A stretch of 64,000 nt of DNA from an uncultured Lachnospiraceae bacterium (GTDB taxonomy: Bacteria > Bacillota > Clostridia > Lachnospirales > Lachnospiraceae). Under the pieces are notes generated by a model. That model did not search any database. It was not told where the DNA came from and saw nothing but the letters and a program-made list of their open reading frames with translations. A program made the position numbers and the translations under genes. Positions 1-64,000 of this stretch are shown piece after piece. How positions within the stretch are numbered: position 1 is the first letter of the stretch; every line of letters begins with the position of its first letter. The stretch is from the NCBI GenBank assembly GCA_944380065.1, contig CALWGM010000105.1, positions 19,628 through 83,627 on the forward strand. The letters run 5' to 3'.

Positions 1-181
1 CGCCGTTTCTGCCTCCGAGGTGGGAATCTATCTTGTGGGGATGGCGATTGCCGCGGCGGTTGGCTATGTCTGCATCAAGACCATGCTGGTGATCGTGCGC
101 AGGAAAAAGTTCAAGTATTTTGCAATCTACTGCCTGGCGGTGGGCGTCCTGGCCATTGCAGGGCATTTTTATCTTGCCTGA
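1..181 (+). CDS. uppP: Undecaprenyl-diphosphatase C-terminus (partial)
   Basis: This is the 3' end of a gene cut by the window edge; the frame begins at base 2 and stops with TGA at 179-181, giving 59 codons. The peptide holds a hydrophobic stretch, a basic patch (RRKKFKYFAIYCLAVG) and a final hydrophobic helix, the arrangement at the C-terminus of BacA/UppP membrane phosphatases, where a last Arg/Lys-rich loop precedes a Tyr-containing helix. UppP recycles undecaprenyl pyrophosphate to the monophosphate carrier used for peptidoglycan. That role matches uppS, dxr and ispG further along the window. The catalytic part lies outside the window, so the call rests on the tail alone. Confidence 0.7.
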   Translation, partial: AVSASEVGIYLVGMAIAAAVGYVCIKTMLVIVRRKKFKYFAIYCLAVGVLAIAGHFYLA

Positions 182-252
182 GGACAGCCCGGCAGGGGAA
201 GGCAGAACAATCTGTTTCTGCGTTCCATTCCATATGATTTTGTGAGGTAATT

Positions 253-2817
253 ATGGCAGCAACAAAGAAGAAAACAGCTTCCCGGAAGAAATCTTCCGGG
301 AAAAAACATACAGGAACGCGTTCACAAAAGAGCAGCGCTGCTTCCGGGTTCCCCTGGAAGAGTGAAGTGCTGCTGTTTGCTGTTCTGGCGTTTTCGATCG
401 TACTGTTTATTACGAATATCGGGAAGGGCGGCGTTGTGGGAAATGCTGTCAGCCATTTCTTTTTCGGCGTGTTTGGCATCATGTCCTATGCGTTTCCCTT
501 TGTTTTGTTTCTGGTGACCGCTTTTCTGATTTCCAACCGGAACCGGGGGCGGGCGAATACCGCAGCGTATTCCGGACGGGTGATTATGAAGTCCCTGGCC
601 GGGATCCTGTTTTATGTGTTTCTCTGTGTGTTTTCCCACCTTGTTTATCTGGGTGAAGCGGATACCGGACTGACCGACCTGTATCAGGAGTGTGCAGGCG
701 CCAGGGCCGGGGGCGGCGTGCTGGGAGGCGTGATCGGCGCCGGGCTGGTGCAGGCGTTCGGTATCTGGGGTACCTATGTGATCGATATCGCCATCCTGAT
801 CCTCTGTGTGGTCCTGATCACGGAGAAGTCCCTGTTCAAGGGGATCTCCCGGGGGAGCCGCAGGGTATATGAGTCCGCTAAGGATGACGCGCGGCGCAGG
901 AAGGAAAGTTCCGTCAGAAAGAGGGAAGCGCGCAGAGAGCAGGAGCGGCAGAGGGAAGAAAAGACGGCGCCGGAGGAAACAGCCGCCGGGCGCAGGAGGG
1001 ATAAGAAGGTTTCCGGCGTCTCGCTGGACACCGGGCTGAAGCCGGAGAAAAAGGAAACAGAGTCGGACCGTTTGGAGGAAGTGGATATGTCCGCCATGTC
1101 AGACGGGAGCGCGGACAGCGTGACAGAGCAGCAGTCGAAGGAGTTCTGGGAGCATTATCAGGAGCCGGAGATCCATATGCCGGGGCAGAAGGGGGCCGAA
1201 GAGCAGGAGACGCAGCAGGCACAGGCGCCGGAGGCTCCTGCAAAACGGGCCAGAAAGCCGAAACAGTCTGCGGCGGAGGTGACCTCGGAGGTTTCCGATA
1301 TCAGCAGAACCATCGAGGCCGGTGCGAAGACGCAGCCTCCGGCCTATGTGTTTCCGGATGTGCGGCTGCTGAAGAAGGGGGATCCTGCGAAAATGGGGGA
1401 TTCCAGGCAGCATCTGCAGGAAATGTCCGCCCGGCTGCAGCGGACGCTGGAGACGTTCGGCGTAAACGCCAGGGTCACCAACGTGGTCTGCGGGCCTGCG
1501 GTGACCCAGTATGAGATCCATCCGGAGATGGGAGTCAAGGTCAGCAAGATCGTGAATCTGGCAGACGATATCAAGCTGAACCTGGCGGTCCCTGATATCC
1601 GGATCGAGGCGCCGATCCCGGGGAAGGCGGCCATCGGCATTGAAGTCCCGAATAAGGAAAATGTGACCGTTGCGTTCCGCGATCTGGTGGAAGCGAAAGA
1701 GTTCCGGAGCCATCCGTCGAAGATCTCATTTTGTGTGGGAAAGGATATCGCCGGGCATGTGATTGTGGCGGATATTGCGAAGATGCCGCATCTTCTGATT
1801 GCGGGAGCTACGGGTTCCGGCAAATCTGTCTGCATTAATACGATTATTATGAGTATTTTATATAAAGCGGATCCGTCGGAAGTGAAGCTGATCATGATTG
1901 ATCCCAAGGTGGTGGAGCTGAGCGTATACAACCAGATTCCCCATCTTCTGATCCCGGTTGTGACAGATCCGAAAAAAGCGGCCGGGGCGCTGCACTGGGC
2001 GGTTGCCGAGATGACGGAGCGCTACCAGAAGTTTGCGGAATACGGGGTGCGCGATATTAAGGGCTACAATCAGAGGGTGGAGTCCGTGCAGGATCTTCCC
2101 GGTGAGGATAAGCCGCAGAAGATGACCCAGATCGTGGTGATCGTGGATGAGCTGGCGGATCTGATGATGGTGGCTCCCGGGGATGTGGAGGACGCCATCT
2201 GCCGGCTGGCGCAGCTGGCCAGGGCGGCGGGTATCCACCTGATCATCGCTACCCAGCGACCGTCCGTCAATGTGATTACCGGGCTGATCAAGGCCAATAT
2301 GCCTTCCAGGATTGCTTTTTCCGTGACCTCCGGCGTGGATTCCAGGACGATCCTGGATATGAACGGGGCGGAAAAGCTGCTGGGAAAGGGCGATATGCTG
2401 TTTTATCCCCAGGGATATTCCAAGCCGCTGCGTGTTCAGGGCGCCTTTGTCTCTGACAAAGAAGTTTCTGACGTGGTGGATTATATTGTTGATAAAAACG
2501 GCCAGGTATCTTATAATTCAGAAATAGAAGGAAAAGTGACCGAATCACAGTCCATGATGGGAGGCGGCAGCGGCTTCACGGAGACGGCCGACGACCGGGA
2601 CAGTTATTTTGATGATGCGGCCCGGTTCCTGATTGAGAAGGAAAAGGGATCCATCGGCATGCTGCAGCGGAATTTTCGGATCGGGTTCAACCGGGCGGCA
2701 AGGATCATGGATCAGTTGGAAGAGGCCGGCATCGTGGGGCCGGAGGAGGGCACGAAGCCCCGCCGGGTACTGATGACCATGGCTGAATATGAAGGGTTGT
2801 CCGGGGATGGACAGTAG
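253..2817 (+). CDS. ftsK: DNA translocase FtsK/SpoIIIE
   Basis: An 854-residue ATP-driven double-stranded DNA pump that moves chromosome ends through the division or sporulation septum. A Lys/Ser-rich N-terminus (residues 1-40) precedes about four membrane segments (about 40-200), a charged Glu/Arg/Lys-rich linker (about 205-370) and the RecA-like motor. Walker A is GATGSGKS at 518-525 and Walker B is [10 protein letters not shown] around Asp632. A C-terminal winged-helix gamma domain (about 790-845, [20 protein letters not shown]) reads polar DNA sequences. The start ATG at 253 has a weak GTGAGG ribosome site. Its position after uppP and before fhs looks like a housekeeping location. FtsK and SpoIIIE cannot be told apart by sequence here; a spore-former may use this one protein for both jobs. 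Confidence 0.95.
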
Positions 2818-2873
2818 CTTTTGGGCAGAAAAAGCAGCAGGTTCCCGGGGAATCTGTTTGAGAACCGCATGGG

Positions 2874-2892
2874 AAACGCGGCGCGCGTTTTT
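2874..2892 (+). terminator. Possible weak intrinsic terminator after ftsK
   Basis: A 6-bp GC-rich stem (AAACGC / GCGTTT, loop GGCGC) is followed by TTTTT in the 121-bp gap between ftsK and fhs. The stem is short, so partial read-through is likely. Confidence 0.4.
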
Positions 2893-2938
2893 CAGATAGA
2901 TTACTTTAGGAAAATTCACTTGCAGGAGGACAGGGCGT

Positions 2939-4609
2939 ATGAAAACAGATATTGAGATCGCACAGGAAGCGAAGATGGAGCATATTGCGAAGGTTGCCGG
3001 ACAGCTGGGGATTACGGAGGACGAATTAGAGCTTTATGGAAAATATAAGGCAAAACTGTCCGATGAGCTGATGGACCGGGTGAAGGATAACCCGGATGGA
3101 AAATTAGTGCTGGTGACGGCCATTAACCCGACCCCTGCAGGCGAGGGGAAGACGACCACCAGTATCGGCCTGGCGCAGGCCATGGGACGGCTGAATCAAA
3201 AGGCGGTTCTTGCCCTGCGGGAGCCTTCTCTTGGTCCCTGTTTTGGCATCAAGGGCGGAGCAGCCGGCGGCGGTTATGCGCAGGTGGTGCCGATGGAGGA
3301 TCTGAATCTGCATTTTACCGGGGATTTCCATGCGATTACTTCCGCCAACAATCTTTTGGCGGCGATGCTGGATAATCATATCCAGCAGGGGAACGCGCTC
3401 TGTATCGATCCCCGCCAGGTGGTATGGAAACGCTGCCTGGATATGAACGACCGGGTACTGAGAAATATCGTGGTGGGTCTGGGAAGCAAGATGGACGGTA
3501 TGGTGCGGGAGGATCATTTTGTCATCACCGTAGCCACGGAGATCATGGCGGTTCTCTGCCTGGCGGCTGATATGGATGACCTGAAGCGCCGGCTGGGGCG
3601 GATGATCGTGGCGTACTCTTTTGACGGAAAGCCGGTGACCGCAGACGACCTGCAGGCCACAGGCGCCATGGCGGCTCTTTTAAAAGACGCACTGAAGCCG
3701 AACCTGATCCAGACGCTGGAGCATACGCCGGCCATCGTGCACGGCGGACCGTTCGCCAATATTGCCCACGGCTGCAACAGTGTGCGGGCAACCCGTATGG
3801 CCATGAAGCTGGCGGATATTACCATCACGGAGGCCGGATTCGGCGCGGATCTGGGGGCGGAAAAGTTTTTCGATATCAAGTGCCGCATGGCGGGGCTGAA
3901 ACCGGACGCTGTGGTTCTGGTTGCCACGGTGCGGGCATTAAAATATAATGGAGGCGTACCCAAAACGGAGCTGGTACCGGAGAATCTGGACGCGCTGAAG
4001 AAGGGAATCGTCAACTTGGAGAAGCACATTGAGAATCTCCAGAAATACGGAGTGCCGGTGGTGGTGACCCTGAATTCTTTTGTTACAGATACAGAGGCCG
4101 AGCTGAAGTTCGTGGAGGACTTCTGCGTGGCGCGGGGATGTGACTTTGCCCTGTCCCGTGTCTGGGAAAAAGGCGGCGAGGGCGGTATTGAATTAGCAGA
4201 GAAGGTGCTGGATGTTTTAGAGCAGAAGGAGAGCCATTTTAAGGTTCTCTATGAGGACAGCCTGCCGCTGAAGGATAAGATCGAGACGGTTGCGAGGGAA
4301 ATCTATGGCGCGGACGGCGTGACCTATTCCAACGCCGCTGCCAGGGAACTGAAGCGGATCACAGACCTTGGCATGGGTGATTTCCCTGTCTGTATGGCAA
4401 AAACACAGTATTCCCTGTCCGATGACCAGAATAAGTTGGGGCGCCCGGAACACTTTACGGTGAATGTGCGCGAAGTGTATGTGAATGCCGGGGCCGGTTT
4501 TGTGGTGGCGGTGACCGGGGCGATCATGACGATGCCAGGACTGCCGAAAAAGCCGGCGGCCAACAATATTGATGTGGATTCCAACGGTGTGATCACCGGA
4601 TTATTTTAG
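2939..4609 (+). CDS. fhs: Formate--tetrahydrofolate ligase
   Basis: This 556-residue enzyme makes 10-formyl-THF from formate, THF and ATP. It feeds purine and formyl-Met synthesis, and in acetogens the methyl branch of the Wood-Ljungdahl pathway. The length matches the family. The ATP-binding loop [10 protein letters not shown] is present with GEGKTT at residues 68-73, followed by a conserved substrate region ([20 protein letters not shown]). The start ATG at 2939 follows a good AGGAGG site (2922-2927). It stands alone between ftsK and an envelope protein gene; no other Wood-Ljungdahl genes lie in the window, so acetogenesis cannot be inferred from this gene. Confidence 0.97.
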
Positions 4610-4662
4610 GAAATACGGATTTTATCAGCGTTTCTATCATTCAGGGCAGAGAGAGGATCAGC

Positions 4663-5865
4663 ATGGTTTGTTCAAAGTGTGGAGCCAAACTGAAGGAGGG
4701 CTGTGTCTACTGTTCGCAGTGCGGGCAGGAAGCCCAGATCGTTTCTGAGATCAATATTCTGGAAGATGATCTCCTGCGGGAGATTATGGATGACAGGGAA
4801 AGTCAGGGAAGCGGGCACAGAGGCGGGCCGGAGAAGGAAGAGGAGGGTCAGCCGGAAAAATATGACAGGAAAAATGAAGGGCAGGAAGGGAAAAAGACCC
4901 GGGCATTAAGGCGCAGACTGCTGATTCTGGTGGCTGTCTTAGCGGCGGCTGTGGCGGTTGCCCTGGGGCTGTTTGCCTACCGGCAGAACCATTCCCAGGA
5001 GCACCTGTTATCCAGAGCACAGGAGGCCTACGGACAGAAGGATTATGAGGATGCGCTGAACTATGCGGACCGGATCCTTGCCCTGAATGGGGAAAATGTG
5101 GAGGCTATGCTGCTGAAAGGACAGGTGTGGCTGGACAGGAAGGAATATGAGGATGCAGAGGCGCAGTTTTTAGAGGTTCTCTCACTGGATCCCTCCTGTG
5201 CGGAAGCATACCGTGGGCTGCTTGTCCTGTATGACGCCCGGGGACAGAAGGCAGAGATCCGTGAACTGATGGACGGGGTGGAGGACGAAGAGATCCTGGC
5301 CCTGTTTGAAGACTATGTAGTTCCCGAGCCGGAGATCCAGGTGGAGAGCGGCAGTTTTTCAGAATATTTTACTGTGGAGATTTCCGCGCCGGAGAAGGGG
5401 CTGGAGATTTATTATACCCTGGACGGGACGACGCCGGATGAGGACAGTACGCTCTATGAAGAGCCGGTGGAGATTTCCGATCAGGGAACGACGGTTCTGA
5501 CTGCCGTATGCCGGGATAAGGACGGCGAATACAGCGAACCGGTGCGGGCGGAGTATACGGTAGAGCTGGATGTGCCGGACGCCCCGACGGCATCTCCGGA
5601 CGGCGGGCAGTTTTCCATGCCTGCAGCGGTTACGGTGACCGTGCCGGAGGGAACCACGGTTTATTATACCTGGGACGGCTCTGAACCGGACCGGAATTCC
5701 GCCAGGTATAGCGGGGCGATCCAGATCCCGGAGGGGAATAATATTCTGTCATTGGTGGCGATTGATGGAAACGGCATGAAGAGCAGTGTCAGGAAATATA
5801 ATTATATCTATTATCCGGAAAGTACAGATACCGGGTCCGGACAGACAGATCCGGTGTCCGGCTGA
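4663..5865 (+). CDS. Zinc-ribbon, single-TM, TPR protein with two chitobiase-C-type repeats
   Basis: A 400-residue protein of unknown function. The N-terminus is a zinc ribbon (CSKCG near residue 3, CSQCG near residue 18), then an acidic/basic linker, then one membrane helix (LLILVAVLAAAVAVALGLFA, about residues 86-107). Outside the membrane lie two to three TPR-like helical repeats (about 115-205, with the 'YEDAL..A..IL.L' pattern) and two tandem beta domains of the chitobiase/beta-hexosaminidase C-terminal type (about 225-300 and 310-385), each with a YYTxDGxxPD signature. The topology suggests a cytosolic zinc ribbon and an extracellular TPR/beta module. Such zinc-ribbon plus membrane-helix architectures are common in Clostridia envelope proteins. 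It sits just upstream of dapF-murE, so a cell-wall-linked role is possible but unproven. Confidence 0.8.
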   Translation: MVCSKCGAKLKEGCVYCSQCGQEAQIVSEINILEDDLLREIMDDRESQGSGHRGGPEKEEEGQPEKYDRKNEGQEGKKTRALRRRLLILVAVLAAAVAVALGLFAYRQNHSQEHLLSRAQEAYGQKDYEDALNYADRILALNGENVEAMLLKGQVWLDRKEYEDAEAQFLEVLSLDPSCAEAYRGLLVLYDARGQKAEIRELMDGVEDEEILALFEDYVVPEPEIQVESGSFSEYFTVEISAPEKGLEIYYTLDGTTPDEDSTLYEEPVEISDQGTTVLTAVCRDKDGEYSEPVRAEYTVELDVPDAPTASPDGGQFSMPAAVTVTVPEGTTVYYTWDGSEPDRNSARYSGAIQIPEGNNILSLVAIDGNGMKSSVRKYNYIYYPESTDTGSGQTDPVSG

Positions 5866-5927
5866 CCCGGAGGGCGGAGCCTGCGGAAGGATTCCGGCTG
5901 CCGCCCGGCGATAAAAAGGAGCAGATT

Positions 5928-6776
5928 ATGAAGTTTACAAAAATGCACGGATGCGGCAATGATTATGTCTATGTGAATTGTTTTGAGGAAACCGTGAAAA
6001 ATCCCGGCGCGGTTTCCAGATATGTCAGCGACCGCCATTTCGGGATCGGTTCTGACGGGATGATCCTGATCGGGCCGTCGGATACGGCGGATTTCCGGAT
6101 GGCCATGTACAATGCGGATGGTTCCGAGGGAAGTATGTGCGGGAACGGGATCCGCTGTGTGGCGAAGTACGTGTACGATTACGGCCTGACGGATCAGACC
6201 TCCATTTCTGTGGAGACCAGATCCGGAATCAAATATCTGGATCTGACCGTGGAGGACGGAAAAGTATCCCTGGTAAAGGTGAATATGGGGGCGCCCTCCC
6301 TGCTGGCAAAGGACATCCCGGTGGTTACAGAGAAAGAATATGTAGTGGACGAACCGCTGACGATTTCAGGGGAGGAATATTATATTACCTGTGTTTCCAT
6401 GGGCAATCCCCATGCGGTGACCTTTGTGAAGGATACGGCCGCCTTCCCGGTGGAGCAGGTGGGTCCGTATTTTGAAAACCATGAGATGTTCCCGGACCGG
6501 GTAAATACAGAGTTTGTACAGCTGATCAGCCGCTCCGAGATGAATATGCGCGTCTGGGAGCGGGGATCCGGCGAAACCTGGGCCTGCGGAACCGGCACCT
6601 GCGCTTCGGTAGTGGCGGCAGTGGTCAACGGATATACAGATGAACATGTGCTGGTGCATCTGCGCGGGGGCGACCTGCAGATTGATTATGACCGGACGGC
6701 AGATACGGTCTGGATGACCGGACCGGCCACTACGGTATTTGACGGTGAGATCGATATCAGTGCAATAGATCAGTAG
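5928..6776 (+). CDS. dapF: Diaminopimelate epimerase
   Basis: A 282-residue PLP-independent epimerase converting LL-DAP to meso-DAP for lysine and peptidoglycan synthesis. Both catalytic-cysteine motifs are present: NADGSEGSMCGNGIRC near residues 64-80 and WACGTGTCAS near 220. The N-terminus (MKFTKMHGCGNDYVYVN) is typical. The ATG at 5928 is preceded by AAAAAGGAG. It lies 12 bp upstream of murE, whose product adds meso-DAP to the wall precursor, so the two consecutive steps are encoded side by side. Confidence 0.97.
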   Translation: MKFTKMHGCGNDYVYVNCFEETVKNPGAVSRYVSDRHFGIGSDGMILIGPSDTADFRMAMYNADGSEGSMCGNGIRCVAKYVYDYGLTDQTSISVETRSGIKYLDLTVEDGKVSLVKVNMGAPSLLAKDIPVVTEKEYVVDEPLTISGEEYYITCVSMGNPHAVTFVKDTAAFPVEQVGPYFENHEMFPDRVNTEFVQLISRSEMNMRVWERGSGETWACGTGTCASVVAAVVNGYTDEHVLVHLRGGDLQIDYDRTADTVWMTGPATTVFDGEIDISAIDQ

Positions 6777-6788
6777 AGGAGTAAGAGG

Positions 6789-8258
6789 ATGAGGTTATCA
6801 GATTTGATGCAGGGGATCCGCTGTGAATGCCTGCAGGGTGATATGGACCGGGAGATCAGTACGCTGGTTTATGATTCCCGGAAAATAGAAAAGGATTCTG
6901 TGTTTGTATGTATCTGCGGCGCTGTCAGCGACGGGCATGATTATGTGGCGCAGGCGGCGGAAAAAGGCGCGGCGGCCGTGGTAGTGCAAAAGGATGTTGC
7001 GGTGGACGGATCGGTTGCGGTGATCCGCACGGAGGACACCAGGCTGGCCCTGGCAGAGATGTCTGCGGCTTATTTCGGGCACCCGGCCAGGGAACTGACT
7101 ACCATCGGCATCACCGGGACAAAGGGAAAGACGACCGCCACATATATGGTGCGCTCCATCTTAGAGCATTCCGGCTATAAGACCGGACTGATCGGCACCA
7201 TCGAGATGATCATCGGCGACGAGACCATCCCGGCAGCCAATACGACGCCGGAATCCTATGTGATCCAGGAGACGTTCCGCAAGATGGCGGATGCCGGATG
7301 CCAGTGCGTGGTGATGGAGGTGTCCTCCCAGGGGCTGATGCTGCACCGGGTGGGCGGTTTTGTATTTGATTACGGGATTTTTACGAACTTAGAGCCGGAC
7401 CACATCGGCCCCAATGAGCACAAAGACCTGAATGACTATATCCGCTGCAAGAGCCTTCTGTTCCGGCAGTGCCGGTATGGGATTTTCAATGCGGATGACA
7501 GCCATCTGGCAAAGATCATGGAAGGGCATACCTGTGAGGTGGAGACCTACGGCTTCTCGGAGCAGGCGGATCTGCGGGCGCAGGATGTGCATCTGTTTGA
7601 CAGGGGAGGCGTGCTGGGCGTTGCCTACCATCTGAGCGGAAAATTGGACATGGATGTGGAGATCGATATTCCGGGAACCTTCAGCGTCTACAACTCCATG
7701 ACGGCCATTGCCATTTGCCTGCATTTCGGCGTCCGGCCGGAGGTGATCAAAGAGTCCCTGGCCAGGATCCATGTGAAGGGCAGGGTGGAGCTCCTCCCCG
7801 TTTCGTCTAAGTTTACGCTGATGATTGATTACGCCCACAACGCCATGAGTCTGGAAAGCCTTCTGACCACTTTAAGGGAATACCATCCCCGGCGTCTGGT
7901 CTGCCTGTTCGGCTGCGGCGGCAACCGTTCCCGCGACCGCAGGTTCCAGATGGGCGAGGTTTCCTCCCGGCTGGCCGACCTGACCATTGTCACTTCTGAC
8001 AATCCGCGGAATGAGGAACCGCAGGCCATCCTTGACGATATTGTTACCGGTGTGAAAAAGGCAGACGGAGCCTATATCTCCATCATCGACCGGGCGGAGG
8101 CGATCCGCTATGCCATTGAGCATGCCGAGGAGGGCGATGTGATCGTCCTGGCCGGGAAGGGGCATGAGGATTATCAGGAGATCTGCGGCAAAAAGCATCA
8201 TATGGACGAGCGGGAATTAGTGGCGGATGTGGTGAAGGACGGAAACTTTATCCGATAA
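6789..8258 (+). CDS. murE: UDP-MurNAc-L-Ala-D-Glu:meso-DAP ligase
   Basis: A 489-residue Mur ligase that adds the third stem-peptide residue in the cytoplasm using ATP. The ATP loop GITGTKGKTT is near residues 107-116. The substrate-selecting motif DNPR is at residues 404-407; in this family DNPR marks meso-diaminopimelate rather than lysine specificity, which agrees with dapF directly upstream. A GAGGAG-type ribosome site precedes the ATG at 6789. The C-terminal domain includes AGKGHEDYQ, typical of MurE. There is no sign of truncation. Confidence 0.96.
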   Translation: MRLSDLMQGIRCECLQGDMDREISTLVYDSRKIEKDSVFVCICGAVSDGHDYVAQAAEKGAAAVVVQKDVAVDGSVAVIRTEDTRLALAEMSAAYFGHPARELTTIGITGTKGKTTATYMVRSILEHSGYKTGLIGTIEMIIGDETIPAANTTPESYVIQETFRKMADAGCQCVVMEVSSQGLMLHRVGGFVFDYGIFTNLEPDHIGPNEHKDLNDYIRCKSLLFRQCRYGIFNADDSHLAKIMEGHTCEVETYGFSEQADLRAQDVHLFDRGGVLGVAYHLSGKLDMDVEIDIPGTFSVYNSMTAIAICLHFGVRPEVIKESLARIHVKGRVELLPVSSKFTLMIDYAHNAMSLESLLTTLREYHPRRLVCLFGCGGNRSRDRRFQMGEVSSRLADLTIVTSDNPRNEEPQAILDDIVTGVKKADGAYISIIDRAEAIRYAIEHAEEGDVIVLAGKGHEDYQEICGKKHHMDERELVADVVKDGNFIR

Positions 8259-8282
8259 AGGCTACTTTTTTGGGAATACATA

Positions 8283-8291
8283 TGGTATAAT
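8283..8291 (+). promoter_or_regulatory. Extended -10 promoter candidate for pyrH-frr
   Basis: TGG followed by a perfect TATAAT (8286-8291) forms an extended -10 element 38 bp upstream of the pyrH ATG, in the murE-pyrH gap. No convincing -35 is visible; a T-rich tract precedes it. Confidence 0.6.
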
Positions 8292-8328
8292 ACTTTTATA
8301 TTTTTGAATCAGAGTGAAGGGAGTTATC

Positions 8329-9024
8329 ATGAAGAGAGTTTTACTGAAGCTGAGCGGAGAGGCTCTTGCGGGAGAGAAAAAGACGGGCTTTGACGAGCCG
8401 ACGGTGACTGTGGTGGCGAACCAGGTGAAGCAGCTGACCGATCAGGGGATCCAGGTGGGGATCGTGATCGGCGGCGGCAATTTCTGGCGCGGCCGTACCA
8501 GCGAGACCATCGACCGGACCAAGGCAGACCAGATCGGGATGCTGGCCACGGTGATGAACTGCATTTATGTTTCCGAGATCTTCCGTTCGGTGGGGATGAA
8601 GACCAGCGTGCTGACTCCTTTTGCATGCGGCGCTTTTACAGAGCTTTTTTCCAAGGACAGGGCAAATGCCTGTTTTGAAAAAGGCATGGTGGTATTTTTC
8701 GCAGGAGGGACAGGCCACCCCTATTTTTCCACAGATACGGCTACGCTGCTGCGGGCGATTGAGATCGAGGCGGATGTGATCCTCCTGGCAAAGGCCATCG
8801 ACGGCGTGTATGACAGCGACCCGAAGCTGAATCCGGAGGCGGTCCGTTATGATGAGATTTCCATCCGGGAAGTGATTGACAGACAGTTAGCGGTGGTGGA
8901 TCTGGCAGCGTCGATTTTAGCCATGGAAAATAAAATGCCCATGTATGTGTTCGCCCTCAATGAGGAGGACAGTATTGTAAAAGCGATTTCAGGTGATTTT
9001 AACGGGACAAAGGTAACCGTTTAA
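8329..9024 (+). CDS. pyrH: UMP kinase
   Basis: A 231-residue amino-acid-kinase-fold enzyme phosphorylating UMP to UDP, the entry to UTP/CTP and to UDP-sugar wall precursors. Recognisable blocks are KRVLLKLSGEAL at the start, VIGGGNFWRG near residue 45, and TGHPYFSTDTAT near residue 127. The ATG at 8329 is preferred over an upstream in-frame GTG at 8314 because GAAGGGAG (8316-8323) is a good ribosome site just before it. It is followed 28 bp later by frr, the usual pyrH-frr pair. Confidence 0.96.
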   Translation: MKRVLLKLSGEALAGEKKTGFDEPTVTVVANQVKQLTDQGIQVGIVIGGGNFWRGRTSETIDRTKADQIGMLATVMNCIYVSEIFRSVGMKTSVLTPFACGAFTELFSKDRANACFEKGMVVFFAGGTGHPYFSTDTATLLRAIEIEADVILLAKAIDGVYDSDPKLNPEAVRYDEISIREVIDRQLAVVDLAASILAMENKMPMYVFALNEEDSIVKAISGDFNGTKVTV

Positions 9025-9052
9025 AGAAAATAATGGACCGGAGGTTTCAGAT

Positions 9053-9607
9053 ATGAATGCATTAATTCAACCTTACAACGAGAAAATGGAAAAATCTTAC
9101 CAGAATCTTCTGATGGAGTTCGGTTCGATCCGCGCAGGGCGGGCAAATCCCCATGTGCTGGATCAGATCCGTGTGGACTATTACGGATCTCCCATGCCGA
9201 TCCAGCAGATTGCCAATGTTTCTGTGCCGGAAGCGCGCATGATCCAGATCCAGCCCTGGGAGGCCTCCATGGTGAAGGCGATTGAGAAGGCGATTCTTAC
9301 TTCTGACCTGGGACTGAATCCCACCAACGACGGCAAGGCGATCCGACTGGTTTTCCCGGAACTGACCGAGGAGAGACGTAAGGAGCTTTCCAAGGATGTG
9401 AAGAAAAAAGGGGAGGGCGCCAAGGTTGCAGTCCGCAATATCCGCCGGGACGCCAATGAGTACCTGAAGAAACAGGGCAAGGCAGACGGCATTTCCGAGG
9501 ATGAGGTGAAAGACCTGCAGGATGAGGTGCAGAAGCTGACCGACAAGTATATCGCGAAGGTGGATGACGCGGTTGCGGAGAAGACAAAAGAGATCATGAC
9601 AGTTTAA
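9053..9607 (+). CDS. frr: Ribosome recycling factor
   Basis: A 184-residue factor that, with EF-G, splits post-termination ribosomes. Family features are RAGRANPHVLDQIRVDYYGS near residue 25 and a long helical region rich in Lys/Glu (ELTEERRKELSKDVKKKGE) in the middle. The length is standard. GGAGG ends 11 bp before the ATG at 9053. It is co-oriented with pyrH and probably cotranscribed from the promoter upstream of pyrH. Confidence 0.97.
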   Translation: MNALIQPYNEKMEKSYQNLLMEFGSIRAGRANPHVLDQIRVDYYGSPMPIQQIANVSVPEARMIQIQPWEASMVKAIEKAILTSDLGLNPTNDGKAIRLVFPELTEERRKELSKDVKKKGEGAKVAVRNIRRDANEYLKKQGKADGISEDEVKDLQDEVQKLTDKYIAKVDDAVAEKTKEIMTV

Positions 9608-9676
9608 CGCTGCATAGCTACTGTGAGCGAAGTCAACAGTAAGTGTTTCAGACTGCGGCAGGAGGATTTACGGGGA

Positions 9677-9707
9677 CATGGCGGCGCTGTGTCCTCGTCT
9701 TTGCGTA
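9677..9707 (+). other. Hairpin between frr and uppS
   Basis: GGGGACA near 9675 pairs with TGTCCTC near 9696 (one G-U pair) across a GC-rich loop. It is followed by a poor T-tract (GTCTTTG), so it is at best a weak terminator or processing site in this 125-bp gap. An additional short ACTGT/ACAGT repeat lies upstream. Confidence 0.3.
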
Positions 9708-9735
9708 GAAAATGATACAGAGGGGAAAATGATTG

Positions 9736-10458
9736 ATGGAAGTATCTGAACTGAAAATACCGACGCATGTTTCCATTATTATGGACGGGAACGGGCGCTG
9801 GGCGAAAAAACGCGGGATGCCGCGGACCTTCGGCCATAAAAAAGGCGCCGAGGTAGTGATGGATATCTGCCAGGACGCAGACGACCTGGGGATCAGATAT
9901 CTGACTATTTATGCTTTTTCGACGGAAAACTGGAGCAGGCCGTCCGCGGAAGTGCGGACCCTGATGCTGCTGTTTGGGAAATATCTGAAGATCTGCTATA
10001 ACAAGGCGATGGAAAACAATATGCGTGTCCGCATCATCGGCGATAAATCGGCCCTTTCGCCGCAGCTTCAGGAAAGTATCCGCGTTCTGGAGAGGGATAC
10101 GGAGAAATTTGACGGCTTCCATCTGCAGATCGCGATTAACTACGGCAGCCGGGATGAGATGCTGCGGGCGATGCGGGCGATGATGGAAGATTATAAAGAA
10201 GGAAAATTTGCGGCGGATGAGCTGGATGAAGCGCGGTTTTCCTCTTATCTGGATACGGCGGATATCCCGGATCCGGATCTGATGATCCGCACCAGCGGGG
10301 AGCAGCGTCTGTCCAATTATCTCATGTGGCAGCATGCCTACAGTGAATTCTATTTTACCGATACCGCCTGGCCGGATTTTAACAAAGAGGAGCTGGTCAA
10401 AGCGCTGGAGGCCTACACCCGGCGGGACAGAAGATATGGAAAAATAACTGAGGAGTAA
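9736..10458 (+). CDS. uppS: Isoprenyl (undecaprenyl diphosphate) synthase
   Basis: A 240-residue cis-prenyltransferase condensing isopentenyl units onto farnesyl diphosphate to make the C55 carrier lipid of cell-wall synthesis. The catalytic motif MDGNGRWAKKRG lies at the N-terminus with the essential Asp at residue 17. Later signatures are YAFSTENWSRP and RTSGEQRLSNYLMWQ. Either TTG at 9733 or ATG at 9736 could initiate; the ATG lies 9 bases after AGAGGGGA. The gene is 4 bp from cdsA, the start of a tight run of lipid genes. Confidence 0.96.
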   Translation: MEVSELKIPTHVSIIMDGNGRWAKKRGMPRTFGHKKGAEVVMDICQDADDLGIRYLTIYAFSTENWSRPSAEVRTLMLLFGKYLKICYNKAMENNMRVRIIGDKSALSPQLQESIRVLERDTEKFDGFHLQIAINYGSRDEMLRAMRAMMEDYKEGKFAADELDEARFSSYLDTADIPDPDLMIRTSGEQRLSNYLMWQHAYSEFYFTDTAWPDFNKEELVKALEAYTRRDRRYGKITEE

Positions 10459-10462
10459 AACA

Positions 10463-11272
10463 ATGTTTAAACAAAGACTGATAAGCGGTGTGATTTTAGT
10501 CATACTGGCCCTGATTTTTATCATACACGGAGGGTACCTGCTTTTAGCGGTGCTGGGGATCATTTCCCTGATCGGCATGTATGAATTTTACCGGGTATTC
10601 AAGATCGAAAAAACAGTGGGGATCGCCGGCTATGCTGCGGCTGTCTTTTATTATCTGAATCTGGCGCTGGGATTTTTGCCGGACATTATGGCTCTGATCA
10701 TGGGACTTCTGATTGTCTGCATGTGCTTTTTTGTGTTCGGGTATCCGCGGTTTGGCGCCAATCAGATCCTGGCCGCGTTTTTCGGGTTTTTCTATGTGGC
10801 GGTGATGCTTTCCTGCATTTACCTGACCCGTTCCCTGGACGGGGGCCGGTATCTGGTATGGCTGATCTTCCTGTGTTCCTGGGGCTGCGATACCTGCGCC
10901 TACTGCGTGGGAATGCTGTTCGGGAAACACAAGATGTCCCCGAAACTGAGCCCGAAAAAATCGGTGGAGGGAGCATTTGGCGGAGTGATCGGGGCCGCAT
11001 TGCTGACGATTCTTTATGGATTTATCTTTCGGGGTTATATGGGGGAGGATATCCCGTATATATTTATGATGGCGGGGATCTGTGCAGCCGGCGCGCTTTT
11101 ATCCATGGTGGGCGATCTGGCGGCTTCAGCGATCAAGCGCAATTATGAGATCAAGGATTACGGAAAGCTGATCCCGGGGCACGGCGGCATTCTGGACCGG
11201 TTTGACAGTGTGATTTTTACCGCTCCGGTGATCTATTTTCTGTCCCTGTATGTGATCTGCGGGAACATGTGA
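10463..11272 (+). CDS. cdsA: Phosphatidate cytidylyltransferase
   Basis: A 269-residue polytopic membrane enzyme forming CDP-diacylglycerol from CTP and phosphatidic acid, the activated precursor of phospholipids. Most of the chain is hydrophobic, with about seven or eight helices. The C-terminal family signature SAIKRNYEIKDYGKLIPGHG followed by GILDRFDS is intact. It starts 4 bp after uppS, so the two are probably translated from one mRNA. uppS-cdsA-dxr-rseP is a widely conserved bacterial gene order. Confidence 0.95.
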   Translation: MFKQRLISGVILVILALIFIIHGGYLLLAVLGIISLIGMYEFYRVFKIEKTVGIAGYAAAVFYYLNLALGFLPDIMALIMGLLIVCMCFFVFGYPRFGANQILAAFFGFFYVAVMLSCIYLTRSLDGGRYLVWLIFLCSWGCDTCAYCVGMLFGKHKMSPKLSPKKSVEGAFGGVIGAALLTILYGFIFRGYMGEDIPYIFMMAGICAAGALLSMVGDLAASAIKRNYEIKDYGKLIPGHGGILDRFDSVIFTAPVIYFLSLYVICGNM

Positions 11273-11347
11273 TGTGACAGCCTGCCGCAGAGGGCGGTAC
11301 GTGGAAAGAAAGCTGCTGCAGAGGGCAGCAGGGAAAAAGAGGTTATT

Positions 11348-12499
11348 ATGAAAAAAATTGCCATACTTGGCTCCACCGGTTCCATCGGAACCCAGACATT
11401 GGATGTGGTGCGTCAGCACAGGGAGGATTTTGAGGTGACGGCTCTCTCTGCCGGGGGGAACATCGATCTCCTGGAACGGCAGATCCGGGAGTTCCATCCT
11501 TCCCTGATTTCTGTGGGAAGTGAAGAGAAAGCAAGGGAACTGAAACAGAAAACGGCGGATCTGCAGATCGAGATCCGGTATGGGATGGAAGGGCTTCTGG
11601 CGGTGGCGGCGCAGGAAGAATCCCAGATCCTGGTAACCGCGGTGGTGGGGATGCTGGGGATCCGGCCGACCATTGCCGCGATCCGGGCCGGAAAAGATAT
11701 TGCCCTGGCCAACAAGGAAACGCTGGTGACCGCCGGACACCTGATCATGCCCCTGGCCAGGGAGTACGGGGTGAAGATCCTTCCGGTGGACAGCGAGCAT
11801 TCCGCGATTTTTCAGTCCCTGAACGGGGAGCGGGAGCACGGGAACAGGATCGATAAGATCCTGCTGACGGCTTCCGGCGGACCCTTCCGCGGAAAGACGA
11901 AGCAGGAATTAGGGCAGGTAACCCTTCAGGATGCCTTAAAGCATCCCAACTGGTCTATGGGAAAGAAGATCACGGTGGATTCCGCCACCTTAGTGAATAA
12001 GGGTCTGGAAGTGATGGAGGCGAAATGGCTGTTTGATGTGGAACTGGATCAGATCCAGGTGGTGGTTCATCCCCAGAGCGTGATCCATTCCATGGTGCAG
12101 TATGCCGACGGCGCGGTGATCGCACAGCTGGGCACGCCGGATATGCGGCTGCCGATCCAGTATGCGCTCTATTACCCTCAGCGGAAATACCTGGCCGGGG
12201 AACGGCTGGATTTTTACCGCCTGGCGCAGCTGACTTTTGAAGCGCCGGATTCAGAGACGTTCGAGGGGCTGGCGCTGGCCATTGAGGCAATGAAGCAGGG
12301 GGGCAGCATGCCGACTGTTTTCAATGCCGCCAACGAAAAGGCGGTTGCCCTGTTCCTGAAGGAAAAGATCCGTTTCCTGCAGATTACGGAGATTATCCGG
12401 CGGGCAATGGAGGAGATCCCCTGCAGGCAGCATCCGGATCTGAAGACGATCCTGGACACGGAGCAGGCAGTCTACGAGTTTATAGAAAGCAGGTGGTAG
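11348..12499 (+). CDS. dxr: 1-deoxy-D-xylulose 5-phosphate reductoisomerase
   Basis: A 383-residue NADPH enzyme of the MEP isoprenoid pathway. The N-terminal Rossmann motif ILGSTGSIGTQTLDVV is at residues 5-20, the ALANKETLV block near 120 and the metal/substrate loop around DSEHSAIFQ near 147; downstream blocks (SMGKKITVDSATLVNKGLE) are intact. The ATG at 11348 follows AAAGAGG. It supplies precursors for uppS in the same run; ispG follows after rseP. Confidence 0.96.
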   Translation: MKKIAILGSTGSIGTQTLDVVRQHREDFEVTALSAGGNIDLLERQIREFHPSLISVGSEEKARELKQKTADLQIEIRYGMEGLLAVAAQEESQILVTAVVGMLGIRPTIAAIRAGKDIALANKETLVTAGHLIMPLAREYGVKILPVDSEHSAIFQSLNGEREHGNRIDKILLTASGGPFRGKTKQELGQVTLQDALKHPNWSMGKKITVDSATLVNKGLEVMEAKWLFDVELDQIQVVVHPQSVIHSMVQYADGAVIAQLGTPDMRLPIQYALYYPQRKYLAGERLDFYRLAQLTFEAPDSETFEGLALAIEAMKQGGSMPTVFNAANEKAVALFLKEKIRFLQITEIIRRAMEEIPCRQHPDLKTILDTEQAVYEFIESRW

Positions 12500-12500
12500 G

Positions 12501-13538
12501 TTGGTCAAGTATATTGTTGCCATCATTTTATTCGGCGTCATCATCCTCTTCCATGAATGGGGGCATTTCCTGCTGGCAAAGGCCAACGGGATCCGGGTCA
12601 ACGAGTTCTGCCTGGGACTGGGACCTACGATCGTGGGTTTTACAAAAGGCGAGACGAAATATTCCCTGAAGCTGTTTCCCATCGGGGGAGCCTGCATCAT
12701 GGAAGGGGAGGATGAGGAAAGCGACGACAGCCGTTCCTTTCAGAAAAAGTCTGTCTGGGCCAGGATCAGCGTGGTGGCCGCCGGGCCTGTGTTCAATTTT
12801 ATCCTGGCGTTTCTTTTTGCGGTGATCATCATCGCCTGTATCGGCGTAAGCAAACCGGTGATCGGGGATGTGGTGGAAAACAGCCCTGCACAGGAAGCCG
12901 GCATCCAGGCGGGGGATGAGATCGTAAAAATCAACCGGAAGCAGATCCATTTTTATCAAGAGATCAGTATGTACACCCTGTTCCATGACGGGGATCCGGT
13001 GGAAGTGACCTATGAAAGAGACGGCGCCCGCTATACCACGGAGCTGACTCCCGCCTATGACGAGGAGAGGGGAGGCTATCTGTACGGTGTTTATGCGGCT
13101 CCCGGTTATACAAAGTTAGGGCCGGGGGAGACCATTGTATACGGTGTCTGGCAGGTGAAGTTCTGGATCCAGTACACGGTGCGCAGCCTGGAAATGCTGG
13201 TGACGAACCAGGTAAGCTTCAACGATTTGTCGGGGCCGGTGGGGATTGTAAAAACCATTGGCGATACCTACGAGCAGAGCCTGACGGACGGTTATTTTTA
13301 TGTATTTTTGAATATGCTGAACCTGGGAATCCTGCTGTCGGCCAATCTGGGAGTTATGAACCTGCTGCCAATCCCGGCGCTGGACGGCGGGCGGCTGGTC
13401 TTTTTGGTGATCGAGGCCATCCGCGGGAAACGGATCAGCAGCGAGAAGGAGGGCATGGTTCATTTTATCGGCCTGATGTGCCTGTTTGCGCTGATGGCGG
13501 TGATCATGTTCAATGATGTGAGAAAGTTGTTCCTGTAG
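12501..13538 (+). CDS. rseP: Intramembrane zinc metalloprotease RseP
   Basis: A 345-residue site-2-type protease. The zinc site FHEWGHFLLAK lies in the first membrane helix (residues 14-24). A PDZ domain covers roughly 115-190 (VVENSPAQEAGIQAGDEIV), and the second metal-ligand motif LLPIPALDGGRL lies near residue 285. The start is TTG at 12501, one base after the dxr stop; AGGTGG (12491-12496), inside the dxr end, serves as ribosome site, implying tight coupling to dxr. Family members cut anti-sigma factors or remnant signal peptides. It is not the SpoIVFB type, which lacks this gene context and the PDZ arrangement. Confidence 0.93.
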   Translation: MVKYIVAIILFGVIILFHEWGHFLLAKANGIRVNEFCLGLGPTIVGFTKGETKYSLKLFPIGGACIMEGEDEESDDSRSFQKKSVWARISVVAAGPVFNFILAFLFAVIIIACIGVSKPVIGDVVENSPAQEAGIQAGDEIVKINRKQIHFYQEISMYTLFHDGDPVEVTYERDGARYTTELTPAYDEERGGYLYGVYAAPGYTKLGPGETIVYGVWQVKFWIQYTVRSLEMLVTNQVSFNDLSGPVGIVKTIGDTYEQSLTDGYFYVFLNMLNLGILLSANLGVMNLLPIPALDGGRLVFLVIEAIRGKRISSEKEGMVHFIGLMCLFALMAVIMFNDVRKLFL

Positions 13539-13618
13539 CCGGTACGGTAAACGGCAGATGCCCTGCAGCATGTTTCAGGGATGATATCAGGGACGGGACA
13601 GAGGAGGGATACGAAATT

Positions 13619-14677
13619 ATGAAGGAACGCAGAAAAACAAGGGAAATTCAGATTGGAAATGTGAGGATCGGCGGCAGCCAGCCCATCGCCATCCAGTCTA
13701 TGACAAATACAAGGACGCAGGATGTGGAGGCAACTGTGGCGCAGATCCTGCGCCTGGAGGAAGCGGGATGTGAGATCGTGCGCTGTACGGTTCCGGATCT
13801 GGAAGCGGCAGAAGCGCTGGCAGAGATCAAAAAACAGATCCATATCCCGCTGGTGGCGGATATTCACTTTGATTACCGGATGGCCATCGCGGCCATGGAA
13901 CACGGGGCTGACAAGATCCGCATCAACCCGGGAAATATCGGGTCGGCAGAGAACCTGAAGGCAGTGGTGGATGTGGCGAAGGAGCGCGGGATACCGATCC
14001 GGGTAGGGGTCAACAGCGGTTCCCTGGAAAAGGAGCTGGTGGCAAAGTATCACGGAGTGACAGCAGAGGGGCTGGTGGAGAGCGCCCTGGATAAGGTGCG
14101 CAGGATCGAGGAGCAGGGATATGAAAATTTAGTGATCAGTATCAAATCCTCCGACGTCCTGATGTGCGTCCGCGCCCATGAACTGATTGCGGAAAAGACG
14201 GATTATCCCCTTCATGTGGGAATCACAGAGGCGGGGACTGTCTACAGCGGAAATATCAAGTCCGCGGTTGGCCTGGGGCTGATCCTTTATCAGGGGATCG
14301 GCGATACCATCCGCGTTTCCCTGACCGGGGATCCGGTGGAGGAGATCAAGTCTGCCAAACAGATCCTGCGCACGCTTGGCCTGCGCAAAGGCGGGATTGA
14401 GGTGGTGTCCTGTCCCACCTGCGGGCGCACCAGCATTGACCTGATCCGTCTGGCGGGAGAAGTGGAAACACTGGTGACAAACTATCCGCTGGACATAAAG
14501 GTGGCGGTGATGGGATGTGTGGTCAACGGCCCCGGGGAGGCCAGAGAGGCGGATCTGGGAATCTGCGGCGGAAAAGGCGAGGGCCTGATCATCCGTCATG
14601 GTGAAGTGATAGAACGGGTTCCGGAGGAACAGCTCTTAAACGCATTGAAGATCCAGTTGGATCACTGGAAGGAATAA
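13619..14677 (+). CDS. ispG: 4-hydroxy-3-methylbut-2-enyl diphosphate synthase
   Basis: A 352-residue [4Fe-4S] enzyme of the MEP pathway acting two steps before isoprenoid units are formed. The TIM-barrel N-terminal half contains IQSMTNTRTQDVEATVAQI. The cluster ligands are the two cysteines of SCPTCGRTSID (near 263) and the Cys of MGCVVNGPGEA (near 300). The ATG at 13619 follows GAGGAGG at a slightly long spacing. With dxr and uppS it makes this region an isoprenoid-supply cluster. Confidence 0.96.
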   Translation: MKERRKTREIQIGNVRIGGSQPIAIQSMTNTRTQDVEATVAQILRLEEAGCEIVRCTVPDLEAAEALAEIKKQIHIPLVADIHFDYRMAIAAMEHGADKIRINPGNIGSAENLKAVVDVAKERGIPIRVGVNSGSLEKELVAKYHGVTAEGLVESALDKVRRIEEQGYENLVISIKSSDVLMCVRAHELIAEKTDYPLHVGITEAGTVYSGNIKSAVGLGLILYQGIGDTIRVSLTGDPVEEIKSAKQILRTLGLRKGGIEVVSCPTCGRTSIDLIRLAGEVETLVTNYPLDIKVAVMGCVVNGPGEAREADLGICGGKGEGLIIRHGEVIERVPEEQLLNALKIQLDHWKE

Positions 14678-14695
14678 AGGAGGCGACAGCCTTTT

Positions 14696-17600
14696 ATGGC
14701 AAAGAGTTTTTTTGAAGTGTTTCCCCAGGTAAAACTGAACAGGGAGATTGCCGGGATGCTGGATGAGACTGTGATCTCCAGGGTCTCCACCACCAGCCGG
14801 AAGGATTTTCTGCGGATTTACCTGAGCAGCGGCCGCCTGCTGTCCAAAGACCGGATCTATCTGCTGGAGCGGGAGCTGAAACAGCAGCTCTTTCCCCACC
14901 ACAACCTGACCATCAAGATTATTGAAAGTTTTCATCTGTCGGAACAGTATAATCTGAAAAATCTGCTGGATGCCTACTGGAACAGTATCCTGACAGAGTT
15001 CCGCAATTACAGCCTGGTGGAGTATAATCTGCTGCGCCAGGCCAGGATGGAGGTCACAGATGAACATGTCCTGCATCTGACCTTGGAGGACTCGGTGCTT
15101 TCCCGCCAGAAGGAAGGAGAAATTTACCGGATCTTAGAGAAAATCTTCAATGAGCGCTGCAATCTGCAGGTGCAGGTTGAGATTGATTTCTGTGAAAAGA
15201 AGGAGTCCCGCTATCGGAAGAATGCGGACATCCAGATTCACAATGAGGTGGAGCAGATCGTCCGTCTCTCCAGCATAGGATCCGGGAAGAAGGAAGAGTT
15301 TTTGCAGGAGGATACGGTCTCGGACACTCCCTGGGAGAGCGGGGGAGAGAAAAAGAAAGACGCGGATGGCTCCCGGAAGGCTGCCGGGAACGCCGGGAAG
15401 GATCAGCGCCCGCAGAGAGAGAAGCAGTACGGCGGCCAGTCCAAACCGGACAGAAAGGGAGGCTTTGGCGGCTCAGGAAGAGATTTCCGGGAACGGCCGC
15501 TTCGGCGCAGCGACAATCCGGATGTGATCTACGGACGTGATTTTGAGGACGAGGCCATCCGTATCGACCAGATTGCCGGAGAGATGGGCGATGTGGTAAT
15601 CCGGGGAAAGGTTTTATCTGTGGATGAGCGCGAGATCCGCAATGAGAAGACGATCCTGATGTTTTCAGTTACTGATTTTACGGATACCATCATGGTGAAA
15701 ATGTTCTGCCGGAATGAACAGCTGCCGGAGATCAAAGCGGGGATTTTTCCCGGCGCGTTCCTGAAGATCAAAGGCGTGACCACCATTGACCGTTTTGACC
15801 ATGAGCTGACCATCGGCTCGATCCTGGGAATGAAAAAGATCCCGTCCTTTGTCTCTGTCCGTATGGATACCCACCCGGAAAAGCGGGTGGAGCTGCACTG
15901 CCATACCAAGATGAGCGATATGGACGGGGTTTCCGATGTGAAGGATATCATCAAACGGGCCATGAAATGGGGACACAAAGCGATCGCCATCACCGACCAC
16001 GGGGATGTACAGTCGTTCCCTGAAGCCAATCATTCTGTGGGGAAAGACGATGACTTTAAGGTGATCTACGGGATGGAGGCCTATCTGGTGGATGACCTGA
16101 AAGGGCTGGTGGAGAATCCGCAGGGACAGACCTTTGACGGTACCTTTGTGGTTTTCGACCTGGAGACCACAGGCTTCAGCCCGGATAAAAATAAGATTAT
16201 TGAGTTTGGCGCGGTGAAAGTGGTAAACGGCAAAATCACAGACCGGTTTTCCACATTTGTCAATCCGCAGGTGCCGATTCCCTATGAGATCGAGCAGCTG
16301 ACCAGCATCAACGATGAGATGGTCAGCGGCGCGCCGGATATTGGGACGGTGCTGCCGCAGTTTATGGAATTTTCCCGGGGAGCCGTCATGGTGGCGCATA
16401 ATGCGGATTTTGACATGAGTTTTATTAAGAAAAACTGCCAGCGGCAGGGGATCGACTGCCATAAGACCGTGCTGGATACCGTGGCGCTGGCGCGGGTGCT
16501 GCTGCCGCAGCTGAACCGTTTCAAGCTGGACACGGTGGCCAAGGCGCTGAATATTAAGCTGGGGCACCATCACCGGGCGGTGGACGACGCGGAATGTACG
16601 GCGGAGATTTTTATCAGATTTGCTGAGATGCTGCATGATCACGGCGTGGATTCTGTGGACGGGCTGGATCAGATGAACGGCGCTTCGGAGGAAACCATCA
16701 AAAAGCTGCCCACGTACCATGCCATTCTGCTGGCCCAGAATGATATCGGGCGGGTCAACCTGTACAGACTGGTTTCCGATTCCCATATCAAATATTATAA
16801 CCGCCGTCCGCGGGTGCCCAAGAGCGAATTTGAAAAATACCGGGAGGGGATTCTTTTGGGTTCCGCCTGCGAGGCCGGGGAGCTCTACCGGGCGATTTTA
16901 GGCGGAAGGCCCCAGGAGGAGATCAACCGGATCGCATCCTTTTATGATTACCTGGAGATCCAGCCGGTGGGAAATAACGCCTTTATGCTGCGCAGTGACA
17001 GGGAGCCGGTGGAGACGGAAGAAGATATCCAGAATATCAACCGGCAGATTGTGGAACTGGGGGAGCGGCTGGGGAAATTGGTGGTGGCCACCTGCGACGT
17101 GCATTTCCTGGATCCGCAGGATGAGATTTACCGCCGCATCATTATGGCCGGAAAGGGCTTTAAGGATGCGGACGATCAGGCGCCTCTGTATCTGAGGACC
17201 ACCGGGGAGATGCTGCAGGAATTTGCCTACCTGGGCAGTGAGAAGGCGGAGGAAGTGGTGATCACCAACACCAATAAAATCGCCGATATGTGCGAGCGGA
17301 TCGAACCGGTGCGGCCGGATAAGTGTCCGCCGGTAATTGAAAATTCCGACCAGATGCTGCGGGACATCTGCTATACCAGGGCTCATGAGATCTACGGGAA
17401 AGACCTGCCGGAGATCGTGGTGGAGCGGCTGGAGCGGGAGCTGAATTCCATCATTTCCAATGGCTTTGCCGTGATGTACATCATCGCCCAGAAGTTAGTG
17501 TGGAAGTCCAATGAAGACGGGTATTTAGTGGGCTCCCGGGGATCCGTCGGCTCCTCTTTTGTGGCCACCATGGCCGGGATCACGGAGGTAAACCCCTTAA

Positions 17601-19234
17601 GTCCGCACTATATCTGCCCCAAATGCCACTATGTGGATTTTGATTCGGAGGAAGTGAAGGCCTACGCCGGGCGGGCGGGCTGCGATATGCCGGACAGGAT
17701 CTGTCCGCAGTGCGGGGCAAAGCTGAAGAAAGAGGGATTTGATATCCCGTTTGAGACCTTCCTGGGATTTAAAGGAAATAAAGAGCCGGATATTGACCTG
17801 AATTTCTCCGGGGATTACCAGAGTAAAGCCCACAAATATACGGAGGTTATTTTCGGCGACGGGCAGACCTTCCGGGCGGGAACCATCGGAACCCTGGCGG
17901 ACAAGACGGCTTTCGGCTATGTGAAGAATTATTTTGAAGAGCGGAATGTACATAAAAGAAACTGTGAGATCGACCGGATCGTGCAGGGATGCGTCGGGGT
18001 GCGCAGGACCACCGGCCAGCACCCGGGAGGGATCATCGTGCTCCCCTTAGGGGAGAATATTTATTCCTTTACCCCGGTGCAGCATCCGGCCAACGATACG
18101 GAGACGGATATTATCACGACCCATTTTGATTACCATTCCATCGACCACAACCTGCTGAAGCTGGATATTTTAGGACACGATGATCCCACCATGATCCGTA
18201 TGCTGCAGGATCTGACCGGGGTGGATCCGCAGGATATCCCCCTGGATTCCCCGGAGGTTATGTCCCTGTTCCAGAACACCTCGGCCCTGGGCATCGAACC
18301 GGAGGACATCGGCGGCTGCAAATTAGGCGCCCTCGGCATACCGGAGTTTGGCACGGATTTTGCCATGCAGATGCTGATCGACACCCAGCCGACCCAGTTT
18401 TCCGATCTGGTCCGCATCGCCGGGCTGTCCCACGGTACGGATGTGTGGCTGGGGAACGCCCAGACGCTGATCCAGGAGGGGAAGGCCACGATTTCCACGG
18501 CTATCTGTACCCGTGACGACATTATGACGTACCTGATCGGCAGGGGGCTGGATTCGGAGGAGTCCTTCAACATTATGGAAAAGGTGCGTAAGGGGATCAT
18601 CGCCAAGGGGAAATGTCCCCAGTGGCCGGAGTGGAAGCAGGATATGACGGATCACGGGGTGCCGGACTGGTATATCTGGTCCTGTGAGAAGATCAAGTAT
18701 ATGTTCCCCAAAGCCCACGCGGCGGCTTATGTGATGATGGCCTGGCGGATTGCTTACTGCAAGGTGTTTTATCCGCTGGCCTATTACGCGGCGTATTTCA
18801 GCATCCGGGCGACTTCCTTTAACTATGAGCTGATGTGCCAGGGCAGGGAGCGGCTGGAATATTATCTGCATGATTACCAGAAGAGAAAGGATTCCCTGAC
18901 GAAAAAGGAGCAGGATACCGTCAAGGATATGCGGATCGTCCAGGAAATGTACGCCAGGGGATTTGAATTCTGGCCTCTGGATATTTACCGGGCGGACGCC
19001 CGCTATTTCCAGATCATTGACGGGAAGCTGATGCCGGCTATCAATACCATCGACGGCATGGGCGACCGGGCGGCGGAAGGCGTGGTGGAGGCGGCCAAGG
19101 ACGGTCCGTTTTTATCGCGGGATGATTTCCGTGACCGGGCCAAGGTCAGCAAATCCATCGTGGATGTGATGGCGGACCTGGGGCTTCTGGCAGACCTGCC
19201 GGAGTCCAACCAGCTCTCCCTGTTTGATTTCTGA
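14696..19234 (+). CDS. polC: DNA polymerase III alpha subunit, PolC type
   Basis: A 1512-residue replicative polymerase of low-GC Gram-positives. In order: an N-terminal domain; a charged low-complexity linker (about 200-280); an OB-fold (about 290-380); the PHP domain beginning ELHCHTKMSDMDG near residue 399, split by an inserted DEDDh proofreading exonuclease (VVFDLETTGFSP near 485, HNADFDMSF and HHRAVDDAECT later); a zinc finger with CPKC near 973 and CPQC near 1003; and the palm catalytic motif PDIDLNFSGD near 1031. A helix-hairpin-helix region lies near the C-terminus. The ATG at 14696 follows AAAGGAGG. The presence of PolC confirms a Firmicutes-type replisome. Confidence 0.98.
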   Translation: MAKSFFEVFPQVKLNREIAGMLDETVISRVSTTSRKDFLRIYLSSGRLLSKDRIYLLERELKQQLFPHHNLTIKIIESFHLSEQYNLKNLLDAYWNSILTEFRNYSLVEYNLLRQARMEVTDEHVLHLTLEDSVLSRQKEGEIYRILEKIFNERCNLQVQVEIDFCEKKESRYRKNADIQIHNEVEQIVRLSSIGSGKKEEFLQEDTVSDTPWESGGEKKKDADGSRKAAGNAGKDQRPQREKQYGGQSKPDRKGGFGGSGRDFRERPLRRSDNPDVIYGRDFEDEAIRIDQIAGEMGDVVIRGKVLSVDEREIRNEKTILMFSVTDFTDTIMVKMFCRNEQLPEIKAGIFPGAFLKIKGVTTIDRFDHELTIGSILGMKKIPSFVSVRMDTHPEKRVELHCHTKMSDMDGVSDVKDIIKRAMKWGHKAIAITDHGDVQSFPEANHSVGKDDDFKVIYGMEAYLVDDLKGLVENPQGQTFDGTFVVFDLETTGFSPDKNKIIEFGAVKVVNGKITDRFSTFVNPQVPIPYEIEQLTSINDEMVSGAPDIGTVLPQFMEFSRGAVMVAHNADFDMSFIKKNCQRQGIDCHKTVLDTVALARVLLPQLNRFKLDTVAKALNIKLGHHHRAVDDAECTAEIFIRFAEMLHDHGVDSVDGLDQMNGASEETIKKLPTYHAILLAQNDIGRVNLYRLVSDSHIKYYNRRPRVPKSEFEKYREGILLGSACEAGELYRAILGGRPQEEINRIASFYDYLEIQPVGNNAFMLRSDREPVETEEDIQNINRQIVELGERLGKLVVATCDVHFLDPQDEIYRRIIMAGKGFKDADDQAPLYLRTTGEMLQEFAYLGSEKAEEVVITNTNKIADMCERIEPVRPDKCPPVIENSDQMLRDICYTRAHEIYGKDLPEIVVERLERELNSIISNGFAVMYIIAQKLVWKSNEDGYLVGSRGSVGSSFVATMAGITEVNPLSPHYICPKCHYVDFDSEEVKAYAGRAGCDMPDRICPQCGAKLKKEGFDIPFETFLGFKGNKEPDIDLNFSGDYQSKAHKYTEVIFGDGQTFRAGTIGTLADKTAFGYVKNYFEERNVHKRNCEIDRIVQGCVGVRRTTGQHPGGIIVLPLGENIYSFTPVQHPANDTETDIITTHFDYHSIDHNLLKLDILGHDDPTMIRMLQDLTGVDPQDIPLDSPEVMSLFQNTSALGIEPEDIGGCKLGALGIPEFGTDFAMQMLIDTQPTQFSDLVRIAGLSHGTDVWLGNAQTLIQEGKATISTAICTRDDIMTYLIGRGLDSEESFNIMEKVRKGIIAKGKCPQWPEWKQDMTDHGVPDWYIWSCEKIKYMFPKAHAAAYVMMAWRIAYCKVFYPLAYYAAYFSIRATSFNYELMCQGRERLEYYLHDYQKRKDSLTKKEQDTVKDMRIVQEMYARGFEFWPLDIYRADARYFQIIDGKLMPAINTIDGMGDRAAEGVVEAAKDGPFLSRDDFRDRAKVSKSIVDVMADLGLLADLPESNQLSLFDF

Positions 19235-19264
19235 CAGGGGGAAGGCAAAGCATTCCGGCAAACT

Positions 19265-19286
19265 GCGGGGCGTTCCGCGTTTTTTG
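19265..19286 (+). terminator. Possible weak terminator after polC
   Basis: A short GC stem (GCGG / CCGC, loop GGCGTT) is followed by a six-T run (19280-19285). It lies in the 82-bp gap before the chorismate mutase gene; the 4-5 bp stem suggests partial termination only. Confidence 0.4.
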
Positions 19287-19316
19287 GGATGATCAGAACA
19301 AAAGGAGCAGTGGAAT

Positions 19317-19643
19317 ATGAAAGACTTAACAGAGATCCGGGGGCAGATCGATGAGATCGACCGCAGGATCGTGGAATTGTTTGAGCAGAGGATGGAACTG
19401 ACAGACCAGGTGGCGGCATATAAGATTGCCACCGGGAAGGCCGTTTTTGACCCGGAGCGGGAAAGGCAGAAGTTAGACGCCGTGGCGGCCCTGGCCCATT
19501 CTGATTTTAACAGCCGGGGAATCCGGGAGTGGTTTTCCTGTCTGATGGATATCAGCAAGGAAAGGCAGTACCGGCTTTTAGAGCAGTCCGGCGTCCGGGC
19601 AGACGGCGGGGATACGAAAGCATGCACAGGCGGAGAAAACTGA
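19317..19643 (+). CDS. Monofunctional AroQ-type chorismate mutase
   Basis: A 108-residue all-helical protein converting chorismate to prephenate in phenylalanine/tyrosine synthesis. The N-terminal helix (IRGQIDEIDRRIVELFEQRM) with its Arg and the downstream AAYKIATGKAVFDPERERQ carry the AroQ pattern of positively charged active-site residues. No prephenate dehydratase or DAHP synthase domain is fused, and no other aromatic gene is adjacent. The ATG at 19317 has AAAGGAG upstream. Its TGA overlaps the next ATG (TGATG at 19641-19645), so the following phosphatase is probably translationally coupled. Confidence 0.88.
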   Translation: MKDLTEIRGQIDEIDRRIVELFEQRMELTDQVAAYKIATGKAVFDPERERQKLDAVAALAHSDFNSRGIREWFSCLMDISKERQYRLLEQSGVRADGGDTKACTGGEN

Positions 19644-20461
19644 TGGAAAGAAAGATGTTTTTTATTGACCTGGATGGGACGACACTCCGGGATGATAAGA
19701 GTATCCCGGAAGAGAACACCCGCGCGATCCGGGAGGCGGTGGACGCAGGGCATTATGTTTCCATCGCCACCGGCCGGGCGCTGGTCAGCGCAAAAAAGGT
19801 GGCGGAGCGTCTGGGGATGATGCGCAGAGGATGTTTCCTGATCTCTTTTAACGGGGCGATCATCTACGACCTGTCAGACCTGAGCCTGCTGCGGGATTTG
19901 CGGCTGCCGGATGAGACGGCAGGGTATCTGCTGTCGGAGGCCGGGAAAGCAGGGCTTTATATGCAGGCCTACAGTGAGACAAAGGTTCTGGCGCCGTATC
20001 TCTGCGAGGATCTTCTGTATTACAGCGGCAGGAACAAGGTGGACTATGACATTATCCCGGATCTGTACCGGAAAAAGGAGATCCACACGCCCAAGGTACT
20101 GCTGGTTTCCATGGAGGATCCTCAGGCGCTGGCGGAATTCCGGCGGGAGCACAGGGAATGGGAGCAGGGCAGGTGCGTCAGCTTCTTTTCCTGCCCCCAG
20201 TACCTGGAATATTGTCCGCTGGGGGCTACCAAAGCGGACGGGATTGCCTTTTTTGAAGAAAGACTGGGGATTGCCCATGAGAATACCATTGCTGTGGGGG
20301 ACGAGGACAACGACGCGGCGATGATCCGCTATGCGGGAACCGGGGTTGTGATGAAAAACGGCAATGAGGCGGTGAAGCCTCTGGCGGATTACATCACGAC
20401 CCGGGACAACAATCACGGCGGCCTGGCTGAGGTGATCAGACGGTACGGCGGGCCTGTTTGA
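19643..20461 (+). CDS. Cof-type HAD-superfamily phosphatase
   Basis: A 272-residue HAD hydrolase of the C2-cap (Cof) class. Motif I is FFIDLDGTTL at the N-terminus with nucleophile Asp, motif II is within YVSIATGRA, and motif IV is GDEDNDAAMI near residue 220. Enzymes of this class dephosphorylate sugar phosphates, PLP or flavin nucleotides; the substrate cannot be predicted. I chose ATG at 19643 because it overlaps the upstream stop and has GCGGAG ahead of it, although the frame stays open further upstream inside the chorismate mutase gene. The 3' end overlaps the convergent PHP gene by 26 bp. Confidence 0.85.
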   Translation: MERKMFFIDLDGTTLRDDKSIPEENTRAIREAVDAGHYVSIATGRALVSAKKVAERLGMMRRGCFLISFNGAIIYDLSDLSLLRDLRLPDETAGYLLSEAGKAGLYMQAYSETKVLAPYLCEDLLYYSGRNKVDYDIIPDLYRKKEIHTPKVLLVSMEDPQALAEFRREHREWEQGRCVSFFSCPQYLEYCPLGATKADGIAFFEERLGIAHENTIAVGDEDNDAAMIRYAGTGVVMKNGNEAVKPLADYITTRDNNHGGLAEVIRRYGGPV

Positions 20462-21287
20462 TCTGATCCAGGAATTCACGGGGAACCCGCAGGTTCCCGC
20501 GGCCGGTGCCCAGATGGATATAGGGCTTGTTGGAGCCGTGGAAATCTGAGCCGCCGGAGAGGAGCAGATGGTACTTTTCTGCAATCTCCCGGTAGTCCTT
20601 CTCATCGGAACCCTGGTTGCAGGAGTAGACGGCCTCAATGCCGTCCAGGCCTGCGGCGGCCAGTTCCCCAATCATACGGAGCAATACCCCGCGGCTCAGC
20701 CTGTAGAGACAGGGGTGGGCTAAAATGGCCGTGCCGCCTGCCGCATGGATCAGTTCCACAGCCTGCACGGGGGTGATCTTATAACGGTCGACAAAACAGG
20801 GGCAGCCGTCGCCGATATATTTTTCAAAGACGGTTTTTACATCTTTGACCTGCCCGGTGTCCGCTAAATAGCGGGCAATGTGCGGCCGGGCAATGACGGA
20901 ACCGGGATTGCGGCGGTAGATCTCCTCCGCGCTGATGGAAAAGCCGGCTTCCCGCAGCCTGTCGATGATTTTTAAGTTCCGGTTGTCGCGGCTGTCTACA
21001 AAAGCGCGGAGCTGTTCGGTGAGAACCGGCGTGTCAGGATCAATATAGAGCCCCACCACATGGATCTCTGTCTCCTCATATTCGGTGGAAAGCTCAATGC
21101 CGGGAACCACTTCCAGGCCGCAGGCCTTTCCGGCCTCCATGGCTTCCATGATCCCGCTTACGGAATCATGGTCCGTAATGGCGATGGCCGCAAGGCCGGC
21201 CTTTTTTGCTTCCAGCACCAGCTCAGAGGGGGTCAGCGTCCCGTCGGAGGCGGTGGAGTGGGTGTGCAGATCAATATAGGTTTCCAT
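20436..21287 (-). CDS. PHP-domain phosphoesterase (RNase AM / YciV-like)
   Basis: A 283-residue PHP-fold metal-dependent phosphoesterase. Metal motifs appear in order: DLHTHSTASDGTLTP at residues 6-20, AITDHDSVSG near 38, ILAHPCLY near 193 and GGSDFHGSNKP near 245. The family includes 3',5'-nucleotide bisphosphate phosphatases and 5'-3' exonucleases acting on short RNA (RNase AM). It is a single-gene minus-strand unit, convergent with and overlapping the HAD gene. The ATG at 21287 has GAAGGGATATT upstream on the minus strand. Confidence 0.85.
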   Translation of the reverse strand: METYIDLHTHSTASDGTLTPSELVLEAKKAGLAAIAITDHDSVSGIMEAMEAGKACGLEVVPGIELSTEYEETEIHVVGLYIDPDTPVLTEQLRAFVDSRDNRNLKIIDRLREAGFSISAEEIYRRNPGSVIARPHIARYLADTGQVKDVKTVFEKYIGDGCPCFVDRYKITPVQAVELIHAAGGTAILAHPCLYRLSRGVLLRMIGELAAAGLDGIEAVYSCNQGSDEKDYREIAEKYHLLLSGGSDFHGSNKPYIHLGTGRGNLRVPREFLDQIKQARRTV

Positions 21288-21390
21288 TTGTAATATCCCT
21301 TCTGTTTGCTATGTGTTTTGACAGTAAGTATTATGGGATGAAGCACCGGATTTTGCAAGAAAAACTTTTGTGAAAACCTGAAAAAAACAC

Positions 21391-21419
21391 TTGACGGAAG
21401 CGGTACAATGTGGTATTTT
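21391..21419 (+). promoter_or_regulatory. Promoter of infC-rpmI-rplT
   Basis: TTGACG (21391-21396), 17-bp spacer, TATTTT (21414-21419) preceded by TG, i.e. a sigma-A-type promoter with an extended -10. It lies about 150 bp upstream of infC and creates a long leader. Confidence 0.7.
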
Positions 21420-21439
21420 ACTGATGTTGCAAAAAACAA

Positions 21440-21547
21440 AGTAGGGTATCCACTCTCACCCCGGCACGAGCGAGTGACCGACGGTTTATATTTCAAGATT
21501 TTTTGTATTTTGATTTGATTGTGGATAGTCTGCCTATCCACTTTTTT
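21440..21547 (+). promoter_or_regulatory. Attenuator leader of infC operon (L20-leader-like)
   Basis: An intrinsic terminator lies immediately before infC: GTGGATAG (21521-21528), loop TCTGC, CTATCCAC (21534-21541), then six T. An upstream segment TATCCAC (21447-21453) is exactly complementary to GTGGATA (21521-21527), the 5' half of that stem, so the RNA can form either the terminator or an antiterminator. Between them are short GC-rich stems. In Firmicutes the infC-rpmI-rplT operon is autogenously controlled by ribosomal protein L20 binding such a leader; the sequence class here fits, but I cannot score it against the Rfam model. Confidence 0.75.
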
Positions 21548-21568
21548 AGTTTATGGAGGTACAAAGCC

Positions 21569-22075
21569 ATTAGCGAGTTACAGATTAATGAACAGATCAG
21601 AGACCGAGAAGTTCGTGTTGTTTCCGCAGATGGTGCTCAGCTGGGTATCATGTCTGCGAGAGATGCGTACAGGATGGCACAGGAGGCAGAGCTTGACCTG
21701 GTCAAGATTGCGCCCAACGCAAAACCGCCTGTGGTAAAGATCATTGATTACGGAAAATTCCGTTATGAGCAGAGCCGTAAGGAAAAAGAGGCCCGTAAGA
21801 AGCAGAAAACAGTCGAGATCAAGGAAGTGCGGTTATCTCCCAACATTGATACCAATGACCTGAATACCAAAGTAAACGCAGCCAGAAAGTTCATTTCGAA
21901 AGGGGATAAGGTAAAGGTTTCCCTTCGTTTCCGTGGACGTGAGATGGCACATGTGCAGAACAGCAGGCATATTCTGGATGATTTTGCGGAGTCGCTTGCT
22001 GATATTGCAGTAGTGGAGAAGGCGCCGAAGATGGAAGGCCGCAGCATGACCATGGTCATGGGCCAGAAACGTTAG
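21569..22075 (+). CDS. infC: Translation initiation factor IF-3 with AUU start
   Basis: A 168-residue initiation factor that binds the 30S subunit and discriminates start codons. The two domains and linker are visible: LQINEQIRDREVRVV at the N-terminus, a Lys/Arg-rich linker (KEKEARKKQKT) near 75, and a C-terminal domain ending ERKAPKMEGRSM-like. No ATG, GTG or TTG sits at the family start position. Instead ATT at 21569 lies 8 bases after a perfect GGAGGT (21555-21560), and the protein then begins I-S-E-L-Q-I-N-E-Q, the usual N-terminus. AUU initiation of infC is known in many bacteria and lets IF-3 repress itself. Annotation pipelines may pick an upstream start and add a false N-terminal extension. 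Confidence 0.93.
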   Translation: MSELQINEQIRDREVRVVSADGAQLGIMSARDAYRMAQEAELDLVKIAPNAKPPVVKIIDYGKFRYEQSRKEKEARKKQKTVEIKEVRLSPNIDTNDLNTKVNAARKFISKGDKVKVSLRFRGREMAHVQNSRHILDDFAESLADIAVVEKAPKMEGRSMTMVMGQKR

Positions 22076-22099
22076 ACTATTAGACAGGAGGAATTCATT

Positions 22100-22297
22100 A
22101 TGCCGAAAATGAAAACAAGCAGGGCAGCTGCAAAACGTTTTAAAAAGACTGGGACAGGAAAGTTAAAAAGAAATAAAGCTTACAAGAGCCACATTTTAAC
22201 AAAGAAATCTCCTAAGAGAAAGAGAAACTTAAGAAAATCTGCAATCACTGATTCTACCAATGTAAAGAACATGAAGAAGATTTTACCGTATCTGTAA
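22100..22297 (+). CDS. rpmI: Large-subunit ribosomal protein L35
   Basis: A 65-residue very basic protein ([20 protein letters not shown]...) matching bL35 in length and sequence pattern. AGGAGG (22085-22090) precedes the ATG. It lies between infC and rplT in the canonical operon and shares their leader control. Confidence 0.97.
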
Positions 22298-22320
22298 TTT
22301 TGAGTTAGGAGGAAGATGAA

Positions 22321-22677
22321 ATGGCAAGAATTAAAGGCGGCTTAAATGCCAAGAAAAAACATAACAGAGTTTTAAAACTGGCGAAAGGTTACAGAGGAGC
22401 CAGATCCAAACAGTACAGAGTAGCAAAACAGTCTGTCATGAGAGCGCTTACCAGCTCCTACGCAGGCAGAAAACAGAGAAAGAGACAGTTCAGACAGCTG
22501 TGGATCGCGCGTATCAACGCAGCAGCCAGAATGAACGGCCTTTCCTACAGCAAGTTTATGTATGGCCTGAAGCTGGCAGATATCGAGATCAACCGTAAGA
22601 TGCTGGCAGAGATGGCTGTCAACGACGCGGACGGATTTGCAGCTTTGGTAGAAGCGGCAAAAGCGAAATTAGCTTAA
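22321..22677 (+). CDS. rplT: Large-subunit ribosomal protein L20
   Basis: A 118-residue basic protein ([20 protein letters not shown]...; [19 protein letters not shown]) of the bL20 family. It is needed early in 50S assembly and in Firmicutes it represses its own operon by binding the infC leader. AGGAGGAAG precedes the ATG. A strong hairpin follows the gene at 22699-22726. Confidence 0.97.
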
Positions 22678-22698
22678 GTATGGACTTTTCTGTGCGGA

Positions 22699-22726
22699 GC
22701 CGGAGGGAATCTGTTCCCTTTCCGGC
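22699..22726 (+). other. Hairpin after rplT
   Basis: GCCGGA-GGGAA pairs with TTCCC-TCCGGC around a TCTG loop with a small T bulge. No T-tract follows, so it is more likely an mRNA 3'-end stabiliser or a Rho/processing site than a classical terminator. Confidence 0.45.
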
Positions 22727-22803
22727 GCCGTGTGAAAGGGCATACCGGGGCGAAAGATCTGCCGTCAGCCTGGCAGAATAAAAAATTTGAAAAAAATGAA
22801 AAA

Positions 22804-22837
22804 ATATGTTGACAACACATCAACATATGTGTATAAT
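22804..22837 (+). promoter_or_regulatory. Consensus promoter of the tRNA-Glu pair with overlapping palindrome
   Basis: TTGACA (22809-22814), 17 bp, TATAAT (22832-22837): a perfect sigma-A consensus 12 bp before the first tRNA. The -35 and spacer are covered by a 9-bp inverted repeat, ATATGTTGA (22804-22812) and TCAACATAT (22820-22828), separated by 7 bp. The palindrome could be an operator. Confidence 0.85.
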
Positions 22838-22849
22838 TCTCTTTGTTGC

Positions 22850-22921
22850 GGTTCGTTGGTCAAGCGGTTAAGACGCCGCCCTCTCACGGCGGAAACAGGG
22901 GTTCGATTCCCCTACGAACTG
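22850..22921 (+). tRNA. tRNA-Glu (anticodon CTC), copy 1
   Basis: The cloverleaf is complete: acceptor GGTTCGT / ACGAACT (G1-U72 wobble), 3-bp D stem GTC/GAC, anticodon stem CCGCC/GGCGG with loop CTCTCAC giving anticodon CTC, T arm AGGGG-TTCGATT-CCCCT, discriminator G. It is 72 nt and CCA is not encoded. It reads GAG codons. A second identical copy starts 104 bp downstream. Confidence 0.93.
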
Positions 22922-22953
22922 TTCGCTTGAAAAAGCGGTTCACAAATAAATAT

Positions 22954-23025
22954 GGTTCGTTGGTCAAGCGGTTAAGACGCCGCCCTCTCACGGCGGAAAC
23001 AGGGGTTCGATTCCCCTACGAACTG
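22954..23025 (+). tRNA. tRNA-Glu (anticodon CTC), copy 2
   Basis: Base-for-base identical to the copy at 22850, with a different 32-bp spacer. No separate promoter is visible between them, so both are probably processed from one transcript. A T-rich run (TTCTGTTTTTTTATA) follows directly and may help end transcription. Confidence 0.93.
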
Positions 23026-23059
23026 TTCTGTTTTTTTATAAAACAGCCCAACCCCAAAG

Positions 23060-23090
23060 ATACCGGATGCCCGAAAGGGTATCCGGTATT
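23060..23090. terminator. Bidirectional hairpin between tRNAs and the DUF368 gene
   Basis: ATACCGGAT-GCCC-GAAA-GGGT-ATCCGGTAT, a 13-bp stem with one G-U pair and a GAAA tetraloop, followed by TTTC on + and by CTTTGG on -. It lies at the 3' side of both flanking units. A near copy occurs at 24139-24174. Confidence 0.6.
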
Positions 23091-23165
23091 TCTGTGTGCG
23101 CCCGGCGGGCGCGCGTCAGACAGGGGGAGGGCGATCCCCTCCCCCTGTCTGATGTATGTAGTTAT

Positions 23166-24017
23166 TTATGGGGTATCTACTTTGATCCGGCTGTTGAACC
23201 GATCCAGAAGCAGGGCGGCCAGGATGCCGGCTAACATACAGATCAGGTTGATGAAAACAGCTTCCGGGCTGGAAAAACCGGAGAATGGAATGGTCATGAT
23301 GGTTGCCGCAATGACAATGCCGATGATCCCGTGGAACGCCAGGCAGTAAAAGTTGTCGAACAGCGCGTTGATGGCTTTGGACAGACAGATGACTGTGATA
23401 ATGGCGCCGATGGCTCCCGGAATCAGGATATTCATGTCAACATGGCCGATGCCGTCCACAAACGGGGTATACAGTCCCAGGGGCATCAGCAGCGTGGAAA
23501 AGCTCATGCCGGGGGCAATGACGCTGAGCGCCAGGCAGAAACCGGAAAACAGGTACCAGAGGAAGTTGGGCTCCACCTGGATAGCTGTCATCTGCAGACC
23601 GATCAGGATGGCGAAGATTGCCGCCATACAGGCAAACATGGGGATGAAAGCCCCTTTCCGGCGGCCCTTCTCGTTGGCCTCGCGGAACAGGGAGGGAAGC
23701 ATCCCGGTGATCAGGCCGATAAAGACGCAGACGGAGGGATCGGGGTATTTTTCCAGGAAAAAGGCCAGGATGTTTGCTACCCCCAGGAAACCGATGATCC
23801 CGCCCAGGATTACCGGGATCAGGGGAGGGACATGGGTCTTAAAATTCTTTACCGGATGGGACAGAAGCTCCATGATCGGTTTGTAGATGCCGAAGATCAC
23901 GCCCAGTACCCCGCCGGAAATCCCCGGCAGCACAGCGCCCAGGCCGATGACTACGCCCTGCAGGACGCGGATCAGGAAAAACTTCGATCCTCCGCGTTGG
24001 TTTTGTTTCTGATGCAT
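23166..24017 (-). CDS. DUF368 polytopic membrane protein
   Basis: A 283-residue integral membrane protein with about eight hydrophobic helices and the DUF368 N-terminal signature GVVIGLGAVLPGISGGVLGV plus a second PGMSFSTLLMPLGLY repeat near residue 165; the two similar segments suggest an internally duplicated transporter-like fold. Some DUF368 proteins are proposed to move polyprenyl-phosphate carriers across the membrane, which I recall from recent literature; the local context does not test this. I start at ATG 24017 because AAAGGA precedes it and the remaining upstream codons lack membrane or conserved character. Similar hairpins flank the gene on both sides. Confidence 0.88.
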   Translation of the reverse strand: MHQKQNQRGGSKFFLIRVLQGVVIGLGAVLPGISGGVLGVIFGIYKPIMELLSHPVKNFKTHVPPLIPVILGGIIGFLGVANILAFFLEKYPDPSVCVFIGLITGMLPSLFREANEKGRRKGAFIPMFACMAAIFAILIGLQMTAIQVEPNFLWYLFSGFCLALSVIAPGMSFSTLLMPLGLYTPFVDGIGHVDMNILIPGAIGAIITVICLSKAINALFDNFYCLAFHGIIGIVIAATIMTIPFSGFSSPEAVFINLICMLAGILAALLLDRFNSRIKVDTP

Positions 24018-24138
24018 AGGTGTTTGAGTCCTTTCTTTTTTGGATTTGTGTTCTGCCTTATCACCGGCAGTGTATGAAAAGCATACCATAAACGGTTCTG
24101 CCCGGCAACTGTTTTGCTTTAGCGCGGCTGGCAACTGC

Positions 24139-24174
24139 AAAATACCGGATGCCAGCAGGGGTATCCGGTATTTT
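24139..24174. terminator. Bidirectional terminator-like hairpin upstream of DUF368
   Basis: AAAATACCGGAT (24139-24150) pairs perfectly with ATCCGGTATTTT (24163-24174), extended by GCC/GGG; A and T runs make it terminator-like on both strands. It lies in the 220-bp gap between cotJC and DUF368 (both minus) and resembles the hairpin at 23060. Confidence 0.65.
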
Positions 24175-24237
24175 GCCTGCCCGGTATGGGCGGGGAAACG
24201 CCCGCGCCTGTGATGGCGCTGCGGTCAGGCGGAAGAA

Positions 24238-24843
24238 TTATTTCGGGTCACAGCCAAACGCCGGATTGACAGCGTAGAAATTCTTCGCGTCCAGATGTTC
24301 CGTCGCGATGCGGAGCGCCTCGCCGAAGCGCTGGAAATGGACGATTTCCCTGGCGCGCAGGAAACGGATCGGGTCGCAGATTTCCGGGTCTTTGATCAGA
24401 CGCAGGATGTTGTCATACGTGGTCCGCGCCTTCTGTTCGGCTGCCAGATCCTCTGTCAGATCGGTGATGGGATCTCCCTTGGACTGGTATTCGCAGGCGT
24501 TCTGCGGGATCCCGCCGGCCGCCATGGGCCAGAGCCCCAGGGTATGATCCACATAGTAAGTGTCAAAACCGCTGCGTTTGATTTCTTCAGGAGTCAGATC
24601 CTGGGTCAGCTGTTTGACGATGGCGCAGATCATCTCCATATGCGCCAGTTCTTCCGTTCCGATATCCGTCAGCAGTCCCGCTACTTCCCTGTACGGCATG
24701 GCGTATCTCTGAGAGAGATAGCGCAGGGAGGCGGACAGCTCCCCGTCCGGCCCGCCAAACTGCGAGATGATGATCTGGGCGGCTTTCGGGTCACATTTTG
24801 TGATCTTCACCGGATACTGCAGTCTTTTTTCATAATTCCACAT
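24238..24843 (-). CDS. cotJC: Spore coat manganese-catalase-like protein CotJC
   Basis: A 201-residue ferritin-like four-helix protein of the manganese catalase family. Metal-ligand motifs are ELSASLRYLSQRY near residue 35, GTEELAHMEMI near 65, EDLAAEQKART near 132 and AREIVHFQRFGEAL near 165, all intact. In spore-formers CotJC is assembled into the inner coat with CotJA. It is the last gene of a minus-strand operon; its ATG immediately follows the cotJB stop codon. Confidence 0.93.
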   Translation of the reverse strand: MWNYEKRLQYPVKITKCDPKAAQIIISQFGGPDGELSASLRYLSQRYAMPYREVAGLLTDIGTEELAHMEMICAIVKQLTQDLTPEEIKRSGFDTYYVDHTLGLWPMAAGGIPQNACEYQSKGDPITDLTEDLAAEQKARTTYDNILRLIKDPEICDPIRFLRAREIVHFQRFGEALRIATEHLDAKNFYAVNPAFGCDPK

Positions 24844-25137
24844 TTAATAAAACCCCCTTTCCCAGGGCCAGGGCTGCGAGGCCCATTTCCAGATAGTTCC
24901 GTCCTGGCCGCAAAACTGGGTCAGGGGTCCGTATTTGTCTTCGTATTCCGCGGAAACTTTATGATACATCCGGTTCATCTGACGGTAATAGTCAAGCGCA
25001 TCCGGATCGTCCGGATGGGTATCTAAAAACAGTGTGATTTCGCTCAGGGCAAAACCAAATTGGGTGACTGCATTTAACAGCCGCAGCCGGTCTGCGCGGC
25101 TGCACTGGCCGCAGGTGGCAGAATTGGATAGATTCAT
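24844..25137 (-). CDS. cotJB: Spore coat protein CotJB
   Basis: A 97-residue small coat protein with the family features LLNAVTQFGFALSEITLFLDTHP and the aromatic C-terminus IWKWASQPWPWERGFY. I chose ATG at 25137 rather than TTG at 25143 because GGAGGT lies 8 bases before it and its ATGA overlaps the cotJA stop, indicating coupled translation. It is the middle gene of cotJABC. Confidence 0.92.
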   Translation of the reverse strand: MNLSNSATCGQCSRADRLRLLNAVTQFGFALSEITLFLDTHPDDPDALDYYRQMNRMYHKVSAEYEDKYGPLTQFCGQDGTIWKWASQPWPWERGFY

Positions 25138-25331
25138 CCGCAATTACCTCCGCAGAATGGTTTGGTCAGTTCGGGAAAAATAGTCCCGGTCCGGAGCGCC
25201 TGGTCCAGGTCGAGGGTACGGCCGAACCGCTGCCAGGGAACGTAGGCCATGGCAACCGGCATGCGGTCGATGCCAGAGCGCAGATCATTTTGTGTACACA
25301 GATTTGAAGTGTTTCCTGTATTGCAATGCAA
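25134..25331 (-). CDS. cotJA: Spore coat-associated protein CotJA
   Basis: A small Cys-rich coat protein with the core MPVAMAYVPWQRFGRTLDLD and a C-terminal CGGNCG. No ATG is available before the conserved core. TTG at 25331 is the best start because GGAAAGG lies about 9 bases upstream; an alternative TTG at 25349 has no ribosome site. It is the first gene of cotJABC and is expected to be expressed in the mother cell. Confidence 0.85.
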   Translation of the reverse strand: MHCNTGNTSNLCTQNDLRSGIDRMPVAMAYVPWQRFGRTLDLDQALRTGTIFPELTKPFCGGNCG

Positions 25332-25370
25332 GGCTGAATTCCTTTCCAATCAATTTAATATATTGTATGC

Positions 25371-25399
25371 ATTGTATTTTATTCAGTGCGCAGATATTT
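25371..25399 (-). promoter_or_regulatory. SigE-like sporulation promoter of cotJABC
   Basis: On the minus strand, AAATATC (25399-25393) and AATACAAT (25378-25371) are separated by 14 bp, resembling the SigE pattern (ATA-type -35, CATACAnT -10). cotJ is SigE-controlled in Bacillus, so the match is plausible. A second CATACAAT lies slightly downstream. Confidence 0.5.
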
Positions 25400-25403
25400 C
25401 CTG

Positions 25404-25432
25404 TTGACCGGAGGCACCGGGAAGACTAAAAT
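25404..25432 (+). promoter_or_regulatory. Promoter of the hydrogenase-helicase operon
   Basis: TTGACC (25404-25409), 17 bp, TAAAAT (25427-25432). It is back-to-back with the cotJ promoter. A TTGTATACAA palindrome (25432-25441) overlaps the expected transcription start. Confidence 0.65.
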
Positions 25433-25445
25433 TGTATACAAGAAA

Positions 25446-25463
25446 TTGATAATTATTTAACAA
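25446..25463 (+). promoter_or_regulatory. Rex-like redox operator
   Basis: TTGATAATTATTTAACAA matches the 18-bp Rex consensus TTGTTAA-N4-TTAACAA at 13 of 14 defined positions. It sits just downstream of the transcription start, where a bound repressor would block elongation. Rex senses NADH/NAD+ and controls fermentation and hydrogenase genes in Clostridia. Confidence 0.6.
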
Positions 25464-25568
25464 TATATGCCGGGCGGGACTCCGCACCGCACAGAGCCTG
25501 CCGCAGAGCGGCGGGCAGGGAGCGGCGGAAAAATACGCTTGCCCTGGCGTGGGAAAGGGGTTATATTT

Positions 25569-27071
25569 ATGAGAGGACTGCACACACAGGTTTCAGATTT
25601 GCGGAAGCATGTATTTGTGGAGATTGCGAGGATCGCCTATGAATCGGACAATGTGAAGGACGATATTGAGGCGATCCCCTACAAGCTGTCCCCGGACGAG
25701 GTGCCCAGGTTCCGGGAGAGCATTTACCGGGAACGGGCCATCAGCGCGGAGCGGGCCAGGCTGGCGATGGGGCTGTCTTTGCGTCCCCAGAATAAGCCGG
25801 TGCACATTACCAGCGGGCTGGAGGAGAGCACCATCGACCAGGTCTACTATGAGCCGCCGCTGATGCAGGTGATTCCGTCGGCGTGCAATGCCTGCGAGGA
25901 TAACGTATATGAGGTCAGCAACCTCTGCCGGAACTGCCTGTCCCATCAGTGCATGGAGGTTTGCCCCCGGGATGCGATTTCCCACGAAAACGGCCAGGCC
26001 CATATCGACCAGTCCAAATGTATCAAATGCGGCAAGTGCAAATCCGTCTGCCCGTATGACGCGATTGGACGGAGGGTGAGACCCTGTTCCCTGGCCTGCG
26101 GCGTGAACGCCATTGAGTCTGACCAGTATGGGCGGGCGGTGATCAACCAGGAGAAGTGTCTTTCCTGCGGAATGTGTATGGTGAATTGCCCGTTTGGGGC
26201 GATCGCTGATAAATCACAGATTTTCCAGCTGATCCGCTGCATGAAAAACGGCGGCGAGGTGATTGCGGAGATTGCTCCTGCCTACGTGGGACAGTTCGGG
26301 GCGGAGGCTACGCCGGAGAAAATCCATGCGGCCCTGCGGGAACTGGGATTTTCGAAGGTGTATGAGGTGGCTCTGGGGGCGGATATCGGCGCCGTGACAG
26401 AAGCTCATGACTATGTATACCATGTAAAAACAGGAAAGATCCCGTTTCTTCTGACTTCCTGCTGTCCTTCCTGGGCGATGCTGGCGAAAAAACAGTTTCC
26501 GGAAATCATCGACAGCGTGTCCAAGGAGCTGACACCCATGGTGGCCACCGCCCGCAGTATCAAAAAGGAGCATCCCAATGCCAGGGTGGTATTTATCGGT
26601 CCCTGCGCGGCGAAGAAGCTGGAGGCGATGCGCAGGACGGTTCGTTCGGATGTGGATTTTGTGATCACCTTTGAGGAGCTGGACGCCATGTTCACGGCCA
26701 GGGGAATTGATCCGGCCAGGATCGATCATGGAAAATATCTCCACGACGCTACGGCGGCCGGGCGCGGGTATGGTGTGGCAGGAGGCGTGGCAGACGCCAT
26801 TGTAAAATGTATCAACGAGTATTATCCCGGCACAGAGGTTCTTGTGGAACATGCGGAGGGGCTGGCGGACTGCCGGAAAGTCCTGATGCAGGCCAAGGCG
26901 GGGCGCAAAAACGGTTATCTGATCGAGGGTATGGGCTGCCCCGGCGGATGTGTGGCGGGAGCCGGGACATTGCTTCCGGTAGCCAATGCGAAAAAGGAGG
27001 TACAGAAGATCGTCCGGGATTCGACGAAGAAGCTGCCTCCGAAGGAACTGAGGAAGATTGAATTAAATTAA
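25569..27071 (+). CDS. [FeFe]-hydrogenase family protein, monomeric, atypical group (B-like)
   Basis: A 500-residue iron-sulfur protein. A helical N-terminus (residues 1-100) is followed by a Cys-rich segment (about 103-135), two ferredoxin-type [4Fe-4S] motifs (CIKCGKCKSVCP near 153 and CLSCGMCMVNCP near 198) and an H-cluster domain. H-cluster motifs: L1 TSCCPSW (near 297), L2 IGPCAAKK instead of MPCxxKxxE, L3 GMGCPGGCVAGAG instead of MACPGGCxxGGG; the four cluster cysteines are kept. This resembles the group B1/B3 type as I remember it, whose physiological direction is poorly known. The start ATG at 25569 has AAAGGGG upstream. Maturases (HydEFG) are not in the window. Its TAA overlaps the ATG of the helicase gene (TAATG). 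Confidence 0.85.
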   Translation: MRGLHTQVSDLRKHVFVEIARIAYESDNVKDDIEAIPYKLSPDEVPRFRESIYRERAISAERARLAMGLSLRPQNKPVHITSGLEESTIDQVYYEPPLMQVIPSACNACEDNVYEVSNLCRNCLSHQCMEVCPRDAISHENGQAHIDQSKCIKCGKCKSVCPYDAIGRRVRPCSLACGVNAIESDQYGRAVINQEKCLSCGMCMVNCPFGAIADKSQIFQLIRCMKNGGEVIAEIAPAYVGQFGAEATPEKIHAALRELGFSKVYEVALGADIGAVTEAHDYVYHVKTGKIPFLLTSCCPSWAMLAKKQFPEIIDSVSKELTPMVATARSIKKEHPNARVVFIGPCAAKKLEAMRRTVRSDVDFVITFEELDAMFTARGIDPARIDHGKYLHDATAAGRGYGVAGGVADAIVKCINEYYPGTEVLVEHAEGLADCRKVLMQAKAGRKNGYLIEGMGCPGGCVAGAGTLLPVANAKKEVQKIVRDSTKKLPPKELRKIELN

Positions 27072-28933
27072 TGAAATTAGACAAGTCACAGACCAAAGCA
27101 ATCCGGCATGAGAGGGGGCCGGCCATGATCCTGGCCGGCCCCGGTTCCGGAAAAACTACGGTGATCACAAGGCGGGTGGAATATCTGATCCGGCAGCGGA
27201 AGGTGGATCCCGCCAGGATTTTGGTGATCACATTTTCACGGGCTGCCGCTGTGGAAATGCGGCAGCGGTTTGAAACATTGATGGGCGGGCGGCGGACGGC
27301 GGTTACATTCGGAACCTTCCATGCGGTTTATTTCCATATCCTGAAAGCCGCTTACGGGTACACGGCGGCGAATATTGCAAAAGAGGAACAGCGCACGCAG
27401 TTTGTGCGGGAATTTATCCACCGTCTCCGCCTGGAGTATGAGGATGAGGGAGAGTTCGTACAGAATCTCTTAGGCGAGATCAGCCTGATTAAGAATATGT
27501 CCTTAGATCTGGAGCATTACTATTCTGCAAACTGTCCGGAGGAGGTCTTCCGCCGGATTTTCCGTGCTTACCAGGAATTTTTATATCAGAACCGGCTGCT
27601 GGATTTTGACGACATGCTGGTGTATACAAAGGAACTGCTGGAGAGCCGGCCGGATATCCTGGGCGGCTGGCAGCGGAAGTTCTGCTATATCCTGATCGAT
27701 GAATTCCAGGATATCAACCAGATTCAGTATGAGATTGTACGGCTGCTGGCGGCTCCGGAGAATAATCTATTTATTGTGGGGGACGACGACCAGTCCATCT
27801 ACCGTTTCCGGGGTGCAAAACCGGAGATCATGCTGAACTTTGAAAAAGATTATCCCCGGGCGGAGAAAATTCTTTTAGACATCAATTACCGGTCGGGGAA
27901 GGAAATCGTAAAAGAAGCAGGGAACCTGATCAGTCACAACCGGGTGCGGTTTCCGAAAAATATCCGTCCCTGTCAGCAGGAGGGGATACCGGTGCAGGTT
28001 CAGGGCTTTGCCGGCCAGAAAGAACAGAACGAAGCAGTGATCCGGGAAATCCGCCGGCTGCATGCGGACGCCGGGATTTCTTATGACCAGATAGCCGTCC
28101 TGTTTCGGACCAACGCGCAGCCGGGACTGTTTATCCGTCAGCTGTTTGACCAGAATATCCCGTTTGTTTCCCGGGAGCATCTCCCGAATCTTTACGAGCA
28201 CTGGATTGCGGAGGATATCTTTGCCTATATCCGGCTGGCGCTGGGGGAGCGGAGCAGAAAGCTTTTCCTGAGGATTATGAACCGGCCGAAGCGGTATCTC
28301 TCCCGGGAAAGCCTGCCTTATGAGCAGGTGGAATTTCGGGCCTGGGAAGATTACTACCGGAACCAGGGGTGGATGGTCCAGCGGCTGGAAAAGCTGAAAA
28401 GCGACTTAGAGGTGATTGGGAACATGCGCCCGTTCTCCGCCGTACACTATATCCGCAGGGCGGTTGCCTATGAGGATTTCCTGCGGGAATTTGCAGCCTT
28501 CCGGAAAATCCCCCAGGAGGATCTGTTTGATGTGCTGGATGAACTGCAGGAGGACGCAAGAAGCTATGATACCTTTGACGCCTGGTTTGGCCATATCGGG
28601 GAGGTAAAACAGGACTGGGAAGAGCAGGCCGCCAGAAAGGAAGTGACGGAACCGGCCGTGCGGCTGAGCACGCTCCATGGTTCCAAAGGACTGGAGTTTG
28701 ACGCGGTGTTCATCTTAGATGTGGATGAGCGGGTCATGCCCTACAAAAAAGCAGTCTTGGAGGCAGACTTAGAGGAGGAGCGGCGGATGTTTTATGTGGG
28801 AATGACGAGGGCCAGACACCGTCTGTACCTGTTCTGGACCCGCCGGATCCACAACAAAGAGATGGATCCTTCGCGTTTCCTGCCGGAGTGTCAGAGCCCA
28901 GCGCCGGAAACAAAGCAGCCCGGCCTGTTTTGA
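27071..28933 (+). CDS. Short UvrD/Rep-family superfamily 1A DNA helicase
   Basis: A 620-residue 3'-5' helicase. Motif Ia/Walker A is AGPGSGKTTVITRRVEYL near residue 20, motif II is LIDEFQDINQIQYEI near 213, QSIYRFRGA near 243, motif V is LSTLHGSKGLEFDAVFI near 540 and motif VI is FYVGMTRARHRLYLF near 585. It is about 100 residues shorter than PcrA and lacks the C-terminal Tudor-like RNA polymerase-binding extension, so it is probably an accessory helicase rather than PcrA itself. Translation is coupled to the hydrogenase gene by a TAATG overlap, an unexpected pairing. Confidence 0.9.
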   Translation: MKLDKSQTKAIRHERGPAMILAGPGSGKTTVITRRVEYLIRQRKVDPARILVITFSRAAAVEMRQRFETLMGGRRTAVTFGTFHAVYFHILKAAYGYTAANIAKEEQRTQFVREFIHRLRLEYEDEGEFVQNLLGEISLIKNMSLDLEHYYSANCPEEVFRRIFRAYQEFLYQNRLLDFDDMLVYTKELLESRPDILGGWQRKFCYILIDEFQDINQIQYEIVRLLAAPENNLFIVGDDDQSIYRFRGAKPEIMLNFEKDYPRAEKILLDINYRSGKEIVKEAGNLISHNRVRFPKNIRPCQQEGIPVQVQGFAGQKEQNEAVIREIRRLHADAGISYDQIAVLFRTNAQPGLFIRQLFDQNIPFVSREHLPNLYEHWIAEDIFAYIRLALGERSRKLFLRIMNRPKRYLSRESLPYEQVEFRAWEDYYRNQGWMVQRLEKLKSDLEVIGNMRPFSAVHYIRRAVAYEDFLREFAAFRKIPQEDLFDVLDELQEDARSYDTFDAWFGHIGEVKQDWEEQAARKEVTEPAVRLSTLHGSKGLEFDAVFILDVDERVMPYKKAVLEADLEEERRMFYVGMTRARHRLYLFWTRRIHNKEMDPSRFLPECQSPAPETKQPGLF

Positions 28934-28952
28934 TGAAAACAAACCGGGCTGC
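28915..28952. terminator. Bidirectional terminator between helicase and DUF1292 genes
   Basis: GCAGCCCGG (28915-28923) pairs with CCGGGCTGC (28944-28952), with an inner TGTTTT/AAAACA stem. The helicase stop codon lies in the loop. T-rich tails follow on the minus strand (TTTGTTT) and weakly on the plus strand. Confidence 0.65.
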
Positions 28953-28990
28953 CGCTCTTTGGCCGTTCATATCCCAACGGAAAAAAACTC

Positions 28991-29296
28991 CTACATCTGG
29001 TCGAACTCCTCATCGTCTAAGATCTGGTCAAACACATCGGTGACCTCTTCAAATTCTTCATCTGTCTCGATGTTGCCGATGGACGGGTTACCGTCGGCGT
29101 CTTCAAAATGGCGGTAAAAATACACGTCCTCGGAACCGTCTGTAGGGCAGACCGCAATATAGTCCTGTCCATTCACTTCAAAAATCTTGAGGATCTGGAA
29201 GGTGGCTTCGCCGCCCTCATCAAGCTCCACGGTCAGGTACATTTCGCGGGGATCTGTGATCTCTTCCCCGGCAGGCGTATTCTTTTTGTTTTTCAT
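28991..29296 (-). CDS. DUF1292 small acidic protein
   Basis: A 101-residue, strongly acidic protein of the DUF1292 family (YrzB-like): a beta-rich centre (MYLTVELDEGGEATFQIL; DYIAVCPTDGSEDVYFYR) and a Glu/Asp-rich tail. The function is unknown. The ATG at 29296 has a clear AGGAGGG ribosome site; the open frame extends further but without support. It is a monocistronic minus-strand gene transcribed away from acpP. Confidence 0.85.
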   Translation of the reverse strand: MKNKKNTPAGEEITDPREMYLTVELDEGGEATFQILKIFEVNGQDYIAVCPTDGSEDVYFYRHFEDADGNPSIGNIETDEEFEEVTDVFDQILDDEEFDQM

Positions 29297-29357
29297 CTGA
29301 TTCCCTCCTGAAAACTTCACAATTTGCCGCGGCCGGCGGCCTGATTTTTCATGGATT

Positions 29358-29386
29358 AGTATAAGAAGGATTCCGGTAAAAGTCAA
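29358..29386 (-). promoter_or_regulatory. Promoter of the DUF1292 gene
   Basis: On the minus strand, TTGACT (29386-29381), 17 bp, TATACT (29363-29358). It is divergent from the acpP promoter. Confidence 0.7.
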
Positions 29387-29410
29387 TTTATAAATTTTCT
29401 GATTTTCGTA

Positions 29411-29439
29411 TTGACGGGGCATGAGAAATCATATATACT
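29411..29439 (+). promoter_or_regulatory. Promoter of the fatty-acid operon
   Basis: TTGACG (29411-29416), 17 bp, TATACT (29434-29439), about 60 bp upstream of acpP. It is the only strong promoter seen for the nine-gene fab/acc run. Confidence 0.8.
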
Positions 29440-29454
29440 TTGAGGGTCAAAGTA
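29436..29454 (+). promoter_or_regulatory. FabT-like operator on the acpP promoter
   Basis: TACTTTGA-GGG-TCAAAGTA is a perfect 8-bp palindrome overlapping the -10 and the transcription start. It fits the outer bases of the MarR-type FabT box (ANTTTGA...TCAAANT). In streptococci FabT represses fab genes with acyl-ACP as corepressor. Confidence 0.65.
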
Positions 29455-29497
29455 TTTTGGATAAAGAAATTATATGTATTGAAAAAGGAGAAAAACG

Positions 29498-29731
29498 ATG
29501 TTAGAGAAAATGAGAGAAATGATCGCAGAGCAGCTTGACGTTGAGGCGGAGGACATTACCATGGAGACCCGTTTCAAAGAGGACCTGGAGGCAGATTCCC
29601 TGGATCTTTTTGAACTGGTAAGCTCTCTTGAGGATGAGTATGGTATCGACATCCCGTCCGAGGATCTGGACAGCCTGACCACTGTTGGTGCGATTGTTGA
29701 TTACCTGAAAGAGCTTGGCGTAGAAGAGTAA
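29498..29731 (+). CDS. acpP: Acyl carrier protein
   Basis: A 77-residue acidic four-helix protein carrying acyl chains on a phosphopantetheine arm. The attachment motif ADSLDLFELV places the modified Ser at residue 36. AAAAAGGAG precedes the ATG at 29498. It is the first gene of the operon; its coenzyme A donor is supplied by the pan/coa genes at 59-63.6 kb. Confidence 0.96.
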   Translation: MLEKMREMIAEQLDVEAEDITMETRFKEDLEADSLDLFELVSSLEDEYGIDIPSEDLDSLTTVGAIVDYLKELGVEE

Positions 29732-29745
29732 GATTGGTGGGAAAC

Positions 29746-30669
29746 ATGAAAACGAGAATTACGGAACTTTTTGGAATTGAATACCCGATTATTCAGGGCG
29801 GGATGGCATGGGTGGCAGATTATCATCTGGCGGCAGCCGTTTCCGAGGCCGGCGGCCTGGGGCTGATCGGCGCGGCCAGCGCCCCTGAGGATGTGATTCG
29901 CCAGCAGATCCGTGAGGCGAAAAAACTGACTGATAAGCCTTTTGGCGTCAACGTGATGCTGATGAGCCCCTATGCGGACGAAGTGGCAAAGGTTGTTGTG
30001 GAAGAGGGCGTGAAGGTCGTTACCACAGGCGCCGGGAATCCCGGTAAATATCTGAAAATGTGGCAGGACGCGGGGATCCGCGTTGTGCCGGTTGTTGCCA
30101 GCGTGGCGCTGGCTCGGATGATGGAAAAGGCCGGGGTGGACGCCGTTGTGGCAGAGGGTACGGAGTCCGGCGGACATATCGGTTCCGCAACCACCATGAC
30201 CCTGGTTCCCCAGGTGGTGGACGCTGTCAGTATCCCGGTGATCGCTGCCGGCGGTATCGGCGACGGCAGAGGGATGGCAGCCGCGTTCATGCTGGGCGCT
30301 GAGGCGGTTCAGATGGGTACCCGTTTCTGTGTGGCAGAGGAGTGCATCACCCACCAGAATTATAAAGATAAGATCTTAAAGGCAAAGGATATTGACTCTG
30401 AGGTGACCGGACGTTCCCACGGACATCCGATCCGCTGTCTGCGCAACGCCATGACCAGAGAATATCTGAAGCTGGAAAAGGAAGGCGCACCGTTTGAAGA
30501 GATGGAGAAGCTGACCCTCGGTTCCCTGAGAAACGCCGTGATCGACGGCGATGTGAAGCACGGGACCGTCATGGCAGGACAGATTGCCGGAATGATCAAA
30601 AAACAGCAGACCTGTAAGGAGATCATTGACGAAGTGATGGGGCAGGCAGAGAAGCTGCTGCACCGGTAA
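29746..30669 (+). CDS. fabK: Enoyl-ACP reductase II (FMN-dependent)
   Basis: A 307-residue FMN TIM-barrel enzyme of the nitronate monooxygenase/FabK family that performs the last reduction of each elongation cycle. Signatures: IEYPIIQGGMAWVAD at the N-terminus, EGTESGGHIG near 140, and VIAAGGIGDGRGMAAAFMLG near 168. No FabI or FabL is present. I start at ATG 29746, which has GGTGGGA upstream, rather than at TTG 29734. It belongs to the operon acpP-fabK-fabD-fabG-fabF. Confidence 0.94.
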   Translation: MKTRITELFGIEYPIIQGGMAWVADYHLAAAVSEAGGLGLIGAASAPEDVIRQQIREAKKLTDKPFGVNVMLMSPYADEVAKVVVEEGVKVVTTGAGNPGKYLKMWQDAGIRVVPVVASVALARMMEKAGVDAVVAEGTESGGHIGSATTMTLVPQVVDAVSIPVIAAGGIGDGRGMAAAFMLGAEAVQMGTRFCVAEECITHQNYKDKILKAKDIDSEVTGRSHGHPIRCLRNAMTREYLKLEKEGAPFEEMEKLTLGSLRNAVIDGDVKHGTVMAGQIAGMIKKQQTCKEIIDEVMGQAEKLLHR

Positions 30670-30693
30670 AACGAGGACAAGGAGAGTTATAGT

Positions 30694-31617
30694 ATGAAAA
30701 AAACAGCGTTTATTTTTCCCGGTCAGGGGTCGCAGTACGTTGGCATGGGAAAAGATTTTTATGAAAACTTTACCTGCGCGAAAGAGATGATCGATCTTGC
30801 CGAGAAAGTAAGCGGTATGGATATGAAAGCTCTTCTTTTCGAGGAAAATGAAAATTTAAACATTACCAAATACACGCAGATTGCCATGCTCGCGGATGAG
30901 CTTGCCATTCTGCGTGTGCTTGAGGAAAAAGGCTTCCATTCCGATGTGAACGCGGGCTTAAGCCTGGGCGAGTATGCGGCCCTGGTGGCGTCCGGCGTCA
31001 TGACACCGGAAGATGCTTTCGCGGTGATTGTAAAGCGCGGGGAATATATGCAGGAGGCAGTTCCCACCGGCGGGGCGATGACGGCTGTTATCGGCCTGGA
31101 CAACGGGACGATTGAGAGAGTCTGTTCCGAGACCGAAGGGATCGTTTCCGTGGCAAATTACAATTGTCCCGGGCAGACCGTGATCACCGGTGAGGAGCAT
31201 GCGGTCAACGCGGCTGCCGCGGCCCTGAAGGAAGCCGGCGCAAAGCGCTGCATGGCCCTGAAGGTCAGCGGACCTTTCCATTCCGCGATGCTTGAGGAGG
31301 CCGGCGAGAAGCTGGCAAAGGAATTAGAGCATGTAACGATCCATGATATTGCCACTCCCTACATAACGAATGTGACTGCAGATTATGTGACAGATAAGAG
31401 CCAGGTCAAAGAGCTGCTGAAACAGCAGATTTCCTCTTCTGTACGCTGGCAGCAGAGTGTGGAGCGCATGATTGCGGACGGAGTGGAAGTTTTTATTGAA
31501 ATCGGACCCAAGAAATCCCTGACAGGATTTTTAAAGAAGATAGATAAGTCCATTCCCGCCTACCATGTGGATACCATGGCGGATCTGGACGCTTTGTGCG
31601 AGGCTTTCCGGCAGTAA
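30694..31617 (+). CDS. fabD: Malonyl-CoA:ACP transacylase
   Basis: A 307-residue acyltransferase moving malonyl from CoA to ACP. The N-terminal FIFPGQGSQYVGMGKDFY, the nucleophile motif GLSLGEY (Ser near residue 90) and the VSGPFHSAMLEEAG histidine block near 190 are present. AAGGAGAG precedes the ATG. It uses the malonyl-CoA made by the acc genes downstream in the same operon. Confidence 0.95.
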   Translation: MKKTAFIFPGQGSQYVGMGKDFYENFTCAKEMIDLAEKVSGMDMKALLFEENENLNITKYTQIAMLADELAILRVLEEKGFHSDVNAGLSLGEYAALVASGVMTPEDAFAVIVKRGEYMQEAVPTGGAMTAVIGLDNGTIERVCSETEGIVSVANYNCPGQTVITGEEHAVNAAAAALKEAGAKRCMALKVSGPFHSAMLEEAGEKLAKELEHVTIHDIATPYITNVTADYVTDKSQVKELLKQQISSSVRWQQSVERMIADGVEVFIEIGPKKSLTGFLKKIDKSIPAYHVDTMADLDALCEAFRQ

Positions 31618-31668
31618 TGCGGAAAGCCCGGAATCTATATAACAGAAATTGGTAAACAGGAGGTAAAT

Positions 31669-32418
31669 ATGGGCAATTTACTGGAAAACAAAATTGCGCT
31701 TGTGACCGGCGCCAGCCGGGGGATCGGCAGACAGATCGCGCTGACATTAGCTGCCGAGGGCGCATATGTGGTAGTGAATTATAATGGTTCCGCAGACGCG
31801 GCCAACGCGGTTGTGGAGGAAATGAAGGCAAACGGAGGAAACGGTGAGGTTTATCAGTGTACCGTCAGCGATTTTGCGGCTGTGGAGGAGATGATCAAGA
31901 CATTGGTGAAAAAGCTGGGACGGATCGATATCCTGGTGAACAATGCGGGAATCACCCGGGATGACCTGCTGATGAAGATGAAGGAAGAGGCTTTTGACGC
32001 TGTCATCGCCACAAACCTGAAGGGAAGCTTCAATACCATGCGCCATATCGCGCGCCCGATGCTGAAGCAGAAGGGCGGATGCATCATCAATATTTCATCT
32101 GTCAGCGGCATTATGGGAAATCCCGGACAGATGAATTACTGTGCGTCCAAAGCCGGCGTGATCGGCATGACCAAATCCATGGCCAGGGAGCTGGCCAGCA
32201 GGAATATCCGTGTGAATGCGGTGGCTCCCGGTTTTATTGATACCGAGATGACGCAGGCCATGACAGATTCCGCAAAAGAAGCGGGACTGGCGCAGGTTCC
32301 CCTGGGAAGAATGGGCACGCCGGAGGATATCGCCAATACCGTTGCTTTCCTGGCGTCCGACAGAGCCTCCTATATTACAGGACAGGTGATCTGTGTGGAC
32401 GGCGGGATGGCGATGTAA
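31669..32418 (+). CDS. fabG: 3-oxoacyl-ACP reductase
   Basis: A 249-residue short-chain dehydrogenase. The NADPH site [12 protein letters not shown] is at residues 13-24, NNAGI near 87, the catalytic Ser in NISSVSG near 140 and the Tyr-Lys pair in MNYCASKAG near 153-157. A good AGGAGG lies before the ATG at 31669. It performs the first reduction of the elongation cycle. Confidence 0.95.
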
Positions 32419-32474
32419 AAATATTGCTGTGAACGGAGTGAACCGTAACGGAAAATCAGGAAAAGGAGAGTTTC

Positions 32475-33710
32475 ATGAGACGAGTTGTTGTAACCGGCAT
32501 GGGGGCGATTACACCCATTGGCCTTGGGATCGAAGAATACTGGAACGGGATCAGAGAGGGAAAGACCGGTTTCGGGGAGATTACCTACTTTGATACCACA
32601 GATTATAAAGTAAAGGTTGCCGCGGAGGTCAAGGGCTTCAAAGCGGCCGACTATATGGATAAGAAAACCGCGAGACGGATGGAATCCTTCTCACAGTATG
32701 CGGTGGCGGCTGCAAAGGAAGCGATGGAGATGTCCGGGATCGATATGGGACAGGAAGACCCCTACCGTGTGGGTATCTGTGTGGGCTCCGGTGTCGGTTC
32801 CCTGCAGGCGATTGAAAGAGAATATGAGAAGCTGCTGAACAAGGGGCCCGCAAGGGTCAATCCGCTTCTGGTACCGTTGATGATCACCAATATGGCGGCG
32901 GGAAATATCGCCATCCAGATGGGCATCAAGGGAAAGAGCATCAATATTGCCACAGCCTGCGCAACCGGCACCCATAACATTGGCGAGGCGTTCCGCGCGA
33001 TCCAGTATGGAGAGTGCGATGTGATGCTGGCAGGCGGCACGGAAAACGCCATCACACCCATCAGTGTGGCAGGTTTCACGGCGCTGACAGCCCTGTCCAC
33101 CTCCAATGATCCTGAGAGATGCTCGATTCCGTTTGACAAAGACCGCGACGGTTTCGTGATCGGCGACGGCGCAGGCATTGTTGTTTTAGAGGAGCTGGAA
33201 CATGCAAAGGCCAGGGGCGCAAAGATCCTGGCGGAAGTGGTGGGATACGGCGCTACCAGCGACGCTTACCACATTACCTCCCCGGCGGAGGATGGCGAGG
33301 GCGCGGCTCACGCCATGGAGTTTGCGCTGAAGGATGCAGGGGTTGCCCCGGAGGAGATCACCTACATCAATGCACACGGAACCAGCACCCATCACAATGA
33401 CCTTTTCGAGACACGCGCTGTCAAGAAAACGTTCGGGGAGCATGCTTACCATCTGAAGATGAATTCTACCAAATCTATGGTTGGCCATCTGCTGGGTGCG
33501 GCAGGCGCCGTAGAATTTATCGCCTGCGTACTGCAGATGAACAACAGTTACATCCATCAGACTGTGGGGCTGGAGCAGCCGGATGAGGAACTGGATCTGG
33601 ATTATGTTCAGGGACATGGCGTGGAGGAGGAGATGGAATACGCATTATCCAATTCTCTTGCCTTCGGCGGGCATAACGCCAGCATCCTGATCAAAAAGTA
33701 TCATGAGTAA
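32475..33710 (+). CDS. fabF: 3-oxoacyl-ACP synthase II
   Basis: A 411-residue thiolase-fold condensing enzyme. The catalytic Cys lies in NIATACATGTHNIG (near residue 163), and the His residues lie in NAHGTSTHHND (near 302) and GHLLGAAGAVE (near 339). AAAGGAGAG precedes the ATG. It elongates acyl-ACP; initiation would need FabH, which is not in this operon or window. Confidence 0.95.
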   Translation: MRRVVVTGMGAITPIGLGIEEYWNGIREGKTGFGEITYFDTTDYKVKVAAEVKGFKAADYMDKKTARRMESFSQYAVAAAKEAMEMSGIDMGQEDPYRVGICVGSGVGSLQAIEREYEKLLNKGPARVNPLLVPLMITNMAAGNIAIQMGIKGKSINIATACATGTHNIGEAFRAIQYGECDVMLAGGTENAITPISVAGFTALTALSTSNDPERCSIPFDKDRDGFVIGDGAGIVVLEELEHAKARGAKILAEVVGYGATSDAYHITSPAEDGEGAAHAMEFALKDAGVAPEEITYINAHGTSTHHNDLFETRAVKKTFGEHAYHLKMNSTKSMVGHLLGAAGAVEFIACVLQMNNSYIHQTVGLEQPDEELDLDYVQGHGVEEEMEYALSNSLAFGGHNASILIKKYHE

Positions 33711-33724
33711 AAGAAAAACAAAAA

Positions 33725-33745
33725 GCAGCCGCGGACAGCGGCTGC
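33725..33745 (+). other. Hairpin between fabF and accB
   Basis: GCAGCCGC / GCGGCTGC form an 8-bp GC stem with loop GGACA and no T-tract on the + strand. It is probably an internal mRNA structure separating the fab and acc halves of the operon. Confidence 0.45.
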
Positions 33746-33787
33746 AATGATCAACAGGTGATCGCGGATCACAGATAGGAGTCAGTC

Positions 33788-34279
33788 ATGGAAGTCAGTC
33801 AGATCATAGAATTGATGAAGGCCGTTGCAGATAACGGCCTGACCGATTTCTCCTACGAGGAGAACGGTATGGTTTTAAAGATCCGGAAGCATCCGGAGAA
33901 AAAGGAAGTTATTTGCCAGTCTGTTGCAGCGCCGGCCGTGATGGCACAGCAGCCTGCCCCGCAGCCTCTGACAGCAGTGGTTCCGCCTGTACAGGCAGCC
34001 GCTGTCCAGGCAGATGACAGCGCAGCGCAGGCAGAAGAGCTTTCCGGCCAGGTTGTGAAATGTCCGCTGGTGGGAACCTTCTACGCGGCGTCTTCGCCGG
34101 ATGCGGATCCTTTTGTCCAGGTAGGGGACATTGTGAAAAAAGGCCAGGTACTCGGAATTGTGGAGGCGATGAAGCTGATGAACGAGATCGAGTCTGAGTT
34201 TGACGGCGTCGTGAAGCAGATCCTGGTAAAGAACGGGGATCAGGTTGAATATGACCAGCCCCTGTTTGTGATCGAGTAA
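33788..34279 (+). CDS. accB: Biotin carboxyl carrier protein of acetyl-CoA carboxylase
   Basis: A 163-residue carrier. The N-terminal helical region is followed by an Ala/Pro/Gln-rich flexible linker (about 48-88) and a C-terminal biotinyl domain with EAMKLM, the biotinylated Lys being residue 129. It is the carrier between AccC and the AccD/AccA transferase encoded downstream. Confidence 0.95.
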   Translation: MEVSQIIELMKAVADNGLTDFSYEENGMVLKIRKHPEKKEVICQSVAAPAVMAQQPAPQPLTAVVPPVQAAAVQADDSAAQAEELSGQVVKCPLVGTFYAASSPDADPFVQVGDIVKKGQVLGIVEAMKLMNEIESEFDGVVKQILVKNGDQVEYDQPLFVIE

Positions 34280-34297
34280 AAGGAAAGGAAGGATCCC

Positions 34298-34726
34298 ATG
34301 TCTGTATTAACAACAAAGGAAATTATGGATATCATTCCCCACCGTCAGCCGATGCTTCTGATTGACACGATTGAGGAGCTGGAGCCCGGCGTCCGTGCAG
34401 TGGGAAAGAAATGTGTTTCTTACAATGAGCCTTATTTTGCAGGCCATTTTCCGGGAGAGCCGGTGATGCCCGGCGTCCTGATCGTGGAAGCCCTGGCGCA
34501 GGTCGGCGCGGTAGCGATCCTTTCCTGTGAGGAGTTTAAGGGAAAGACCGCCTATTTCGGCGCCATCAACTCCGCCAAATTCAAAAAGAAAGTTGTCCCG
34601 GGGGACGTCCTGATCTTAGAGACGGAGATGATCAAGCAGAAAGGACCCATCGGCATTGCGAAGGCGAAGGCAACCGTGGACGGAAAGACGGCTGTTGCGG
34701 CAGAGCTTACATTTGCAATTGGCTAA
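34298..34726 (+). CDS. fabZ: 3-hydroxyacyl-ACP dehydratase
   Basis: A 142-residue hotdog-fold dehydratase. The catalytic His is in YFAGHFPGEPVMPGVLIVEA (near residue 50), with the conserved Glu in that last helix. AAGGAAGGA precedes the ATG. It lies between accB and accC, a common Clostridia arrangement. Confidence 0.95.
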   Translation: MSVLTTKEIMDIIPHRQPMLLIDTIEELEPGVRAVGKKCVSYNEPYFAGHFPGEPVMPGVLIVEALAQVGAVAILSCEEFKGKTAYFGAINSAKFKKKVVPGDVLILETEMIKQKGPIGIAKAKATVDGKTAVAAELTFAIG

Positions 34727-34742
34727 GGAAGGTGTTTCAGAT

Positions 34743-36083
34743 ATGTTTCAAAAAATTTTGATTGCCAACAGGGGAGAGATCGCCGTGCGTATCATCCGGG
34801 CTTGCCGGGAGCTGGGCATTACCTCTGTTGCAGTATATTCTACCGCGGACAGGGAAGCGCTTCACACCATGTTAGCGGACGAGGCGATCTGCATCGGCGG
34901 CCCGGCTCCGGCAGACAGTTACCTGAACATGGAGCGTATTTTAAGCGCAGCCAGCGTCTCCAAGGCGGACGCTATCCATCCGGGGTTTGGTTTCCTGTCG
35001 GAAAACGCCAAATTTGCCCAGATGTGCAAGGAGTGCAACATTGTCTTTATCGGACCGGACGCGGAGGTTATTTCCAAAATGGGAAATAAGCAGGAAGCCA
35101 GAAATACGATGATGGCGGCCAAAGTTCCGGTTGTCCCCGGTACCAAGGAGGCGGTGTTTTCCGCAGAGCGGGGGCTGGAACTGGCAAAGGAGATCGGTTT
35201 CCCTGTTATGATCAAGGCGGCCAGCGGCGGCGGCGGAAAGGGAATGCGTATTTCCCGTTCCGAGGCAGATTTTGTGGAGAATTTTGAGGTTGCCCAGACA
35301 GAATCTGTCAATGGTTTTGGCGACAATACCATGTATATCGAAAAGTATATTGAGCGTCCCCGCCACATCGAGTTTCAGATTCTGGCGGATAAATACGGGA
35401 ACGTAGTTTCCCTGGGGGAGCGTGACTGCTCCATCCAGAGGCGTCATCAGAAGATGGTGGAGGAGTCTCCGTCCGTGGCGCTGGATGCGAAACTGCGCAA
35501 AGAGATGGGCGAGGTTGCCGTGCGGGCGGCGAAAGCGGCTCATTACGAGAGCGCCGGAACCATCGAATTCCTGCTGGATAAAGATAAAAAATATTATTTC
35601 ATGGAGATGAATACCAGGATTCAGGTAGAGCATGGGGTGACGGAGTTAGTGACTGGAATTGACCTGATCAAAGAGCAGATCTTTATCGCGGCCGGTGAAA
35701 AGCTCCGTTTCAAACAGAAGGATATCCAGATCCAGGGGCATGCGATCGAGTGCCGGCTGAATGCCGAGAATCCGGAGAAAAACTTTATGCCCTGTCCAGG
35801 GAAGATTGAGTTCCTCCATCTGCCCGGCGGAAACGGCGTGCGGATTGATTCTGCGATTTACGCAGGGTACCAGATCCCGCCCAACTACGATTCTATGATT
35901 GCCAAGATCATGGTGTATGGAAAAGACCGGGATACGGCGATTGATAAAATGCGCAGCGCCCTCGGTGAAGTCAACGTGGAAGGGATCATCACAAATCTGG
36001 ATTATCAGTATGAGATCATCAACCACCCGGTTTTCCGTTCCGGGGATGTGACAACAGGATTCTTAGAGGAATATTTCAAATAA
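34743..36083 (+). CDS. accC: Biotin carboxylase subunit of acetyl-CoA carboxylase
   Basis: A 446-residue ATP-grasp enzyme carboxylating the biotin on AccB. The N-terminus MFQKILIANRGEIAVRIIRA, the glycine loop AASGGGGKGMRIS near 160 and FLDK..YYFMEMNTRIQVEH near 280 are typical. I start at ATG 34743, which has AAGGAAGG upstream and matches the family N-terminus; the frame is open further upstream inside fabZ. The ORF is full length. Confidence 0.95.
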   Translation: MFQKILIANRGEIAVRIIRACRELGITSVAVYSTADREALHTMLADEAICIGGPAPADSYLNMERILSAASVSKADAIHPGFGFLSENAKFAQMCKECNIVFIGPDAEVISKMGNKQEARNTMMAAKVPVVPGTKEAVFSAERGLELAKEIGFPVMIKAASGGGGKGMRISRSEADFVENFEVAQTESVNGFGDNTMYIEKYIERPRHIEFQILADKYGNVVSLGERDCSIQRRHQKMVEESPSVALDAKLRKEMGEVAVRAAKAAHYESAGTIEFLLDKDKKYYFMEMNTRIQVEHGVTELVTGIDLIKEQIFIAAGEKLRFKQKDIQIQGHAIECRLNAENPEKNFMPCPGKIEFLHLPGGNGVRIDSAIYAGYQIPPNYDSMIAKIMVYGKDRDTAIDKMRSALGEVNVEGIITNLDYQYEIINHPVFRSGDVTTGFLEEYFK

Positions 36084-36173
36084 AAGCGCTGGAAACGTTC
36101 CGTACTCCCCGGATCATGGCGGGAGACAGAGGCTGTTGCCGGCCTGAATAAAAGAAAGAGCAGGTGATATCAG

Positions 36174-36572
36174 ATGTTGAAATTTAAAAAGCTGAATTAT
36201 ATTACCGTTCCGCGGAAAGAGAACGATATCCCCGAGGGAATGTGGATCAAATGTGATGCCTGCGGAGAGATGCTCTACAAAGAAGACGTCATCCACAATC
36301 ATTTGGTCTGTTACAAGTGTGGGAAGTATTTCCGGCTGTATACCAAGCGGCGTCTCCATCTGGTTGCAGACAAACATACGTTTGAGCCCTGGGACGAAGG
36401 GCTGGAAGGAAAGGATCCGCTGCAGTATCCCGGTTATCCTGAAAAGATTGCGGCGCTGAAAGAGAGGCTGAAAATTGATGAGGCAGTGACCACCGGGCGC
36501 TGTAAAATTCATGGCGAGGATACAGTCATTGCTATCTGCGATTCCCGCTTCCTGATGGGAAGCATGGGATAG
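36174..36572 (+). CDS. accD: AccD N-terminal segment ending at an in-frame TAG
   Basis: 132 codons encoding the start of the carboxyltransferase beta subunit: a zinc ribbon (CDACG near residue 26 and CYKCG near 45) and the first part of the crotonase-like fold. It ends DSRFLMGSMG then TAG at 36570-36572. In intact AccD this sequence continues [14 protein letters not shown]; here the Ser codon is TAG (one base from TCG) and the downstream codons GTA GTG GGT GAG AAG continue the expected V-V-G-E-K in the same frame. Normal AccD cannot fold from this piece alone. Explanations are a nonsense mutation, suppression or read-through, reinitiation at GTG 36576, or a sequence error. Confidence 0.85.
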   Translation: MLKFKKLNYITVPRKENDIPEGMWIKCDACGEMLYKEDVIHNHLVCYKCGKYFRLYTKRRLHLVADKHTFEPWDEGLEGKDPLQYPGYPEKIAALKERLKIDEAVTTGRCKIHGEDTVIAICDSRFLMGSMG

Positions 36573-36575
36573 GTA

Positions 36576-37853
36576 GTGGGTGAGAAGATCACAAGAGCGG
36601 TGGAACGTGCCACAGAGCTGAAGCTGCCGATCATCATTTTTACCTGCTCCGGCGGCGCCAGGATGCAGGAGGGAATGATTTCCCTGATGCAGATGGCCAA
36701 AACTTCAGCTGCGCTGAAACGCCACTCAGATGCCGGTCTACTGTATATTACCGTGCTGACAGACCCGACCACCGGGGGCGTGACCGCCAGCTTTGCCATG
36801 CTGGGAGACATTATTTTAGCTGAGCCTGGGGCGCTGGTTGGTTTTGCGGGCCCGCGGGTGATCGAGCAGACCATCGGCCAGAAGCTTCCGGAAGGTTTCC
36901 AGAGAGCAGAATTCTTAGTGGAGCACGGGCTGATCGACGGAATCATCCGCCGGGAGGACATGAAGGATACCCTGGCGAAACTGCTTCACATGCACAAGAT
37001 GCCCACAAGGGAAGAGGGACTGATCACAAACAAGCTGCAGGTGCCGCTGGTAACCCATGCGGAGAACCATCTGCCCACAGCCTGGGAGCGGGTACAGACG
37101 GCCAGATCTTCGGAGCGTCTGACAGCCCTGGATTATATTACAGAAATTTTCTCTGATTTTGAGGAGATGCATGGCGACCGCCACGATGCCGACGACGGCT
37201 CGACGGTGGGCGGTATTGCGTACCTGGACGGCTGCCCGGTGACTGTCATCGGCCAGCAGAAGGGACGCACTACCAAGGAAAACATTATCCGTAATTTCGG
37301 TATGCCGTCTCCGGAAGGATACCGTAAGGCTCTGCGCCTGATGAAGCAGGCGGAGAAGTTCCATCGCCCGATTATCAACTTTATCGACACGCCGGGCGCT
37401 TTCCCCGGCATGGAGGCTGAGGAGCACGGACAGGGAGAGGCCATTGCCCGCAATCTTTACGAAATGTCCGCACTGAAAACGCCGGTGCTCAGCATTGTGA
37501 TCGGCGAGGGCGGCAGCGGCGGCGCACTGGCGCTGGCAGTTGCCAATGAGGTGTGGATGATGGAGAACGCCACCTATACCATTCTTTCCCCGGAAGGTTT
37601 TGCTTCCATCCTGTGGAAAGACGGGAAACGGGCCAGCGAAGCGGCAGGCATTATGAAGGTGACGGCTGAGGAGCTGAAGGAGCTGGGCATTATTGAGAAA
37701 GTAGTTCCCGAGAAGACCCCGGCCTGCAGTGAGAACCGTCTGGAGATCTGCCGGATTATGAGGAAAATGATCCGCAACTTCGTGTATGACAATTTAGAGA
37801 GGGATCCGGAGGAGCTGGTAAAAGAGCGATATGAGCGGTTCCGGGCATTCTGA
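36576..37853 (+). CDS. accA: AccD C-terminal part fused to AccA (carboxyltransferase)
   Basis: 425 residues in the same frame as the upstream accD segment. Residues 1 to about 150 complete AccD ([52 protein letters not shown]). After a short linker the rest is AccA, the alpha subunit ([57 protein letters not shown]). So the locus is a single fused beta-alpha carboxyltransferase, about 559 codons from 36174, interrupted by one TAG. If this part is made separately, GTG at 36576, three bases after the stop, is the nearest start; the local ribosome site is poor. It is the last gene of the fab/acc operon. Confidence 0.9.
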
Positions 37854-37860
37854 TAAAAGG

Positions 37861-37892
37861 AAAAGAATCCTGCGCAGGCGGGATTCTTTTTT
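37861..37892 (+). terminator. Terminator of the fab/acc operon
   Basis: AAAAGAATCC / GGATTCTTTT with a small internal hairpin, followed by seven T. A clear intrinsic terminator a few bases after the accDA stop. Confidence 0.85.
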
Positions 37893-37940
37893 TGAGTGAT
37901 GGGGCAGACGGCGGGGAGCATTTCTTTTTGCCGGAAGTTC

Positions 37941-37969
37941 TTGTATTCAAACGCGGAAAAGGGTATAGT
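37941..37969 (+). promoter_or_regulatory. Promoter upstream of the TraX-like gene
   Basis: TTGTAT (37941-37946), 17 bp, TATAGT (37964-37969), following directly after the operon terminator. Confidence 0.65.
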
Positions 37970-38005
37970 TATGGATGAGCTGATTGATAAAGGAGAAGAA
38001 TGCCC

Positions 38006-38743
38006 ATGCAAAAAGGTTACCGGTGTGTCAATGGACTGATCCTGAAAATCATTGCCATGGCTGCGATGCTGGCCGACCATATGGGAGCCATCCTGTATCC
38101 GGAGGCGGAGATCCTGCGGGTGATCGGCAGGATCGCGTTCCCGGTTTTTGTTTTCCTGATGGTGGAAGGCTTTTATCATACGGGAAATATCCGCAGGTAC
38201 GAGCTGCGGCTTCTGCTGTTCGCCGCGGTTTCCGAGATCCCCTTCGATCTGGCGTTTTCCTGGCGTGTGCTGGAGTTTAGCTACCAGAATATCTTTTTCA
38301 CCCTGTTTCTGGGACTGCTGATGCTGGATCTGATGCAGCGGGCGCGGAAACGGGTTTCCGTGTCTGCCGGGTGGGGCGCGGAGATCGGGATCCTGATCGT
38401 GTTTATGGCGGCGGCGTATTTCCTGCGGACAGATTATGGGGCGGGCGGCGTGCTTTTTGTCTATATTTTTTACCGCCTGAGGGGGAAACTCCTCTGGCTG
38501 GCCCTGGCGCTGTTTGCCGCATCCTATGTGTTTTTCGGCTGGACGGAATGCCCGGCTGTGCTTGCCATGATTCCGCTGTTTCTGTACAATGGGCAGAGAG
38601 GCTTTGGAAAGAACGGCGTGTATGGCGGCGCCGGGAGGGGAGCGGCTGCGGCCGCGGTAAAATATCTTTTTTATCTGTTTTATCCGCTGCATCTGCTGAT
38701 TTTGGCCGGGATCCGGGGCGGCCTGACGTATGTGCTTTTCTGA
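38006..38743 (+). CDS. TraX-family membrane protein
   Basis: A 245-residue hydrophobic protein with about eight helices, matching the TraX/acyltransferase-3-like family: GLILKIIAMAAMLADHMGAI at the start, RIAFPVFVFLMVEGFYHT near 50, and YPLHLLIL at the C-terminus. TraX of F plasmid acetylates pilin; chromosomal homologues in Clostridia have no known substrate and are not evidence of conjugation here. ATG 38006 has AGGAGA at about 9 bases; ATG 38000 is possible but too close to it. Confidence 0.8.
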   Translation: MQKGYRCVNGLILKIIAMAAMLADHMGAILYPEAEILRVIGRIAFPVFVFLMVEGFYHTGNIRRYELRLLLFAAVSEIPFDLAFSWRVLEFSYQNIFFTLFLGLLMLDLMQRARKRVSVSAGWGAEIGILIVFMAAAYFLRTDYGAGGVLFVYIFYRLRGKLLWLALALFAASYVFFGWTECPAVLAMIPLFLYNGQRGFGKNGVYGGAGRGAAAAAVKYLFYLFYPLHLLILAGIRGGLTYVLF

Positions 38744-38813
38744 CCGGAAGGATGGCCTGGCAGAATACAGCGTCTGAAAACAGACGGAACATAGAAATAT
38801 CGGAGGGATCGGT

Positions 38814-39371
38814 TTGAATTTCTGGGGACACTTAAAAACAATCAATCATCATAAAATGCTGGTGATGAAAGGATGCTTCAAAGTCGGCCTGTATAAGCAG
38901 GCGCTTCTGCATGATTTATCCAAATATATGCCGGCGGAATTTTTCGTGGGCGTCAGATATTTCCGCGGCGACGTCAGCCCCAATAATTTAGAGCGGAAGG
39001 AAAAGGGATATTCTTCTGCCTGGCTGCATCACAAGGGGAGAAACAAACATCATCTGGAATACTGGATCGATTACGGGGTCGGTGACGATCAGCCGCCCCT
39101 GGTGGGCATGCGGATGCCGGAGAAATATGTGGTGGAAATGTTCATCGACCGCATGTCGGCGTCGAAAAATTACCAGAAAGAGAAGTATACAGACCGCAGT
39201 GCCTTAGAGTATTATGAGAGAGGGAAGGCCCGCCATATCCTGCATCCGGATTCCAGGGAACTGCTGGAACGTCTGCTGCATATGCTGGCCGAGGAAGGGG
39301 AGGACGCCACCATGGATTATATCCGCCGGGAAGTGCTCCGGAACCGGCGCCGCAAAAGGGCGCGCCGTTGA
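38814..39371 (+). CDS. DUF5662 family protein
   Basis: A 185-residue soluble protein: MNFWGHLKTINHHKMLVMKG, LLHDLSKYMPAEF, WLHHKGRNKHHLEYW. The HD/HH pattern (His-Asp in LHDLSKY and repeated His) looks like a metal-binding helical hydrolase, which I infer from motifs only. The start is TTG at 38814 with CGGAGGG upstream. The C-terminus is very basic (RNRRRKRARR). The trpS promoter overlaps its stop codon. Confidence 0.75.
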   Translation: MNFWGHLKTINHHKMLVMKGCFKVGLYKQALLHDLSKYMPAEFFVGVRYFRGDVSPNNLERKEKGYSSAWLHHKGRNKHHLEYWIDYGVGDDQPPLVGMRMPEKYVVEMFIDRMSASKNYQKEKYTDRSALEYYERGKARHILHPDSRELLERLLHMLAEEGEDATMDYIRREVLRNRRRKRARR

Positions 39372-39396
39372 CGGATTCCGGCGCCGGTGATAAAAT
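39368..39396 (+). promoter_or_regulatory. Promoter of trpS
   Basis: TTGACG (39368-39373), 17 bp, TAAAAT (39391-39396). The -35 overlaps the stop codon of the preceding gene. There is no room for a T-box leader. Confidence 0.7.
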
Positions 39397-39440
39397 AAAG
39401 AGAGTTTTTGCCCGGCAACGGGCTGATATGGAGGATAAAG

Positions 39441-40445
39441 ATGTTAAACGGAAAAAAAGTATTGTTCAGCGGAATGCAGGCGACGGGGAACCTGACCCTG
39501 GGGAATTATCTGGGAGCCCTGAAAAACTGGGTGACATTGAGCGATGAATATGAGTGTTTTTACAGCGTAGTGGATATGCATTCCATTACGATCCGGCAGG
39601 ACCCGGCAGAGCTCAGACGCCGTGCCCGGGCGCTGCTGACCCTGTATATTGCTGCCGGTCTTGACCCTGAGAAGAACTGCATTTATTATCAGTCCCATGT
39701 TTCCGGCCATGCGGAGCTGGCGTGGATCCTGAATTGTTTCACTTATATGGGTGAGCTGAACCGCATGACGCAGTTTAAGGATAAGGCGGCGAAGCATGCG
39801 GACAATATCAACGCAGGGCTGTTTACCTATCCGGTACTGATGGCGGCGGATATCCTGCTGTACCAGACAGACCTGGTTCCCGTGGGGATTGACCAGATGC
39901 AGCACCTGGAGCTGACCCGGGATATTGCGCAGCGCTTCAACGCGATTTACGGCGATGTATTCACCATTCCGGAGGCCTATATCGGCAAGGTGGGCGCAAA
40001 GATCAACAGCCTGCAGAACCCGGAGAAGAAAATGTCAAAATCCGACGAGAACCCCAACGCCAGCATTTACCTGATGGATGATGCGGATACCATCATGCGC
40101 AAATTCAAGCGGGCCGTGACGGATTCGGAAGCCTGCATCTGTTACCGGGATGAGCAGCCGGGGATCAAAAATCTGATCAATATTTACTGCGCATGTACCG
40201 GGAAGACACCGGATGAGGCGGTGGCGGAGTTTTCCGGCAGGGGCTACGGCGAATTAAAGGCCGGCGTAGGGGAGGCTGTGGTGTCTGTCTTAAACCCCCT
40301 GCAGGCTGAGGTGGACCGCCTGTCAAAGGATAAGGCATATCTGGATTCCATAATCAGAGAAAACGCTGAAAAAGCGAACTATTTCGCGGCGAAAACACTG
40401 CGCAAGGTGCAGAAAAAAGTAGGTTTCCCGGAACGGGTACGCTGA
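39441..40445 (+). CDS. trpS: Tryptophanyl-tRNA synthetase
   Basis: A 334-residue class Ic synthetase. FSGMQATGNLTLGNYLGAL contains the HIGH-equivalent (TLGN), and KMSKSDENPNAS near residue 195 is the KMSKS loop. The ATG at 39441 follows GGAGG; an upstream TTG in frame has no ribosome site. It is monocistronic between its own promoter and the terminator at 40471. Confidence 0.95.
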   Translation: MLNGKKVLFSGMQATGNLTLGNYLGALKNWVTLSDEYECFYSVVDMHSITIRQDPAELRRRARALLTLYIAAGLDPEKNCIYYQSHVSGHAELAWILNCFTYMGELNRMTQFKDKAAKHADNINAGLFTYPVLMAADILLYQTDLVPVGIDQMQHLELTRDIAQRFNAIYGDVFTIPEAYIGKVGAKINSLQNPEKKMSKSDENPNASIYLMDDADTIMRKFKRAVTDSEACICYRDEQPGIKNLINIYCACTGKTPDEAVAEFSGRGYGELKAGVGEAVVSVLNPLQAEVDRLSKDKAYLDSIIRENAEKANYFAAKTLRKVQKKVGFPERVR

Positions 40446-40470
40446 CGGGAAAATATAAAAAGTAGGAAAG

Positions 40471-40530
40471 GCACAGCCTTCGTGTTCTGTTCATAAAATG
40501 TTAGGAAGGAACACGAAGGGGTGCTTTTTT
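40471..40530 (+). terminator. trpS terminator overlapping the sigK translation start
   Basis: CCTTCGTGTTC (40477-40487) pairs with GAACACGAAGG (40509-40519); the outer GCAC/GTGC extends the stem before six T (40525-40530). The 3' arm contains the AAGGGG ribosome site of sigK, and its TTG start begins inside the T-tract. The 21-nt loop contains CATAAAATG, similar to SigK-type -10 elements. Confidence 0.8.
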
Positions 40531-41158
40531 GCAGAAATCATTTCTTTCACCACTGGATGCGGCAGAAGAGGCGGAGTATCTACAGCGGCTGGAACAGGGG
40601 GATGAAAAGGCGAGGGACGTACTGATTGAGCGCAACATGCGCCTGGTTGCCCACATCGCAAAAAAGTACCTGGGGCCGGAAGAGGATATGGAAGACCTGA
40701 TCTCCATCGGGACCATCGGCCTGATCAAAGCGGTATCCACCTTCCGGCCGGACCGGGCGATCCGTCTGGCTACCTATGCCGCCCGGTGTATCGAAAACGA
40801 ACTTCTGATGTATTTCCGTTCCAAACGGAAAATCAGCAAAGACATATCCCTCTATGAACCCATCGGGACCGATAAAGAGGGGAACCAGATCATGCTGGTG
40901 GATATTATGGAGAGCGGCGAGGCGGAGCTGTGGGAGCGTGTTGTCCTGAAGCGGGATGTAGGGCAGCTGTACGCCCTGATCCCCCGGGTATTATCCCGGC
41001 GGGAACAGTATATCATCTGCAGACGTTACGGTCTCTATAACACCAGGCCGTGCACCCAGAAAGAGATCGCCCGCCGGATCGGAATCTCCAGATCCTATGT
41101 GTCCCGGATCGAAAAAAAGGCTCTTGCCAAATTAAAACGTGCATTTCTGGAACATTGA
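40529..41158 (+). CDS. sigK: Sporulation sigma factor, SigK type, without pro-sequence
   Basis: A 209-residue sigma-70 protein with region 2 (RNMRLVAHIAKKYLGPEEDM-type, DLISIGTIGLIKAVSTF, ATYAARCIENELLM) and region 4 helix-turn-helix (TQKEIARRIGISRSYVSRIE). The mix of FLSPLDAAEEAEYL at the start and the DPIGTDKEGN-like region (EPIGTDKEGNQIMLVDIM) matches SigK/SigE. It begins at the mature N-terminus: no hydrophobic pro-peptide is encoded, as in Clostridioides difficile SigK. The gene is continuous, with no skin element. The only start available is TTG 40529. Mother-cell late sporulation is the expected role. Confidence 0.82.
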   Translation: MQKSFLSPLDAAEEAEYLQRLEQGDEKARDVLIERNMRLVAHIAKKYLGPEEDMEDLISIGTIGLIKAVSTFRPDRAIRLATYAARCIENELLMYFRSKRKISKDISLYEPIGTDKEGNQIMLVDIMESGEAELWERVVLKRDVGQLYALIPRVLSRREQYIICRRYGLYNTRPCTQKEIARRIGISRSYVSRIEKKALAKLKRAFLEH

Positions 41159-41167
41159 TGCTATAAT
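41159..41167 (+). promoter_or_regulatory. Extended -10 candidate for yifB-dprA
   Basis: TGC-TATAAT immediately after the sigK stop, about 55 bp before yifB. The -35 is poor. Confidence 0.5.
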
Positions 41168-41221
41168 AAGGCAGTCTTAATTCTTTTTATCAAATGATCT
41201 TTCAGATACCGATGAAAACAG

Positions 41222-42745
41222 ATGTACAGTGTGATTACAACAGCAATGAATTACGGGCTGGACGCCATACCGGTCCATGTGGAGGCAGATGTCAGCGAAG
41301 GCCTGCCCTGTTTTGATATGGTGGGATTTCTGTCCAATGAGGTAAAGGAGGCCCGCGACCGGGTGCGGACGGCGCTGAAAAACGCAGGATATCCCCTCCC
41401 GGCAAAGCATATTACCGTGAACCTGACGCCGGCCAGCCTGAAGAAATCAGGGAGCAGTATGGATTTTCCGGTAGCGGCGGCGCTGCTGTCTGCCTTCGGG
41501 ATTGTGGCAGAGGGGCTTTTGAAGGATTATGTCCTGTTGGGGGAGGTCAGCCTGAATGGCAGGCTCCTCCCGGCCGACGGCGTGCTGTCAGCGGCAGTCA
41601 TGGCAAAAAAAGAGGGGTTTTCGGGGGTCATCGTTCCGAAGGAAAACGCGCGGGAAGCGGCGATCCTGTCGGACATCCGGGTGATCCCCGTTGCTGACCT
41701 GAAGGAATTTGTCTCCCTGTGCCGGCAGGAATTTGACTGCGACTGTTTTTACCGAACGGCGGATCCGGTGTGGGAGACGGCCTACTCCGTAGATTTTTCG
41801 GAGATCCGCGGCCAGGAGATGGTGCGGCGCGCCTGTGAGATCGCGGCCGCCGGGATGCATAATCTGCTGATGATCGGGCCTCCCGGTTCCGGGAAAACCA
41901 TGGCGGCGAAACGGATTCCCACCATTCTGCCGGAGCTTACCCGGGAGGAAAAACTGGAACTGTCCCAGATCTACAGCCTGTGCGGCCTCTTAGATGAGAA
42001 GCGGATGGTTCGCAGCGAGCGTCCGTTCCGCAGTCCCCATCATACGGCAACGCCCCAGGCGGTGGCGGGCGGCGGCCGTTTCCCCAAACCGGGGGAGATC
42101 AGCCTGGCGCACCGGGGCGTCCTTTTCCTGGACGAGCTGCCGGAATTCCCGCCCCGGACCTTAGAGGTGTTGAGGGAGCCCCTGGAAGAAAAAAAGATCC
42201 ATCTGTCCCGTCTGGACGCCAATATGACCTATCCGGCGGATTTTATTTTGGTGGCCTCCATGAACCCGTGTCCCTGCGGTTACTACCCGGACAGAACCCG
42301 CTGCAGCTGTTCGCCGTCGGCCATCCACAGCTATATCAACCGGGTCTCCCAGGCGCTGCTGGATCGGATGGATCTGTGCGTGGAAACGGAAGAGCTTCCC
42401 TTTCTAAAAATGCAGGGGGACAAAAAAGCGGAATCCTCCGCCAGGATCCGCAGGCGCGTGGAGCGGGTGCATGCCCTGCAGCGGGAACGTTACCGGGACT
42501 GCGGTTTTTCGTTTAACAGCCAGATTCCGGCCTCCTTTCTGGAAACCTGGTGCAGGCTGGACAGAGCCTGCCGGGAGGTAATGGAGAGAAAATACGAGGA
42601 ATACCATCTGAGCGCGCGTACCTACCACAAGGTATTAAAGGTCGCGCGGACGATCGCCGACTTAGAAGGCAAAGAACAGATCTGCCGGGGGCATATCGAG
42701 GAAGCATTCTGTTACCGCAGCCCCGGTAAAAAGTACTGGAGGTGA
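41222..42745 (+). CDS. YifB/ComM-family AAA+ (Mg-chelatase-like) protein
   Basis: A 507-residue protein with an N-terminal Lon-protease-like domain (about 1-170, ASLKKSGSSMDFPVAAALL) followed by an AAA+ module (Walker A GPPGSGKTMAAKRIP near 219-233; Walker B VLFLDELPEFPP near 300) and a C-terminal helical region. ComM is a hexameric branch-migration helicase helping integrate DNA in natural transformation. The overlap with dprA, another transformation/recombination gene, supports a recombination role. Confidence 0.92.
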   Translation: MYSVITTAMNYGLDAIPVHVEADVSEGLPCFDMVGFLSNEVKEARDRVRTALKNAGYPLPAKHITVNLTPASLKKSGSSMDFPVAAALLSAFGIVAEGLLKDYVLLGEVSLNGRLLPADGVLSAAVMAKKEGFSGVIVPKENAREAAILSDIRVIPVADLKEFVSLCRQEFDCDCFYRTADPVWETAYSVDFSEIRGQEMVRRACEIAAAGMHNLLMIGPPGSGKTMAAKRIPTILPELTREEKLELSQIYSLCGLLDEKRMVRSERPFRSPHHTATPQAVAGGGRFPKPGEISLAHRGVLFLDELPEFPPRTLEVLREPLEEKKIHLSRLDANMTYPADFILVASMNPCPCGYYPDRTRCSCSPSAIHSYINRVSQALLDRMDLCVETEELPFLKMQGDKKAESSARIRRRVERVHALQRERYRDCGFSFNSQIPASFLETWCRLDRACREVMERKYEEYHLSARTYHKVLKVARTIADLEGKEQICRGHIEEAFCYRSPGKKYWR

Positions 42746-42750
42746 GGGGG

Positions 42751-43833
42751 ATGATTTACGAATACTGGCTGGCCTCCCTGTATAAAATAGACTGTAACAG
42801 AAGAAGACAGGCCGTGGCTGCAGCCGGAAGCGCAGAAGCGCTTTACCGGATGCCGGAAAAGGAACTGCGCGGTCTGCATCTTTTTTCAGAGACGGAGGAA
42901 GCCCTGTTTTTAGAAAGCAGGAGGGAGGCCGATCCGGAAGGAGCCTACGAAAAGTTCCAGAGATCAGGGATTGGGTTTCTCCCCATCACCGATCCCCGTT
43001 ATCCGGAAAAGCTGCGCCAGATCTATGATCCGCCGTTTGCCCTTTATGTGAAGGGCAGGATTCCGGACGGGGCGAAGAGGAGCGTGGCGGTGGTGGGAGC
43101 AAGGCAATGCTCGGAATATGGGCGCAGCATTGCCGGGAAGCTGGGAAAAGTCCTGGCGGCCCATCAGGTGCAGGTGATCAGCGGCATGGCGGCCGGCATC
43201 GACAGCGCCGGGCACGCCGGGGCGCTGTCGGCCGGAGGAACAACGTTTGCCGTGCTGGGCTGCGGCTGTGATATCTGCTATCCGAAAACCTCCCGCAGTT
43301 TGTACCGCTCGATCCCGGAGCAGGGCGGCGGGATTTTGTCGGAGCTGGCGCCGGGGGTGATGCCGCTGCCGCATTTTTTCCCTATGCGCAACCGGATCAT
43401 CAGCGCCCTTTCCGATATCGTGGTAGTGGTGGAGGCCAGGGAACGCAGCGGGTCGCTGATCACAGCGGACTGCGCCCTGGAACAGGGAAAAGATATTTAC
43501 GCGGTTCCGGGGCGTTTCATGGAACCCTTAAGCATGGGCTGCAACCGGCTGATCGAGCAGGGGGCAGGCATTCTTTACAACATTGAGACTTTTCTGAAAA
43601 ATACTGGCATTCTTGAGGAAAAGAAAAAAGAAGTACAAAAATTTGAAAAATTGACCCTTGAAAAAGAGGAAATGATGGTGTATAGTGTTCTGGATTTACA
43701 TCCGAAATTTTTGAATTTGATTATAGAGGAAACCGGCCTGAACCTTCTGACCGTCTTAGGGGTATTGGAGCAGCTGCGGCAGAAACATCTGATTCAGGAA
43801 ACGTTTCCCAATTATTTTTGCAGAATGTTGTAA
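42751..43833 (+). CDS. dprA: DNA-processing protein DprA
   Basis: A 360-residue Rossmann-fold protein loading RecA on single-stranded DNA. Signatures: VAVVGARQCSEYGRSIAGKL (near 112), VISGMAAGIDSAGHAGAL, FAVLGCGCDICYP, and ALEQGKDIYAVPG (near 245). A C-terminal winged helix follows a Lys-rich linker. I chose ATG 42751, 8 bases after GGAGG, over GTG 42742, which overlaps the yifB stop. No competence pilus genes are in the window. Confidence 0.92.
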   Translation: MIYEYWLASLYKIDCNRRRQAVAAAGSAEALYRMPEKELRGLHLFSETEEALFLESRREADPEGAYEKFQRSGIGFLPITDPRYPEKLRQIYDPPFALYVKGRIPDGAKRSVAVVGARQCSEYGRSIAGKLGKVLAAHQVQVISGMAAGIDSAGHAGALSAGGTTFAVLGCGCDICYPKTSRSLYRSIPEQGGGILSELAPGVMPLPHFFPMRNRIISALSDIVVVVEARERSGSLITADCALEQGKDIYAVPGRFMEPLSMGCNRLIEQGAGILYNIETFLKNTGILEEKKKEVQKFEKLTLEKEEMMVYSVLDLHPKFLNLIIEETGLNLLTVLGVLEQLRQKHLIQETFPNYFCRML

Positions 43834-43848
43834 AGAGGGTATGATGAT

Positions 43849-45942
43849 ATGGCGAAAAATCTGGTGATAGTAGAGTCTCCCGCGAAGGTGAAGACCATAA
43901 AGAAGTTTCTGGGGAAAAACTATGAGGTAACCGCGTCCAACGGGCATGTGCGTGATCTCCCGAAGAGTACCATGGGCATCGATGTGGAGCATGATTATGA
44001 ACCGAAATACATTACGATCCGGGGCAAGGGCGACATCCTGGCGAACCTGCGCAAGGAAGTGAAAAAGGCGGATAAGGTTTATCTGGCAACCGACCCGGAC
44101 CGGGAGGGGGAAGCTATCTCCTGGCATCTGTCCAAAGCCCTGAAGTTAGAGGATAAACACGCGAAGCGGATCACCTTTAATGAGATTACCAAAAGCGCGG
44201 TGAAGGAGTCTTTAAAGCACCCCCGGGATATTGATATGAACTTAGTGGACGCCCAGCAGACCAGGCGGATTCTGGACCGCATGGTGGGATACCGGATCAG
44301 CCCGCTTTTATGGGCCAAGGTGAAGCGGGGGTTAAGCGCCGGCCGGGTGCAGTCGGTGGCGCTGCGCATCATCTGTGACCGGGAGGACGAGATCAACGCG
44401 TTTATCCCGGAGGAGTACTGGACCATCGAGGTGCAGCTGCAGGCGGAGGGGGAGAAAAAGCCCATCACGGCGCAGTTTTTCGGCGATGCGGACGGAAAGA
44501 TCCAGATCCATAACCAGCAGGAGCTGAACCAGATCTTAGAAGCATTGTCCGGCGCGCAGTACCAGGTTCTGGAAGTGAAAAAGGGTGAGCGTGTGAAAAA
44601 ATCCCCGCTGCCGTTTTCCACCAGCACGCTGCAGCAGGAGGCCAGCCGTCATCTGAATTTTTCTACCCAGAAAACCATGCGGATCGCCCAGCAGCTTTAT
44701 GAGGGAGTTGACATCAAAGGCAACGGGACAGTGGGTCTGATCACTTACCTGCGTACGGATTCCACGCGGGTTTCCGCCGAGGCGGAGCAGTCTGCCGCAG
44801 CCTATATTTCCGCACAGTACGGGGAAGCGTATGTGGCGCAGAATATCCGTTCCGGCAATGGAAACGGCCATATCCAGGACGCCCACGAGGCGATCCGTCC
44901 GACGGACATCAGCCGTTCCCCGGTGATGGTCAAGGAATCTTTAAGCAGGGACCAGTTCCGGCTGTACCAGCTGATCTGGAACCGTTTCGCGGCCAGCCGT
45001 ATGAAACCGGCGGTCTATGAGACCACCTCGGTGGTGATCGGCGCAGGGGAGTACCGTTTCCACCTGTCTGCGTCCGTGCTGAAATTCGACGGTTTCCTGT
45101 CCGTCTACGCGCTGGATGAAAAGAAAGCGGACCGGACGGTTTTGTCTAAGAATTTGGAGGAGGGCATGACGCTGACGCTGAAGGAGACAGAGCCGAAGCA
45201 GCATTTTACCCAGCCTGCCCCGCATTTTACCGAGGCTTCCCTGGTCAAGGCATTGGAAGAACTGGGAATCGGACGCCCGAGTACCTACGCGCCCACCATC
45301 ACCACCCTGCTTGCCCGGAGATATGTGATCAAGGAGAACAGGAATCTTTACGTGTCAGAGTTGGGTGAGGTGGTTAACAAAATCATGAAGGATGAGTTCC
45401 CCAGTATTGTGGATGAAAAGTTCACCGCCAATATGGAATCCCTTTTGGATAAAGTGGAAGAGGGCGAGGTAGACTGGAAAGAAGTCGTCCGCAATTTCTA
45501 TCCTGACCTGGACGAAGCTGTGAAAGCGGCGGAACAGAAGTTAGATAAGATCGAGATTGCCGATGAAGTGACCGACGAGGTCTGTGAAATGTGCGGCCGC
45601 CATATGGTGATCAAATACGGCCCCCATGGACGGTTCCTGGCCTGTCCCGGATTTCCGGAATGCAGGAACACCAAGCCGCTGCTGGAGAAGATCGGCGTTC
45701 CCTGTCCCAAGTGCGGGAAAGAGGTCGTGTTAAAGAAAACCAAAAAGGGACGGAAGTATTACGGCTGTGAAAACAATCCGGAATGCGATTTCATGTCCTG
45801 GCAGAAGCCGACCCGGGAACATTGCCCGGAGTGCGGCACCTACATGCTGGAAAAGGGCAATAAATTAGTCTGCGCCAATGAAAGCTGCGGCTATGTGGCG
45901 GAAAAACCGGAAAAAAAGGAACATACTGGAGTGGAGGATTAA
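43849..45942 (+). CDS. topA: DNA topoisomerase I
   Basis: A 697-residue type IA enzyme relaxing negative supercoils. The Toprim domain (LVIVESPAKVKTIKKFLGKN; ATDPDREGEAISWHL) is N-terminal, the catalytic Tyr is residue 300 in LITYLRTDSTR, and the C-terminus carries three Cys4 zinc fingers (CEMCG, CPKCG, CPECG starting near 582, 622 and 660). The ATG has AGAGGG upstream. It lies in the common order dprA-topA-codY of Firmicutes. Confidence 0.97.
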   Translation: MAKNLVIVESPAKVKTIKKFLGKNYEVTASNGHVRDLPKSTMGIDVEHDYEPKYITIRGKGDILANLRKEVKKADKVYLATDPDREGEAISWHLSKALKLEDKHAKRITFNEITKSAVKESLKHPRDIDMNLVDAQQTRRILDRMVGYRISPLLWAKVKRGLSAGRVQSVALRIICDREDEINAFIPEEYWTIEVQLQAEGEKKPITAQFFGDADGKIQIHNQQELNQILEALSGAQYQVLEVKKGERVKKSPLPFSTSTLQQEASRHLNFSTQKTMRIAQQLYEGVDIKGNGTVGLITYLRTDSTRVSAEAEQSAAAYISAQYGEAYVAQNIRSGNGNGHIQDAHEAIRPTDISRSPVMVKESLSRDQFRLYQLIWNRFAASRMKPAVYETTSVVIGAGEYRFHLSASVLKFDGFLSVYALDEKKADRTVLSKNLEEGMTLTLKETEPKQHFTQPAPHFTEASLVKALEELGIGRPSTYAPTITTLLARRYVIKENRNLYVSELGEVVNKIMKDEFPSIVDEKFTANMESLLDKVEEGEVDWKEVVRNFYPDLDEAVKAAEQKLDKIEIADEVTDEVCEMCGRHMVIKYGPHGRFLACPGFPECRNTKPLLEKIGVPCPKCGKEVVLKKTKKGRKYYGCENNPECDFMSWQKPTREHCPECGTYMLEKGNKLVCANESCGYVAEKPEKKEHTGVED

Positions 45943-45945
45943 TCA

Positions 45946-46716
45946 ATGAGCAGCGTACAGTTACTGGATAAAACCAGAAAAATCGGGAAATTATTGCATA
46001 ACAACAATTCATCAAAAGTCGTTTTTAATGATATCTGCGCGGTGATGACGGAGATCCTGAATTCCGACGTGCTGGTGATCAGCCGGAAGGGCAAGGTACT
46101 GGGGATTTCTACGGAAGAAAAGACCGAGCAGATCCATGAACTGTTAGAGGATCAGGTGGGGGGCCATATTGACAGCTCCCTGAACGAAAGGCTGCTTGGG
46201 ATCCTTTCCACGAAAGAAAATGTGAATCTGGAAACCCTTGGCTTTACTTCCGATGGGATCCGCCGCTATGCGGCGACCATCGCGCCCATCGATATCGCCG
46301 GCGAACGCCTGGGGACGCTGTTTATTTACCGTCAGGAGGACCAGTACGATATCGACGACATCATTCTCTGCGAGTATGGCACTACCGTGGTGGGGCTGGA
46401 GATGATGCGTTCTGTGAATGAGGAGAACGAGGAGGACGCCCGGAAAAAACAGATCGTCAAATCCGCCATCAGTACACTTTCCTTTTCCGAGATGGATGCC
46501 ATCCGCCACATTTTTGAGGAACTGGACGGCAATGAGGGGATCTTGGTGGCCAGCAAGATCGCGGACCGTGTGGGGATCACCCGTTCCGTGATCGTCAACG
46601 CGCTGAGGAAATTTGAGAGCGCCGGCGTGATCGAATCCCGCTCTTCCGGTATGAAGGGTACATATATCAAGGTGCTCAACGACGCGGTGTTTGAAGAACT
46701 GCAGGAAATTCAGTAA
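45946..46716 (+). CDS. codY: Global regulator CodY
   Basis: A 256-residue repressor sensing GTP and branched-chain amino acids. The N-terminal GAF domain (about 1-155; LLDKTRKIGKLLHNNNSS) is followed by a long helix and the winged helix-turn-helix ASKIADRVGITRSVIVNALR near residue 203. It starts 3 bp after the topA stop and is probably cotranscribed. I did not find a convincing CodY box in the window. Confidence 0.96.
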   Translation: MSSVQLLDKTRKIGKLLHNNNSSKVVFNDICAVMTEILNSDVLVISRKGKVLGISTEEKTEQIHELLEDQVGGHIDSSLNERLLGILSTKENVNLETLGFTSDGIRRYAATIAPIDIAGERLGTLFIYRQEDQYDIDDIILCEYGTTVVGLEMMRSVNEENEEDARKKQIVKSAISTLSFSEMDAIRHIFEELDGNEGILVASKIADRVGITRSVIVNALRKFESAGVIESRSSGMKGTYIKVLNDAVFEELQEIQ

Positions 46717-46723
46717 ATTAATG

Positions 46724-46791
46724 AAAAATCCCTTGAATTGGCAGAACCGGTATGCTATACTGTATCAGTCTGCGGTTCACGGGATTTTTTT
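46724..46791 (+). terminator. codY terminator with the rpsB promoter in its loop
   Basis: AAAAATCCC (46724-46732) pairs with GGGATTTTT (46781-46789) with inner TGAA/TTCA and GCAGA/TCTGC stems, followed by T's. The rpsB -10 element and transcription start lie in the loop. Confidence 0.65.
46733..46761 (+). promoter_or_regulatory. Promoter of rpsB-tsf
   Basis: TTGAAT (46733-46738), 17 bp, TATACT (46756-46761) preceded by TG (extended -10). It is nested in the codY terminator. Confidence 0.75.
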
Positions 46792-46823
46792 GTGTGCCGG
46801 CAGATCAAATACTATATTAATCA

Positions 46824-46881
46824 CATGCGCGGACTAACCGGTATGGTGCCTTCGGGTGAGCCGGCGGGTGAGATGCGCATG
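46824..46881 (+). ncRNA. Structured leader of rpsB (candidate S2 autoregulatory element)
   Basis: CATGCGC (46824-46830) pairs with GCGCATG (46875-46881), enclosing CCGG/CCGG and a small C-TTCG-G hairpin. It sits about 30 bases before the rpsB ATG in a roughly 140-nt leader, the position of r-protein leaders. The family assignment is a guess. Confidence 0.45.
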
Positions 46882-46909
46882 GAAGAACCAAAACCATGGA
46901 GGGAAAGAC

Positions 46910-47659
46910 ATGAGCGTAATTTCAATGAAACAGTTACTGGAAGCAGGTGTTCATTTCGGACATCAGACAAGAAGATGGAACCCTAAGATGGCTCCGTACA
47001 TCTACACCGAGAGAAACGGCATCTACATCATCGACCTGCAGAAATCCGTAGGCAAAGTAGATGAGGCGTACAACGCAGTAGTAGATATCGTTGCCAACGG
47101 CGGCACCATTCTTTTTGTGGGCACCAAGAAACAGGCACAGGACGCTATCGCCGCTGAGGCAGAGCGCTGCGGTATGTATTATGTGAACGAGAGATGGTTA
47201 GGCGGTATGCTGACCAACTTCAAGACCATCCGCAGCCGTGTGGCAAGACTGAAAGCCATCGAGGCAATGTCTGAGGACGGTACTTTTGATGTTCTGCCGA
47301 AGAAAGAAGTGATCCAGCTGAAGAAAGAGTGGGAGAAGCTTCAGAAGAACCTTGGCGGTATCAAGGAGATGGACAGACTTCCGGACGCGATTTTCGTTGT
47401 TGATCCTAAGAAAGAGAGAATATGTGTACAAGAGGCTCATACTCGTGGCATTCCGCTGATCGGTATTGCAGATAGCAACTGCGATCCGGAGGAACTGGAT
47501 TATGTGATCCCGGGCAATGACGACGCAATCCGTGCCGTAAAACTGATCGTTTCCACAATGGCTGACGCTGTTGTTGAGGCAAAGCAGGGACTGGTTGAGT
47601 CTGAGGAAGCATATACTGAGGATGCAGAAGAGGAAGCAGCAGAGGCTGTAGAAGAGTAA
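46910..47659 (+). CDS. rpsB: Small-subunit ribosomal protein S2
   Basis: A 249-residue uS2 protein. [20 protein letters not shown] at the start, [17 protein letters not shown] near 65 and an acidic C-terminus are typical. The ATG at 46910 follows GGAGGG; the frame stays open upstream but the leader is RNA structure, not coding. Followed by tsf, as in most bacteria. Confidence 0.97.
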
Positions 47660-47693
47660 TCGGTACAACAGGATTCGTTAGGAGGAAATCAAA

Positions 47694-48635
47694 ATGGCTA
47701 TTACAGCAGCAATGGTAAAAGAGTTAAGAGAGATGAGCGGCGCCGGCATGATGGACTGCAAGAAGGCTCTTACCGAGGCAGACGGCGATATGGACAAGGC
47801 AGTAGAGGTCCTGAGAGAGAAAGGTCTTGCAAAAGCTGTGAAAAAATCCGGCCGTATCGCGGCAGAGGGAATCGTTACCCTGAAAGTAACAGAGGATGGC
47901 AAAAAGGCTGTTGCTGTCGAGGTAAACTCTGAGACAGACTTCGTTGCCAAGAACGAGAAGTTCCAGAATTATGTTTCCCAGGTGGCAGAGCAGGCTCTGG
48001 AGACCGAGGCAGCCGATGTGGAAGCTTTCCTGGCTGAGACATGGAAATTTGATTCCAGCAAAACTGTCAACGAGGAGCTGGCAGGACAGATCGCTGTAAT
48101 CGGCGAGAACATGAAGATCCGTCGTTTCCAGCAGGTGAAAGAGGAGAACGGATTCGTTGCTTCCTACACCCATATGGGCGGCAAGATCGGCGTTTTAGTT
48201 GACGTTGAGACTGACGTGGTAAACGATGCGGTAAAAGAGATGGCGAAAAACATCGCTATGCAGATCGCTGCATTAAAGCCGCAGTACACCAACCGTTCCG
48301 AGATCAGCGCAGACTATATTGCACATGAGGAGGAGATTCTCCGTGCACAGATCATGAACGACCCGAAAGAGTCCCAGAAACCTGAGAAGGTGATTGAGGG
48401 TATGATCAAAGGCCGTATCAACAAAGAACTGAAAGAGATCTGTCTGATGGATCAGGTTTATGTAAAGGCTGAGGACGGCAAACAGATCGTCAGCAAATAC
48501 ATCGAGCAGGTGGCAAAAGAGAACAGCGCGAAGATCACCATCAAAGGCTTTGTCCGTTTTGAGACCGGAGAGGGCCTGGAGAAGAAAAACGAAGATTTCG
48601 CGGCTGAGGTGGCTGCCCAGATGGCTGGAAACTAA
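47694..48635 (+). CDS. tsf: Elongation factor Ts
   Basis: A 313-residue guanine-exchange factor for EF-Tu. The N-terminal UBA-like domain (MVKELREMSGAGMMDCKKAL) and TDFVAKNEKFQNYV near residue 80 are conserved. AGGAGG precedes the ATG. It ends the rpsB-tsf operon at a strong terminator. Confidence 0.97.
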   Translation: MAITAAMVKELREMSGAGMMDCKKALTEADGDMDKAVEVLREKGLAKAVKKSGRIAAEGIVTLKVTEDGKKAVAVEVNSETDFVAKNEKFQNYVSQVAEQALETEAADVEAFLAETWKFDSSKTVNEELAGQIAVIGENMKIRRFQQVKEENGFVASYTHMGGKIGVLVDVETDVVNDAVKEMAKNIAMQIAALKPQYTNRSEISADYIAHEEEILRAQIMNDPKESQKPEKVIEGMIKGRINKELKEICLMDQVYVKAEDGKQIVSKYIEQVAKENSAKITIKGFVRFETGEGLEKKNEDFAAEVAAQMAGN

Positions 48636-48688
48636 GAGTGAAGCAACAGTCCCATGGGAATGTAATCTCATAACCCAAAAGGTACGTG

Positions 48689-48737
48689 AAGCTCTTGAAA
48701 ATCCCGTAAAGCGGGTATTTTCAAGGGCTTTTTTTGT
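48689..48737 (+). terminator. rpsB-tsf terminator
   Basis: A long stem (AGCTCTTGAAAAT-CCCG / CGGG-ATTTTCAAGGGCT, loop TAAAG) followed by seven T. Strong intrinsic terminator. Confidence 0.9.
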
Positions 48738-48829
48738 GTGTTCTGGAGAAAACAGGTTTCGGCAAGACATGAGCATATCAACGTATTGCGGCCATATATA
48801 GCCATATGCGTAATAAATAAGTAATTTAT

Positions 48830-49036
48830 ATGAATAATATTTCTGAGGACGGAGAACTGATTGAAACCAATGCATCCACAGGAGCTGTCGGCGTCGGAAA
48901 AGAAGTGGTGTCCTTTACGGAGAATGGAACGAAACAGTATCAGATCAAACCGGTAATTGCGGGAAGATATGAATATGGCGTAGCATACACAGGCAGCATT
49001 ACATTTGGCATTTCTGTCGAAGATGTTACAGAATAA
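48830..49036 (+). pseudogene. C-terminal remnant of a surface-type protein (68 codons)
   Basis: An open stretch ending ...GRYEYGVAYTGSITFGISVEDVTE. No ribosome site precedes the first ATG and the upstream frame is closed, so it looks like the tail of a lost larger gene. The ending matches the last residues encoded at 49743-49826 (pattern GVxYxGxxTxGIxxxD). Such endings are typical of the terminal beta strands of secreted Ig-like or WxL-like surface proteins. The rest of 48738-49199 shows no gene; a T/A-rich segment just before 49200 may carry its promoter. Confidence 0.5.
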
Positions 49037-49199
49037 TGTGCCGCAGCAGCCGGCATTGGCAGTATTCCGATGATCCGGCGGAACAGGAAGCAGCCGGGAA
49101 CAGTATGATGTATGACGCCAGGAACTTTCCCTGAACCGGAAAGAACAGGACGGCTTTATGAATTTAGTAATAATATAAGGAAAGAAGAGTATAGATTAC

Positions 49200-49703
49200 A
49201 TGCAGAGAAAGAACAGTAGAAAAAAGACCGTTATATTCATTGTTATTATCATTGTGATCGCGGCAGTGATCGCAGGCGTCTGTCTGGTTCAGAGAATTCA
49301 AAATCAAAACAGTCAGGCGGCGCAGGGTATTGTCCTGGATGAAGACGCGGAAGACTGGAACGGAGAAACCGAAGACCTGTCCGAAGGACAGCAGGGAATC
49401 AAGATTCCCGGTTATGGTGAGATTACGGTCTCGGCCAGGACGGCAGACTGGCAGATCACCCTGGCCAATCCGGAGGATAACAACTGTTATTTCAAATATA
49501 CGATTACCATTGACGACAGTGAAGTCCCAATTTATGAGTCGGATCTGATTGAGCCGGGAAAGGCTGTACGGGAATTTGAAGTGACAGAGCCTCTGGAAGC
49601 CGGAGAATACGAGATCCATCTGAATGTATCTACTTATGCGATGGACGACGAACTGACGCCGATGAACGGGGCTGTTGTGAAAGCAGAACTGCATGTGGTC
49701 TGA
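49200..49703 (+). CDS. Small membrane-anchored Ig-like protein
   Basis: A 167-residue protein: a basic N-terminus, one long hydrophobic helix (VIFIVIIIVIAAVIAGVCLV, residues 10-30), a short Gln/Asn and acidic linker and a beta-rich outer domain ending GAVVKAELHVV. It has no LPxTG or lipobox, so it is a single-pass (uncleaved) anchor. The pattern IVLDEDAEDW followed by an Ig-like fold recalls small extracellular companions of surface-protein genes in gut Clostridia. It lies between two decayed fragments of a larger protein, suggesting the remains of a surface-protein locus. Function unknown. Confidence 0.65.
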   Translation: MQRKNSRKKTVIFIVIIIVIAAVIAGVCLVQRIQNQNSQAAQGIVLDEDAEDWNGETEDLSEGQQGIKIPGYGEITVSARTADWQITLANPEDNNCYFKYTITIDDSEVPIYESDLIEPGKAVREFEVTEPLEAGEYEIHLNVSTYAMDDELTPMNGAVVKAELHVV

Positions 49704-49742
49704 TGAAGCTTTCCGGCAGAGTATTGCTGTCGGGAGAAAAAA

Positions 49743-49826
49743 GGAAGTGACAACCTGGTGATCCAGAAAGGTGTACAGTATTCCGGATATCTTACCTATG
49801 GTATTGAACTGACAGATATTCAGTAA
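49743..49826 (+). pseudogene. Second C-terminal remnant of the same surface-protein type
   Basis: 28 codons without a start, reading ...LVIQKGVQYSGYLTYGIELTDIQ then TAA. It follows the small anchored protein gene in the same frame after two consecutive TGA codons. Its end aligns with the remnant at 48830-49036. Confidence 0.45.
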
Positions 49827-49971
49827 TCGGATGTGTCTGGCATTACAGTCAGGGGGAGCTGTTTTATGCAGCTCCTTTTTTGATTCTTCTTTACTTTCTC
49901 CATGGGATTCAGTAAAATGTGTACAGACGGCAATCCATGCCGGAAGGAACGACATATGGAGGATTTGGAAC

Positions 49972-51864
49972 ATGGAGATTATATGGAAGGGTGAGACAGA
50001 GGCGGCAGACCGGATCCGGGAGGGCACGGAGATCCTGGCAAACGAGGCGGGCGATGCAGCGGAGGCGCTTGCTGTCTCTGTGAAATTCTGGGAAAAAGAG
50101 GAATTGTACGTAAAGCGGGAAGGCGGTCAGGTGGAGATCTGCTGCAAAGAACCGGCACACTATTTCCGGGCGCTGAACCGGGCGCTGCACTGGCCGGCAG
50201 GACAGGCGATGGAGCAGACAGAGACGGTGTATTTCCCGAAAAACGGATTTATGCTGGACTGTTCACGCAATTCGGTCTTTACTGCGGATACGGTAAAGGC
50301 GCTGATCCGCAAGTTAGCGCGCGTGGGAATGAATGTGCTGATGCTGTACACGGAGGAGACCTATGAGGTTCCCGGAAAACCCTATTTTGGTATTTACCGC
50401 GGACGGTATTCCAGGGAGGAGATCCGGGAGATGGACGCATATGCACAGTTGTTTGGGATCGAACTGGTGCCCTGCATCCAGACCCTGGCGCACCTGCGCA
50501 ATACCCTGAAATGGCCTTATGGAGCGGAGCTTCAGGACAGTGAGGATATCCTGATGGTGGGAGAGGAAAAGGTGTATGCGTTTATTGAAGACCTGCTGCG
50601 TGCAGTGAAGGAATCCTTCTCCACACGGCGGGTTCATCTGGGAATGGATGAGGCTGTTCATCTGGGGCTTGGCAAATATCTGAAAAAGAATGGATACCGG
50701 GAAAGCGCGAAGCTGATGAAGGAGCACAGCGCGCGGGTATTGGCCATCTGCAAAAAGTTAGGGCTGGAGCCCATGATCTGGAGCGATATGTATATTACAT
50801 CCAATACCGGCGGTGCCTACTATGACGTGGATGAAACCACGGATACCAGCGGATGGGAAAAGCCGGACAGGGAGCTGGGGCTGGTATACTGGGATTACTA
50901 TAACGCAGACGGAGCTCTTTACCGGAATATGCTGCGGGTTCATCAGGAACTGACGGATCATGTGATTTTTGCGGGCGGAGCCTGGAACTGGAACGGGATC
51001 GCGCCGAATTACGGGCGGGCATTCCGCTGTACCGTCAGCGCCCTGAATGCCTGCCGGGAATACCGGGTGCCGGAGGTGTTCTGTACGGCGTGGATGGATA
51101 ATGGATCAGAGACGCCGCTGGATGCGGTGTATCCGGGCATGGTTCTGTTTGCGTACCTTGGTTTCCATCAGGAGGTCTGCAAAGAGGAGCTCAGACAGGA
51201 ATTTGCAGACTGCGTGGGCGGGCGGCTGGAGGATTTCTGGCAGCTGGACGCTTTTGATTCCCTGTTTACCGGAATGGGGGAAAATATGGGATCCAACAAC
51301 CCCTCGAAATACGGTCTCTATCAGGACGTTATGCTGGGACTGTTTGATGACCATCTGCGGGGAATTGACACCGGAACATATTACGGGGAGCTGGCAGAAA
51401 AAATGGCTTCCTGTGCAAAGACTTCGCCGGCTTATGCGGATCTGTTCGCTTTTTATGAGGAGTTTGCCCGCGTGCTGGCGCGCAAGGCGGGTCTCGGCAT
51501 CCGGATCAAAGCGGCCTATGACGCGGATGACCGGGCGGCGCTGCAGGCAATCTGTACAGCGGATATACCAGAGGCCATGGAGCATCTGCAGAAGATGAAG
51601 CTGCTCCGGGAGCAGCTGTGGATGAAGGATGCGAAGCCCTTTGGCTATGAGCTCCTGGATATTAAGTTAGGGGGCGTGCTGACCCGGCTGGCCAGCCACA
51701 AACGGCGGCTGGAGTCCTACCTGGACGGGAGACTCGTCAGATTGGAGGAACTGGAACAGGAGCGGCTGCCGTATTTCGACGATCCGCAGGGCGCGCAGGA
51801 TGTAATGAGGGAGAACCGCTGGCATTATATCGTCAGCGGCTGCAGCCTGATGGATACGATCTGA
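49972..51864 (+). CDS. Glycoside hydrolase family 20 (beta-N-acetylhexosaminidase-like), cytosolic
   Basis: A 630-residue enzyme without signal peptide. Residues 1-80 resemble the GH20 N-terminal domain, followed by a TIM barrel (FMLDCSRNSVFTADTVKALI near 90). The catalytic Asp-Glu pair is D226-E227 in RRVHLGMDEAVHLGLG. Later conserved parts include VYWDYYN and GGAWNWNG. It would release terminal GlcNAc/GalNAc inside the cell; the substrate is unknown. The ATG at 49972 follows GGAGG; upstream codons in frame lack support. It stands alone, with no sugar transporter nearby. Confidence 0.87.
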   Translation: MEIIWKGETEAADRIREGTEILANEAGDAAEALAVSVKFWEKEELYVKREGGQVEICCKEPAHYFRALNRALHWPAGQAMEQTETVYFPKNGFMLDCSRNSVFTADTVKALIRKLARVGMNVLMLYTEETYEVPGKPYFGIYRGRYSREEIREMDAYAQLFGIELVPCIQTLAHLRNTLKWPYGAELQDSEDILMVGEEKVYAFIEDLLRAVKESFSTRRVHLGMDEAVHLGLGKYLKKNGYRESAKLMKEHSARVLAICKKLGLEPMIWSDMYITSNTGGAYYDVDETTDTSGWEKPDRELGLVYWDYYNADGALYRNMLRVHQELTDHVIFAGGAWNWNGIAPNYGRAFRCTVSALNACREYRVPEVFCTAWMDNGSETPLDAVYPGMVLFAYLGFHQEVCKEELRQEFADCVGGRLEDFWQLDAFDSLFTGMGENMGSNNPSKYGLYQDVMLGLFDDHLRGIDTGTYYGELAEKMASCAKTSPAYADLFAFYEEFARVLARKAGLGIRIKAAYDADDRAALQAICTADIPEAMEHLQKMKLLREQLWMKDAKPFGYELLDIKLGGVLTRLASHKRRLESYLDGRLVRLEELEQERLPYFDDPQGAQDVMRENRWHYIVSGCSLMDTI

Positions 51865-51884
51865 AAAATAGAAAATGATTTTGA

Positions 51885-51930
51885 AAAACACCCCTGCTGG
51901 TATCAGGATGATACGGGCAGGGGTGTTTTT
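51885..51930. terminator. Bidirectional terminator between GH20 and MoaE-like genes
   Basis: AAAACACCCCTGC pairs with GCAGGGGTGTTTT, with an inner GTATC/GATAC stem. T-runs occur on both strands; it serves the two convergent genes. Confidence 0.85.
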
Positions 51931-51931
51931 G

Positions 51932-52336
51932 TCAGGCTTCCTGTTTCCTTTCGGTCTCCACCACACATTCATTTTTGATTTTTCCTACCAGGAACTGCAG
52001 GGCGTCGATCACATGGGGACGGATATCACCGCCGATCAGTACATACATAATGTCGTCTCCCAGATCCAGTTCCCCCTCGTTCAGCCACACGCGGATGTAG
52101 CCAATGCCCTCCAGGCCGTAGGTTTCCTGGATGGCGGCGTCCACCTTCTCTTTATCATAGGAAAAGAACATGCCGGATACCGGCCGGGGATCGCCGTCTG
52201 TCTGCCGCACCACCGCCTTCGCGGTTTCGCGTACAACACCGTTGTGAACCAGATACATACCGATCTTTCCGGCATGTTCCGCTTCCTTTGCTTCTTTTAA
52301 CCATGCGTCCATGGAAGGACTTTGTTTTTTGTTCAT
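51932..52336 (-). CDS. MoaE-like molybdopterin-synthase fold protein
   Basis: A 134-residue protein: MDAWLKEAKEAEHAGKIGMY, GYIRVWLNEGELDLGDDIMY, IGGDIRPHVIDALQFLVGKI. The GD-hydrophobic core and the C-terminal Lys block resemble the MoaE large subunit. By eye, the first catalytic Lys (of KIKNE) is present, but the second catalytic Lys position is Thr and the PIWK motif is absent. No other molybdenum cofactor gene is in the window, so a different function is likely. The ATG at 52336 has GGAGG. It is 18 bp downstream of the CLC gene, same strand. Confidence 0.65.
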   Translation of the reverse strand: MNKKQSPSMDAWLKEAKEAEHAGKIGMYLVHNGVVRETAKAVVRQTDGDPRPVSGMFFSYDKEKVDAAIQETYGLEGIGYIRVWLNEGELDLGDDIMYVLIGGDIRPHVIDALQFLVGKIKNECVVETERKQEA

Positions 52337-52354
52337 GTATCGAACCTCCATTTT

Positions 52355-53620
52355 TTATTTTTCAGTTTTCCGGTTAATGTATTCGGTTTTATATTTCGAG
52401 TAGATGATCTTCTGGCTGCTGTAGAGTCCGTAATATCCGGACATCATGTAGCTCAGTGCAATGGCGATCAGATAGTAGGGCATCCCCTCAAATCCGAACA
52501 GTTCAAAGCAGATCAGCAGGGAGGTGATGGGGCTGTTGGTTACGCCGCAGAAGACGGCTCCCATTCCCACCGCTGTGCAGAGCACCGGCGAAAATCCGCA
52601 GAGATTCCCGAACAGACAGCCGAAGGCCGCGCCGACGCAGAGGCTGGGGACGATCTCGCCGCCCTTAAATCCGGCTCCCAGGGTAGCCGCCGTAAAAATC
52701 ATTTTCAGCAGGAACGCCAGCGGGAGAACCGTTCCGGCAGCGATACAGTGTTCGATGATATCCATGCCGGTGCCGCTGTAAACCTGGTTTCCCACAGCAA
52801 GCGTAAGCAGAATGACGATCCCGCCTCCGGCTGCGGCGCGCAGATACGGATTTTTCAGGAAACGGCGGTACAGGCGCTCTGTGGTATGCAGTAAAATGCA
52901 GAACAAAATGCTCACAATGGCGCAGAGCACCGACAGGATACCGATGATCACGGCTGTTTTGATGCCAAAATCCGGCAGCGCTCCCAGATCGAAGCGTTCC
53001 GGCGCAATACCGCACTGAAGGGTGATGCCATGGGCGATCAGCGCGGCGATCACGCAGGGAACCAGGGCGGAGTAGTGCATGATGCCGATGCTGACCACTT
53101 CCATGGAAAAAATGGCTGCCGCCAAAGGCGTACTGAACAGCGCGGAGAATGCGGCGCTCATGCCGCACATGATCATGATATGCTGATCCTTATCGTCGAA
53201 GCGGAACAGTTTCCCCAGGGCGTGTCCGATGCTGCCGCCCAGCTGCAGTGCGGCGCCCTCCCTGCCGGCCGAACCGCCGAACAGATGGGTGATCAGCGTG
53301 GAGACGAAGATCAGGGGCGCCATCCGCAGGGGAACATTTTCGTTGGACTGAATGGCGGAGAGGATCAGGTTTGTCCCGCTGTCCTTTTCGTCATGGAGCA
53401 GATGATAGAGCCCTACGATGGCCAGCCCGCCTGCCGGAAGCAGGAAAATCAGCCATCCATGACGTTCACGCAGCGCTGTGACCGCGTCCATGCCATAGCA
53501 GAACGCCGTGCCCACCAGCCCCACCACAATCCCCGAAAGGATGGCAAACAGGATCCACTTGCCGGAGGCTTTTGTCTGTCTGGAATAGTTTTTTATAAAA
53601 TTCTGTATCGACCGTATCAT
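52355..53620 (-). CDS. CLC-family anion channel/antiporter, CLC-F-like
   Basis: A 421-residue membrane protein with about ten helices. The gating-glutamate motif is GSAGREGAALQLGGSIG (near 114) and the third motif is AGFKGGEIVPSL (near 310). The first motif, GSGIP in chloride transporters, reads SGTNLIL here (near residue 80). A GxNLI sequence at this place is what I recall for fluoride-exporting CLC-F proteins. No fluoride riboswitch is visible upstream. ATG 53620 is preferred; ATG 53653 upstream is also possible, and neither has a strong ribosome site. It is transcribed from the promoter at 53672-53701 with the MoaE-like gene. Confidence 0.85.
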   Translation of the reverse strand: MIRSIQNFIKNYSRQTKASGKWILFAILSGIVVGLVGTAFCYGMDAVTALRERHGWLIFLLPAGGLAIVGLYHLLHDEKDSGTNLILSAIQSNENVPLRMAPLIFVSTLITHLFGGSAGREGAALQLGGSIGHALGKLFRFDDKDQHIMIMCGMSAAFSALFSTPLAAAIFSMEVVSIGIMHYSALVPCVIAALIAHGITLQCGIAPERFDLGALPDFGIKTAVIIGILSVLCAIVSILFCILLHTTERLYRRFLKNPYLRAAAGGGIVILLTLAVGNQVYSGTGMDIIEHCIAAGTVLPLAFLLKMIFTAATLGAGFKGGEIVPSLCVGAAFGCLFGNLCGFSPVLCTAVGMGAVFCGVTNSPITSLLICFELFGFEGMPYYLIAIALSYMMSGYYGLYSSQKIIYSKYKTEYINRKTEK

Positions 53621-53652
53621 AACCCGTTTATAAAACCTTAATAAGAACCACA

Positions 53653-53681
53653 TTGCATGAAGTGCAGATTTATTATATACT
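53653..53681 (+). promoter_or_regulatory. Promoter of the DUF5717 operon
   Basis: TTGCAT (53653-53658), 17 bp, TATACT (53676-53681). Its -10 overlaps the -10 of the divergent CLC promoter. Confidence 0.65.
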
Positions 53682-53701
53682 AAATGATAAGATTGAGACA
53701 A
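53672..53701 (-). promoter_or_regulatory. Promoter of the CLC-MoaE-like operon
   Basis: On the minus strand, TTGTCT (53701-53696), 18 bp, TATAAT (53677-53672). It overlaps the divergent promoter, so RNA polymerase can occupy only one at a time. Confidence 0.65.
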
Positions 53702-53712
53702 GGGGAAAGGCC

Positions 53713-53748
53713 ATGATTTTTCATATCCCATGGCCCGGGTATCGGTGA
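53713..53748 (+). CDS. Leader ORF (11 residues) coupled to the DUF5717 gene
   Basis: ATG at 53713 follows AGGGGAAAGG, the only strong ribosome site in the leader. It encodes MIFHIPWPGYR, whose TGA overlaps the ATG at 53748 of the main gene (TGATG). GGCCATG (53709-53715) and CATGGCC (53728-53734) can pair and would cover its start codon. Confidence 0.5.
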   Translation: MIFHIPWPGYR

Positions 53749-56700
53749 TGCGGCGAAAGATACAGGATCTGATCCGGGGAAAATTTGCATATGACTGTCC
53801 GGTTTTGCTGTTTGATGAGGAGGAGCTTTGCTTTACCGTCATCGAGGAGGAGGACTATCACGGTTCTTTTCATCTGAAGAGCAGTTCGGACAGGCCGGTT
53901 CGCGGCATTGTGACCTGTGAAAATCCCCATATTGTAATGGAGACGGCAGAGTTTGACAGCGCTTCGGCGGAGATCCGGTTTACGTTTCTTGGCGGACATG
54001 CTTTGGAGGGAGAGGAGGAGAGCGGCTGCTTTGTGGTTACTGCGGAATGCGGGGAATACCTGCTTCCCTACCGGGCGCAGATCACGCGGCATTATCTTCC
54101 CTCGTCCATCGGGACCATCAAAACCCTGAATGATTTTACGAACCTGGCGTCGCTGAACTGGGAGGAGGCGCTGAAGGTATTCGCGTCGCCGTTTTTTTGC
54201 AATATTTTTCATGAAAACGCGGAATATTATACGCTGCTGTACCGCGGTCTGACGCAGCTGCGGTGCAGTTCCCATGAGATGGAGGAGTTTCTGATCGCGG
54301 CCGGGAAAAAGAAGCGCAGTCTGTTTTCTGTGGAGAAACAGGAGCTGGAGTTTTCTGTTTCAGATCAACCGGCCGGCGCCGTTATCTCGGTTCGGAAGTC
54401 GGAGTGGGGCTATGTCGACCTGCGCGTTTCCTGTGACGCTTCCTTTGTCAGCCTGGAAAAACAGCGCCTGCAGATGTATGACTTCCGTGGGAAACACGCG
54501 GATCTGTCTGTACAGGTGATCCCCCGGCTGATGCACCGGGGAAAGAACTATGCGGTGATCACCGTGGAGAACTGTTTCCAGAAAGAAGAGATTTTTGTTA
54601 CGGCATTTTTGGGTGAAGAGCGTACAGAGCATACCATCGCGTGGAAACGGAGACAGCTGGACTGCGCCATGGAGCGGCTGTATCTTTCTTTCCGCCTCGG
54701 TGAAAAGAATGGCGGTGAATGGAAGGAAGAGACCTTAGCGCTGCTTGGGCAGGCAAAAAAGCTTGAGCCGGACAGCTGCTGGCTGACGTTGTATGAAGCG
54801 TATGTTTATCTGAATGCCGGGGAATATGACCATGCCCAGGACTGTCTGATCAGCGTGCCGCGGAATATCCGCAGCGCCAGGACGCCGCTGGGGGTATTTT
54901 ACCAGTATCTGACTGCTTTGAAGGACGGCAGTTTTCCTGATGAACTGACGGTGAGGATCCGGGAGGCGCAGCTGAAGTTCGGCCAGGATCCGCTGTTGGA
55001 GTGGATCCTGCTGCAGACGGATCCCGGCCTCCGCCGCAGTCCGCGCAGGCGGTATCAGGCGATCCGCCGCTATATGGCCCAGGCCGGCAGCAGCAGCCCG
55101 GTTTTCTATTTGGAGGCGGCCTTGCTCCTGCGGGAGAATCCGGAATTTTTAAACAGTCAGGAACCGTTTGATTACCGGATGATCAGCTGGATCTCCAAAC
55201 ATCATCTGCTGACAGGGATGCTGTCGCTTTTAATCCAGAGCATGGCTTCCGGGCAGCATGTTTTTTCCAGAAGTTATCTGAAGGTTCTGGCGCGGTGCTA
55301 CCGTCAGTTCGGGGATGAAGGGATCATCAAGACCATCTGTGCCTATCTGATCCACACCAACTGCTATGGGGAGGCGTTTTTCCCCTGGTTCCAGAGGGGA
55401 ATTGAAAAGCAGCTGAAGATCGCGGGGCTTTATGAGGCGTACCTGCTGTCCTGGAGCCGTTCGATGGGTGAGCTTCCACGGGAGGTGATCCGCTATTTTT
55501 CCATGAACAGTTCGCTCCCGGCCAGGAAGAAAGCCATGCTGTTTGCCTATATTGTGCGCAGCCGGAGCCGCCTGAAAAAGGACTGGCCGGCCTATATGGT
55601 TTTAGTGAAAAATTTCGCGGTCAAAGAGCTGGAAAAAGGGCATATGAACGATGATCTGGCGATTATTTATGAGGAGATCCGCCGGATATCGGATCAGCAG
55701 GAATGGGATCAGATCAAAGGGGAATCGGAGTACTGCTATAAGGTACATACGGCGGGAAGCCATATGTCCATGGTGCGCGTGCTGCAGAACGTACCGGAGA
55801 CAATCAGGCAGAGGGCTCCGGTGCAGGAGGGCAGAGCGTATATTTATCTTTACAGACAGCCTTATGTGATCCTGTACGAGGATACCAACGGCAGCCTCTA
55901 TACGGCAAAGGACAGCTACCGGCTGAATAAGATGCTGACAGGGCGCAGCCTTTCCGGCGCGGCGCAGGGACGGCCGCTTCCGGAAAGCGGGGAGCTGGCA
56001 GAACAGAAAACAGATTATGCCGTGGAGCGGCTGCGGAAAATGGCTGGTTCTGTCGATGAGATGACGGAGCTGCTGTTTTGCACGAAATGCAGGAAGGATT
56101 TTCAGATTTCCTGCGCACAGCAGATCATGGTCCGCATGCTGTTTACCGGGTATCTGGGCGAGCGGCATGATGAGATTTTCCGGCTGCTTTCTCAGGATCC
56201 GGAATCAGAGGAACTGTTGACTGCTTATGTCACGGTTCTGTCTAAGAGCTACCTGATGAAGGACTATCCTCTGCAGGAGACGGTTTTTGATTTTCTGAAA
56301 CAGCATGTGGGCGGCCATCACCGGCCGAACATCTACTGTGAGACGGCTTTCCTGCAGCTGAGTCTGGCCCGGGAAGAGGAGCTCAGTGAGGCGGCAGAGG
56401 GGATTCTCAGGAGAAAACTGTTTGCCGGGGAATATTTTTCCTTTTATGAAGGGATTCCTGTCCTGCTGGCGCGGAAATATTTCCTGATGGATCTGGCGGT
56501 GGTCACCTGTTACAGCGCCCCCGGCCGTGTCCTGTATTTCGTATTTCCGGATGGGAAGCGGGAAGGGATGCACGAGGTGCTGCCGGGAATGTATACGTTC
56601 CCGCTCCGGCTGCTGCCGGAAGAAACGGTTTCCTATACGGTTGAGGATGCCGACGGGAACCCGGAAGCGTCAGGGGTGAAACAGGGAAGAGAGCAGGAAG

Positions 56701-56831
56701 CAGGGCTGTCGGATACCCGCAGCGGGCAGCTGACAGCGCTTGCCAGTACACATATGGATACAAAAGCCCAGTATGAATATGCCAAACTGTCAGACATGGC
56801 GGAGGTGCTGTTCGTACCGGTGAAGGAGTAA
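53748..56831 (+). CDS. DUF5717 family protein
   Basis: A 1027-residue cytosolic protein (no signal or membrane helix) of unknown function. It begins MRRKIQDLIRGKFAYDCPVL, typical of DUF5717 as I know it. Residues about 10-110 and 195-300 look like two Ig-like beta domains; about 310-900 are helical repeats of TPR type (ALLGQAKKLEPDSCWLTLYE); the C-terminus is beta-rich again. ATG 53748 matches the family start; an in-frame ATG at 53730 is possible. The ribosome site directly before it is weak, so translation probably depends on the leader ORF at 53713. It is the first gene of the three-gene operon and is 3 bp from the next gene. Confidence 0.82.
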   Translation: MRRKIQDLIRGKFAYDCPVLLFDEEELCFTVIEEEDYHGSFHLKSSSDRPVRGIVTCENPHIVMETAEFDSASAEIRFTFLGGHALEGEEESGCFVVTAECGEYLLPYRAQITRHYLPSSIGTIKTLNDFTNLASLNWEEALKVFASPFFCNIFHENAEYYTLLYRGLTQLRCSSHEMEEFLIAAGKKKRSLFSVEKQELEFSVSDQPAGAVISVRKSEWGYVDLRVSCDASFVSLEKQRLQMYDFRGKHADLSVQVIPRLMHRGKNYAVITVENCFQKEEIFVTAFLGEERTEHTIAWKRRQLDCAMERLYLSFRLGEKNGGEWKEETLALLGQAKKLEPDSCWLTLYEAYVYLNAGEYDHAQDCLISVPRNIRSARTPLGVFYQYLTALKDGSFPDELTVRIREAQLKFGQDPLLEWILLQTDPGLRRSPRRRYQAIRRYMAQAGSSSPVFYLEAALLLRENPEFLNSQEPFDYRMISWISKHHLLTGMLSLLIQSMASGQHVFSRSYLKVLARCYRQFGDEGIIKTICAYLIHTNCYGEAFFPWFQRGIEKQLKIAGLYEAYLLSWSRSMGELPREVIRYFSMNSSLPARKKAMLFAYIVRSRSRLKKDWPAYMVLVKNFAVKELEKGHMNDDLAIIYEEIRRISDQQEWDQIKGESEYCYKVHTAGSHMSMVRVLQNVPETIRQRAPVQEGRAYIYLYRQPYVILYEDTNGSLYTAKDSYRLNKMLTGRSLSGAAQGRPLPESGELAEQKTDYAVERLRKMAGSVDEMTELLFCTKCRKDFQISCAQQIMVRMLFTGYLGERHDEIFRLLSQDPESEELLTAYVTVLSKSYLMKDYPLQETVFDFLKQHVGGHHRPNIYCETAFLQLSLAREEELSEAAEGILRRKLFAGEYFSFYEGIPVLLARKYFLMDLAVVTCYSAPGRVLYFVFPDGKREGMHEVLPGMYTFPLRLLPEETVSYTVEDADGNPEASGVKQGREQEAGLSDTRSGQLTALASTHMDTKAQYEYAKLSDMAEVLFVPVKE

Positions 56832-56834
56832 GAT

Positions 56835-58061
56835 GTGACACCGGAGAAAGTATATATCGGAATTGACCTGAATGATGAGAGGGCGATGGTGAGCCTGTTC
56901 TATGAAGGGATGAAGCAGGTGGAGACGGTTTCCGCCGTACCGGGAGAGGAACGGTTCCAGATTCCCCTGGCGGTTTTCTGCACCGGCCAGGGAAACTATT
57001 ATTACGGCGAGGAAGCGCTGCGGCGCCAGGACAGGGCGGACGGCACGTTCTTTACCGGCCTTTTTTCGGAGGCGCTGGATCCGGAGCATGTGATCAGCAG
57101 AAATATGCTGGTACAGTTCCTGCGGAGGCTGATCCGGTTCCGGGAGCGCTACGGGCTGGACAAAATGAAATACTGCCTGGCCGTTGCTGTTCCTGAGATT
57201 ACAGACCGGACGGTGGAATTATTTAATTTTGTGCGCGGGGAGCTGGAACTGGAGCCGGACTGTTTCCGGCTGATGGATTACAGCGAAAGCTTTTTTGCCC
57301 ATACGTACCACCAGGAAGCCTCCGTCTGGATGCATGACGTGGCGTTGTTTGATTATCAGGGAAACCGGATTGTCTTCCTGCTCCTGCATACGGACGGTAC
57401 GGGGGCGGTGAAACGGGTGGCCTGCGGGCGCAGGGAATGGACGGTACCGGGATATCTGCAGGAATACGCGGAACAAAAGGATGAGTTTTTTGCCAATATT
57501 GTCCGGGAAGCTTTTATGAAAAAGATTATTTCCGGCGTCTATTTTATCGGGGACGGTTTTGACGGCGGCTGGCTGCGGGAATCCCTGCGGGTCGTGGGTA
57601 CCAATAAGCGGGTCTTTAAAGGGAAAAATCTTTATACCCGGGGAGCGTGTCTGGCAGCGTACCGCAATGATGTGACCAGAGGATGGAATTATTATTTTGA
57701 CTGTCCTTACAAGCTGCACGGGGAGCTGTCCCTGAAGCTGATGAAGGACGGGGAGCCATATTTCCTGCGGCTGACGCAGCTGGGGGAAAACTGGTTCGAG
57801 CCCACAGAGCGTTATTTTCTGATGTATGAAGGCAAGCCGGAGTTAGAGGTTCTGATCCGGGTACGGGAGCGCATGTCTGTCAGGACGGAATGCTTTGTCC
57901 CGGACCATCTTCCAGAGCGTGATGCTTCCGGTATCCGGTTTTCCCTGCAGGCGGTTCCGGTCAGCGGCAGCAGGGTACTGCTGCGCCTGAAGGACGACGG
58001 TTTTGGTGAATTGTTTGAATCGACCGGTAAGACCTGGGAATTCGCCGTGGATCTGGGCTGA
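56835..58061 (+). CDS. DUF5716 family protein with actin/Hsp70-like fold
   Basis: A 408-residue protein. The N-terminus (VYIGIDLNDERAMVSLFYEG) looks like the phosphate-1 loop of the actin/Hsp70 ATPase superfamily; VALFDYQGNRIVFLLL near 175 resembles phosphate-2, and GVYFIGDGFDGGWLRESLR near 238 resembles the adenosine motif. This domain assignment is from motif spacing only. The last 130 residues are beta-rich. The start is GTG at 56835 with AAGGAG upstream. It is flanked by a DUF5717 protein and a helical-repeat protein, a set I do not know to have any assigned function. Confidence 0.78.
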   Translation: MTPEKVYIGIDLNDERAMVSLFYEGMKQVETVSAVPGEERFQIPLAVFCTGQGNYYYGEEALRRQDRADGTFFTGLFSEALDPEHVISRNMLVQFLRRLIRFRERYGLDKMKYCLAVAVPEITDRTVELFNFVRGELELEPDCFRLMDYSESFFAHTYHQEASVWMHDVALFDYQGNRIVFLLLHTDGTGAVKRVACGRREWTVPGYLQEYAEQKDEFFANIVREAFMKKIISGVYFIGDGFDGGWLRESLRVVGTNKRVFKGKNLYTRGACLAAYRNDVTRGWNYYFDCPYKLHGELSLKLMKDGEPYFLRLTQLGENWFEPTERYFLMYEGKPELEVLIRVRERMSVRTECFVPDHLPERDASGIRFSLQAVPVSGSRVLLRLKDDGFGELFESTGKTWEFAVDLG

Positions 58062-58079
58062 CCTGGTGGAGGTGAAAGG

Positions 58080-58886
58080 ATGTTTCGTCTGATTGAAAAC
58101 AGAACTGCCGCAAATCCGTTTTATCATGAAGCGATTGCGGTGCATTTATATACGCTGGATGAATTGTGTTATTTCCTGAAAACACACATGTATCTGATCG
58201 ACCGGGATTGGTTCGGGGAGGAGCTGTTTTCCTGGCTGGGGCAGGAGCTTCACTATGAGACGCTGGCGGCGGGGCTGCGGCAGTGTTACCGCAGTACAAA
58301 AGATATTTTCCGGTGTGCGGAACAGATTCTGCAGGCGTCCGGGAATTACGGGGCGGAGGAGATGGAGCAGATTCATCAGCTGTTAGGGGCCATGAACGGG
58401 AAGACCGCCATGGAGCGCCGGAAAATGCGCGGCGATCTTTTGCTGGAGGCAAAAAAGTACCGGCAGGCCGCCTATATTTACATGGAGCTTTTGGAGCCGG
58501 AGTATACCCGGCAGATGACGGAGGAGCTGAAGGGGAATATTATGCATAATCTGGGCGTTGCCTATGCCCGGCTTTTCCTGTTCCCGGAGGCGGCGCAGAT
58601 GTTTGTGCAGGCATACCATCTGCGCAGGAGCGACGAGACGCGGCAGGCGTATCTTTACGCCATGAATTACGTGGGGGAAAATGACCCGCTAAACGAGCAG
58701 GGGATGGATCTGAATTTTTCTGTGATGAAGGATACCCTGAACCATCTTTCGGAGGTGTCGGACCGGCAGGAATTTTACCGGGAACGGCGGGCGGCCTCCC
58801 GGGCGGCGGATGCTTTTGACTGGAAAAGCAGGCAGAAGGAGCTGATTGGCAAATGGAAGGCTGATTATAAAAGTATGATTTTATGA
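58080..58886 (+). CDS. TPR-like helical protein of the DUF5717/DUF5716 operon
   Basis: A 268-residue, all-helical cytosolic protein. Its middle (DLLLEAKKYRQAAYIYMELL, then NLGVAYARLFLFPEAAQMFV, about 125-195) forms TPR repeats; the N-terminal 100 residues are helical with Tyr-rich HLYTLDELCYFLKTHMYL. The start ATG at 58080 has GGAGGTGAAAGG upstream, 18 bp after the DUF5716 stop. Function unknown; presumably a partner or adaptor of the two upstream proteins. Confidence 0.75.
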   Translation: MFRLIENRTAANPFYHEAIAVHLYTLDELCYFLKTHMYLIDRDWFGEELFSWLGQELHYETLAAGLRQCYRSTKDIFRCAEQILQASGNYGAEEMEQIHQLLGAMNGKTAMERRKMRGDLLLEAKKYRQAAYIYMELLEPEYTRQMTEELKGNIMHNLGVAYARLFLFPEAAQMFVQAYHLRRSDETRQAYLYAMNYVGENDPLNEQGMDLNFSVMKDTLNHLSEVSDRQEFYRERRAASRAADAFDWKSRQKELIGKWKADYKSMIL

Positions 58887-58915
58887 TTTACTTTAAATAT
58901 CCGGTGTAGTATAAT
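58887..58915 (+). promoter_or_regulatory. Promoter of the pantothenate operon
   Basis: TTTACT (58887-58892), 17 bp, TATAAT (58910-58915), immediately after the preceding stop codon. It gives a leader of about 120 nt. Confidence 0.7.
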
Positions 58916-59042
58916 CATCTGCGGATGGTATTCTGGAAAGAAACTATACCGGATTATTTTTTTGTTTTGAACGGAGCTTATATTGTCAGAGAAGACAAAC
59001 GAGACTTCACTATCCCGCCATTTAGGGAATGGAGGGATGCTT

Positions 59043-59879
59043 ATGAACACAGGTTTTATTGGCGCAGGGAAAGTTGGTTTCTCCATGGGGAAATACCTGA
59101 CCGAGCGCGGGGAGCATGTGACTGGATATTACAGCCGCAGCGCCCATTCATCAAAGGAAGCAGCAGAGTTTACAGATACCAGGCAATATCTTTCACTGAG
59201 AGATCTGGTCGGCGATAGTGACGCTCTGTTTCTGACAGTTCCTGACGGGGTGATTGGCTCTGTCTGGGAGCAGCTTAAGACACTTCCGATTCAAAATAAA
59301 CGGATCATTCATTGCAGCGGGGCCATGAGTTCCGCAGTCTTTTCAGATATCGGGCGTTATCACGCGTATGGCTATTCCATTCATCCGCTTTTGGCAGTCA
59401 ATGACAAATATCACTCTTATCAGGATCTTGCCGGTGCTTTTTTTACCGTGGAAGGTGACGGGAGATATCTGCAGGAACTGAAAGCGATGCTGGAGGGATT
59501 TGGCAATACCGTGGAAACGATCCAGGCCAGAGATAAAGTCCGCTACCATGCGGCTGCGGCCATGGCCAGCAATCTGTATGTGGGACTTGTGGGACTGTGC
59601 GAAGACCTGCTCGGCGGCTGCGGGTTCTCGCCGGAAAACGCACATAAGGCCCTGGCGCCGCTGATCCTTGGCAATACAGAGAATATTGTCCGGTATGGGA
59701 CAGCGCAGGCGCTGACCGGCCCGATCGAACGGAATGACACCGCTACCGTACAGAAGCATCTGGAAAATCTGCCGCAGGAGTACCGGGAAGTCTACCGGAT
59801 TCTGTCGAAGCAGGTTTTGAAGGTGGCAAAAAAGAAACATCCCGGGCGGGATTATACCATGATGGAAGGGGAATTTTAA
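59043..59879 (+). CDS. panG: Rossmann/DUF2520 protein, putative alternative ketopantoate reductase
   Basis: A 278-residue NAD(P)-binding protein. The N-terminal GFIGAGKVGFSMGKYL (residues 4-19) is a Rossmann loop; the helical C-terminal half holds YHAAAAMASNLYVGLVGLCE and GPIERNDTATVQKHL, typical of COG5495/DUF2520. It lies directly upstream of panB-panC-panD-coaBC, and no panE or ilvC is present, so it fills the gap of ketopantoate reduction. PanG, an alternative reductase first described in Francisella, is the obvious parallel; that it belongs to this same family is from memory. ATG 59043 is 8 bases after GGAGG. Confidence 0.7.
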   Translation: MNTGFIGAGKVGFSMGKYLTERGEHVTGYYSRSAHSSKEAAEFTDTRQYLSLRDLVGDSDALFLTVPDGVIGSVWEQLKTLPIQNKRIIHCSGAMSSAVFSDIGRYHAYGYSIHPLLAVNDKYHSYQDLAGAFFTVEGDGRYLQELKAMLEGFGNTVETIQARDKVRYHAAAAMASNLYVGLVGLCEDLLGGCGFSPENAHKALAPLILGNTENIVRYGTAQALTGPIERNDTATVQKHLENLPQEYREVYRILSKQVLKVAKKKHPGRDYTMMEGEF

Positions 59880-59882
59880 GCG

Positions 59883-60728
59883 ATGAAAACGACAGTTGCA
59901 ACTCTGAAAAAAATGAAGGAAGAAAACAATAAAATCACCATGCTGACCTGTTATGATTATTCTACGGCGAAGCTGATGGACGCTGTGGGCGTGGAGATCC
60001 TGCTGGTGGGAGATTCCCTGGGGAATACCATGCTGGGCTATGAAAACACGCTGCCGGTGACCATGGAGGATATGCTGGCGCACACGGCGGCGGTAAGCCG
60101 AGGCGCGAAAAACGCGCTGATCCTTGGGGATATGCCGTTTCTGTCTTATCAGACTTCCGTATACGACGCGGTGATGAATGCCGGCCGTTTTATGAAGGAG
60201 GCAGGGGCAAACGCCGTAAAATTAGAGGGCGGCGCCAGGGTATGCCCGCAGATCAGGGCCATTGTGGATGCGGATATCCCGGTCTGTGCGCATATCGGCC
60301 TGACCCCCCAGTCGGTCAACGCCTTCGGCGGTTTTAAGGTGCAGGGCAAGAGCATCGAGGCGGCCCGCACCCTGATCGAGGATGCGAAACGTGTGGAAGA
60401 AGCAGGGGCCTGCATGGTTGTCTTAGAGGGAATTCCGGCAAAATTAGCGGAGATCATTACAGATACCGTCAGCATCCCCACCATCGGTATCGGCGCCGGG
60501 GCCGGCTGCGACGGACAGGTTCTGGTATATCAGGACATGCTGGGTATGTTTACCGATTATGTACCGAAATTTGTCAAACAGTTTGCCAATGTGGGGGAAG
60601 TGATGAGCCGGGCTTTTGCGGATTATATGCAGGAAGTCAAGGCAGGTACTTTCCCGGCACAGGAGCACACATACAAAATTTCAGATGACGTGATAGAAGC
60701 TCTTGCCAGAGAGAACAGCGAGCAGTAA
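59883..60728 (+). CDS. panB: Ketopantoate hydroxymethyltransferase
   Basis: A 281-residue TIM-barrel enzyme forming ketopantoate from alpha-ketoisovalerate and methylene-THF. Signature blocks: [40 protein letters not shown] (metal Asp), and [20 protein letters not shown]. It begins 3 bp after the DUF2520 gene. It is the first committed step of pantothenate synthesis. Confidence 0.96.
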
Positions 60729-60732
60729 CAAT

Positions 60733-60785
60733 ATGGAACAGCTGTCCTGATTTTCATGTGAAGATCGCAGGAACAGCCGTTTCCC
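60733..60785 (+). other. Imperfect hairpin between panB and panC
   Basis: GGAACAGCTGTCCTG and CAGGAACAGCCGTTTCC are imperfectly complementary, giving a bulged stem in the 76-bp gap. It has no T-tract, so it is an mRNA structure rather than a terminator. Confidence 0.35.
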
Positions 60786-60804
60786 CACAGGAAAGGAAAC
60801 AAAC

Positions 60805-61650
60805 ATGAAAATAGTAACAACGATTCAGGAAGTAAAAGATATGGTAGCCGGCTGGCGGAAGCAGGAGCAGAGCATCGGTTTTGTCCCTACCATGGGATAT
60901 CTGCATGAAGGGCATGGAAGCCTGATTACAGAGGCGCGGAAACAGAATGATAAAGTGGTAGTCAGCATTTTTGTCAATCCCATGCAGTTCGGACCCACAG
61001 AAGATCTGGCCAGCTATCCCAGGGATCTGGAAAAGGACAGCGCTTTTTGTGAAAGTCTGGGGGCAGACCTGATTTTCCACCCGGAACCGTCTGAGATGTA
61101 CAGCGATGGATTTTGTTCTTACGTGGATATGTCTGTACTGACAGAAGAGCTCTGCGGTCTGTCCCGCCCGGTGCATTTCCGCGGGGTCTGCACCGTTTTG
61201 ACCAAGCTGTTCAATATCGTCCAGCCTGACCGGGCATACTTTGGCGAAAAGGACGCCCAGCAGCTTGCGGTGGTAAAACATATGGTGGAAGACCTGAATA
61301 TGAACCTGGAGATCATTGGCTGTCCCATCATCCGTGAGGAGGACGGACTGGCAAAAAGCTCCAGAAATACATACCTGTCCCAGGAAGAACGCCAGGCGGC
61401 GCTGATTTTGAGCAAGACCATCTTCATGGGGCAGAAAATGGTGGAAGAGGGCGAGACCGACGCTGTGAAGTTAGTGGAGGCCATGAAGGCAAACATCAGA
61501 ACAGAACCCCTGGCGAAAATCGATTACGTCAAAGCGGTAGATGGCCTTACCATGCAGCAGGTTACCGAGATCAAAGCTCCCACCCTCGTAGCCATCGCCG
61601 TCTACATCGGCAAAACCAGACTGATTGATAACTTTATCGTAAAGCAATGA
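60805..61650 (+). CDS. panC: Pantothenate synthetase
   Basis: A 281-residue ligase joining pantoate and beta-alanine with ATP. PTMGYLHEGHGSLI contains the HxGH nucleotide motif at residues 34-37; FVNPMQFGPTEDLASYP and the YFGEKDAQQLAVV block follow, and the KSKRN-like loop reads LAKSSRNTYLS. AAAGGA precedes the ATG. It lies 333 bp before panD, separated by the repeat region. Confidence 0.96.
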   Translation: MKIVTTIQEVKDMVAGWRKQEQSIGFVPTMGYLHEGHGSLITEARKQNDKVVVSIFVNPMQFGPTEDLASYPRDLEKDSAFCESLGADLIFHPEPSEMYSDGFCSYVDMSVLTEELCGLSRPVHFRGVCTVLTKLFNIVQPDRAYFGEKDAQQLAVVKHMVEDLNMNLEIIGCPIIREEDGLAKSSRNTYLSQEERQAALILSKTIFMGQKMVEEGETDAVKLVEAMKANIRTEPLAKIDYVKAVDGLTMQQVTEIKAPTLVAIAVYIGKTRLIDNFIVKQ

Positions 61651-61814
61651 GCAGTGCGAGCCGATGGAGACAAAAAGCCGCGTCATGCTTGCATGTAAGA
61701 TGGTTTTCGGTTTCGCCATTCTGTGGGGAGAAAGCCAAGAAAAGCGAGATGGAGCAAAGCGGAATCGAGCTTTTCCGCACTGCGGAGCAGAGGGACGCGA
61801 AAAGCTGCAAAACC
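61651..61814 (+). other. Non-coding segment, possible interspersed element
   Basis: This 164-bp stretch has no convincing gene: the frames that are open show no ribosome site or family resemblance. It has internal inverted repeats (CATGC-TTG-CATG; GAGCTTTTCCGC...GCGAAAAGCTGC) and a different composition from its neighbours. It may be a short mobile or repeat-type element inserted between panC and panD. Confidence 0.35.
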
Positions 61815-61983
61815 CAGCCCAATAAGGAGGTAATCCTTCCAGGATACCTAAATGGACAGAAAACAGCCCAATAAGGAGGTAATCCTTCCAGGATACCTAA
61901 ATGGGCAAAAAAATGCCCAATATAAGGAGGTAATCCTTCCAGGATACCTTTATGGGCAAAACCCAGCCCAATAAGGAGGTAAT
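61815..61983 (+). repeat. Tandem array of extended Shine-Dalgarno units before panD
   Basis: Three and a half copies of a roughly 50-bp unit (AAGGAGG at 61824, 61873, 61924 and 61973). Each full copy reads CAGCCCAATAAGGAGGTAAT then CCTTCCAGGATACCTAAATG. AAGGAGGTAATCC is complementary, except one base, to the 3' tail of 16S rRNA. AGGTAATCC can also pair with GGATACCT within each unit. The last, partial copy stops at AAGGAGGTAAT and directly forms the panD ribosome site. GGGCA/TGCCC pairs link neighbouring units. Confidence 0.85.
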
Positions 61984-62406
61984 ATGACGATTCAGATGTT
62001 GAAGGGAAAGATTCACCGTGCGACAGTTACCCAGGCCGCCCTGGATTATGTCGGCAGCATTACCATTGATGAGAAACTGATGGAAGCTGCGGGAATCTTA
62101 GAATATGAAAAAGTACAGATTGTAGATGTGAACAACGGAGCACGGTTTGAAACTTATACCATAGCCGGCGAGCGCGGAAGCGGAGTCATCTGTTTAAACG
62201 GTGCGGCGGCCCGCTGCTGCTGTGTGAAAGACAAAGTCATTATCATGTCTTACGCGGATATGACGCCGGAGGAGGCGAAAGAGCATAAGCCTTCTGTTGT
62301 TTTTGTGGATGACATCAACCGGATCAGCCGTATCACCTGCTATGAAAAACACGGCCAGCTGTTCGACCAGGCGCGGCTGGATGGAAAGGAAGGTAAGATA
62401 TGCTGA
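61984..62406 (+). CDS. panD: Aspartate 1-decarboxylase proenzyme
   Basis: A 140-residue pyruvoyl enzyme making beta-alanine from aspartate. The self-cleavage site is Gly24-Ser25 in YVGSITID, and the [10 protein letters not shown] and [17 protein letters not shown] blocks are typical. It supplies beta-alanine to PanC. The ATG is 4 bases after the last GGAGGT of the repeat array. Its 3' end overlaps coaBC by 7 bp. The C-terminal 20 residues extend past the usual family end. Confidence 0.95.
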
Positions 62407-63593
62407 AGGGAAAAACAGTAGTTCTTGGCGTTACCGGAAGCATTGCCGCCTACAAGATCGCCAATCTTGCCAGCATGCTGGTGAAACAGCATGCGGACGT
62501 GCATGTGATCATGACCCGGAATGCCACCAATTTTATTCATCCCACGGCGTTTGAGACGCTGACCAACCACAAATGCCTGGTGGATACTTTTGACCGCAAT
62601 TTTCAGTTTCATGTGGCGCATGTGAATCTGGCAGCCCAGGCAGACCTGATGATGATCGCGCCGGCTTCCGCCAATGTGATCGGCAAGCTGGCCAATGGGA
62701 TTGCCGATGATATGCTGACTACCACGGCCATGGCCTGCAAGGCGCCGATGGTTATCGTTCCGGCTATGAATACGAATATGTATGAAAACCCGATTCTGCA
62801 GGACAACCTGAAGAAACTGGCGGATTATGGGAAGCTCATCGTGGAGCCGGCCAGCGGGATGCTCGCCTGCCGGGACATTGGAAAGGGGAAAATGCCGGAA
62901 CCGGAAGTTTTGTTTGCCCATATTATGCGGCTGATTGCAAAAGAAAAGGATCTGGCCGGGAAAAAAGTGCTGGTGACTGCAGGGCCTACCCAGGAAGCTA
63001 TCGATCCCGTGCGGTATATCACGAATCATTCCACCGGAAAGATGGGATATGCGATTGCGGAAAATGCCATGCTCCGCGGAGCCGATGTGACCCTGATTTC
63101 CGGCCCCTGCGCCATCGAGCCGCCCATAGCGGTGCGTATGATTCCGGTGATCTCCGCCGGGGATATGTATGAAGCGGTGATGGCGGAGCGTGAAAACGCG
63201 GATATCATCATCATGACGGCGGCCGTGGCGGATTACAGGCCGGCCAAAGTCAGCACGGAGAAAATCAAGAAGAAAGAGGGCGACCTGTCGATTCCGCTGG
63301 CCCGGACGCAGGACATTCTGGGAACCGTCGGACCGACAAAAAAGAAAGGCCAGTTTGTGTGTGGATTTTCCATGGAAACCCAGCATATGCTGGAAAACTC
63401 CAGGGCTAAAATCCAGAAGAAACATCTGGATATGATCGTGGCGAATAACCTGAAGGTAAAAGGCGCCGGATTTGGAACAGATACCAATGTGATCACCATG
63501 ATTACGCCGGAGGAAGAGAAGGAACTGCCGCTGATGAGTAAACAGGAGGCGGCCGGATGTATTTTGGATGAGATCCGGAAAAGAATTGGATAA
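62400..63593 (+). CDS. coaBC: Bifunctional phosphopantothenoylcysteine synthetase/decarboxylase
   Basis: A 397-residue fusion. The CoaC half (1 to about 185) is a flavoprotein decarboxylase: [20 protein letters not shown], the [19 protein letters not shown] block and [11 protein letters not shown]. The CoaB half begins [20 protein letters not shown] near 188 and has the [10 protein letters not shown] and [10 protein letters not shown] motifs. ATG 62400 lies within the panD end (AGGAAGG ahead), so it is translated with panD. It takes pantothenate from the upstream genes toward CoA and the ACP prosthetic group. Confidence 0.96.
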
Positions 63594-63605
63594 AATGACG
63601 TAAGG

Positions 63606-63692
63606 GGCTGTTGCACTTAAGCGCGATGGCCTCTTTTCCAAATAAATTAAATGTCGGGCGAAACAAAGCCCAGCAATAGGAAATTTCGATTT
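63606..63692 (+). other. Intergenic segment after coaBC with an IS-end-like sequence
   Basis: GGGGCTGTTGCACTTAA at 63606-63622 resembles terminal inverted repeats seen on some insertion sequences. The matching second end and a transposase are not in the window. No terminator was recognised directly after coaBC. Confidence 0.25.
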
Positions 63693-63869
63693 TTATTGCA
63701 GCAGATCCCGGATACAGATTTTCAGATCATCAAAAATCCCGCAGGGAATCGTATGTTCAAACAGATAGATCGTGGGGGCGGCGTCCTTTTCGTAGCTGTA
63801 AAACACACCTCCATCTGAGTTCAGAATAGCATAGGGGAGTCTGAAAATCAATACAGTATTTAACTGAGT
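63693..63869 (-). pseudogene. Possible gene remnant (about 58 codons)
   Basis: A minus-strand open stretch reading ...LPYAILNSDGGVFYSYEKDA... to TAA, closed upstream by a stop at 63870-63872 and without a good start (TTG only). Amino-acid composition is protein-like but I do not recognise a family. It could be the C-terminal tail of a degraded gene. A 7-bp inverted repeat (CTGAGTT / AACTCAG, 63864-63887) lies at its upstream edge. Confidence 0.3.
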
Positions 63870-64000
63870 TTATAAAAATTAACTCAGATATGCGCAGGGG
63901 TTTATGGACTGTACAATCCCAGGAAGATCAGTCATGCCGCTCATCCCTGTTTTTGTAGCACTGGCAGAATCTGGCGTGATCGGAAGGCTCCATGCCGGCT
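63870..64000. other. Unresolved window end
   Basis: Both strands have short open frames reaching the window edge (+: from ATG at 63934; -: a frame reading MEPSDHARFCQCYKNRDERH). I cannot decide between them without more sequence. Confidence 0.3.

Follow-up and report, generated by a model that had tools for sequence, protein, structure and literature searches.

The fused accD-accA gene (accDA) of a Lachnospiraceae bacterium raises the question of whether an amber codon within its reading frame is a stop, a codon that is read through, or a wrong base. The gene lies in the 64,000-nucleotide stretch of DNA that was analysed here (the window), and it occupies one frame of the plus strand from 36174 to 37853, with 559 codons followed by TGA. 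It encodes an AccD-AccA fusion in which codon 133, at 36570-36572, is TAG, the one stop inside the frame. The continuous frame and the intact codons on both sides of the TAG, as described in the initial annotation, were confirmed from the sequence.

The accD-accA frame, its operon and gene copies

All three domains of an AccD-AccA fusion lie in this one frame, which is interrupted only at 36570-36572. The 132 codons 5' of the stop (36174..36569, plus strand) encode the N-terminal part of AccD, comprising the zinc ribbon (PF17848, Zn_ribbon_ACC, E 1.9e-9) and the start of the carboxyltransferase domain, and the gene start has a predicted Shine-Dalgarno duplex of -8.7 kcal/mol. The same frame continues 3' of the stop (36573..37853, plus strand) for 426 codons, encoding the remainder of AccD and the whole of AccA before it ends at TGA, and it aligns with relatives over its length. 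Pfam searches of 36576-37850 recovered most of the Carboxyl_trans domain (PF01039, E 2.9e-33) and ACCA (PF03255, E 4.3e-114). Such an open length, with this alignment, is more than chance would give.

accDA is the last gene of a fatty-acid-synthesis (FASII) operon. Its neighbours acpP, fabK-like, fabD, fabG, fabF, accB, fabZ and accC (29498..36083, plus strand), the names of which were assigned by recognition, are all open. Seven of these eight align to the closest relative, G018, and are free of internal stops; acpP is too short for the test. The alignment of fabF includes two stops, both 5' of the fabF start. Other plus-frame stops in the comparison with G018, taken as a group, fall mostly before or between genes, and one, at 46835, is 28 codons into its alignment. 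The assembly of G018 itself breaks within accDA (end of L151, start of L152), with about 17 residues in common between the two contig ends. A scan of 36000-38000 gave one promoter-like site, against 1.7 expected, and no terminator-like site. Elsewhere in the window, a tandem pair of tRNA-Glu (CTC) genes occupies 22849-23026.

The source genome is a draft, presumably assembled from a metagenome, of 2.69 Mb in 160 contigs; it is 95.68% complete, and the contig that contains the window is 83.6 kb long. We take the organism to be a member of the Lachnospiraceae related to Eubacterium ramulus, because the accDA of a congener (G001) is identical to that of E. ramulus ATCC 29099 at all 559 codons. 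Searches of the draft with PF03255 and PF01039 hit a single locus each, this gene, and turned up no further AccA or AccD domain. The earlier statement that accDA is the only copy in view thus extends to the draft genome, and the suggestion that an intact second gene exists elsewhere is disfavoured.

A search of the genus gave an ACCA match in 17 of 20 genomes, the source genome included. Six congeners (G003, G004, G005, G007, G008 and G010; loci L020-L025) have, in addition to the near copy, a distant AccD-AccA-like copy that is 56-58% identical and has the motif SSMGHNMGEK. This distant copy was not found in the source genome. Congener G015, which is 91% complete, has no ACCA match at all, which means that its acetyl-CoA carboxylase (ACC) has been lost or falls in a gap of the assembly; G011 (79% complete) and G012 (73% complete) likewise have no ACCA match. 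A search of a phage collection gave no match.

Codon 133 in relatives and constraint on the gene

The residue at the position of the TAG was read from an alignment of 109 rows, two of which are the window itself. The 107 non-self rows include duplicates and paralogues, and the part drawn from our collection is the best 80 of 586 loci. With that scope, the residues in the 107 rows are His (51), Tyr (37), Glu (10), Gln (3), Trp (3), Thr (2) and Ala (1), and neither Ser nor a stop occurs in any of them. The nine congeners that were laid out codon by codon all have TAT or TAC (Tyr), as does E. ramulus, which duplicates one of them. Congeners with the distant copy only have His, and G019 has Thr. 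Arg, Ser, Thr and Tyr are found at the site among six further family members that carry in-frame stops, and the Ser is confined to two more distant relatives (L185 and L186). Position 133 is thus variable and tolerates many residues.

These residues change the account of what the TAG replaced. The initial annotation took it to replace the Ser of a conserved motif, which is incorrect, and listed a base error from TCG to TAG among several possibilities without choosing one. A base error, or a recent mutation, does fit best, but the route from TCG is not supported, since the near relatives carry Tyr codons; a Ser-to-stop change was rejected on the same ground. A change from TAT or TAC to TAG needs one base.

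Stops do occur elsewhere in the family, at a different place. In a search of 397 genomes, 290 of which matched, in-frame stops were present in seven of the 150 matches listed, namely the source gene and six others. In five of the six, the stops coincide with the AccD/AccA boundary (query residues 276-301); the sixth (L183) has an insertion at this same boundary, at residue 302, which its alignment skips. One further stop, in L018 of G019, is at residue 293 in the 109-row alignment. None of the 150 family matches listed, and none of the 107 non-self rows (collection part best 80 of 586 loci), has a stop at codon 133 in another genome. The comparison with close relatives, which had been suggested as a check, therefore leaves the stop unique to the source genome among the relatives examined, at a site that is mostly His or Tyr.

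Both parts of the gene are constrained. Relative to G018, dN/dS is 0.007 for the 132 codons before the TAG and 0.011 for the 426 codons after it, and it is 0.017 for accC; dS is saturated in these comparisons, and the values are rough. When missense changes were polarised on other congeners, one before and two after the TAG fell on the source branch and two before and two after on the sister branch, with ten unpolarised. No other lesion was found in accDA or in the operon neighbours that were tested. accDA is conserved before and after the TAG alike, with no sign of decay. An old pseudogene is not supported, as neither relaxed selection nor further lesions were found. The TAG is thus very recent, tolerated, or not real.

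UAG decoding and other stops in the genome

UAG is used as an ordinary terminator in this genome. TAG ends 79 of 479 long open reading frames in the 577 kb surveyed, and release factor RF1 is present and intact, which bears out the earlier view that UAG is not generally reassigned and rules out genome-wide reassignment. A search for a suppressor tRNA, also proposed at the outset, gave a partial answer: none of the 40 tRNAs found, all of whose anticodons could be read, has a CUA anticodon, in a set from which several isotypes (Trp, Asp and Ile among them) were not recovered. Both tRNA-Tyr genes have the anticodon GUA. Pyrrolysine was considered and rejected, since all three genome matches to a pyrrolysyl-synthetase model fall below the cut-off. 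Back-up stops are not enriched after TAG relative to TGA: the next 10 codons contain another in-frame stop for 22 of 79 TAG, 57 of 183 TGA and 40 of 216 TAA codons, the share being lower for TAA.

The RNA 3' of the TAG folds better than most shuffled sequences (z -2.87, with 2 of 200 shuffles as good). Among 11 relatives that were folded, z ranged from -3.3 to +0.5, with one similarly low and the others between -1.3 and +0.5. A distal hairpin that is partly similar recurs in several relatives whose codon 133 is sense, and we therefore do not tie it to the stop. The lack of a stop at codon 133 in any relative seen (0 of the 107 non-self rows, collection part best 80 of 586 loci) and the placement of the family's other stops at the AccD/AccA boundary speak against programmed read-through, one of the explanations first offered.

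Another early proposal was that translation stops at the TAG and restarts at a GTG two codons downstream (36576..36578, plus strand), giving split subunits; the two chains would then reassemble as an active split enzyme. The position of this GTG and the long frame that follows it make the idea worth considering, but it lacks a convincing Shine-Dalgarno sequence. Its duplex is -4.2 kcal/mol and those of nine gene starts range from -6.3 to -11.7, although this measure separates only partly, the background inside the gene having a median of -3.4 and a 5th percentile of -8.3. In addition, other relatives have their stops at the AccD/AccA boundary, whereas this cut would fall within the carboxyltransferase domain. 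Because the Shine-Dalgarno sequence is weak and the cut is inside the domain, we regard restart as highly improbable.

In-frame TAG codons are not widespread in the part of the source genome that was surveyed. A codon-usage scan of 577 kb, a heuristic that can miss cases, picked out 13 stops that have coding signal before and after them. By eye, only two of these are within genes, the TAG in accDA and a TAG at L171:7642-7644 (minus strand; G000:C15), after which the frame runs on for 133 codons. The others have a likely start of the next gene beyond them, or frames that are short and unconvincing. A second scan of 318 kb with other settings, also heuristic, flagged 14 stops that were partly different, and its extra rows appeared by eye to be gene ends or spurious. 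By its appearance the L171 gene resembles nucleases of the Rpn/PD-(D/E)XK family, although neither piece gave a confirming Pfam match, and the PF12784 matches in the genome do not include this place. Two cases of TAG within a gene are too few to infer suppression.

Explanations for the stop and comparison with known systems

We lean towards a single-base consensus error, or a base from a minor strain, as a moderately likely source of the TAG. The consensus of this fragmented draft would have taken up one wrong or minor-variant base, at a position where near relatives encode Tyr, and most living cells would then lack the stop. The absence of the stop from every relative seen, a gene that is otherwise intact and conserved, the lack of any other lesion and the 160-contig state of the draft all favour this reading, and two stops within genes in 577 kb agree with isolated single-base faults at a low rate. 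However, so low a rate fits real recent mutations equally well, the base is well inside an 83.6-kb contig, and both stops are TAG, as random faults would give in about 1/9 of cases were all three stops equally likely. On this reading, accDA is probably an ordinary, working carboxyltransferase fusion of ACC, and probably important to the bacterium. A real and recent nonsense mutation, present as a strain polymorphism, is a tentative second possibility and clearly the less likely of the two. One base change from a Tyr codon would be enough, and at a site where His, Tyr, Glu, Gln, Trp, Thr, Ala, Arg and Ser are all seen, almost any inserted residue should work, so that low-level near-cognate reading of UAG could supply reduced ACC. 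Alternatively, the cell could take up fatty acids. A PlsX-family gene and one gene of the DegV/FakB family in the source genome are consistent with uptake, and Staphylococcus aureus accD deletion strains are described as growing with supplied branched-chain fatty acids (PMC7240157). The expectation that ACC should be essential was thus too strong in principle, and true loss of ACC could be survivable. Yet the same S. aureus strains failed to proliferate in mice (PMC7240157), and the mutation would strike the one ACC carboxyltransferase detected, encoded by the last gene of a FASII operon whose other frames are open, from which we infer that fatty-acid synthesis is in use. Since no relaxation of constraint is seen, such a mutation would have to be very young.

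We think it unlikely that UAG is usefully read through, with a suppressor tRNA or the local context giving an insertion that keeps or tunes ACC. Purifying selection that is alike on both sides of the TAG, the second TAG within a gene at L171, the incomplete tRNA set and the stable fold 3' of the codon could be taken to support it. Against it stand the lack of a CUA anticodon among the 40 tRNAs found, the pyrrolysyl-synthetase matches below cut-off, the intact RF1, the ordinary frequency of back-up stops, the absence of the stop from the relatives seen and the recurrence of the hairpin where the codon is sense. Its most specific form is less probable still: a real amber codon in the only ACC carboxyltransferase gene, read through naturally at a tolerant site, so that the efficiency of termination would set the rate of fatty-acid synthesis. 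Because no relative examined shares the stop, its most likely origin is a fault of sequencing or assembly, or else a recent mutation confined to this genome, rather than a novel way of decoding. A consensus error or minor-strain base thus ranks first, followed by a recent nonsense mutation, then useful read-through and finally restart.

If real, the TAG would be a natural example of a central metabolic gene behind an amber codon, one that could help to measure read-through in gut bacteria. For now the case serves mainly as a caution: a lone stop in a draft genome that none of the relatives seen shares needs a check of the reads before recoding is claimed. A limited literature search found no published report of an amber codon in accDA of this kind, and the main text of a screen for alternative codes (PMC8629427) does not contain 'Lachnospir'.

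Several known systems can be compared with this gene. The fused AccD-AccA of E. ramulus ATCC 29099 (L035) has the same layout, aligns over its full length and is 79% identical to the source gene, but it has a Tyr codon at position 133 where the source gene has TAG. Gut phages that use code 15, in which TAG is read as Gln (PMC9523058), also have in-frame TAG in gut-type DNA. In contrast to these phages, accDA is a bacterial housekeeping gene in a genome where TAG is a normal stop elsewhere and no CUA tRNA was found. Belinky et al. 2021 (PMC7918605) describe in-frame stops as widespread in bacterial genes, with a substantial fraction expected to be artefacts, and the stops retained in their study as mostly short-lived. 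They kept stops common to at least two species to limit artefacts, whereas the accDA stop is in a single genome. Like the stops in that study, accDA has a single stop, has kept purifying selection and carries no sign of age.
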